This document shows, piece after piece, positions 1-32,038 of a stretch of 32,038 nucleotides of DNA. Below the pieces are notes generated by a model. That model was not told the DNA's origin. It saw only the letters and a list, made by a program, of their open reading frames with translations, and did not search any database. The position numbers and the translations under genes were made by a program. Source of the DNA: Desulfurococcaceae archaeon (GTDB lineage Archaea > Thermoproteota > Thermoprotei_A > Sulfolobales > NBVN01); assembly GCA_020833255.1 (NCBI GenBank), contig JAJHQR010000014.1, positions 1 to 32,038 of the forward strand, read 5' to 3'. Each line of letters opens with the position of its first letter. The stretch's first letter is position 1.

Positions 1-1239
1 GTCTCACTACAGGAAACTAAGGAGGTTTTCTTCAGGCACATGAGAGAGTTCAGCATGGACTTCAGCGAGTTAGAGTCTAGAGACTTATTCAAGTTTTACG
101 GGTTACCCATAATAATAGATCCTGAGCTAATCAACACGTTAATCAACGAGTTAAGCACTTACTCAAGCAAGTATAAGGTGTTGGTGGTGGATAGCTTCAC
201 GCCCTTAAGCACGTTGATGGGGAAGAACTCTGAGACCAGGGCAATACTTCAAAACTTCTTCTATAATCTCGCGAAGATCGAGAAGTCTTTAGTAGTGTTA
301 GTAGCTGAGATCCCTATAGGGAGGGAGGCGCTAGACTTGGGGGACGTGGAATTCGTGTCAGACGTGGTGTTGCTTCTGAGGCAGTACGTGGAGAGAGGTT
401 TGGTGACTAGATTCATAGAGATTAGGAAAGCTAGGGAAGCGCCGATAAGTATTGGTGAGGTGCCGTTCAAGATAATTGATAAGGTAGGCATACGCTCGTT
501 CCTACCGCCACAACTCGAGGAACTCCCGCCGATAATACGTGGAGTAAGCTATGAGTACCCGTGCAAGGAACTTAACGAATTGCTAGGACCTGTTAGTGCC
601 GGATCATCGATGTTTGTTGTGATGCCTGCTGACGCGCGGTCAACGGAGAATTACGTGCCAGGATTAGTGTCTTTATCGCTAGCGCTGAAACATAAGCTTA
701 AGACTTTAATAATAGATTACGTTAGATTACCGCACACCCTCATAGACTCTCTAATGGAGTATGCCGCCAGGAAATCGCCGAGAAGCTGTGACGTAATCAA
801 GAAATTAATCAACGAGTTAGTTAGTGTTGAGTACGTTAACCCGGCCACGATGAGTCTAGAAGAGCTATACACGCACGAGATAGAGTTGGTGAGGCAGCAT
901 CAACCAAAACTCCTCATTCTTAACAGGGTCGACATACCTTCCCGTATTCACGGGATGAGGGAACCCGAGAAATACTTCACGTACTTGTGGAACGAGCTAC
1001 TCTGGTTTAGGAAGCGTGGGGTAACTGTCGTGAGGGTCAGCACCTACGTTAATAGGGAGTCATACCTGCAGAGCGCGTCCATATCCGAGACCGTTGTACG
1101 CTTGTTTAAGAGTATCAAAGAACCAAACCTGAAGATTTACTTATGGTCGGAGAGGAGAACCCCTAAGATAATAGATTTTCAAGTCTTGAGTAGATGCCTC
1201 GACGAGTTCATCTACAGCGCGTGCAGTGAGAAGAGGTAA
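1..1239 (+). CDS. KaiC/RecA-like ATPase, 5' end cut by window edge
   Basis: The reading frame is open to base 1, so the tracked ATG at 40 is internal and about 412 residues are visible. The N-terminal part looks like the end of a KaiC-type RecA fold: a Walker B-like strand (VLVVDSFTPLSTL) is followed by a long strand-helix run. A second RecA-like domain begins near tracked residue 175 (LNELLGPVSAGSSMFVV). Where a P-loop is expected it reads MPADARSTENY, so the GxxxxGKT motif is missing and this domain probably does not bind ATP normally. Such two-domain KaiC relatives are common in archaea and their roles are poorly defined. A 70-bp gap containing a promoter separates it from the next gene. 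The family assignment is moderately sure; the substrate is unknown. Confidence 0.6.
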   Translation, partial: VSLQETKEVFFRHMREFSMDFSELESRDLFKFYGLPIIIDPELINTLINELSTYSSKYKVLVVDSFTPLSTLMGKNSETRAILQNFFYNLAKIEKSLVVLVAEIPIGREALDLGDVEFVSDVVLLLRQYVERGLVTRFIEIRKAREAPISIGEVPFKIIDKVGIRSFLPPQLEELPPIIRGVSYEYPCKELNELLGPVSAGSSMFVVMPADARSTENYVPGLVSLSLALKHKLKTLIIDYVRLPHTLIDSLMEYAARKSPRSCDVIKKLINELVSVEYVNPATMSLEELYTHEIELVRQHQPKLLILNRVDIPSRIHGMREPEKYFTYLWNELLWFRKRGVTVVRVSTYVNRESYLQSASISETVVRLFKSIKEPNLKIYLWSERRTPKIIDFQVLSRCLDEFIYSACSEKR

Positions 1240-1280
1240 GCGGAGACGTGATGAGGAAGTCGTAAAAACGCTGTTCGTAA

Positions 1281-1288
1281 TATATAAA
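1281..1288 (+). promoter_or_regulatory. TATA box for zinc-ribbon/signal peptidase pair
   Basis: TATATAAA lies 26 nt (from its centre) before the GTG at 1311 and about 35 nt before the ATG at 1320. The transcript should therefore begin at or just before the start codon. Confidence 0.6.
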
Positions 1289-1319
1289 CACCCGTAAATT
1301 CATGTTTTAGGTGCTCAAA

Positions 1320-1613
1320 ATGGTTAAGTGCCCTAGATGCGGTGCTGAAGTAAGTCCTGAGAGGACGTGGCAAGTCATAAGCCCTCTGCCAGACGCTTAC
1401 GGGAGGATAACCATAACGGTCCTCGGAAGCTTTAAGTGCTCGTCCTGCGGTTATAGCTGGAAAGGCAAGGTATCAACAGTTAAGGTAGGCCCTGAAGGCG
1501 AGGTTTCTTTCGGTGAGGGGAGGAAATCTAAGAAGAAGGGCGAAGCCTCCGGTGAGAGGAGGGAGGGCAAAGTAATAGAGGTAGATATCTCCGACATACT
1601 GGAGGAAGAGTAA
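1320..1613 (+). CDS. Zinc-ribbon protein, conserved archaeal hypothetical
   Basis: This is a 97-residue protein from the ATG at 1320; the tracked start is an in-frame GTG at 1311, which would be exactly leaderless. It carries two CxxC knuckles (CPRCG near residue 3 and CSSCG near residue 39), making one four-cysteine zinc ribbon. Between them is a conserved-looking stretch, WQVISPLPDAYGRITITVLG. The C-terminal third is a lysine- and glutamate-rich tail with little predicted order, ending in an acidic patch. Its stop overlaps the start of the signal peptidase gene by one base (TAATG), so the two are translationally coupled. I do not recognise a specific function; a nucleic-acid or protein-binding adaptor is possible but unproven. 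Confidence 0.75.
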   Translation: MVKCPRCGAEVSPERTWQVISPLPDAYGRITITVLGSFKCSSCGYSWKGKVSTVKVGPEGEVSFGEGRKSKKKGEASGERREGKVIEVDISDILEEE

Positions 1614-2017
1614 TGAGATTTAGTCAATTCATCGACCTAGCCCTAGTGATACTGCTGATAGCTATCTTAACACTCGCTCTGACCGGCACACTCACGCTAG
1701 CGGTCGTGGAAGGCAAGTCTATGGAGCCCTTGCTCTGGACCGGGGACGTGGTGATAGTATATAAAACTAGTGAGATGAGGGTAGGTGATGTAGTGATATA
1801 TGAGGGTAGGGGAAACTACGTAATACATAGAATAATTGAAATCCGCGATAACTGCTACGTCATCAAGGGAGATAACAACGCTCTACCAGATGGGTGCATA
1901 CCTAAAGAACTAGTAACAGGGAAGGTGTTAAGTATAGGGAGCTCAGTCATTAAAGTGCCTGGAATAGGGTACCTAACCCTCCTCATCAGAAGTTTATGGG
2001 AACGAGTCATGACCTAG
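1613..2017 (+). CDS. Signal peptidase I (S26 family, archaeal/Sec11-like)
   Basis: A 134-residue membrane-anchored signal peptidase that removes signal peptides from Sec-exported proteins outside the membrane. Residues 8-30 form one strongly hydrophobic anchor. The nucleophile serine lies in the GKSMEP motif (about residue 37), directly after the anchor as expected. The VIHRI motif (about residue 70) carries the histidine that replaces lysine in archaeal and ER-type enzymes. The KGDNN motif (about residue 84) supplies the conserved aspartate. A second hydrophobic segment near the C-terminus (IGYLTLLIRSLW) may be a further membrane contact. The start overlaps the upstream zinc-ribbon stop. Length is on the short side but all catalytic boxes are present. 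Confidence 0.92.
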   Translation: MRFSQFIDLALVILLIAILTLALTGTLTLAVVEGKSMEPLLWTGDVVIVYKTSEMRVGDVVIYEGRGNYVIHRIIEIRDNCYVIKGDNNALPDGCIPKELVTGKVLSIGSSVIKVPGIGYLTLLIRSLWERVMT

Positions 2018-2030
2018 AGACGCGTTCTTA

Positions 2031-2210
2031 ATGGTTTCCAGCCGTTAACAAGACCCGAGGATCCCTACCGTTTCTCAGCAGATAGTGGTTCATTTGTTTG
2101 TTCCCCACCATCTGCTTCTCAACGGTCTCCCCGAGCCCGCTCACCGCAGTGGCTCCCCTCTAGTTGCCTAGGGTTCACAGCCTCTACGGGTCTCGGAAAC
2201 CCGGAGTCAC
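2031..2210 (-). ncRNA. Structured RNA candidate, copy A
   Basis: This non-coding stretch fills most of the 331-bp gap between the signal peptidase and topoisomerase genes. Read on the minus strand it has these parts. A terminal helix pairs GGTTTCC (2201-2195) with GGAAACC (2039-2033). A second 5' segment, CCGAGACCCG, can pair either with the internal CGGGCTCGG or with the 3' CCTCGGGTC. A motif TGAACC followed by CTAG-GCAA-CTAG looks like a GNRA-capped hairpin. Last comes a 58-nt hairpin at 2125-2068. The hairpin and the TGAACC/CTAGG motif recur in copy B at 4520-4700 in the opposite orientation. A TTTATTAAG box sits about 26 nt before the proposed 5' end. I recognise no known RNA family; it lacks the conserved boxes of RNase P and SRP RNA. 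The ends are approximate. Confidence 0.6.
2068..2125 (-). repeat. 58-nt hairpin module, copy A of inverted pair
   Basis: Partner of 4638-4695. It has the same length with no gaps and 9 substitutions. The stem substitutions mostly preserve pairing (one compensatory pair, three compatible wobble changes, one disruptive), while the outer stem and purine-rich internal loop are invariant. Confidence 0.8.
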
Positions 2211-2231
2211 CAATTAATTCATAAGCTAAAG

Positions 2232-2240
2232 CTTAATAAA
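2232..2240 (-). promoter_or_regulatory. TATA-like box upstream of RNA candidate A
   Basis: The minus strand reads TTTATTAAG here, placing a start near 2210, just before the terminal helix of copy A. The identical 9-mer stands before copy B. Between this box and the topoisomerase stop (2241-2348) I see only AT-rich sequence. Confidence 0.4.
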
Positions 2241-2348
2241 CCTTACTAAGGACTCTAATAAAACTATGAAGAGATATGGATTAGACAGACATGTTACATT
2301 AACACACCCCACAACATTAAGAAACCTAAACATTAATGAATATGAACA

Positions 2349-4397
2349 TTACAAACGATTATGAAAATCGAAACAGCCCCTCCTAGATAGAAGTAGCTCA
2401 GCTACTTCCTTAACGTACTTACCGCTAGACTTAAGCGTCAAGACCTTATTAAGAAATTCCACGAAGGAGATCTTAGTTTTCTTACTCCACGCCTCGTAAG
2501 CCTCTCTTAACCTCTCATAAGCTATTCCGTGAAACCTGCATAACCTCAACCCCTCATAACTGAATTCTGCGAGTCTCTGGCAGATTACGCACGACGCGTC
2601 ACCGCTGTTAAGACCTGCCAACCTCCTCAACTCGTTAACAGACTCATCACTCTCTAGGAGTTTCTTGATGTTGATTAGCCTGGGTTTCAACACGGACGCG
2701 ACCTCCCTCACCACCTCGTCCCTGCTTAACTCTCCTGTAATTATCTTGTCGAGCTTCTCTTCTACCTCACGCGTTAACTGAACACTGGATAGTTCCGAGA
2801 AGAGGTTGGTTGATATCGTGGAGACGACGCTACCCAACTCCGTAATATCGATCCCGGAAGTTGTTTGCTTAAGATACCCGCGCTTAAATAAGGTCTCGAT
2901 TATCTCAGCTCTCGTAGCCTCAGTACCGATCCCCGACCTCTCCATCCATTTAAGTAAGGACGACTTAGTGTAAGCGTCTGAGGGCTTGCTGAAAGTCTTA
3001 ACCACCCTCACGTCAAGTATCGGCACTTCCTCACCTAACCTCAAAGAAAACTTCTTTAAAGTACCTACCTCTCCGTATTCATATATCTTCAACCACCCGC
3101 CCCTCAACAACTCTCTCGAAGTAATCACTAACTCGAGATCAAGCACTCTCAAAACATAGGTTGAGATTCTGAGTAAGGCTTCATCACTTAACGAAGCTAA
3201 GTACCTCCTCACTATTAAGTCATACACTACCCGCTCCCTATCCTTAAGAGGTTTTCTAGGTAGGTACCCTGTCGGGTGTATTGCCGGGTGTGCCGGATCT
3301 TCCCTAGGCCCCTCCGCAGGAGCTAGCGAAGGCTTCTTAAGCAACTCGCTAACGTACTCTCCGTAACCCTCTAGATTAGATAAGCTCCTCAATATAGCTC
3401 TATGGTTAAGTGTTTTAGGTAGTTTCTGCGAGTTTGTTCTAGGATAACTTATGAGTTGGTCTAGGTAGAGTGACTCAGCAATACTTAACGTCAGGGCAGG
3501 AGATATCTTAGCTACTCTGTAAGCCTCGTACTGCAGATCCGGCAAGTTGAAGGGGGGCGGCGGCCTCAGGACCTCTGTCCTGGACTTAACGTCCACCACC
3601 CTCGCTTTACCAACCCTCTCGATAGCGAGCTTCAACCTATTAGCTTCCTCCTCGGTAAGATCCTTACCGAAATCACTCCTTATACTCAACTCCTCGCTCC
3701 CGACCCTCAACTTCAGGGAGATACTGAACTTTATTTCCGGAACGAAACACTCCCTCTCAACATGTTTCTTGAAGACCTCTATCAGGGTAGGTGTCTGAAC
3801 CCTGCCAGCACTCAAGATCTTGAAACCTCCGAAAACCTTCTTATAGAAACTCATGAGAGCTCTGCTAACGTTAATCCCCCATATCCAGTCTACCTCATGC
3901 CTGCACAAGCCAGCCTCAACCATCCTCAAATCCAGCGGTTGGAGATTTCTGAAAGCACTCACTAACTCTTCCTTAGTTAGGGAAGAGAACTTAGCTCTCC
4001 TAGACCTGCTTAAGTCACCGAAATGCTTGATTATTAGGTAGCCTATGACCGACCCCTCAATATCGTAATCACACGCGTTAACGTACTCGCTAGCCCCCCT
4101 AGCCAAGCTCTTCAAAACCTCGAAATACTTGCGTGCGTGCCTACTCCTCCTCTCAACCAACCACCTAGGAACCCACCTATAAGTAAAGACCGGGAATCCC
4201 CTCTCCTCAGTATCTAGAGAGAATAGGTGACCAACCGCCGGAGCCACTAAAAACCTACGTCCCTCGAAGAAACCCTCCCAAACCCTAACACCGTTCACCA
4301 CCCTCTTACCACTCAGGTTTAGAGCAGCAGCTATCTTGTCAGCCGCCCTAGGCTTCTCAGCAATCACTAAAACGTACCCAGAGTCTCTCAACTTCAT
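2349..4397 (-). CDS. topA: DNA topoisomerase type IA
   Basis: A 682-residue type IA topoisomerase that cuts one DNA strand through a 5'-phosphotyrosine bond and passes the other strand, relaxing negative supercoils or decatenating. The TOPRIM domain comes first, with its glutamate in VIAEKPRAADKIA (about residue 14) and the metal-binding DYDIEG at 110-115. SAGRVQTP is at 196-203. The catalytic tyrosine is Y318 in LISYPRTNS. The GTEATRAEII box of the family follows near residue 490. Near the C-terminus CVIC...C..H forms a single small zinc finger (about residues 600-622). There is no helicase domain, so this is not reverse gyrase. It stands alone between two inverted copies of an RNA-like element and has its own TATA box. 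Confidence 0.93.
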   Translation of the reverse strand: MKLRDSGYVLVIAEKPRAADKIAAALNLSGKRVVNGVRVWEGFFEGRRFLVAPAVGHLFSLDTEERGFPVFTYRWVPRWLVERRSRHARKYFEVLKSLARGASEYVNACDYDIEGSVIGYLIIKHFGDLSRSRRAKFSSLTKEELVSAFRNLQPLDLRMVEAGLCRHEVDWIWGINVSRALMSFYKKVFGGFKILSAGRVQTPTLIEVFKKHVERECFVPEIKFSISLKLRVGSEELSIRSDFGKDLTEEEANRLKLAIERVGKARVVDVKSRTEVLRPPPPFNLPDLQYEAYRVAKISPALTLSIAESLYLDQLISYPRTNSQKLPKTLNHRAILRSLSNLEGYGEYVSELLKKPSLAPAEGPREDPAHPAIHPTGYLPRKPLKDRERVVYDLIVRRYLASLSDEALLRISTYVLRVLDLELVITSRELLRGGWLKIYEYGEVGTLKKFSLRLGEEVPILDVRVVKTFSKPSDAYTKSSLLKWMERSGIGTEATRAEIIETLFKRGYLKQTTSGIDITELGSVVSTISTNLFSELSSVQLTREVEEKLDKIITGELSRDEVVREVASVLKPRLINIKKLLESDESVNELRRLAGLNSGDASCVICQRLAEFSYEGLRLCRFHGIAYERLREAYEAWSKKTKISFVEFLNKVLTLKSSGKYVKEVAELLLSRRGCFDFHNRL

Positions 4398-4427
4398 CCT
4401 AAACTATAATCTAGCAAATCAAGAAAT

Positions 4428-4435
4428 CTTAAATG
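4428..4435 (-). promoter_or_regulatory. TATA box for topA
   Basis: The minus strand reads CATTTAAG, about 26 nt before position 4406. This gives a leader of roughly nine bases ahead of the topA ATG at 4397. Confidence 0.4.
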
Positions 4436-4493
4436 TGGGGGGCTGTTTCAGTCTTCGTATTCACTTATAGTGTTTGTTGATGTTTAAGAAATT

Positions 4494-4502
4494 CTTTATT
4501 AA
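4494..4502 (+). promoter_or_regulatory. TATA-like box upstream of RNA candidate B
   Basis: TTTATTAAG matches the box ahead of copy A exactly and predicts a transcript start near 4520-4525, where the B element begins. Confidence 0.4.
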
Positions 4503-4519
4503 GTTTTCTGTGAACAGGT

Positions 4520-4700
4520 AGTGGATGATCTCGATGAGCTAGGTGAGGGGGACTCCTAGGGCCGTCTTCGGCGGAGGGAGGGTGGGATGAACCACTAGGC
4601 GACCGCTCCCGCAGCACGGGGACGGCCTATAAGAAAGCCGTTGAGAAGTAGATGATGGGGCTCTAACAAATGAACTGCCATCTACTGAGAAACGGTCTCA
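4520..4700 (+). ncRNA. Structured RNA candidate, copy B
   Basis: This is the plus-strand counterpart of copy A, filling the gap between topA and the membrane protease gene. Helix GGCCGTC (4560-4566) pairs with GACGGCC (4621-4627). It encloses GATGAACCACTAGG and a GCGA tetraloop-like sequence, matching TGAACCCTAGGCAA in copy A. After a short linker comes the 58-nt hairpin at 4638-4695, identical to copy A at 49 of 58 positions. In its main stem, GTAGATG/CATCTAC replaces the GCAGATG/TATCTGC of copy A, including a compensatory C-G to T-A change. The loop AACAAATGAA is unchanged. The hairpin ends three bases short of the stop codon of the convergent protease gene, so a slightly longer transcript would be antisense to that mRNA. 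Function is unknown and ends are approximate. Confidence 0.6.
4638..4695 (+). repeat. 58-nt hairpin module, copy B of inverted pair
   Basis: The module has an outer stem CCGTT/AACGG, a symmetric purine-rich internal loop GAGAA/TGAGA that could stack sheared G-A pairs, an inner stem of about 11 pairs, and a loop ending in AACAAATGAA. Its partner lies at 2068-2125 on the opposite strand. Confidence 0.8.
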
Positions 4701-5804
4701 AGCAATCACTGGCAGGGTTAGTAAGAGTAGGAGAGCGTATAAGGAGCTGAAGAGTGCCTTATCCCTTACTTCCAGTCTTGAGTTTAGGTTAGCAACCCCG
4801 TAGTGCGGGGCCCTGCCGGAAATAAGCCATGCTAAAACGCTGAAAACACCTAGCCAAAGAAGGTTTGGCTGAATAAAAGATATCACTATGCTCACAGCTA
4901 TAATCACGTGGGACAGCGTTGAGTGCACCCTGACGTTAGTTAGGGACCGCATCACGTGTCCGCCGTCTAACTGACCTATAGGGAGTAAGTTAGCGAAATG
5001 CACTAGTAAGAGGAACCAGGCAGCCATAGCGATAGGGCTGAGGAGAACCACCTCCCTAGGCTCTATTAGTAAGGTTAGTAATGGAACAACCCTGAGCTCA
5101 CTGATTAACCCGGCTTCTAAAGCCTTCTGCGCGACGTATTGCGGGATCCTCGGGGACGTGAGGTAGGAAAAGACGTAGAGGATTGCGGAGAGCGTGACAC
5201 CTGCTAGAGGACCTGAAATACCTACTAAAGCAAGCCCTCTCATGTCTTTAGGAGGGTGATGCGATCTTATGAAAGCTCCGAAAGTACCGACAGGAGATAT
5301 GAGGGGGGCCGGTATAGGTAATGGGTAAGTCACCGGAATCCCGGCACGCCTACTCACGACGTAATGACCTAACTCGTGACACATTAAGGGAGCTAAAACA
5401 CCTACCAAGAAACTTAAGGTGCCGACGAGAGGCTCGATTAGAGGTATCCCGACACCGAATCTCCCATTAAGTTCCTCAGCTATAGAATTATAGTTAGTTA
5501 TGGTGAAATAACCTGTGACAGCCACTGAAGCCGCGGTGACTAGAAATAATATTAGAAACTGTGATGAGGGCTTCTTAAAAGTCGCTGGCTTCTTACTAAC
5601 CCTGAGGAAATTCATGCCTTTACTACTAAACATTATTACTGAGTAGCCCCTAGGCACTAACTCATCGTAGACTTTAGAGAAAGCATCGTTTAAATCCAGG
5701 CCAGGCAATGCCTCAACTAAAAACTCGAGGATGTTCTCGTCTTCGTGCGTGAGGGTGTAGGTGAAGTACCTGGAAATTAAGTACTCTAACTCCCCACTAC
5801 TCAT
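4698..5804 (-). CDS. Site-2-type membrane metalloprotease (M50)
   Basis: A 368-residue intramembrane zinc protease of the site-2 protease/RseP family, which cleaves membrane-spanning substrates within the bilayer. Residues 1-75 form a soluble N-terminal region. A first membrane segment lies at about 82-102. The zinc motif HELGH is at 143-147 inside the next segment. The third metal ligand lies in NLLPIGQLDGGH (272-283), the family's NxxPxxxLDGG box. About six membrane segments are visible, and the C-terminus ends in a hydrophobic helix. No PDZ domain is evident. Its ATG overlaps the stop of the RNA polymerase subunit K gene by one base (TAATG), so the two share an mRNA. The physiological substrate cannot be inferred. 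Confidence 0.9.
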   Translation of the reverse strand: MSSGELEYLISRYFTYTLTHEDENILEFLVEALPGLDLNDAFSKVYDELVPRGYSVIMFSSKGMNFLRVSKKPATFKKPSSQFLILFLVTAASVAVTGYFTITNYNSIAEELNGRFGVGIPLIEPLVGTLSFLVGVLAPLMCHELGHYVVSRRAGIPVTYPLPIPAPLISPVGTFGAFIRSHHPPKDMRGLALVGISGPLAGVTLSAILYVFSYLTSPRIPQYVAQKALEAGLISELRVVPLLTLLIEPREVVLLSPIAMAAWFLLLVHFANLLPIGQLDGGHVMRSLTNVRVHSTLSHVIIAVSIVISFIQPNLLWLGVFSVLAWLISGRAPHYGVANLNSRLEVRDKALFSSLYALLLLLTLPVIA

Positions 5805-6160
5805 TAATCCTCTAACCCGTGAACTCTCTTAAACAACTTACGCTCCAACTCGATAAGCTTGCTCACAGGTATTAACTCAACCTCCCCTGCAGGGGTTCTC
5901 CTAATGATGGTCATGGGCAGCAAACCCCTCTTAAGCTCCTCTATAGCTATCATTACAGGGTCTTTCGGCATGTTGCTGACTTCTATGAGCGGCATAGCGC
6001 CTAAACTGAGTTGCAGGGCTCTAGCAGCTACTATACGCGCTTTCTCATACCTAGTGAGCCTGTAAGGCTTAGTCTTAAGATCCACCTTCCTCAAATACTC
6101 AATTATCCTCTCATTCACACACTCACACCTATCAGACTTAATAATATTTTGAGAAAACAT
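5804..6160 (-). CDS. rpoK: RNA polymerase subunit K (Rpb6/omega homologue)
   Basis: This 118-residue subunit helps assemble and stabilise the archaeal RNA polymerase. The core runs from KPYRLTRYEKARIVAARALQ (about residue 32) through MIAIEELKRGLLPMTIIR (about residue 71), the usual Rpb6/RpoK signature. The protein is longer than the 55-60 residue euryarchaeal forms: it carries a roughly 30-residue N-terminal lead and a C-terminal tail after the core. The ATG at 6160 sits about 26 nt after an AT-rich TATA-like element, so the message is probably leaderless. It is coupled to the downstream membrane protease through TAATG, an unusual partnership that may only reflect gene packing. Confidence 0.92.
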   Translation of the reverse strand: MFSQNIIKSDRCECVNERIIEYLRKVDLKTKPYRLTRYEKARIVAARALQLSLGAMPLIEVSNMPKDPVMIAIEELKRGLLPMTIIRRTPAGEVELIPVSKLIELERKLFKRVHGLED

Positions 6161-6180
6161 TAATAAAAATACTTGGATTA

Positions 6181-6190
6181 AATAAAAATA
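6181..6190 (-). promoter_or_regulatory. TATA box for rpoK-protease operon
   Basis: The minus strand reads TATTTTTATT, centred about 26 nt before the rpoK ATG. It lies in the 49-bp gap after the thermosome stop, so rpoK need not depend on thermosome read-through. Confidence 0.4.
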
Positions 6191-6209
6191 CGTGAGCTAC
6201 ACACTCAAC

Positions 6210-7916
6210 TTACTCTAAACCACCGAACTTTCCTTCAGGGGCTTCAGCTCCTTCCTTCCCTTTCTCCTTCTCCTCCTTCTTCATGGGGGTAGCCGCTATA
6301 ACGTCGTCAACCTTCAATATCGCTGTAGCTGCCTCCGTAGCAGCCTTAATGACCTGCTTCTTAACTATGACAGGGTCAATCACTCTCGTCGTGGTCATGT
6401 CCTCTAATATCTTACCGCTCAACACTTCTATCCCGGCATTAACCTTGCCTTCGCTGTGAAGCCTCCTCAAATCCATTATTGTTTGTAAGGGATCCATACC
6501 CGCGGATTGCGCGAGTATAGACGCTATCTCTTCTAGAGCGTCCGCGAAGGCCTGAATAGCTAGCTGCTCCTTACCGCTAACCTCCTCGGCTTTCTTCCTC
6601 AGTCTGAGAGCTAGCTCAACCTCTACGGCGCCACCGCCGGGAACTATCTTAGGATCTCTGAGTATGTTGCGTAGTGAGTGTAGCGCGTCATTGAAAGCTC
6701 TCTCAGTATCGTCGAGTATCATGTCGCTAGAACCCCTTATCAGTATAGTCACAGCCTTCGGGTTCTTACAGCCCTCGACAAACACCATCTTCTCATTACC
6801 TACCCTCCTCTCCTCAACTAATTCCGCGTAGCCTAGGTCGTTAGGCGTTAAGTCCCTCACGCTAGTGACTATCCTCCCTCCAGTAGCTCTCTCAAGTTTC
6901 TCCATGTCTGATCTCTTAACTCTTCTTACTGCTAGTATTCCTTTCTTTGCTAGGAAGTGTTGAGCGACGTCGTCAATACCTTTCTGACAAATAACGACGT
7001 TAGCACCAGTAGCAGCAATCTTCTCAACCATATCCTTAAGAACTCTAGTCTCCTCATCTAAGAACGTCTTTATCTGATCCGGGGAAGTTATGTTTATCTT
7101 AGCCGTTATATCAGGCTTCTCGATCTCTAGTGGCGCGTCGATTAAGGCGATCCTGGCTTTCTCAACCCTCCTAGGCATGCCCGGGTGGACTACCTCCTTA
7201 TCTAGCACTATACCGCTAATCAGCTTCGTCTCAGCTAATGAAGCGCCCTTCTTCTTCTCTATCTTAACGTTGTCTAGCTTCACGTCGTAAGTCCCGTCAG
7301 GCCTCTTCTCAGCTACTCTCAAAGCAGCTTCAATACTTAAGTCTATCATGTAGTCTACGATGTCCGGGGTTGCTATATACTTAGAAGCTAGCACCGAGTA
7401 AACCACATTCCTTAACTCACGCTTAGAAGCTTCCAAACCCTCCGGCGTTTCTAGATCGTGTACACGAATCTTCACGCCAAGCTCGTCAAGCATTTCGAGA
7501 GCCATGCTAGCCGCTTTCTTATACCCCTCGATTATTATCGTTGGATGTATGTTCTGGTCGAGCAATGCCTCAGCCTTACTCAGCAACTCACCGGCAAGAA
7601 CAACCGCTGAAGTAGTGCCGTCACCTACCTCGGCGTCAGTAGCTTTAGCTACCTCAACAAGCAACTTAGCGGCGGGGTGTTGAATCTCCATCTCCTTAAC
7701 TATAGCCGCCCCGTCGTTAGTTACTGTCACGTCACCGAAAGAATCAACCAACATCTTATCCATGCCTCTAGGACCTAAGCTAGTCTTAAGTATCTCAGCT
7801 AACGCTCTAGCCGCTATTATGTTATTCCTTAAAGCCTCACGACCGTAAGTCCTCTGCGTACCCTCCTTAAGGATGACCACAGGTATACCGTAAAGAGCCG
7901 ACATGTTTGATCCCAT
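6210..7916 (-). CDS. Thermosome subunit (group II chaperonin)
   Basis: A 568-residue subunit of the ATP-driven double-ring chaperonin that folds proteins in the cytoplasm, often the most abundant heat-induced protein in thermophiles. Near the N-terminus are [10 protein letters not shown] (46-55), TNDGAAI (66-72) and the ATP-site motif GDGTTSAV (98-105), all characteristic of TCP-1/thermosome. PGGGAVE in the C-terminal equatorial half is also intact. The C-terminus ends in a charged lysine/glutamate run followed by GKFGGLE, unlike the GGM repeats of some subunits. A strong TATA box lies 26 nt before the ATG at 7916, supporting that start over the internal ATG at 7904. One subunit gene is seen here; crenarchaea usually have two or three. 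Confidence 0.96.
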
Positions 7917-7937
7917 TAACTCATCATTAAACGGTTC

Positions 7938-7945
7938 TATTTAAG
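7938..7945 (-). promoter_or_regulatory. BRE/TATA promoter of thermosome gene
   Basis: The minus strand reads CCGAAAAG followed by CTTAAATA, a purine-rich BRE next to a good archaeal TATA box. Its centre is 26 nt from the ATG, which indicates a leaderless transcript. Confidence 0.65.
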
Positions 7946-8141
7946 CTTTTCGGTTCCTTAAAACCGTTAAAGCTTATTAACCCCTAACCCAAAACAAAGA
8001 CCAACCTTAAATCACTTAATTAAAGAAAATAAAGAAACAACTAGCTAAGAAGTTCTACTCTTTCTTAAACTTCAAGCAAATCCCCCATCATACCGGGATT
8101 AGCGTTGGTTAGGGGATGCGTAATCCTCACGCGCTGAACAC

Positions 8142-8150
8142 ATTTATTTA
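8142..8150 (+). promoter_or_regulatory. TATA box for UPF0147 gene
   Basis: ATTTATTTA predicts a start near 8172. A Shine-Dalgarno GAGGTGA (8177-8183) then stands five bases before the ATG at 8189. This decides against the tracked GTG at 8180, which lies inside the ribosome-binding site. Confidence 0.5.
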
Positions 8151-8188
8151 GTTTCAGGATTCTTGATTATTAGGCTGAGGTGACGTGT

Positions 8189-8470
8189 ATGTCGAGCACG
8201 ACCGAGAAACAAACCTTAAATGAGGCTAGGATAAGGCAAGCTATGCTAATGCTTGAGAAAATAGTTAATGACTCAAGCATACCGAGGAATATTAGGAGAG
8301 CTGCGATAAACTCACTAAACATGCTGAGGGATTCTTCACTAACACCCGGCGTCAGAGCCGCGAACGCTGTGAGCATTTTAGATGAGGTGACTCAAGACCC
8401 TAACATGCCGATGCACGCTAGAACAGCTATATGGAACGTCATAGCAGTACTCTCGACAGTAAAAGATTAA
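8189..8470 (+). CDS. UPF0147 family protein
   Basis: A 93-residue, all-helical small protein conserved across archaea as UPF0147. The middle shows the family pattern [15 protein letters not shown] followed by a second similar repeat, [13 protein letters not shown], so it looks like two repeats of a short helical hairpin. There are no cysteines or catalytic motifs. The start is fixed by the GAGGTGA ribosome-binding site. It precedes the FAU-1-like RNA-binding gene by 51 bp on the same strand and may be co-transcribed with it. No biochemical role is established from sequence. Confidence 0.85.
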
Positions 8471-8521
8471 GACACGGTAGGAAAGTGACGTGAAGAAACC
8501 ACTACCGGGGTAGTTAACTCG

Positions 8522-9979
8522 ATGTTTTTGAGAGCTCGTGTTAGAGGAATATACTCGACAGCGATCTCTAAGATACTGAGCGAGAACGGGGTAGAGTTAG
8601 TGGACGTAACACCGTCCATAGCGTCTAGACTCAAGATAAGTGAGAATAGAGGGATACCTGCTGACGTGACGGTTAAGACAGAAAACGATAACTTATCACA
8701 GGTAATGTTGATAGGGTTCCCTGAAGCAGTGAGTAAGGTTTCGGAAATACTGGAGATGAATATTCCTGACATGCTAGTTTTTAAGCCACTAACAGGTCTC
8801 TACACCACGTTCAAGACCCGTATCACGGGATATGAGGGTAGGGAGTGCGTGGCTCTGAGCCCGTGGGGTAAGGCAGTTCTAGTAGATTACAAGGAGTGCA
8901 CGCAGGATAGGGAGATCCCCGCCACAACAATAAAGCTAATCACGAATAAAGACAGCAAGATAGTGATCTCGGAGAACATAAGGTTGGTGGGTAAGTACGC
9001 TATAATAGGGAGAGGCTCTAACATCACCTTCAGTCACTTCATAAGGAACAGGAAGAGAATCACGGAATTAATTGATGTCTCAGCAAAATACCTGCGGGAA
9101 GGCTTCAGCATAAGGTGGAGAAGCAACGCTGACGAAGCAAGCCTGATAGACATAATGAGCGAGTTAGAGGAACTCACCAAGAAATACGAAGACCTGGTAA
9201 GGAAGGTTCAGAAAGCACCTTTACTAGAGATCGTGTATGAGGGTGAGTCAGCCAAGTTCTACGAACTCACCTACAACTCTAAAATATTCTTAGATTACGT
9301 GAGGAAGAGCGTGTGCCCCACCATATTCCTACACCACTTCTTCAAAAGCTTTGACGCGAGAGATAACATCCTCGTAGGACTCCTAGACGTCTTATCAGCT
9401 AAAGTGCCTAGAGAGGAAGAAAACGAGCTAGTCTTTAAGTGGTTTTCAAACGAGTTGAGGGAGAGGAAAGAAGCGATAATAGAGCATAAGAAACTATCAG
9501 GTAAGGTAATCTTCATGAAGGGGCTGATATGCAGGGTACCCGATAACGAGGAACCGTCGCTAATAATCAGGCGCGTAATAAAAACTCAGGGAATTTACGA
9601 CGGGTTGAACATACCTAAAGAAATAGGTGACGTAGTCTTAACTTCCGTGAAGACCGGGGCGTGGCACGTAAAACACGAGTACTTCGATAAGAGAGGAGTG
9701 TTTAAGGGCGCTTACGTAAGTTTCAACACACCCGTCGAGATACTGTATACTGGCAGAATCCGCTACGTGGATCTCGAGGCAGACTTAGTGAGGGTGGGGG
9801 ACTCAGGATGTAGATTAATAGATACTAAAGCTTTCCGCGAGCTACTCACCGAAGGAATACTAACTCAAGACGTTTTAGAAAAACTCATCGCGGAATTCGA
9901 TAAGGTATTCCAAGAAGTTTGCAGCAAGACTTACTCTCCAATAAGTCACGAAGCCGAGTCTTCAGACACTGAATCATAG
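8522..9979 (+). CDS. FAU-1 family RNA-binding protein / putative ribonuclease
   Basis: A 485-residue protein resembling the archaeal FAU-1 (AU-1) family, whose Pyrococcus member binds AU-rich RNA and has been linked to RNase E/G-like activity and 5S rRNA processing. The N-terminal part (about 1-130) has the strand-rich RNase E/G-like layout beginning RARVRGIYSTAISKIL. A helical middle region with charged runs follows at about 195-310. The C-terminal part (about 345-460) has the DUF402-like pattern with DVVLTSVKTGAWHVKHEYFD and DLEADLVRV. It lies in tandem with UPF0147 and overlaps the convergent dTMP kinase gene by six bases at the 3' end. Family membership is fairly sure; activity is inferred. 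Confidence 0.78.
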   Translation: MFLRARVRGIYSTAISKILSENGVELVDVTPSIASRLKISENRGIPADVTVKTENDNLSQVMLIGFPEAVSKVSEILEMNIPDMLVFKPLTGLYTTFKTRITGYEGRECVALSPWGKAVLVDYKECTQDREIPATTIKLITNKDSKIVISENIRLVGKYAIIGRGSNITFSHFIRNRKRITELIDVSAKYLREGFSIRWRSNADEASLIDIMSELEELTKKYEDLVRKVQKAPLLEIVYEGESAKFYELTYNSKIFLDYVRKSVCPTIFLHHFFKSFDARDNILVGLLDVLSAKVPREEENELVFKWFSNELRERKEAIIEHKKLSGKVIFMKGLICRVPDNEEPSLIIRRVIKTQGIYDGLNIPKEIGDVVLTSVKTGAWHVKHEYFDKRGVFKGAYVSFNTPVEILYTGRIRYVDLEADLVRVGDSGCRLIDTKAFRELLTEGILTQDVLEKLIAEFDKVFQEVCSKTYSPISHEAESSDTES

Positions 9980-10582
9980 ACTTGCGTGAGTGCAGAGCAT
10001 CTTAAGTTTCTCACATATTACCCTAGCACACCTGCTCACAACGTTTTCTAAATCGTTTGAAGCGTCTACTTCGATCATCAAACCCTTAGCTACGAGTTCT
10101 TTGTAGATCGCTCTAACCCTGTGTAAGAAGCTCTCGCTTTCTTCTAAGTACTTTATTTTAGTAGTGGAGGACTGCTTCCTCCGCAACCCTATGCTAGGCT
10201 CAACATCCAAGTATATGGTTAGGTCAGGCTCCGGCGCGAACTTATTCAAAACCTTAATCCACTCAATCTCCACGCCCTTCGCCCCCTGATAAGCGATAGA
10301 GGAGTAATAATACCTATCGCTAACGACCACCACCCCTTCTCTCAGAGCAGGGATGATAACGGATGTGACGTGGTTATACCTGTCAGCAGCCATTAGGTAA
10401 GCTTCCATGACCCCGCCCAACCTCCTACCATACACATTAATCAATTTGATGAAGTCATCGCTATACGGCTCATACGTATACAACACCTTAAAACCCTCCT
10501 TAGTCAGGCCCTCAACAATCCTCGTAGAGACTGTGGTCTTGCCGGAACCGTCAAGACCTTCGAAAACTATGAAGTAACCCAA
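9974..10582 (-). CDS. tmk: Thymidylate kinase (dTMP kinase)
   Basis: A 202-residue enzyme that phosphorylates dTMP to dTDP with ATP in the dTTP pathway. The Walker A loop FEGLDGSGKTT is at residues 7-17. The DRYYYSSIAYQG motif (about 93-104) is the TMK signature that positions the substrate. The acidic strand LTIYLDVEP and a lid containing RRKQSS follow. Length matches the family. It is the last gene of the five-gene minus-strand operon, six bases after the phosphomevalonate dehydratase small subunit. Its presence beside isoprenoid genes is probably gene packing rather than shared metabolism. It overlaps the FAU-1-like gene tail to tail by six bases. Confidence 0.94.
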   Translation of the reverse strand: MGYFIVFEGLDGSGKTTVSTRIVEGLTKEGFKVLYTYEPYSDDFIKLINVYGRRLGGVMEAYLMAADRYNHVTSVIIPALREGVVVVSDRYYYSSIAYQGAKGVEIEWIKVLNKFAPEPDLTIYLDVEPSIGLRRKQSSTTKIKYLEESESFLHRVRAIYKELVAKGLMIEVDASNDLENVVSRCARVICEKLKMLCTHASL

Positions 10583-10588
10583 GATAGC

Positions 10589-10996
10589 TCACCTAAGCAA
10601 ACCTATCCTAAGCTTATCGCCCTCAACACACGCGTCAAGCCCTTCCAAAGCCTTTAATTCGTTAAAGTCTACAGCACCGCTTACGAATCTGTAAAGAGAT
10701 ACGTCAGCCAGCACACAACCAGCAACTAGAGTAGGGTCTATAGACCTAGTTATCAATGCTTTAGGCGCTAACCCCCTCTTTCCTAGAGCGTAAAGAACGT
10801 AAGGACCTACCGTACTACCCACCAACGCAGGAACGACCAGCACAGAACGAGCGACACTCCCAACCCCCCTAACCTCCCCATTCTCAACCACAACATCACC
10901 CAAGAATGAAAAAGGACGAACAGATACCTTCAACTCACCACACACATTGCTAGACCCGTAAACCCTAGATACCTCGTATATCTTTACCTGACTCAC
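10589..10996 (-). CDS. Phosphomevalonate dehydratase small subunit
   Basis: This 135-residue swivel-domain protein (DUF126/aconitase-X small subunit) completes the active site of phosphomevalonate dehydratase. In the archaeal mevalonate pathway that enzyme converts mevalonate 5-phosphate to trans-anhydromevalonate 5-phosphate. The family box PALVGSTVGPYVLYAL, with its conserved serine, is near residues 55-70. The GTG start at 10996 overlaps the TGA stop of the large subunit (GTGA), giving tight coupling and equal expression. The conserved beta-swivel pattern and length fit the family well. Confidence 0.9.
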   Translation of the reverse strand: MSQVKIYEVSRVYGSSNVCGELKVSVRPFSFLGDVVVENGEVRGVGSVARSVLVVPALVGSTVGPYVLYALGKRGLAPKALITRSIDPTLVAGCVLADVSLYRFVSGAVDFNELKALEGLDACVEGDKLRIGLLR

Positions 10997-12204
10997 CTGA
11001 CCTCCTCCCCGCCGTGGAGGAATTCCTTAAGTATCTCTCCTCTATCCTTTATTACTACCTTAACACCAGCTAATTTCGGCATGTAATGGAGAGCCTTCCC
11101 CGAGTCGGTGACGACGTACTTAATACCCATTAAACTTAGCTTGGTGGTGACGGGGCACATACCTCTAACTATTCTAACACCTCTCTCGCTTAAGTGCTTG
11201 AGGGTCTCATCATCTAGACTCACTGTATCGCTAACCCCTAACCAGAGTTCCCCTTTACCCGGGCTCTTCCTACCCTCTCCTAGCAAGTATCTTAACATAT
11301 TCGTAATCTCTTCTAACGAGAGGTGTGGGCAACCGATGAAGTAAAGAACCTCCCCATTCTCGCGAGCGTCTCTCAAATCTGATAGAGCACTCCTTAAATC
11401 ACTTAAGTCTACGGAGAACCTCTCCACAATATCCAAGTGTTTTAAGAATTCCTGGCTGTGAGGGGTTAATTTATTGAAGACAACCATTGGAGCGTTAGAT
11501 GTGGAGCCGAATGATGCGAGGAAAGCACGCGCATGCTCCTCAGACATCCCCTCAAGTCCTTCCACGAAGGGTATTGAGTCAGGACATAACTCACCTACCT
11601 TGAGACCAAGCATCGACGAATAGAGAAAACTGCTTTCATGATTTTTAACTGACACGAAACATTTAGGTTCGCGCCCCTCACGTATGTGGACACCGGCAGC
11701 GTAAGTCTTTCCTAAAAGACCTTCGAGTAAGGCTAGGGGTCCCCCCTCCCTATTACTCCAAGCACCGATAAGTGAGTTAGCGTAGAGAACGGCGTTAGAC
11801 TCAGCCCAAGCCAGGTGCTCCCCGTAAGAAGGCCTCCTAACGTAGTAGGGGGCGCACGTAAACGCGCGAGCACCCATACTTCTTAAATAGTTGATTATCT
11901 TCAGTTGCTTCCCCACAACGTCGTCGGGTAAGCTACCGTACGAAGAACTTAGTATAGCTGCGTAAGGATTAGCCGTCGTGAAAACACGGAATACAGCATT
12001 GTTGCCTACGAGAGATTCTATGAATTCAAGCCCTGCATCACCTATGTTGAAGTATGAGACGCCTGAAACGTGAGCGTGCACTACGGGGATCAGCCTCTCA
12101 GCTTTTAAGGACTCCCCAACAGCGACAACAACCTTCATAGCTAGCGCGTACGGGTAACCTAACTCACCGTCGAGTATCGCTTCCTCCTCCCTACTCAAAT
12201 ACAT
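10993..12204 (-). CDS. Phosphomevalonate dehydratase large subunit (aconitase X)
   Basis: A 403-residue catalytic subunit of the aconitase-X family (DUF521), described in Aeropyrum pernix as phosphomevalonate dehydratase of the modified archaeal mevalonate pathway. The N-terminal VHAHVSGVSYFNIGD box is the family's substrate region. Three cysteine motifs that can bind the catalytic iron-sulfur cluster are visible: TCAPYYV, IGCPHLS and GMCPVTT. Iron-sulfur dependence implies oxygen sensitivity. It sits two bases downstream of the UbiD-type decarboxylase and overlaps the small subunit by four bases. The neighbouring decarboxylase makes the mevalonate assignment much stronger than the hydroxyproline-type role of other aconitase-X enzymes. 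Confidence 0.92.
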   Translation of the reverse strand: MYLSREEEAILDGELGYPYALAMKVVVAVGESLKAERLIPVVHAHVSGVSYFNIGDAGLEFIESLVGNNAVFRVFTTANPYAAILSSSYGSLPDDVVGKQLKIINYLRSMGARAFTCAPYYVRRPSYGEHLAWAESNAVLYANSLIGAWSNREGGPLALLEGLLGKTYAAGVHIREGREPKCFVSVKNHESSFLYSSMLGLKVGELCPDSIPFVEGLEGMSEEHARAFLASFGSTSNAPMVVFNKLTPHSQEFLKHLDIVERFSVDLSDLRSALSDLRDARENGEVLYFIGCPHLSLEEITNMLRYLLGEGRKSPGKGELWLGVSDTVSLDDETLKHLSERGVRIVRGMCPVTTKLSLMGIKYVVTDSGKALHYMPKLAGVKVVIKDRGEILKEFLHGGEEVR

Positions 12205-12206
12205 CG

Positions 12207-13523
12207 CTACCAGCCTTCAGGTATCTTAGGCTTCTCGAAAACGCTCTTTTTAGTGAGTGGGTAGGTAGCTATTATAGCTACCTTATCCGTTAAGCCGTCT
12301 TCAGAGCTGGGGTCTAGCGTAGAACCCCTACCACCCTTGATCACTATGAGCCCTCTAGAGGCTTGGAATCTGGTGGCTATCGCCCACTCAACGTCGTTCA
12401 GATTATCAGGGTCTATATCCGAATCAACTATTACGACGTGCTTCAAGCTCGGGTGTCCGGCGAAAGCAGCTAAGGCTGCGTTCTTCCCGTCCCCCTCATG
12501 ATTCCTCTCAATAGATATCACGGCGTGTAACCACTGCCCCCCACCCTCAGTAAGCCTAACCTTAACTACTTTAGGAACGACTTTTCTCACAGAATCCCAT
12601 ATTAGGGCTTCCCTAGGGAAACCCATGAAAATCTTGTGTTCTTTACCGCCGGGAAGTAGCACGTGGAATAAGGGGCTGTCTTTAAGCAAATATATTGACT
12701 CAACCTTGATTAGAGGTTGTTTCCTGACAGTATCATACAGGTTGAGGAGATCTACGAAAGGCCCCTCATCAACTAAGTTTAACGTAATCCTCCCCTCTAT
12801 AACGACTGAAGTCCCCGCTACAACAGGCAACCCATACTTAGGGGTTCTCACGATAGGTACTTTAGCCCCGTTTAAAGCAGCGGCAAGCGAGAACTCGAAA
12901 ACACCGTAAGGCGGTGAAATAGATGAGGCCATGAAGACTATCGGGTGGACACCCACAGATATCGCGACAGGCGTCTCAACACCCCTCAACCTATTCTGCT
13001 CGTAAATCCTGAAGAGGTGCCTCGGAACTATCCTAACCGCGAATCCCCCGTCAACCAGCATGAGCCTATGAACTGAGGCGTTGTAGGAATCCATTTCCGG
13101 GGTCTTAGCAACTAATACCGCGGTATCAATATAGTAACCCCCATCCCCCTCGAAAAACTTTATCGCCGGTAACTCACGGTAATCCCCACCATACGTTCCG
13201 TAGAACTCGGAGAAGGAGTACTCAGTAAACCAATCACTAAACTCTCTCTCAGAGCTCATAGCGTTAATCAACTTCTTATAAGCTTCCACATCATCACCTA
13301 CCCTGAGGAGCTGATAGAGTCTTTGACGCGATCCCACCAAATTACCCACGCACGCAGGACGCTTACCGGCAACCTGAAAAAGCACTGTCTTATTAAGTTC
13401 CTCAGCCTTGATCAAGACCTTGGTAGGCTCGTACTCACTCCTTAACCGCTCCTCAACCACCATTAACTCTCCGCGACTACCTACCTCATCAACTACTTCC
13501 TTCAAACCCCACAAACTACTCAC
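12207..13523 (-). CDS. UbiD-type anhydromevalonate phosphate decarboxylase
   Basis: This 438-residue member of the UbiD family is a prenylated-FMN-dependent decarboxylase. Beside both phosphomevalonate dehydratase subunits it is best read as the enzyme that decarboxylates trans-anhydromevalonate 5-phosphate to isopentenyl phosphate. The family segments AISVGVHPIVFMASSISPPYG and FEFSLAAALNGAKVP (about 190-235) and the C-terminal VIVDSDIDPDNLNDVEWA with RFQAS (about 375-405) are present. The flavin cofactor needs a UbiX-type prenyltransferase encoded elsewhere. It overlaps the upstream Clp1-like gene by eight bases. Plain UbiD function in quinone synthesis is the alternative, but the context argues against it. 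Confidence 0.9.
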   Translation of the reverse strand: MSSLWGLKEVVDEVGSRGELMVVEERLRSEYEPTKVLIKAEELNKTVLFQVAGKRPACVGNLVGSRQRLYQLLRVGDDVEAYKKLINAMSSEREFSDWFTEYSFSEFYGTYGGDYRELPAIKFFEGDGGYYIDTAVLVAKTPEMDSYNASVHRLMLVDGGFAVRIVPRHLFRIYEQNRLRGVETPVAISVGVHPIVFMASSISPPYGVFEFSLAAALNGAKVPIVRTPKYGLPVVAGTSVVIEGRITLNLVDEGPFVDLLNLYDTVRKQPLIKVESIYLLKDSPLFHVLLPGGKEHKIFMGFPREALIWDSVRKVVPKVVKVRLTEGGGQWLHAVISIERNHEGDGKNAALAAFAGHPSLKHVVIVDSDIDPDNLNDVEWAIATRFQASRGLIVIKGGRGSTLDPSSEDGLTDKVAIIATYPLTKKSVFEKPKIPEGW

Positions 13524-14823
13524 CCTTCCTGACCTCCCTATACTCCTCGTCTAATCTAATATTACCGCTAATCAAGCTTTTTATGGGGCCGTTATACGGC
13601 GTTCTCAATTTTATTACGATATCGTTTTCCTCAAGCCTCACGTCCTCCACCAAACCTACCGCAACCTCACTCATGTTCTCCCCTACGACACCCATCAAGC
13701 ATCTCTTCAAGTCTTCCACACTTGAGATAACTAACCTAGCTGAGTACTTGGAGTATACCTCGTTTCTTAGGGTGTCCAGCAAACCTGTGTGCGGGTACTC
13801 ATCAACCAGTAAGATAAGTTCTTTATCGTCTTTACAAGCTCTCACTATGTGTGACGCGATAGCGGAGAGCTCTGGAAACGTCTCTAACAGCTTGTTTACC
13901 GGCACCCCCGCACAGTTTAACGGGGGCACGCCGATCAAGCCTATCTCGCTAGCTCGCAAAGTCCTCACTGAAGAATTGATGAAGTACCTCTTATACGCCT
14001 CAGTCCTTAATCTCTGCCTCTCCTCCCTGCTCCTAACCCTGGGTTGAGTAGGTGGCCTAGCTCTAATCACCTTAATAGCCCCGCGAAACACGTTACTCAT
14101 TAAATCGCTTAAGCCCTGGTCAAGCACCACGAGGTGTGTAGGCTTAACCCACCTAAGTAACTCCAGCTTATACGAGACCCCGTCCCTACCACTAACCCAC
14201 CCATCAGTGTTCACCACCACAACGTCGCACCCCTTACTCAAGGCTTGATTAACTAAGTCCACCACTGAAGCTATTATCCTAGAACCACAATTCCTCGGGC
14301 TAATACAGCCGATAAACCTAAACTCACTAAAGCTCAGCTCTCTCTGCCATATGAAAGGCTTATTAACCACGGCTAAAGCTATGGTCGCAGGCATCGCTAA
14401 ATCTTCCTGACCAACATCGCCCTCCAAGATGCAGCAATTAAGCCCTCTGCCCCTGAGGTAGTTAGCTATGAATGCTGTTAAAGTAGTTTTACCGGACTCA
14501 GGAGGCCCTACCACAACCACCTTAAGCCTCTTAAGTAGAGTGAAATCGCCGCCGATCACCTCAGCCACACGTAACCAGTCATCAACGACCTCCGTAGAGG
14601 GGTCGACAACGCTGAAGAAACCCCCGGAACCTAAGAAGACCTTAAGCTCGGTCTCGGCGAGAGCTTTAAGCGAGTAACTCCTCAACTCGTGAATCACTAA
14701 ATTACTCTTCTCACCATAAACACTGCCTACCAACAGGATCCTACCGTTAACTACCTCGATCCTCGCAGGACCTGAGACCCTCGCTACCTCACCAGCTTTC
14801 AGAGTATACGTAACTACACTCAT
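13516..14823 (-). CDS. Polynucleotide 5'-hydroxyl kinase, Clp1/Grc3 family
   Basis: This protein phosphorylates free 5'-OH ends of RNA, a step in tRNA splicing and RNA processing in the Clp1 family. The Walker A loop GPPESGKTT (111-119 of the tracked ORF) follows a beta-rich N-terminal domain. LEGDVGQEDLAMPATIAL (about 140) is the Clp1 signature after the P-loop. DGWVSGRDG and an arginine-rich lid (RVRSREERQR) follow. A small C-terminal beta domain ends the protein. The tracked start is TTG at 14838; ATG at 14823 is preferred because the TATA box predicts transcription from about 14830. It is the first gene of the mevalonate/tmk operon. Archaeal relatives have RNA kinase activity in Pyrococcus; the role here is inferred. 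Confidence 0.85.
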   Translation of the reverse strand: MSVVTYTLKAGEVARVSGPARIEVVNGRILLVGSVYGEKSNLVIHELRSYSLKALAETELKVFLGSGGFFSVVDPSTEVVDDWLRVAEVIGGDFTLLKRLKVVVVGPPESGKTTLTAFIANYLRGRGLNCCILEGDVGQEDLAMPATIALAVVNKPFIWQRELSFSEFRFIGCISPRNCGSRIIASVVDLVNQALSKGCDVVVVNTDGWVSGRDGVSYKLELLRWVKPTHLVVLDQGLSDLMSNVFRGAIKVIRARPPTQPRVRSREERQRLRTEAYKRYFINSSVRTLRASEIGLIGVPPLNCAGVPVNKLLETFPELSAIASHIVRACKDDKELILLVDEYPHTGLLDTLRNEVYSKYSARLVISSVEDLKRCLMGVVGENMSEVAVGLVEDVRLEENDIVIKLRTPYNGPIKSLISGNIRLDEEYREVRKGE

Positions 14824-14851
14824 AAACACCCTACCCAAACCATTCTCAACT

Positions 14852-14860
14852 ATTATTTAG
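14852..14860 (-). promoter_or_regulatory. TATA box for clp1-mevalonate-tmk operon
   Basis: The minus strand reads CTAAATAAT, predicting a start near 14830. It is packed back to back with the ksgA promoter in a 70-bp divergent region. Confidence 0.45.
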
Positions 14861-14861
14861 C

Positions 14862-14870
14862 GTTTTAAAG
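14862..14870 (+). promoter_or_regulatory. TATA box for ksgA
   Basis: GTTTTAAAG is centred about 26-28 nt before the ATG at 14894, so the transcript is probably leaderless. Confidence 0.5.
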
Positions 14871-14893
14871 ACTTCTTAACATGGTTTAGATAG

Positions 14894-15730
14894 ATGGTGT
14901 GTTTAAGAGACGACCCATGCTCCTGGCTTAAGAAAGTGTCAGCAGAAGTCATTAAAGAATTACCACTGACTAAGAGGTATAGCCAACACGTAATGGTGGA
15001 CTGCAAGCTAGGTTACTTATTCAGGGAAAACCTCTCAAGACTTAACGTGAGGTCGGCGGTGGAGATAGGGGCTGGCCCAGGACTCTTAACGAAATTCATT
15101 AAAGACTCGGTCAACTACTTGATAGCTGTGGAGCTAGATATAAAGTTCTTAAAGTTCGGCAGCAGACTAATCAGTGAAGAACCTAACGTAGAATATTTAA
15201 TGAGCGACGGCCTCAAACTACTAGATAGTAAAGTCTTAAGGGTGGATGCCGTAGTATCAAATACGCCGTACTCGCTCACAGGACCCCTGCTAGCATCGAT
15301 AGTGAAGTCAAACATCCCTTACGCACTGCTAACGCTACAGAAAGAAGTCGGTGAGAGACTTGTCGCCGAGCCAGGCAGTAGATCCTACGGACGCGCGACG
15401 GTGTTCGTTCAAAACTTCATGAAGCCTGAAATAATAGATTACGTAAGCCCAACCTCTTTCTACCCACCACCGAAAGTCTGGTCAACGCTACTCCTACTAA
15501 GGAGGTATAGGGTGTGGCGTGAAGAGGATGAGACGCTTGAAAAACTCATTAAATGCTTGTTCAATCAGAGGAGGAAGAAAGCTCTTAAGATAGTTAAAGA
15601 ATGCGTGGACAAACTCTCACCACGTAGATTAGAAGAGAGCGAGTTAAGAAACTTAATCGGCGAGAAGAGAGTCTACGAATTAAGCGCCTCAACCATAAAC
15701 GCTATTCATGAGTTAATTACTAGTAAGTGA
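14894..15730 (+). CDS. ksgA: 16S rRNA adenine dimethyltransferase KsgA/Dim1
   Basis: A 278-residue S-adenosylmethionine-dependent enzyme that dimethylates two adjacent adenines in the 3'-terminal hairpin of small-subunit rRNA late in ribosome assembly. YSQHVMVD (about 29-36) is the N-terminal substrate region corresponding to QHFL. Motif I is VEIGAGPGLLT (56-66). The acidic VELD follows near 83. Motif IV reads NTPYSLTGP at 123-131, where most family members have NLPYxxS. FYPPPKVWSTLL (about 195) is the conserved C-terminal signature. It has its own leaderless promoter and overlaps the convergent RNase H-like gene by 11 bases. The assignment is secure despite the divergent motif IV. Confidence 0.92.
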   Translation: MVCLRDDPCSWLKKVSAEVIKELPLTKRYSQHVMVDCKLGYLFRENLSRLNVRSAVEIGAGPGLLTKFIKDSVNYLIAVELDIKFLKFGSRLISEEPNVEYLMSDGLKLLDSKVLRVDAVVSNTPYSLTGPLLASIVKSNIPYALLTLQKEVGERLVAEPGSRSYGRATVFVQNFMKPEIIDYVSPTSFYPPPKVWSTLLLLRRYRVWREEDETLEKLIKCLFNQRRKKALKIVKECVDKLSPRRLEESELRNLIGEKRVYELSASTINAIHELITSK

Positions 15731-16364
15731 GTCGCAGCAAACCATCTCTGAGAGCTATGTTAATACACGCTCTTAAGTCAGGGTCCTTAATATCCTTCCT
15801 TCCAATATATGTTGTAGGACACGCGTCAGTAGTACTACTCTCATCAACTAAGACGAGGGAGTACCTACCCTCCTCAGCCATTCTCAGAACTTCAGGCATG
15901 AAAGACTCCCAGAACCCCGCCGGAGACACACCAACCTTAACAACCACTTTCTCAGGACGTAGTAAACTCTTAATCTTATCCAGCACCTCAGCTAATTCCG
16001 AGAACTTCTTAACAGAGCCGTAACTCAGTAAAACGTTGTTAGCGAACACTACGTAATTTATTAATGTGTTACCCGGATCAACGCCTACGACGAGAGCCTC
16101 AACCCTACTCACACCAACCAGTTCAAGAACCCTAGCCAAAACATTATCCTCCGAGACCCTCACCACCCTAACCTTGCTAAGATCGTGATCCTTCTTAATT
16201 AGCTCAAGACACTCATCGTCAACGATCAGAGTACTAGCCTCGCGCAAGCTCTCATACGACTCGAAAACAGTGTAATCGAGATCTACTAACTCGCTGAAAT
16301 TCCTAAACACACTCATCAATTTAGGATCGCAAATCGCTACCACGTTACTGCTTGCAGACCTCAC
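15720..16364 (-). CDS. RNase H-fold protein, YqgF/RuvX-like candidate
   Basis: A 214-residue protein with a probable RNase H/RuvC fold in its C-terminal half. VVGVDPGNTLINYVV (92-106) matches the first strand and aspartate of RuvC-like nucleases. LVDESSTT (172-179) resembles the DER-ST box of YqgF/RuvX. KDPDLRACINIALRDG (193-208) gives the last helix with an acidic residue. The N-terminal 90 residues are a separate alpha/beta region without recognised motifs. In bacteria YqgF trims the ends of pre-16S rRNA, and this gene lies tail to tail with the 16S rRNA dimethylase, overlapping it by 11 bases. An rRNA-processing or DNA-junction role is inference only. The start codon is GTG. Confidence 0.6.
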   Translation of the reverse strand: MRSASSNVVAICDPKLMSVFRNFSELVDLDYTVFESYESLREASTLIVDDECLELIKKDHDLSKVRVVRVSEDNVLARVLELVGVSRVEALVVGVDPGNTLINYVVFANNVLLSYGSVKKFSELAEVLDKIKSLLRPEKVVVKVGVSPAGFWESFMPEVLRMAEEGRYSLVLVDESSTTDACPTTYIGRKDIKDPDLRACINIALRDGLLRLTY

Positions 16365-16402
16365 GCCGACCTACGCTCACCTTATTAACAAAGGTCTCAA
16401 AA

Positions 16403-16410
16403 CATATAAC
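16403..16410 (-). promoter_or_regulatory. TATA box for RNase H-like gene
   Basis: The minus strand reads GTTATATG and predicts a start near 16380. AAGGTGAG follows at about 16383-16376 as a possible ribosome-binding site before the GTG at 16364. Confidence 0.4.
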
Positions 16411-16478
16411 CTTAACGCTTGCCTCATCGAAGATCCCTTTTCAGGGCGGGGAGCCACTAACGCAGTCACTAGATTAAT

Positions 16479-16486
16479 CTTTTAAG
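16479..16486 (+). promoter_or_regulatory. TATA-like box for carS
   Basis: CTTTTAAG predicts a start near 16509, downstream of the tracked start at 16488. It therefore favours a later start codon for carS. Confidence 0.35.
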
Positions 16487-16517
16487 CGTGAACATGAGGT
16501 TATTCTCAAGGGTATGC

Positions 16518-17060
16518 GTGTTGAGTGACGTCGCTGAGTATCTGCTAAGGGTAGTGATGATGTATTTACCGGCGATGGTGTCTAACGCAGTGCCTCTGAT
16601 ATGCCGTAAGTACCTCTTCAAAAACCCCCACCCAATAGATTTCAGAACGAATTTCCTTGATGGCAGGAGATTGTTCGGGGACAATAAATCTATTGAGGGC
16701 TTCATATCGGGTGTTGTGGCAGGTACGTTAATAGGCTTGGCTTACAGCCACTACATGCATTCATATGAGTGGGTTACTTACGGATTCCTATCGGGTGTCG
16801 GAGCTATGAGCGGTGACCTCCTCAACTCATTCGTTAAGAGGAGATTAAGTATGAAGCCCGGCCAGCCCTTCATACCGTTCGATCAAATCTCTTTCGTTAT
16901 AGGCGCGTCAATACTTATTAAGGCTTCAGGAATAGACCTTGCCGTCAACCACGAATTAAGATTTGCTGACTTCCTTACAGGTCTTTTACTAGCCGGGATA
17001 CTTCACCCACTAACTAATTACATGGCTTACCTGGCAGGGATAAAGGAAACCCCGCTCTAA
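16518..17060 (+). CDS. carS: CDP-archaeol synthase
   Basis: An integral membrane enzyme that activates digeranylgeranylglyceryl phosphate with CTP to CDP-archaeol, the branch point for polar head groups of archaeal lipids. LPAMVSNAVPLI near the start is the usual first membrane segment. FLDGRRLFGDNKSIEG is the family's cytosolic signature loop. GAMSGDLLNSFVKRR and GQPFIPFDQISFVIG complete the conserved set. Three to four membrane segments are visible. The start is uncertain: GTG 16518 gives 180 residues, has AAGGG five bases upstream and fits the predicted transcript start. The tracked GTG 16488 and ATG 16494 would add 8-10 residues. The gene overlaps nop10 by four bases tail to tail. Confidence 0.88.
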   Translation: MLSDVAEYLLRVVMMYLPAMVSNAVPLICRKYLFKNPHPIDFRTNFLDGRRLFGDNKSIEGFISGVVAGTLIGLAYSHYMHSYEWVTYGFLSGVGAMSGDLLNSFVKRRLSMKPGQPFIPFDQISFVIGASILIKASGIDLAVNHELRFADFLTGLLLAGILHPLTNYMAYLAGIKETPL

Positions 17061-17242
17061 TCATTCTTCGAGGAACTACTCCCGCTACTCAAGTACTTAA
17101 CAGACACTCTATAACTAACGTACTTATCCACAGGGGAGAATCTGGGGGGATGCGGGCAGACAGTCCGTGATCCGCACACAGGACACACTTCCTTCAACGT
17201 GTACCTACCGCAGTTAACGCATCTCCTCATCAAAAACCTCAC
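17057..17242 (-). CDS. nop10: H/ACA RNP component Nop10
   Basis: A 61-residue protein that binds the pseudouridine synthase Cbf5 within H/ACA guide particles, which modify rRNA and tRNA. The zinc ribbon CVNCGRYTLKEVCPVCG (8-24) and the downstream VCPHPPRFSPVDKY box are the Nop10 signature. A serine-rich tail ends the protein. The GTG start at 17242 overlaps the aIF2-alpha stop as GTGA, favouring it over the ATG at 17230. It is the last gene of the L44e-S27e-aIF2-alpha-Nop10 cluster, a well-known conserved archaeal order. Its partner Gar1 is encoded about 8 kb away in this window. Confidence 0.95.
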   Translation of the reverse strand: MRFLMRRCVNCGRYTLKEVCPVCGSRTVCPHPPRFSPVDKYVSYRVSVKYLSSGSSSSKND

Positions 17243-18060
17243 TTTAATCTCTCCCTTTCAAATACTAACTCAATACCGTGTTTACTTGCCGCGTTCCTAG
17301 CGTTATTTAATGCCTCAGCTAAGGCTTTCTCAGCGATCTTATAGTCTTCGGCCAGGACCTCCACAGCGTATCTGGGGGCGCCGACCGTGTAGATCCTGAC
17401 GGAAAGATTCCCTGAGCTCTTAACAGAGGACGCGAGAAGCTCCAGGATTTCCTTGATCTTGTCAACCCCGTCCGACGCCGTGGTACTCAAAGTTATGATG
17501 CCGCGTATCTTCACGCTCTTAGGCTTTATCCTCTTCTTTACTTCCTCAACTATAGCCGGAATCCACTCCTCAGGGATTTCAATCTCAGTTAAGAGTTCCT
17601 CACCCCTAGTAGCTATTTCTTCGAAGGCCGTCATGAGGTCTCCGAAGTAGTCTTCAAGCTTCCACCCGACCTCCCTATAAGCCTCCTCAAGCGACTTACC
17701 TAGTCTCTGAGCTATCATCTCAAGTATTTTCTCAGCTTTCTGCGATCTCTTAAACTCTATGAGCTTATTCCTCTGCTCACTCTCAGTAACCCTCTTAAGC
17801 GAGACGTCTATCTGGTTCTTCCTAGTATCGACTCTTATGACCTTGACCACCACCTTCTGGTTCTCTCTGAGAACCTCGTGTATGTCTTTAACGTACTTAG
17901 AACTTACCTCAGACCACGGCAAGTAAGCTTCTATACCGTTATACTCGTCTAGCTTTAGGTAAGCTCCGTACTCGAAGATCTTGTTCACGGTGCCTATTAC
18001 TAATTCTCCGGCTGACGGGATCGGCCGCCTCTTCCTAACCAACACAAACACCCTCAACAC
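17239..18060 (-). CDS. Translation initiation factor 2 subunit alpha
   Basis: A 273-residue alpha subunit of aIF2, the trimer that delivers initiator tRNA to the small ribosomal subunit. An S1 domain occupies about residues 15-88 (GELVIGTVNKIFEYGAYLKL ... VDTRKNQIDVSLKRV). It is followed by a helical domain, with LGKSLEEAYREVGW, and a C-terminal alpha/beta domain from about 180 that binds the gamma subunit. Eukaryotic eIF2-alpha is controlled by phosphorylation of a serine in the S1 loop; the equivalent loop here reads PWSEVSSKYV. The GTG start overlaps the S27e stop by one base. Length is normal for the family. Confidence 0.96.
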   Translation of the reverse strand: MLRVFVLVRKRRPIPSAGELVIGTVNKIFEYGAYLKLDEYNGIEAYLPWSEVSSKYVKDIHEVLRENQKVVVKVIRVDTRKNQIDVSLKRVTESEQRNKLIEFKRSQKAEKILEMIAQRLGKSLEEAYREVGWKLEDYFGDLMTAFEEIATRGEELLTEIEIPEEWIPAIVEEVKKRIKPKSVKIRGIITLSTTASDGVDKIKEILELLASSVKSSGNLSVRIYTVGAPRYAVEVLAEDYKIAEKALAEALNNARNAASKHGIELVFERERLK

Positions 18061-18260
18061 TAGCTAAGTATCTTGACTACCTCGCCCAGCAACTTAGCCT
18101 TAGCTCCGGTAGGCTGAACTAGTTGCGCACCGCAAATAAGGCATCTCACGGGGAATGAGGCGTGGTCAAAAACTATCTGCTCGTTACCGCACGAGGGGCA
18201 CTTAACCTTGAGGAACTTGCTCTTAGGCATAGGTATTAAGACTTTCTTCTTCCTACTCAT
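18060..18260 (-). CDS. rps27e: Ribosomal protein S27e
   Basis: A 66-residue small-subunit ribosomal protein with a four-cysteine zinc ribbon: CPSCG (about 21-25) and CLICG (about 40-44) around the family core [13 protein letters not shown]. The N-terminus is rich in lysine for rRNA contact. Its ATG overlaps the stop of L44e (ATGA) and its stop overlaps the start of aIF2-alpha, so the three are translationally coupled. Confidence 0.96.
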
Positions 18261-18550
18261 GCCTTACTCAACACCTCACCCAACTCAGCCTTCTTCAACC
18301 TAATGCCTTCCCTATGACTTATGTAGCCACACACACTACACTTAAGCTTGAGAACAACCTTCTTAGTAGTCTTAGCAAACCTCTTCTGCTCTGGCTTCCT
18401 CTTACTCCCGTAACCCTTATTCTTCCTATCATACCTTCTCTGACCCTCGGCAAGAGACCTCCTCTTACCAGACTTGTAGATAGTTATCGAGTGTTGCGTG
18501 TGTTTCTTACACCTCGGGCAGTAAGTGTTGAGCGACTTAGGTATCTTCAC
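18257..18550 (-). CDS. rpl44e: Ribosomal protein L44e
   Basis: A large-subunit ribosomal protein of 97 residues when started at GTG 18550, where the family's typical opening (V/M)[13 protein letters not shown] begins. The track uses an upstream GTG at 18565 that would add MGCCD. Zinc-binding pairs CPRC (about 10-13) and CSVC (about 75-78) bracket the basic [18 protein letters not shown] region. The TATA box at 18593-18601 predicts a leader of about 20 bases that contains GGGGTG, consistent with the later start. It is the first gene of the four-gene cluster ending with nop10. Confidence 0.95.
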
Positions 18551-18592
18551 GTCACAGCACCCCACTCACTACTAAATCTTGTGATCACCAGA

Positions 18593-18601
18593 TAATTTAA
18601 G
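18593..18601 (-). promoter_or_regulatory. TATA box for L44e-S27e-aIF2a-nop10 operon
   Basis: The minus strand reads CTTAAATTA, centred about 26 nt before position 18571. This gives a short leader before the GTG at 18550. Confidence 0.55.
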
Positions 18602-18616
18602 TTTTGCTCGACACCA

Positions 18617-18910
18617 TCACTGCACTCTCGTACCCTTCCTCTCCTCCTCAGCCCTAACCTTAATTATGCCCAAGAACACAGCGCAGCTAACACAGTAACA
18701 CTTAGTTACCGGGTACCTAGCTATTATAGCACCCTTCTTCTCCAACTCGTCAGCTAGTTGCGGGTCGACAGGGGAATACCACCTAGTAACGCAGACGGCC
18801 TTGTCTTCAGGAACTAGCCTACCGCACTGATCACAGTGAATTAATTCCACAGAACCCTTACTACCCTTACGCCTCCCCCTACTCTCACGCTTCTTCGGCA
18901 AACCAAACAC
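18617..18910 (-). CDS. rps26e: Ribosomal protein S26e
   Basis: A 97-residue small-subunit protein near the mRNA exit site, found in eukaryotes and a subset of archaea, chiefly crenarchaea. The N-terminus is highly basic (KKRESRGRRKGSKG). CDQC (about 26-29) and CVSC (about 74-77) form the zinc site, and YCVSCAVFLGIIKVRA is the family signature. The GTG start lies 26 nt after TTATAAA, so it is probably leaderless. It is separated from L44e by a 51-66 bp gap with its own promoter. Its presence is a useful taxonomic marker for this window. Confidence 0.93.
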   Translation of the reverse strand: MFGLPKKRESRGRRKGSKGSVELIHCDQCGRLVPEDKAVCVTRWYSPVDPQLADELEKKGAIIARYPVTKCYCVSCAVFLGIIKVRAEEERKGTRVQ

Positions 18911-18931
18911 CTATAGCTATTGACTCAAGAC

Positions 18932-18939
18932 CTTATAAA
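18932..18939 (-). promoter_or_regulatory. TATA box for S26e
   Basis: The minus strand reads TTTATAAG, centred 26 nt before the GTG at 18910. This implies leaderless translation from GTG. Confidence 0.6.
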
Positions 18940-18954
18940 TCGTTAACGTTGACT

Positions 18955-19007
18955 GGTGTGGTGGTTTAGGTAACGCTCACGCGCTGAGCGTGGGGAAGTT
19001 GCAACCA
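18955..19007 (-). other. Hairpin in the S26e-proS gap, unassigned
   Basis: The minus strand holds a perfect seven-pair hairpin ACGCTCA-GCGCG-TGAGCGT. It is flanked by TGGTT/AACCA, and ACA follows two bases later, about 13 nt from the upper stem. This is the geometry of a pseudouridine-guide pocket. No L7Ae kink-turn signature is visible, so the H/ACA reading is weak. The rest of the 168-bp gap (19008-19078) shows only a short CTTCC/GGAAG pairing. Confidence 0.2.
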
Positions 19008-19078
19008 GGATGAGCTGACTACCCAGCAAATCTTCCTTCACGTTCCGGTAAGCGGGAAGCCGCCTAAAATCCCCGTAG

Positions 19079-20509
19079 CTAGTATTTTCTAGCGTACCTC
19101 ATATGGGTTACGGCTCTCCCACCGCAGACAGGGCACCTCAACTCCCCGTTCCTCACGTCCTCTCTTACCTTAAGAGGGGTTCCTAAAGCTTCTAGACCGT
19201 ACTTACTCGTCACGTAGTCAACGCATCCCTTCGACCCGCACCACGGGATCTCAACTAAGCATTTTCTCTCTTTAAGAGCTTCTTCCAAAGCTTTTAGGTC
19301 GCTTACCTCAGCCACACGACTCTTGAATACTTCCCAAGCCCTCCTACTCAAGTTAGCGTCTATTTCCTCACCCAACCTCCTGAGAACCTCGGGGAGTTCA
19401 TTCATAGGAACCTTCAACCTACTCAAAGTATCCCTCCTGAATACCGTGGCCTTACCCTCACTAAGTTCCCTGGGGCCTAAGTCTATCCTTAGAGGAACTC
19501 CCTTAAGCTCCCAATACACGAACTTCTCACTCGGTGTTTTCTCCTCATCTAGATCTGCGTAAGCTCTGAAACCTTCGTTCTCGAGGCGCTCACTCAATCT
19601 CCCTGCTTCAAGAAACACCTTCTTCTTTTCCTCGTCGCCGCCGGCCGGTATAGGAACCACGACTACTTGGGTAGGGGCTACCTTGAAAGGCAACACCAAG
19701 CCTTTCTCGTCGCCGTGCGTGCTTATAACGGTAGCTATGACCCTCTCGGAAATCCCGTAGGAGGTCTGCCACGCGTAATCGATCGACTCATCCCTCCTCT
19801 GAATCTTAACCTCGAAAACCTTAGTGAAGTTCTGTCCTAGATTGTGTACGGTGCCTATCTGAAGCGCTCTACCGTCAGGCATTAAAGTATCGAAAGCTAT
19901 CGTGTATAAAGCTCCGGGGAACTTATCCCAGTCAGGCCTTCTCGACACTACGTAAGGAATACCCAGCAAATCAAAGAACTTACTGTAAATCCCGACAGCC
20001 TCAGAAACCTGCCTCTCCGAGTCTCTGAAGTCTTCGTGAACCGTGTGCGCTTCCTTGAAAGTGCTGACCTCCCTAACACGTAGCATGGCTCTAGTAGCTT
20101 TCGTCTCATACCTGAAAATACTGACCACCTGATAATACTTCTTAGGTAACTGCTTGTAGCTCTTAATCCAGAAAGACTCCATATAGGTCAAGGAAGTCTC
20201 GCTAGTAGGTCTTAAAGCGAGCTTGACTTCCAGAGGGTCTAAACCGCCGTGAGTAACCCAGAAAACCTGGTCTTCAAACCCTCTCACGTGCTCCGACTCC
20301 TTAGCGAGGAGATCCTCAGGTATTAAGAGAGGCAACAATATCTCCTCATGCCCTGTAGAATCGAGAAGTGAGCGCATTAAGTCGATGACGTGTTTCCTGA
20401 GCTTGAAGCCGTAAGGCATCCACACACCGAAACCCTTAACAGGGTACCTACCATAATCGTAGAGCTCCGCCTCCCTCAAAACCCAGTCAAACCACTCACT
20501 AAAAGTCAT
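19079..20509 (-). CDS. proS: Prolyl-tRNA synthetase (archaeal type)
   Basis: A 476-residue class II synthetase that charges tRNA-Pro. The catalytic domain holds motif 2 ([20 protein letters not shown] with HTVHED) at about 130-155. Motif 3 is less clear. The anticodon-binding domain starts near residue 280 ([15 protein letters not shown]). The C-terminal zinc domain of the archaeal/eukaryote-like form is present, with WCGSKGC and CPVCGG, and the protein ends in the characteristic RYARKY. Bacterial-type editing insertion is absent. The ATG at 20509 is the only plausible start; GAGGAAGAT and GAGG lie upstream. It stands downstream of tRNA-Asp on the same strand. Confidence 0.96.
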
Positions 20510-20614
20510 ATTCCTCAGATCTTCCTCCCGAACCAGGACTCACCACCCGACCTAAAAACTAAACCTAAGTACCACTTATATTTTTCTCTCCCTGAATAAC
20601 CCGCGTAAAACGAA

Positions 20615-20725
20615 TGGCGCCGCGGCCGGGATTTGAACCCGGGTCACGGGCTTTCCACGCATGCCCCCATCTCTTAGGAGGCACTCGACAGGCCCGCATA
20701 CTAGGCCGGGCTATACTACCGCGGC
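20615..20725 (-). tRNA. tRNA-Asp (GTC) with 33-nt intron
   Basis: The minus strand folds to a full cloverleaf. The acceptor stem GCCGCGG pairs with CCGCGGC, the discriminator is G, and CCA is encoded (20617-20615). The D arm is GTAT...AGTAT with GG in the loop. The anticodon stem CGGGC/GCCCG encloses loop CTGTCGA with anticodon GTC. The T arm is CCGGG-TTCAAAT-CCCGG. An intron interrupts the gene between positions 37 and 38, giving a mature length of 75 nt plus CCA. A TATA box lies 26-28 nt upstream. The G discriminator fits aspartate identity. Confidence 0.95.
20653..20685 (-). other. Canonical tRNA intron (37/38)
   Basis: This 33-nt insert follows G37. Its TGCCTCC pairs with GGGGGCA to form the intron hairpin, bringing the two splice sites together in the usual bulge-helix-bulge arrangement for the archaeal splicing endonuclease. 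The exact cut may shift by one or two bases because A residues flank the 3' junction. Confidence 0.85.
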
Positions 20726-20749
20726 GCCAATCAATTCTTAGGTGTGAAG

Positions 20750-20757
20750 CTTATAAG
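20750..20757 (-). promoter_or_regulatory. TATA box for tRNA-Asp
   Basis: CTTATAAG is palindromic, with its centre 28 nt before the tRNA 5' end at 20725. Confidence 0.55.
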
Positions 20758-20801
20758 CTTTTTAATGGCTGGGAACGCGTGCCTTCAAAACCGAAGACGT
20801 T

Positions 20802-20810
20802 AAAATATAT
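20802..20810 (+). promoter_or_regulatory. TATA box for aIF5A-SRP54-pus10 operon
   Basis: AAAATATAT predicts a start near 20832. AAGGTG (20832-20837) lies eight bases before the ATG at 20846. Confidence 0.45.
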
Positions 20811-20845
20811 TAGGTTTGTTTAGGATTAGTTAAGGTGCTGTGGTA

Positions 20846-21250
20846 ATGAGTACAACATACGCTGAGTTAGGGGAGTTGCGTGAGGGTAGCTTCATAGTAA
20901 TAGATGGGGAGCCTTGCAGGATAGTTGAGATAAGTAAGGCTAAGACAGGCAAGCACGGGAGTGCTAAAGCACATGTTGTCGCCGTAAGCATATTCTCCGG
21001 GGTTAAGAAGACCTTGGTAGCCCCTGTAGATCAGAGGGTGGAGGTCCCGATAATCGATAAGAGGACTGGTCACGTCATAGCTGTTACGGGGGCTAGCGTT
21101 CAAGTCATGGATTTAGAGACTTACGATACTATAGAGATGGAGATGCCTGAAGAGGAGGAATTAAGGAGTAAGATAGCGGTAGGTGCCGAAGTAGAGTACT
21201 GGAACGTTTTAGGTAAGAGGAAAATTATGAGAGTTCTAAAGGGAGCTTAA
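20846..21250 (+). CDS. Translation factor aIF5A (hypusine-containing)
   Basis: This 134-residue factor helps ribosomes through stalling sequences such as polyproline and carries a hypusine or deoxyhypusine lysine. The modified site is K36 in KTGKHGSAK, counted from the ATG at 20846; the tracked GTG at 20840 adds two residues and is less likely. The N-terminal SH3-like domain and C-terminal OB fold are both of normal length. Its stop overlaps the SRP54 start as TAATG, so translation of the targeting factor is coupled to it. Confidence 0.96.
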
Positions 21251-22599
21251 TGAGTTACTTAGGAAGACTAAAAGACTTAATCTCAGATTTTGTGAGAGGT
21301 AAAGGACCTTACGAGGAAAGCGTTAACGAGTTTATAAAAGAACTCCAGAAAGAACTGATTAAGGCTGACGTAAACCTAAAGTTAGTGATTGAGTTAACTA
21401 AGAACATAAAAGAGCAAGCACTAAAGTCTGAGCCGCCGCCAGGGATCCTGAGGCGTGAGTGGTTCGTTAAAATAGTCTACGATAACCTAGTAAAGTTCTT
21501 CGGCGGTGAGGTAGTCGACGTACTGCCTAAGAAGATCCCGTGGGTCCTGATGTTGGTCGGCATACAAGGTAGCGGGAAAACAACTACTGCGGGGAAACTC
21601 GCTTACTACTATAAGAAACTCGGTTACAAGCCCTGCTTAATAACCACGGACACCTACAGACCTGCCGCGTACGACCAGCTGAAGCAGATAGCCGAGAAAC
21701 TCAACGTACCCTTCTACGGTGAAAAAGATAGCGATAACCCCGTCGAGATAGGCGTGCGCGGCTTAAGCAAAGCTCTTAAAGAAGGGTGTAGCTTAGTCAT
21801 AATTGACACGGCCGGTAGACACGGCTACGGGGAGGAAGAACGCCTCCTCACCGAGATGGAGGAGTTAGCTAAGGCTTTAAAACCTGATGAGATCATGCTA
21901 GTCATTGACGCGTACATAGGTCAGAAAGCTTACGACATAGCGAGGAGATTCCACGAGAAAACCCCTGTAGGCTCTATCTTCGTTACGAAACTTGATGGAA
22001 CAGCTAAGGGCGGCGGAGCCCTCTCAGCGGTCGCGGCAACGGGAGCTAGAATAAAATTCGTTGGTGACGGGGAGAAACTTGAAGACATAGAGCCATTCAA
22101 CCCCAAGAAATTCGTCGCTCGACTACTAGGTCTCGGAGATCTGGAAACCTTGTTAGAGAAGTTTAGAGCTTTAGAAGAGAGTGAGGAGGTTCAGAAAAGA
22201 CTTGAGAAAGCTATCCTCACAGGGAAGCTGACTTTAAGAGATGTTTACGCTCAAATAAAGTCTTTGAGGAGATTAGGGCCTCTGAGGAAGGTACTCCAGA
22301 TGATTCCGGGCTTCAGCATGCCCATACCAATCGACGACGAAAAACTACAGATCTCTGAAAAGAACATGGAGAAATGGCTGCATATAATGGATTCAATGAC
22401 TTACGACGAGCTAGACCACCCGACAATAATAGACAAGAGCAGAATAAACAGGATAGCTAGGGGTGCTGGAGTAAGCCCTAACGACGTGAAGGAACTCCTA
22501 CAATATTACGAGACCTTAGTAAAGATGGTGAAGACTCTGAGAAGTAAGAAAGACATACTTAAGAGGTTCGGGCTGAAAGATGTCTCACTTGAACAATGA
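21250..22599 (+). CDS. srp54: Signal recognition particle GTPase SRP54
   Basis: A 449-residue GTPase that recognises signal sequences on ribosomes and, with SRP RNA and SRP19, delivers them to the receptor FtsY. The helical N domain (1-85) is followed by the G domain with P-loop GIQGSGKTT (104-112), DTYRPAAYDQL, DTAGRHGYGEE and TKLDGTAKGGG. The C-terminal M domain from about 300 holds PGFSMPIP and the RNA-binding IARGAG box. The gene overlaps pus10 by 20 bases. SRP19 lies about 2.7 kb downstream on the same strand, so two SRP proteins are encoded close together. Confidence 0.97.
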   Translation: MSYLGRLKDLISDFVRGKGPYEESVNEFIKELQKELIKADVNLKLVIELTKNIKEQALKSEPPPGILRREWFVKIVYDNLVKFFGGEVVDVLPKKIPWVLMLVGIQGSGKTTTAGKLAYYYKKLGYKPCLITTDTYRPAAYDQLKQIAEKLNVPFYGEKDSDNPVEIGVRGLSKALKEGCSLVIIDTAGRHGYGEEERLLTEMEELAKALKPDEIMLVIDAYIGQKAYDIARRFHEKTPVGSIFVTKLDGTAKGGGALSAVAATGARIKFVGDGEKLEDIEPFNPKKFVARLLGLGDLETLLEKFRALEESEEVQKRLEKAILTGKLTLRDVYAQIKSLRRLGPLRKVLQMIPGFSMPIPIDDEKLQISEKNMEKWLHIMDSMTYDELDHPTIIDKSRINRIARGAGVSPNDVKELLQYYETLVKMVKTLRSKKDILKRFGLKDVSLEQ

Positions 22600-23869
22600 G
22601 TTACTTGATAAAGCGCTTAAAGCACTATCTAACTACCCCCTCTGCGACAGGTGTTTAGGAAGGCTTTTCGCTAAGTACGGGTTAAGATTGAGTAATCCTG
22701 AGAGAGGCAGAGCACTCAAGGTATTGCTGGCGATGAGCATACATAAAGGGCTGGGTAGCGGTAGTGACGTGTTAAGTAAGGAAGACCTAGTGAGGATCGC
22801 GGAAAACGGGGGTAGCCCGATCTCGGATCTAGTGCAACACTACGTAGGCCCTGTTAACTTAAGGAAGTGCTATATCTGCGGTAGCAAACTCGACGCGTTA
22901 TTAAGCGAGTTGACCGTTAAGTGCCTTAACCTTCTTAAGGGCAGGGAATTTAAGTCGTTGCTGATAGGCGTGGAGAAGAATTCCACCTATGAGGAGAGGG
23001 AGAGGGAAGTCGTGTTCACGTTAAGCATAGATTCTTGGGAATCGATCAGGAGGGAGGTCAAGAGGGAGGTAGGTAAGAGACTCCAGTTAATTACCGGCGT
23101 TGAACCCGGTTTTAAAGAACCTGACGTCTTACTAGTTCTTAATCTAGACACGAAGGAAGTTAGGGTTAGGTCCTCCCAGATATTTCTTAAAGGATACTAC
23201 CTCAAGTTAGGAAGGAACATATCTCAGAGATGGTGGTATTCTAAAAACGGTGGTTTAAGATATAAAGCGTCTGTTGAGGGGGTCGCGGAAAAATTAGCGA
23301 GTGTTTTCTCAAGCGACGGCATCTTAATACACGCGGCGGGGCGGGAGGATTCTGACGCGAGAATGCTAGGCAGTGGGAGACCTCTAATCATTGAGGTAAT
23401 CAACCCCCGCAAGAAGAGCTTCGAGTTAGAGAGGGTGAACGAAGTATTACGTGATGATTGGGTTAAGATAAAGATACTTACAACAACGTCTTCAGGAGAG
23501 CTTGAGGAGGTTAAGAAAGCTAGGAAACCTAAGGTGTATAGGGTGGTTGCTTACGTGCCTGAAGGTCTTGAAGAAGAAGATCTTAAGAGGGTTGAGAACG
23601 GATTAAGTAACGCCGTAATATTTCAGAGAACCCCTAAGAGAATACTTAAGAGAAAGAAAGATGTTTTGAGGAAAAGAGCGGTGCATAAGCTAATTGCTAG
23701 AATGCTCTCCAAGAACTTGATGGAGTTAATAGTGGTGTGCGAGAGCGGGCTTTACGTTAAAGAGGTTGTCACGGGCGATGAAGGCCGCACCAACCCCTCA
23801 GTTAGCTCATTACTGGGTAAGGAGTCACTCCCCGTATTTCTGGATGTCCTGGAGTACGTGAAGGACTGA
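22580..23869 (+). CDS. pus10: tRNA pseudouridine synthase Pus10
   Basis: A 429-residue archaeal-type Pus10, which makes pseudouridine 55 and, in many archaea, 54 in the T-loop of tRNA. An N-terminal zinc region contains CDRC (22-25) and CYIC (97-100), followed by a THUMP-like domain. The catalytic domain carries GREDSDARMLGSGRP (254-268). By alignment with the RTD motif of TruA the catalytic aspartate is probably D257. A C-terminal domain completes the family length. It overlaps SRP54 by 20 bases and ends 11 bases before the convergent prenyl transferase gene. Confidence 0.93.
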   Translation: MSHLNNELLDKALKALSNYPLCDRCLGRLFAKYGLRLSNPERGRALKVLLAMSIHKGLGSGSDVLSKEDLVRIAENGGSPISDLVQHYVGPVNLRKCYICGSKLDALLSELTVKCLNLLKGREFKSLLIGVEKNSTYEEREREVVFTLSIDSWESIRREVKREVGKRLQLITGVEPGFKEPDVLLVLNLDTKEVRVRSSQIFLKGYYLKLGRNISQRWWYSKNGGLRYKASVEGVAEKLASVFSSDGILIHAAGREDSDARMLGSGRPLIIEVINPRKKSFELERVNEVLRDDWVKIKILTTTSSGELEEVKKARKPKVYRVVAYVPEGLEEEDLKRVENGLSNAVIFQRTPKRILKRKKDVLRKRAVHKLIARMLSKNLMELIVVCESGLYVKEVVTGDEGRTNPSVSSLLGKESLPVFLDVLEYVKD

Positions 23870-23880
23870 GCACGCAATCA

Positions 23881-24738
23881 TCATGCCCCGAACCTCCTCT
23901 GCCTTCTTTGATAAGCTCTGATAGCTCTCAACAAATCAATACGCCTGAATTCAGGCCAAAAAACATCGCAGAAGTAAAGCTCGCTGTAAGCTATATGCCA
24001 TAAGAGGAAGTTACTTATGCGTAACTCACCCGAGGTCCTTATCACTAAATCAGGTTCTGACAAACCCGACGTAGGGAAATGCGACGCTCCCGGAAGGTAC
24101 TTCATGAAAAGCTCCTCACTTATCTCGTCTACACGTACCCTACCCTCCCTCACGTCCTCGGCTAACACCCTAACCGCATCCACTATCTCCTGCCTACCAC
24201 CATAGCAGAGAGCTACGTTAAGGAATTTCTCGCTATACTGACTACTTAATTCCTCGATTCTCCTTATCTCAGACCTCAGGTCTTCCGGTATTATGTCTAG
24301 CCTCCCTAAAAACCTCACACGCACCCTGTGTTTCTCAAGTACTCGCTCGCTGATAAACCTATCTACCCCCTTCTTCATCAAATTAAATAGGTGGGTCTTC
24401 TCCTCCTCAGACCTCTTAATGCAGTTCTCGTATGACATAGCGTAGACAGTCACTACCTTAACCCCCAGCTCCCAAAGCCACTTAAGGACTTCCTCAAGTC
24501 TTTCATAACCAACTTCATGACCCACGTTCACGTCAAAACCTTGACTCCTAGCCCACCTCCTATTCCCGTCAGGAATTATAGCTATGTGTTTAGGCATAGG
24601 GCCGTCGGAAATCTGAGTGTATAGCCAGTTCTCGTAGAAACCGTAAATTAACTTACCTAGAGGTCTAGAAACGAACCTAAGTCTCCGACTCAAATCCCTC
24701 GCTAGCTTAGCAAGAGATAGCATTAACTCCGTCAACAT
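23881..24738 (-). CDS. uppS: Z-polyprenyl diphosphate synthase (UppS family)
   Basis: A 285-residue cis-prenyl transferase that extends an allylic diphosphate with isopentenyl units to make the long polyprenyl carrier used for N-glycosylation. HIAIIPDGNRRWA (51-63), with catalytic D57, is the family signature. YAMSYENCIKRSEEE (about 100-114) and the C-terminal DLVIRTSGELRISNFLLW followed by YSELYF are intact. A roughly 45-residue N-terminal helical extension with basic residues precedes the core and may contact the membrane. It draws on the same isoprenoid supply as the mevalonate operon at 9974-14823. GAGGGG directly precedes the ATG. Confidence 0.95.
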   Translation of the reverse strand: MLTELMLSLAKLARDLSRRLRFVSRPLGKLIYGFYENWLYTQISDGPMPKHIAIIPDGNRRWARSQGFDVNVGHEVGYERLEEVLKWLWELGVKVVTVYAMSYENCIKRSEEEKTHLFNLMKKGVDRFISERVLEKHRVRVRFLGRLDIIPEDLRSEIRRIEELSSQYSEKFLNVALCYGGRQEIVDAVRVLAEDVREGRVRVDEISEELFMKYLPGASHFPTSGLSEPDLVIRTSGELRISNFLLWHIAYSELYFCDVFWPEFRRIDLLRAIRAYQRRQRRFGA

Positions 24739-24793
24739 CCCCTCTAAACAAGTTAGTGTATTGCGAGCTAAAAATTCGTGTTCTAGAGTAGCG

Positions 24794-24801
24794 CTTATTA
24801 A
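24794..24801 (+). promoter_or_regulatory. TATA box for S8e
   Basis: CTTATTAA predicts a start near 24824. GGGTGG (24835-24840) then serves as a ribosome-binding site six bases before the GTG at 24847. Confidence 0.45.
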
Positions 24802-24846
24802 CCTTTACTAGATGATAGTCTTAGTCGTGAGATAGGGTGGCGTTAC

Positions 24847-25233
24847 GTGGGCATATACCAAGGAAATGACTTCAGGAAAGTAAGTGGGGGTAGGAGAAGA
24901 CCGCATAGAATGAATAGAAAGTACGAGTTAGGGAGATTCCCCACGATGACCACGGTTAGCGAGGAAGAGGAGATAGAGACTTTACGGGTGAGGGGAGGGA
25001 ACCTAAAAATACGTTGTAAGAAAGCTTTATACGCTAACGTAGCAGACCCCTCAACCAACACAGTCAAGAAGGTGAAGATAATTAAGGTTGTTGAGACCCC
25101 AGCTAACAGAGAATTAGCTAGACTCTCAGTGATTACTAAAGGCACGATAATAGAGACGGAGCTCGGCTTAGCTAAAGTAACGTCAAGACCTGGTCAGGAC
25201 GGAACTGTTAACGCTGTTTTAATTAAAGAGTGA
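24847..25233 (+). CDS. rps8e: Ribosomal protein S8e
   Basis: A 128-residue small-subunit ribosomal protein. The opening GIYQGNDFRKVSGGRRRPHR is the S8e signature, followed by KYELGRFPTMTTV and a C-terminal half ending RPGQDGTVNAVLIKE. Archaeal S8e is shorter than the eukaryotic form, and this length is normal. GTG is the start codon. It leads a plus-strand series S8e, SRP19, Gar1 and TFB, although each gap contains possible promoter sequence, so this may not be a single operon. Confidence 0.96.
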   Translation: MGIYQGNDFRKVSGGRRRPHRMNRKYELGRFPTMTTVSEEEEIETLRVRGGNLKIRCKKALYANVADPSTNTVKKVKIIKVVETPANRELARLSVITKGTIIETELGLAKVTSRPGQDGTVNAVLIKE

Positions 25234-25296
25234 TGACGCTGAAGAAACACACAACTCTGCCTCAATAATAAGCAAGACCTACTCCGGTGTCTTTAA

Positions 25297-25590
25297 GTGA
25301 AGGAATACGTCATATGGCCTGAATACCTATCAGCGAATCTCAGTAGGAGGAGGGGAAGGAGGGTTAATAAGGCGTTATCTGTGGCCAAGATAAAACCGGA
25401 AGCAGTCCTCAAAGCATGCACTGAGCTAAACTGGAAGTGCAGGATCGAGGAGGGCAGATACCCGCGCACGTGGTTTGAGTCTCACGGTTTTAAAATAATT
25501 GTTGTGCTAGAGAATGAAGTGGGGAACAAGCACAAATTAATCAAAACTCTAGCAAGTAAGTTGAAAGAAATCGGCGAGAAACCCGCTTAA
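25297..25590 (+). CDS. srp19: Signal recognition particle subunit SRP19
   Basis: A 97-residue RNA-binding protein that clamps helices 6 and 8 of SRP RNA and allows SRP54 to bind. VIWPEYLSANLSRRRGRRV (4-22) is the family signature, and PRTWFESHGFKIIV follows in the middle. Length is typical. The start codon is GTG. An AT-rich CAATAATAA about 30 bases upstream may be its promoter, making the mRNA almost leaderless. Confidence 0.95.
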   Translation: MKEYVIWPEYLSANLSRRRGRRVNKALSVAKIKPEAVLKACTELNWKCRIEEGRYPRTWFESHGFKIIVVLENEVGNKHKLIKTLASKLKEIGEKPA

Positions 25591-25693
25591 TTCGATTAAG
25601 CAGTGTTTTAATGTATTACGTAGGCACATAAAAATACAGCTCACGAATAAAGTAAGGTATTACATTAATTATTACTTTTAAGTCCGGACATAG

Positions 25694-25699
25694 TATAAA
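25694..25699 (+). promoter_or_regulatory. TATA box for gar1-tfb
   Basis: TATAAA is centred about 24 nt before the TTG start at 25721, so a leaderless TTG-initiated message is predicted. The 130-bp gap before it (25591-25720) is AT-rich with nothing else recognisable. Confidence 0.55.
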
Positions 25700-25720
25700 G
25701 TCTTAGCTCAGGGACCTCCC

Positions 25721-25963
25721 TTGATCAAATTAGGGTACTACCTTCATAAAACTCCTTCAGGAAAACTCATCGTCAAGATCAGCGGTAAGAAACCGCCTAA
25801 ACTCGGGAGTAAAGTAGTTGATGGTAGGGGGGACCTACTAGGTATTGTGACTGACGTGATAGGTCCTGTAAGCTCGCCGTACGCCGTGATCAAGCCGCTC
25901 AAAGCTAGTCTAAGCCTTAACCAGTTTGAGGAAGTCTACGTAAAGCCGGCGAGAGGTGATTGA
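25721..25963 (+). CDS. gar1: H/ACA RNP protein Gar1
   Basis: An 80-residue Gar1, the H/ACA particle subunit that contacts Cbf5 and helps release product RNA. The strand pattern GKLIVKI, GSKVVDGRGDLLGIVTDVIGPVSSPYAVIKP is the Gar1 beta-barrel core, with the conserved GxVxDVxGP-xxPY motif. The glycine-arginine-rich tails of eukaryotic Gar1 are absent, as usual in archaea. The start codon is TTG, supported by the TATA box spacing. The 3' end overlaps the tracked TFB start, and Gar1-TFB adjacency is a recurring archaeal arrangement. Confidence 0.9.
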   Translation: MIKLGYYLHKTPSGKLIVKISGKKPPKLGSKVVDGRGDLLGIVTDVIGPVSSPYAVIKPLKASLSLNQFEEVYVKPARGD

Positions 25964-25964
25964 C

Positions 25965-26828
25965 GTGTCTTCATGCCCTCAATCATCAATAATATACGAT
26001 GAGGTCAGGGGAGAATACATATGTACCGAGACGGGTGAGGTATTAGAGGAAAGACTGGTTGACGTAGGTCCTGAATGGAGATCTTTTGAAGTAATTAGCG
26101 ATACGGGTAGGGTGAGAGGCAGTGAGCCGGTGACTAGTAAGGTCCACGACTACGGTCTATCGACAACAATAGACGAGCACTCATACGAGGGGAGGAAATT
26201 AAACGAGCTTAACAAGTCTTCCAGAGTACTCAGCAGGGAGAAGAGATTAGTGAAAGCTCTGCAACTAACGAACTCAATAATAAACAGGCTAAACCTCCCT
26301 AACTCAGACCTAATAAAAAATGAGGTCGGGATGATAGTAAACAAGCTCTACCGTAAGAACATAATAAAGAAGAAGAACATGCGAGCCATGATAGCTGCGG
26401 TAATCATCACCGCTCTCAAGAACCATAACATCCCGCTAAACACTAGAGAAATCCTTAATCTATGTCAAGTAACTCAGAGAGAGGCCTGGAAAGCACTCCT
26501 CAAAATCCACAGAGATTCTGGGGAGAGGATACGGCTGAACGTGGTAGATCCCTTAAGTTACGTGAGGCAGTACTCATGCCTTCTGGAAGTCACGCCGGAG
26601 ACAGAGTCTCTCGCCATGAAGTTAGTGACCACCGCCAAGAACTCGGGGATAACGTCCGGTAAAGGCCCTCAAGGCATTGCCGCGGCAGCACTCTACATAG
26701 CCTCAATATTGATGAACGAAAAGCAAACACAGCAAAACATTTCTGAGAAACTCGGCGTTACTGAAGTGACTTTAAGGAATAGGTATAGGGACTTAATAGA
26801 AGGGCTGGATATACTGGTAGAACTCTGA
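25965..26828 (+). CDS. tfb: Transcription initiation factor TFB (TFIIB homologue)
   Basis: A 287-residue factor that binds BRE and TBP-DNA and recruits RNA polymerase. The N-terminal ribbon reads CPQSSIIYDEVRGEYICTETGEVL: only two of the usual four cysteines remain, as in the TFB1 of Sulfolobales. The B-reader/linker core VDVGPEWRSFE and HDYGLSTTID follow, then two cyclin repeats, the second ending in the helix-turn-helix ISEKLGVTEVTLRNRYRDL. The first cyclin repeat is divergent. GTG 25965 is preferred to the tracked GTG 25956 because GAGGTGAT ends four bases before it. The gene follows gar1 with essentially no gap. Confidence 0.93.
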   Translation: MSSCPQSSIIYDEVRGEYICTETGEVLEERLVDVGPEWRSFEVISDTGRVRGSEPVTSKVHDYGLSTTIDEHSYEGRKLNELNKSSRVLSREKRLVKALQLTNSIINRLNLPNSDLIKNEVGMIVNKLYRKNIIKKKNMRAMIAAVIITALKNHNIPLNTREILNLCQVTQREAWKALLKIHRDSGERIRLNVVDPLSYVRQYSCLLEVTPETESLAMKLVTTAKNSGITSGKGPQGIAAAALYIASILMNEKQTQQNISEKLGVTEVTLRNRYRDLIEGLDILVEL

Positions 26829-26845
26829 TTCACGCGACTAGGTCA

Positions 26846-27178
26846 TTACAGGTCCAACAACCTAAACTTAATTAGTTTGACTTCCGTATCATCCGTTATT
26901 CTCTGCTTACCGTATATCTTCCTTAACTCGTTGAGGAGGTCTTCCTTACTCCTAAACCCGTCGTCTCTCGCGTCAGAATCCGTTAACTCACTCACCTTCT
27001 TCACGGTGACCGACTCAATAATAGCTCTACCAACGTGAACGTCCCCAACCCTCACATCCACTATATCGCCTTTCTTAACGTTGGAGCTAAGCCTTATAGT
27101 AGTTGTCTTCTTACCTAATATTATGCTCCTCCCGTACTCCTTCTTGAAAACCAAGGTCTTCCTCACAGATCTCACCAA
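26846..27178 (-). CDS. ASCH-domain protein
   Basis: A 110-residue PUA-like ASCH domain of the kind proposed to bind RNA or act in tRNA or translation contexts. The family features are visible: FKKEYGRSIILGKKTTTIRL near the N-terminus, VKKGDIVDVRVG in the middle, and the KVSELTDSDARDDGF box followed by an acidic C-terminal strand. The tracked start is TTG (27178), with an adjacent in-frame GTG at 27175. A TATA-like element about 26 nt upstream suggests an independent, leaderless transcript. The biological role is undefined. Confidence 0.85.
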   Translation of the reverse strand: MVRSVRKTLVFKKEYGRSIILGKKTTTIRLSSNVKKGDIVDVRVGDVHVGRAIIESVTVKKVSELTDSDARDDGFRSKEDLLNELRKIYGKQRITDDTEVKLIKFRLLDL

Positions 27179-27202
27179 ACCCTAAATTATTGATTTCAGT
27201 CT

Positions 27203-27210
27203 CTCGGCTT
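27203..27210 (-). promoter_or_regulatory. TATA box for ASCH gene
   Basis: The minus strand reads TTTTAAAG at the very 3' end of the DUF460 gene, about 26-30 nt before the TTG/GTG start. Confidence 0.35.
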
Positions 27211-29195
27211 TAAAACTCTCTGCCCTTCCTATACTCCTCAATTAAAGCGTTAATATCCTCGTACGTCAGACCATACCTCTTCTTCCTCCTTTCCTCAGAT
27301 AACTGAGGAACTAAAGCAATAACTCTGTCGAAGGAGTTTCTATCCGCGACCACGAGACATTCATTAACCTCGAAAACCTCCTCAGCCGAGACCGCAGGTA
27401 TTGACTCTTCCTCTATTAAGTGCTTACTCAAGCCTAGCGCCGTAGGAGGTAGGAGGAAGCCTAGTCTCGCACTCTCAACGAGTTCCCGCGCCTCCTTGAG
27501 AGCCTCAGTTACGTTATACGTGAACGCTACGAGAACCCCTCCCCTCTCATCCCTTAAGAACTTGAGGCACTTGTCGTTATATACGGGGACTAACACGTGT
27601 GTACCCGCGTAAAGCTTCATAAACAGATTCTCATAGTTGATAGCCTTAGACTTCAACACGCTATTCTCATTCTCCAATATCCTCAAACGTGCTTCAAGAT
27701 TCCTCACCCTCTGCATAAGCTCACTCACTTTCCTATCCTTAAGAACCCTCTCATTAAGTTCCGACGTCACAGCATCTAAACGCGAGGAGAGCTCGCGTAC
27801 CGCGTTCTCCAACTCAAGAACTCTTTGCTTGTAGAATTCTTTCTCCCTCTCAAGAACGCTCACCCTCTCCTTAAGCGCTTCCTCCACCCTAGGTGCTTGA
27901 GCCGTTACATCACTCTTCAAAACAACTGCGGATTCTTTCCTCTCCTCCCGAACATAATCGTTTATCACTTCCTCAATTATGGTGGAGAGATCCTCGTTCA
28001 TCAATACCTTGACCTTATACCTCTGTAAATTCACGTCGTAGAACCCCATCTCCCTCAGCTTGTAAGACAGCTTATCCAGCTTTTCCTGAAATTCCCCGTA
28101 AGCCTTAAGCGCGGCTGCTAAAGCGTCTCTCTCATGCGTGTTCTTAACATCTATTGACGGATGACGCTTAACGAACTCGGATACAGCCACCTCCTTCTCC
28201 GCGGTACTCAACGATTTCTGAGGCACGTACAGCAACGCGCCGAGAGACGCAGCCAACTTCCTGCACATCTCCGGCGGGGGGTTCTTATCAGTCGCTACCA
28301 GTACTGGACGACCTAACTTAACGAGCAGGTTATGTATGTCCCCCCTATCAAGCTCCCTCCCCGACGTAACGTACACTAAATTCATGTCTAGGTCTAGAAC
28401 CGCTAAACCGACATTAACTCCCGGATCATACCCTACTATCAAGTAACGCTCCTCATCACCCCTCCTCAACTCTACGAGATCGCTGAGGAAGCTCTTGTTG
28501 AGAACAGGCTTAATCTTAACTACCACGTCCTTACCCTTAACCTGTTTTATGAGGCCGTAAAGCCTCTCACGCGGCGTGTAGACGGTGAAGAGAGCTTTCT
28601 CAACACCTCCGTCGCTCTTCCTGACCGTGAGGTCGTAATCTATGTTATTCTTGTCTAAAACCTCCTTTATCTTCCTGACGTGTCTGGTGACTATAGCGCG
28701 GAGATTCCTGACGTACTTCTCCGTCCTAGAACCCCCGGCTATCCCGGAACGCCCTGGATACACGTAGATCTTGACCTTATCCTCGAAAACCCTTAACCTA
28801 CTACCGTAACCTTCCCTCGCTAAGTACGCTATGACTAGGGCGGTCTTGAAAGGATCTAGCTTACTTTTGTCGCCGACGAGCCCTGCCTTCTCAGCTAGGT
28901 ACTGAATCTTGACAGGCTTGCCTGACTCAACGTTAACCTGAACTAACGTGATGCTTGGGGGGAGCATCTTAATTACTCTGAGTAAGTCCCTCTTACTACC
29001 GCCTAGCTCGAGCACGTTATCCGTGGCTAGGACGTCAGGTTTTATCTCCCAGAGCTCCCTAATCAAGCCGCCGAAGCTAACCTCCTTAACCGCTTTAAGA
29101 ACCTCACCCTCTAGAAACACCATCGCGTACCTAAACTGTGATAAGTCGCTACCAGACCTGATTATATCAATACCTACTATCTTGTCAGAACTCAT
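27210..29195 (-). CDS. DUF460 protein with two RNase H-like domains and coiled coil
   Basis: A 661-residue protein of the archaeal DUF460 family. Residues 1-135 resemble an RNase H/RuvC-like fold: VGIDIIRSG at the start and a C-terminal DPFKTALVIAYLAREGYG helix. A second, clearer copy spans about 250-370 with VGYDPGVNVGLAVLD (254-268), the KSLSTAEKEVAV loop, and HERDALAAALKAY (354-366) carrying the terminal acidic residue. A long charged coiled coil runs from about 435 to 530, and an alpha/beta tail ends the protein. Its start overlaps the end of rio2 by 11 bases. The nuclease fold suggests action on nucleic acid; the substrate is not known. Confidence 0.8.
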   Translation of the reverse strand: MSSDKIVGIDIIRSGSDLSQFRYAMVFLEGEVLKAVKEVSFGGLIRELWEIKPDVLATDNVLELGGSKRDLLRVIKMLPPSITLVQVNVESGKPVKIQYLAEKAGLVGDKSKLDPFKTALVIAYLAREGYGSRLRVFEDKVKIYVYPGRSGIAGGSRTEKYVRNLRAIVTRHVRKIKEVLDKNNIDYDLTVRKSDGGVEKALFTVYTPRERLYGLIKQVKGKDVVVKIKPVLNKSFLSDLVELRRGDEERYLIVGYDPGVNVGLAVLDLDMNLVYVTSGRELDRGDIHNLLVKLGRPVLVATDKNPPPEMCRKLAASLGALLYVPQKSLSTAEKEVAVSEFVKRHPSIDVKNTHERDALAAALKAYGEFQEKLDKLSYKLREMGFYDVNLQRYKVKVLMNEDLSTIIEEVINDYVREERKESAVVLKSDVTAQAPRVEEALKERVSVLEREKEFYKQRVLELENAVRELSSRLDAVTSELNERVLKDRKVSELMQRVRNLEARLRILENENSVLKSKAINYENLFMKLYAGTHVLVPVYNDKCLKFLRDERGGVLVAFTYNVTEALKEARELVESARLGFLLPPTALGLSKHLIEEESIPAVSAEEVFEVNECLVVADRNSFDRVIALVPQLSEERRKKRYGLTYEDINALIEEYRKGREF

Positions 29196-30084
29196 CTCTC
29201 AAACCCTTCACAAACTCTAGGCAGTCACCCACTCTCTTCTCCAAGTTATAACGTTCTTTGAAGAATTTAACCATGTAAGAAACGTCTCTGAGGAGGAGTT
29301 CCTCGGCTCTAGGATCGTCTTTATAGACGTACTGAGGCCAGTCAATAATATAGGGCTTCTCACCCTCATCAACACTAACCAACACGTTATACTCGCTTAA
29401 GTCTCCGTGGATAATGCCTAAATACACGTAAGCACTTCTCAGAGCCATCATTACACACCTCAGAATATTCTCAGGCGCTAAAGCCTCTCTATACCTATAT
29501 AATTCGACACCGCTCACGTAATCCATGACTACAGAGTGTTCTACGTGAGCGTAGACTCTTGGGACGAACTGCGTGTAGTCGCTTAACCTACTCAAGACCT
29601 CGTACTCCTTACTCGCAGCACTTCTCGAGTGCGTGAACCACCTACCCTCATCTAAGGAGTAAGTCCTCACCCTCTTAACTTTCTGGAAGCTAATACGCCC
29701 TATCTTATAGAACTTGACCGCGACTACCCTACCCTCAGGGGTCTTAGCGATGTAGATCTCGCTCTCCTTCCCAACCCCGACTCTAGTCCCTATATAACCT
29801 AACACCCCGGAATCACTTAACTTCTTAAGAGCTACCAGGTCTAGTCCTAGGTAGGTAAGCCTGAAGCTTTGAGTGACTTTATGCTTAACAACCGCTTTCA
29901 CATCCATTAACTCGCGGAGAGATTTAATCACGCGTGAGGGAGGAAGCTTAGCGACTTTCTCGATCAATTCTAAAGGTACGTACTCATACTTAGTACTCAT
30001 GCTATTAAGCACCGTCAATATCTTAAAGCTTTCATCACTCAGATCTCTGTAAATCAGCGCTAACTCCTTCAGCCCCTTAACCAC
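29185..30084 (-). CDS. rio2: Atypical protein kinase RIO2
   Basis: A 299-residue RIO2 kinase/ATPase needed for final maturation of the small ribosomal subunit. The N-terminal winged-helix domain (about 1-90) is characteristic of RIO2 and absent from RIO1. The ATP loop is VGVGKESEIY (102-111), the lysine strand VVAVKFYKIG follows, the catalytic loop is HGDLSEYN (226-233) and the metal-binding motif is IIDWPQ (247-252). The start is GTG 30084, directly after the box C/D RNA at 30091-30149. It overlaps the DUF460 gene by 11 bases, so the two share an mRNA. Confidence 0.94.
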   Translation of the reverse strand: MVKGLKELALIYRDLSDESFKILTVLNSMSTKYEYVPLELIEKVAKLPPSRVIKSLRELMDVKAVVKHKVTQSFRLTYLGLDLVALKKLSDSGVLGYIGTRVGVGKESEIYIAKTPEGRVVAVKFYKIGRISFQKVKRVRTYSLDEGRWFTHSRSAASKEYEVLSRLSDYTQFVPRVYAHVEHSVVMDYVSGVELYRYREALAPENILRCVMMALRSAYVYLGIIHGDLSEYNVLVSVDEGEKPYIIDWPQYVYKDDPRAEELLLRDVSYMVKFFKERYNLEKRVGDCLEFVKGLRDEF

Positions 30085-30090
30085 CCCCTA

Positions 30091-30149
30091 GAAGCTCAGG
30101 TAACGAACCTTACATCACTGCTCAGACCCGGGTTCACTCATCACTTCCA
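30091..30149 (-). ncRNA. Box C/D guide sRNA
   Basis: On the minus strand the order is: box C GTGATGA (30144-30138), 12-nt guide GTGAACCCGGGT, box D' CTGA (30125-30122), spacer GCA, box C' GTGATGT (30118-30112), 12-nt guide AAGGTTCGTTAC, box D CTGA (30099-30096). All four boxes, both guide lengths and the 3-nt D'-C' spacer are canonical for archaeal dual guides that direct 2'-O-methylation. A short GAA/TTC end pairing is possible. The D' guide is complementary over 11 of 12 bases to the T-arm of tRNA-Asp in this window, and the N+5 rule points to the G at tRNA position 51. The D guide target is not found here. Confidence 0.9.
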
Positions 30150-30170
30150 CGCGAAAAACCGTTAGGGAAT

Positions 30171-30177
30171 TAATAAT
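30171..30177 (-). promoter_or_regulatory. TATA box for C/D sRNA-rio2 transcript
   Basis: The minus strand reads TTATTAA, centred 26 nt before position 30148. That is exactly where the sRNA begins, so the sRNA would form the 5' end of the rio2 mRNA. Confidence 0.45.
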
Positions 30178-31428
30178 TTAAAATAGCATGACCTTACCGC
30201 TCAGTACCTCGTGCGTGATCTTAGTTACGTTTTCCAGCTCTTCATTAACTATCTCAGTAACGTCGGATTTGATGGCGTTGAAAGCCTCTTTCTGAGCAGG
30301 TATTAGCCTTACTAAAGCCATCTGAGGATCGTCTATCGGGTGACCTATCCTGGAAAGAAGCTCTACGTAAACCTCCTTAACCTTAGGGACCTCGTTAATT
30401 ATCCTCACAGCTATCTTATTAGCGAGCACGTTGTATATCTTGCCAACATGGGTCACCGCGTTCTTACCGGCAGTAGCTTCTAAACTCATAGGCCTCATAG
30501 GAGTTATTAAACCGTTAACCCTGTTCCCGCGGCCAGTCATCCCATCATCGCCGTGCTCTGCGGAAGTCCCTGTGACCGTTATGTACACAGAGTTTTTCTC
30601 AGGGATGTCAGCGCTGTTAACGAAGACCTTAATATCGTACTTACGTGTTTCATCAATCCTAGATAATTCCCTAACCACGTAATCCTCAACCCTATTCGTT
30701 AACTCTTCCTTAACGGATAGGTAATGGCTTAAGTCATTTATTAAGTGTGATATCATCGCTGCAGCGACTGTGAGCCTCACCTCATTCCCTACCCTGAGAC
30801 CCATAACCTTAATATCTTCCCCGACTTCAGGGAGCTTCTCCTTAAACTCACGTGAGTTTAAGTATCTCTCAACACCTAAGACCACGGTCTCCAGAGGGGT
30901 TAACGGCGCGTAGCTAACCCCTATGCTGGTGTCGTTAGCTAGAGGTCTGCGCTTCTCTTTCAAACCTGTCTCGTACGTCTGAACCAAGTCTACACTACCC
31001 GTTCTTATCATGTAATCAACGATCACGTGCCTCTCAGGATCTAAAAACCTGAAGTTTTGAGAGATCCACTTCTTAACAGCGTCAATCACTATGGTGCCGA
31101 CTGGGATCCTGTCTAAGCTACCGTTACTTAAGCTCACGAACTCGGTAGCTCTCCCGGCGATCAGTATGTATATCGGGTGGAGGACCTCGCCACCACCAAA
31201 ACGAGGCTTTGACTGCCCGCCAACCACCAAAACCTTATCTACGTTGTGGTGTAAGATCATGTTATAGTTTTCTAGGTAGTATTTTGAGAGAGCGACGCTG
31301 GATACCTCGGAGGCCGCGTCAGCTATGTAGTCAGGATGCCCGAGCCCCTTCCTCTCAACAAGCTCTATCCTCCACTCACTAACTGGGGAGTAATCAGCTA
31401 GCTCAACCTCAATATTCCGGGACGTCAC
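30178..31428 (-). CDS. mat: S-adenosylmethionine synthetase (archaeal type)
   Basis: A 416-residue archaeal methionine adenosyltransferase that makes S-adenosylmethionine from methionine and ATP, a family distinct in sequence from bacterial Met[18 protein letters not shown] (26-42) is the signature near the start. [21 protein letters not shown] (60-80), [20 protein letters not shown] and [12 protein letters not shown] near the C-terminus are also conserved. The GTG start follows AGGTGAT by five bases, a strong ribosome-binding site. The product feeds methylations such as those by KsgA and the C/D RNP. Confidence 0.96.
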
Positions 31429-31461
31429 GCCACATCACCTAATAAAGTTTTAAGCCCTTAG

Positions 31462-31471
31462 AAATTAAATA
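31462..31471 (-). promoter_or_regulatory. TATA box for S-adenosylmethionine synthetase
   Basis: The minus strand reads ATATTTAATT and predicts a start near 31442. This leaves a short leader that contains the AGGTGAT ribosome-binding site before GTG 31428. Confidence 0.45.
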
Positions 31472-31506
31472 TTAGACCCCCGGCGATTAAGGCGTTTTAG
31501 TTAGCT

Positions 31507-32038
31507 TCAAGCACGCAAAAATCTGTCTAGACAGCAAGCAGGTAAAATCAGCTTAACGGTCTCCTCCCTATAACCAGTTATGAGCCTCCAGTAACCACTC
31601 AGCTCAAGCTCTAATTCAGGGTCGCCGACATCTATTAAGAGATACTTTATCTCAGCAAGCTTAGAAGGGGTTGCTAACACGAAGATATTATCTTTCCTAA
31701 CCAGCCTCAACACTCTAGCGCTAAATTGTTGATTCCCTCTACCGAAGACGTATCCCTGCCTACCTATAACTGAGACTACCAGGGAAGCATGCTCGTACCT
31801 CCTTATCAAATCAAGTATCTCAGACTCGCTTAAGTCCCTACCTACCAACTCCCCGTTATAAACCGCGTCCACGCCGAGTAAGGTCTTCTTAAGCCCTAGA
31901 AGATCCGTGACAGCCTTGGTAGTCGTCCCAGGACCTAGGAAGTAGAGAATGTCGGGGAGCATGTAGTCCTCGATAAAATACTTGGCAATACCCCACTTCT
32001 CCTCCTCGGAACCGCTGACTAAGTCCTTAGAAGGTACT
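31507..32038 (-). CDS. ATP-NAD kinase-like protein, 5' end cut by window edge
   Basis: The frame is open to the window's right edge, so the tracked ATG at 31962 is internal and about 176 C-terminal residues are visible. SGSEEEKWGIAKY, ILYFLGPGTTTKAV and LLGVDAVYNGELVGRDL match the archaeal ATP-NAD kinase-like group (COG3199), relatives of NAD kinase that bind nucleotide through the GPGTT loop. GRQGYVFGRGNQQFSARVL is also typical of this group. Whether it phosphorylates NAD has not been shown for most members. The N-terminal domain lies outside the window. Confidence 0.82.
   Translation of the reverse strand, partial: VPSKDLVSGSEEEKWGIAKYFIEDYMLPDILYFLGPGTTTKAVTDLLGLKKTLLGVDAVYNGELVGRDLSESEILDLIRRYEHASLVVSVIGRQGYVFGRGNQQFSARVLRLVRKDNIFVLATPSKLAEIKYLLIDVGDPELELELSGYWRLITGYREETVKLILPACCLDRFLRA

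Follow-up and report, generated by a model that had tools for sequence, protein, structure and literature searches.

The window analyzed here, a stretch of 32,038 nucleotides of DNA from a hot-spring archaeon whose genome (1.33 Mb) is 99% complete, contains at positions 30149-30091 of the minus strand an archaeal box C/D sRNA with the order C box, D′ guide, D′ box, C′ box, D guide and D box. The sRNA begins 28 nt after the end of an S-adenosylmethionine (SAM) synthetase gene and is followed, after a further 6 nt, by the start codon of a Rio2 kinase gene; both genes have the orientation of the sRNA. The features of this region and of the predicted target gene are as follows (all on the minus strand):

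30178..31428: archaeal SAM synthetase gene, upstream of the sRNA (Pfam PF01941, E=1e-167)
30171..30185: A/T-rich stretch TATTTTAAATTATTA resembling a TATA box, ~27 nt upstream of the sRNA (sequence only)
30091..30149: whole sRNA (sequence, Rfam C/D models, sole pattern match in the window, kept in relatives)
30147-30144 with 30094-30091: possible terminal stem, GAAG pairing with CTTC (sequence)
30138..30144: C box GTGATGA (pattern scan and sequence)
30126..30137: D′ guide GTGAACCCGGGT, 12 nt, complement of the tRNA T-arm ACCCGGGTTCA (pairing; kept with variants in 25 family genomes)
30122..30125: D′ box CTGA (pattern scan and sequence)
30112..30118: C′ box GTGATGT (pattern scan and sequence)
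30100..30111: D guide AAGGTTCGTTAC, 12 nt, orphan in the source genome (searches against rRNA, 5S and tRNAs)
30096..30099: D box CTGA (pattern scan and sequence)
29185..30084: Rio2 kinase gene, downstream of the sRNA (Pfam RIO1 and Rio2_N)
20618..20725: intron-containing tRNA-Asp(GTC) gene, one of the predicted targets (pairing site ACCCGGGTTCA at 20644-20634; G51, the nucleotide predicted to be methylated, at 20640)

Architecture and setting of the sRNA

Read on the minus strand, the sRNA is TGGAA-GTGATGA-GTGAACCCGGGT-CTGA-GCA-GTGATGT-AAGGTTCGTTAC-CTGA-GCTTC, in which a RUGAUGA C box and a CUGA D box lie near the ends, the C′ and D′ boxes are internal and separated by a GCA spacer, and the two guides, each of 12 nt, are flush with the D′ and D boxes. 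Archaeal C/D guides are approximately 10–12 nt in length (PMC4644070). A preliminary description of this DNA, which named no strand for the sRNA, had called all of the boxes and both 12-nt guides canonical; all are present, but the C′ box has a final T in place of the consensus A and is therefore slightly off consensus. A scan for the C/D′/C′/D pattern matched the window at this place only, and 200 Markov random windows of equal composition yielded no match. Fifteen archaeal C/D models of Rfam align to 30149-30091 on the same strand at E < 1, the best being sR28 (RF01136; E = 2.9e-6) at 28.9 bits versus a gathering threshold of 39. The alignment to sR28 and related models extends over the whole length in boxes and spacing, yet none of the 15 reaches its gathering score, which would have assigned the RNA to a named Rfam C/D family. 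From the sequence itself we consider it confirmed that 30149-30091 is a canonical archaeal box C/D sRNA with a C′ box one base off consensus. As a free RNA its predicted fold was no more stable than those of shuffled sequences. A pairing between the two guides (GAACC/GGTTC) is present but unconvincing (p 0.01-0.94 versus shuffles). A plasmid DNA similarity search gave no match.

The TATA-like stretch TATTTTAAATTATTA is a possible promoter of the sRNA's own. In several relatives, genus g8 among them, no more than ~15 nt separate the C box from the SAM synthetase stop codon, and in G007 the two overlap, so that processing of the sRNA from the 3′ end of the SAM synthetase gene is also possible. 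The genes for Nop5 and fibrillarin are adjacent to each other in the source genome (Pfam). The sRNA is presumably expressed and assembled into an RNP.

Pairing of the guides with tRNA and rRNA

Targets were sought among 39 tRNA matches of the source genome and its 16S, 23S and 5S rRNAs. The anticodons given are ARAGORN assignments and are less certain for intron-bearing genes; at default settings ARAGORN found no tRNA in the window, as a consequence of the intron in the tRNA-Asp gene. The D′ guide is Watson-Crick complementary over 11 bp to ACCCGGGTTCA in tRNA-Asp(GTC), Glu(CTC) and Arg (TCG, GCG and CCG), and over 10 bp to eight more tRNAs [Lys (two), Gly(CCC), His, Thr(GGT) and three Ala genes]. 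The 11-bp match is exact and was equaled by one of 500 shuffled guides compared with all tRNAs found. The T-arm stretch that is paired reads A47-C48-C49-C50-G51-G52-G53-U54-U55-C56-A57, and counting five from the D′ box (the N+5 rule) leads to G51 in the T-stem, not to C50 or C56. At least nine uninterrupted Watson-Crick pairs spanning the N+5 position have been used as the criterion for a target (PMC4644070), and the five and eight tRNAs offer 11 and 10 such pairs, respectively. In rRNA, the best site for the D′ guide has 8 uninterrupted bp, a value that 48 of 150 shuffled guides equaled or beat, and 5S rRNA was rejected as a target, having six pairs only (ACCCGG).

These results support the preliminary description, which had proposed 11 base pairs between the D′ guide and the tRNA-Asp T-arm, G51 as the N+5 nucleotide, and action on several tRNAs. 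The tRNA-Asp gene, which it had placed at 20615-20725, spans 20618-20725 on the minus strand. A better match of the D′ guide in rRNA, which by that account would have counted against the proposal, was not found (8 bp in rRNA and 6 in 5S, versus 11 in tRNA). The second guide had been described as lacking a placeable match, and we likewise found no target for AAGGTTCGTTAC in the 16S, 23S, 5S or tRNAs found in the genome, the best being a run of ~6–7 Watson-Crick pairs. The D guide of other genera, GGGTCGGTGG, could pair with CCATCGACCC of 23S rRNA (10–11 pairs, one of them G:U), at a level that was matched by 12 to 21 of 150 shuffles and is within reach of chance; in genera g4, g7 and g8 the register or the sequence is different.

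Conservation and variation among relatives

The SAM synthetase gene was found in 27 of 31 genomes of the family, and a C/D sRNA lies directly behind it in 25 of the 27, representing nine genera; it was not found at this position in two genomes of genus g3 (G006 and G015). The C and D′ boxes are nearly invariant among relatives, and the D′ guide is the better conserved of the two guides among the family genomes. In G004, G007, G010, G011, G017, G018 and others, Rio2 was not detected in the fetched flank and the sRNA is present, indicating that the sRNA tracks the SAM synthetase gene. Scanned against 84,980 species genomes, the D′ half of the sRNA gave nine matches, all to archaea of the source order, which were either relatives in the source family, Zestosphaera tikiterensis among the relatives sharing this half, or Metallosphaera/Aramenus. 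The latter have a version of the sRNA with a similar D′ guide in another gene context, and given this difference in context we regard common descent with the family sRNA as likely only. At the three Metallosphaera and Aramenus loci the sRNA overlaps or adjoins the 3′ end of another ORF of ~370-395 codons, apparently the same gene at all three.

Genome G050, of the same order and with a Metallosphaera-type sRNA, has the guide GTGAACCCCGGC, which forms 10 bp with TCCGGGGTTCA at six T-arm sites, the N+5 nucleotide being G51 as for the window sRNA. The window's version of the guide would be interrupted on the TCCGGGGTTCA T-arms of G050, and GTGAACCCCGGC would be interrupted on CCCGGG arms. It appears from these pairings that in the other lineage the guide suits a different subset of tRNAs with G51 still the target, guide and target differing together. 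In G048 the guide GCGAACCCGTGT makes nine Watson-Crick and two G:U pairs with GCGCGGGTTCG at the same N+5 position; the D′ and C′ boxes of this sRNA are degenerate and its gene context differs from that of the family. The guides of genus g10, AACCCGGGA, ending ACCCGGGA, form 9 bp with TCCCGGGTT of common T-arms, again with the same N+5 position.

Seven other genera of the family have a D′ guide that reads GAAACCGGGT or nearly so, which places an A opposite the invariant tRNA G53, leaving 6 + 4 bp around one mismatch. The guide base in question, seven from the D′ box, is A in these seven genera and C in g1 and g10. None of the true T-arms of G012 has a U opposite the guide A. T-arms reading CCGGTTTCA were considered as a family-wide perfect target of the A-bearing guide and are absent from 7 genomes, and the perfect complement of that guide, ACCCGGTTTC, is absent outside the sRNA locus in G007, G010 and G014 (56-86% complete). 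Either the mismatch with G53 is tolerated in the seven genera, or the guide is otherwise used there.

Proposed function and alternatives

We consider it probable, at odds of roughly three to one, that the RNA is a box C/D sRNA whose D′ guide directs 2′-O-methylation of G51 in a set of tRNAs, a reading directly supported by architecture, conservation, complementarity and the presence of fibrillarin and Nop5. The sRNA would assemble with L7Ae, Nop5 and fibrillarin, and the D′ guide would base-pair with positions 47-57, on the 5′ side of the T-arm, in tRNAs or pre-tRNAs, whereupon G51 would receive a 2′-O-methyl group; the predicted targets are Asp, Glu(CTC) and three Arg species, with Lys, Gly, His, Thr and Ala species as probable further ones. 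The likely effect would be a T-stem stiffened at high temperature. The T-stem is base-paired in the folded tRNA, so the sRNA would have to act on a tRNA precursor or on tRNA that is not folded. The assignment of G51, predicted by counting along the pairing, is well-supported, with the caveat that the G53 mismatch in seven related genera would weigh against it. We are doubtful of a broader proposal, in which sRNA-guided methylation of G51 would be lineage-wide in two archaeal families, with guides re-tuned to tRNA subsets, and most genera of one family would keep the base that mismatches G53, perhaps weakening the pairing to allow release and refolding of the tRNA.

That same mismatch, together with the potential pairing of GGGTCGGTGG with 23S rRNA, would be accounted for if the real conserved target were rRNA or another RNA and the tRNA match a by-product of a GC-rich guide. 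We consider this unlikely, as the window's D′ guide has no rRNA site of more than 8 uninterrupted bp (6 bp in 5S), and the absence of ACCCGGTTTC beyond the sRNA locus in the three partly complete genomes that were searched for it gives no sign of an overlooked perfect target common to the family. A role mainly as a tRNA-folding chaperone or antisense RNA, with no productive methylation, would also tolerate the G53 mismatch and hence the A kept in seven genera, and chaperone roles have been proposed for C/D sRNAs (PMC4644070); the N+5 region being perfectly paired by the guides of the source genus, of g10 and of the Sulfolobaceae type, and the near invariance of the C and D′ boxes, make it improbable. 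It is highly improbable that the element is instead a k-turn located in the leader of the Rio2 mRNA or at the 3′ end of SAM synthetase, bound by L7Ae to regulate these genes and guiding nothing: it does lie 6 nt ahead of the Rio2 start codon and L7Ae is described as binding k-turns in mRNAs (PMC5539422), but the sRNA occurs where Rio2 was not detected in the fetched flank, the guide between the boxes is conserved although a k-turn by itself would not require it, and the Metallosphaera/Aramenus and G048 versions sit in other gene contexts.

Guidance of G51 methylation would fit what is known of archaeal C/D sRNAs, among which tRNA-targeting members are established (PMC7994747, PMC4644070) and known guided positions of the T-arm include 50 and 56 (PMC7912444, PMC7668247). 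In Pyrobaculum, the coupling of a tRNA guide with an orphan guide is a described pattern (PMC7994747, citing Lui et al. 2018), and the families so described share with the window sRNA the box order, the guide length, and one guide for multiple tRNAs beside another that is target-less; they are set apart, by general description rather than family by family, in that position 51 was not found named for them. A C/D sRNA of Sulfolobus acidocaldarius, a related crenarchaeon, is predicted for C50 of tRNA-Gly(CCC) (PMC7668247), and so likewise for the T-stem and the neighboring nucleotide, whereas the window sRNA has 51 as its N+5 position and a wider set of tRNAs. The Cm56 guide of Pyrobaculum aerophilum (PMC7912444, PMC6313347) likewise sends fibrillarin to a T-arm sequence of many tRNAs, although its target is C56 of the loop and not G51; elsewhere Cm56 is made by the protein Trm56. 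Position 51 was not found named as a target in the available text of PMC7994747, PMC7912444 and PMC7668247, and Gm51 is absent from the main text on S. acidocaldarius tRNAs (PMC7668247). The sRNA described here is in other respects ordinary, if sound; it ties a conserved guide RNA, with one predicted modification, to a specific tRNA set in a little-studied group of archaea, and the mismatch kept in seven genera would bear on how far C/D RNPs tolerate mispairing near the methylation site.

Several rRNA genes encountered in this work are unusual. The source genome's own 16S rRNA gene (G000:C68:22500-30500) spans 2405 bases, ~900 above the usual length, and so probably contains introns, and the 23S gene of the relative G005 spans ~4500. 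The G026 and G004 assemblies have second 5S rRNA genes that are strongly unlike archaeal ones and bacterial-looking, which are probably assembly contamination.
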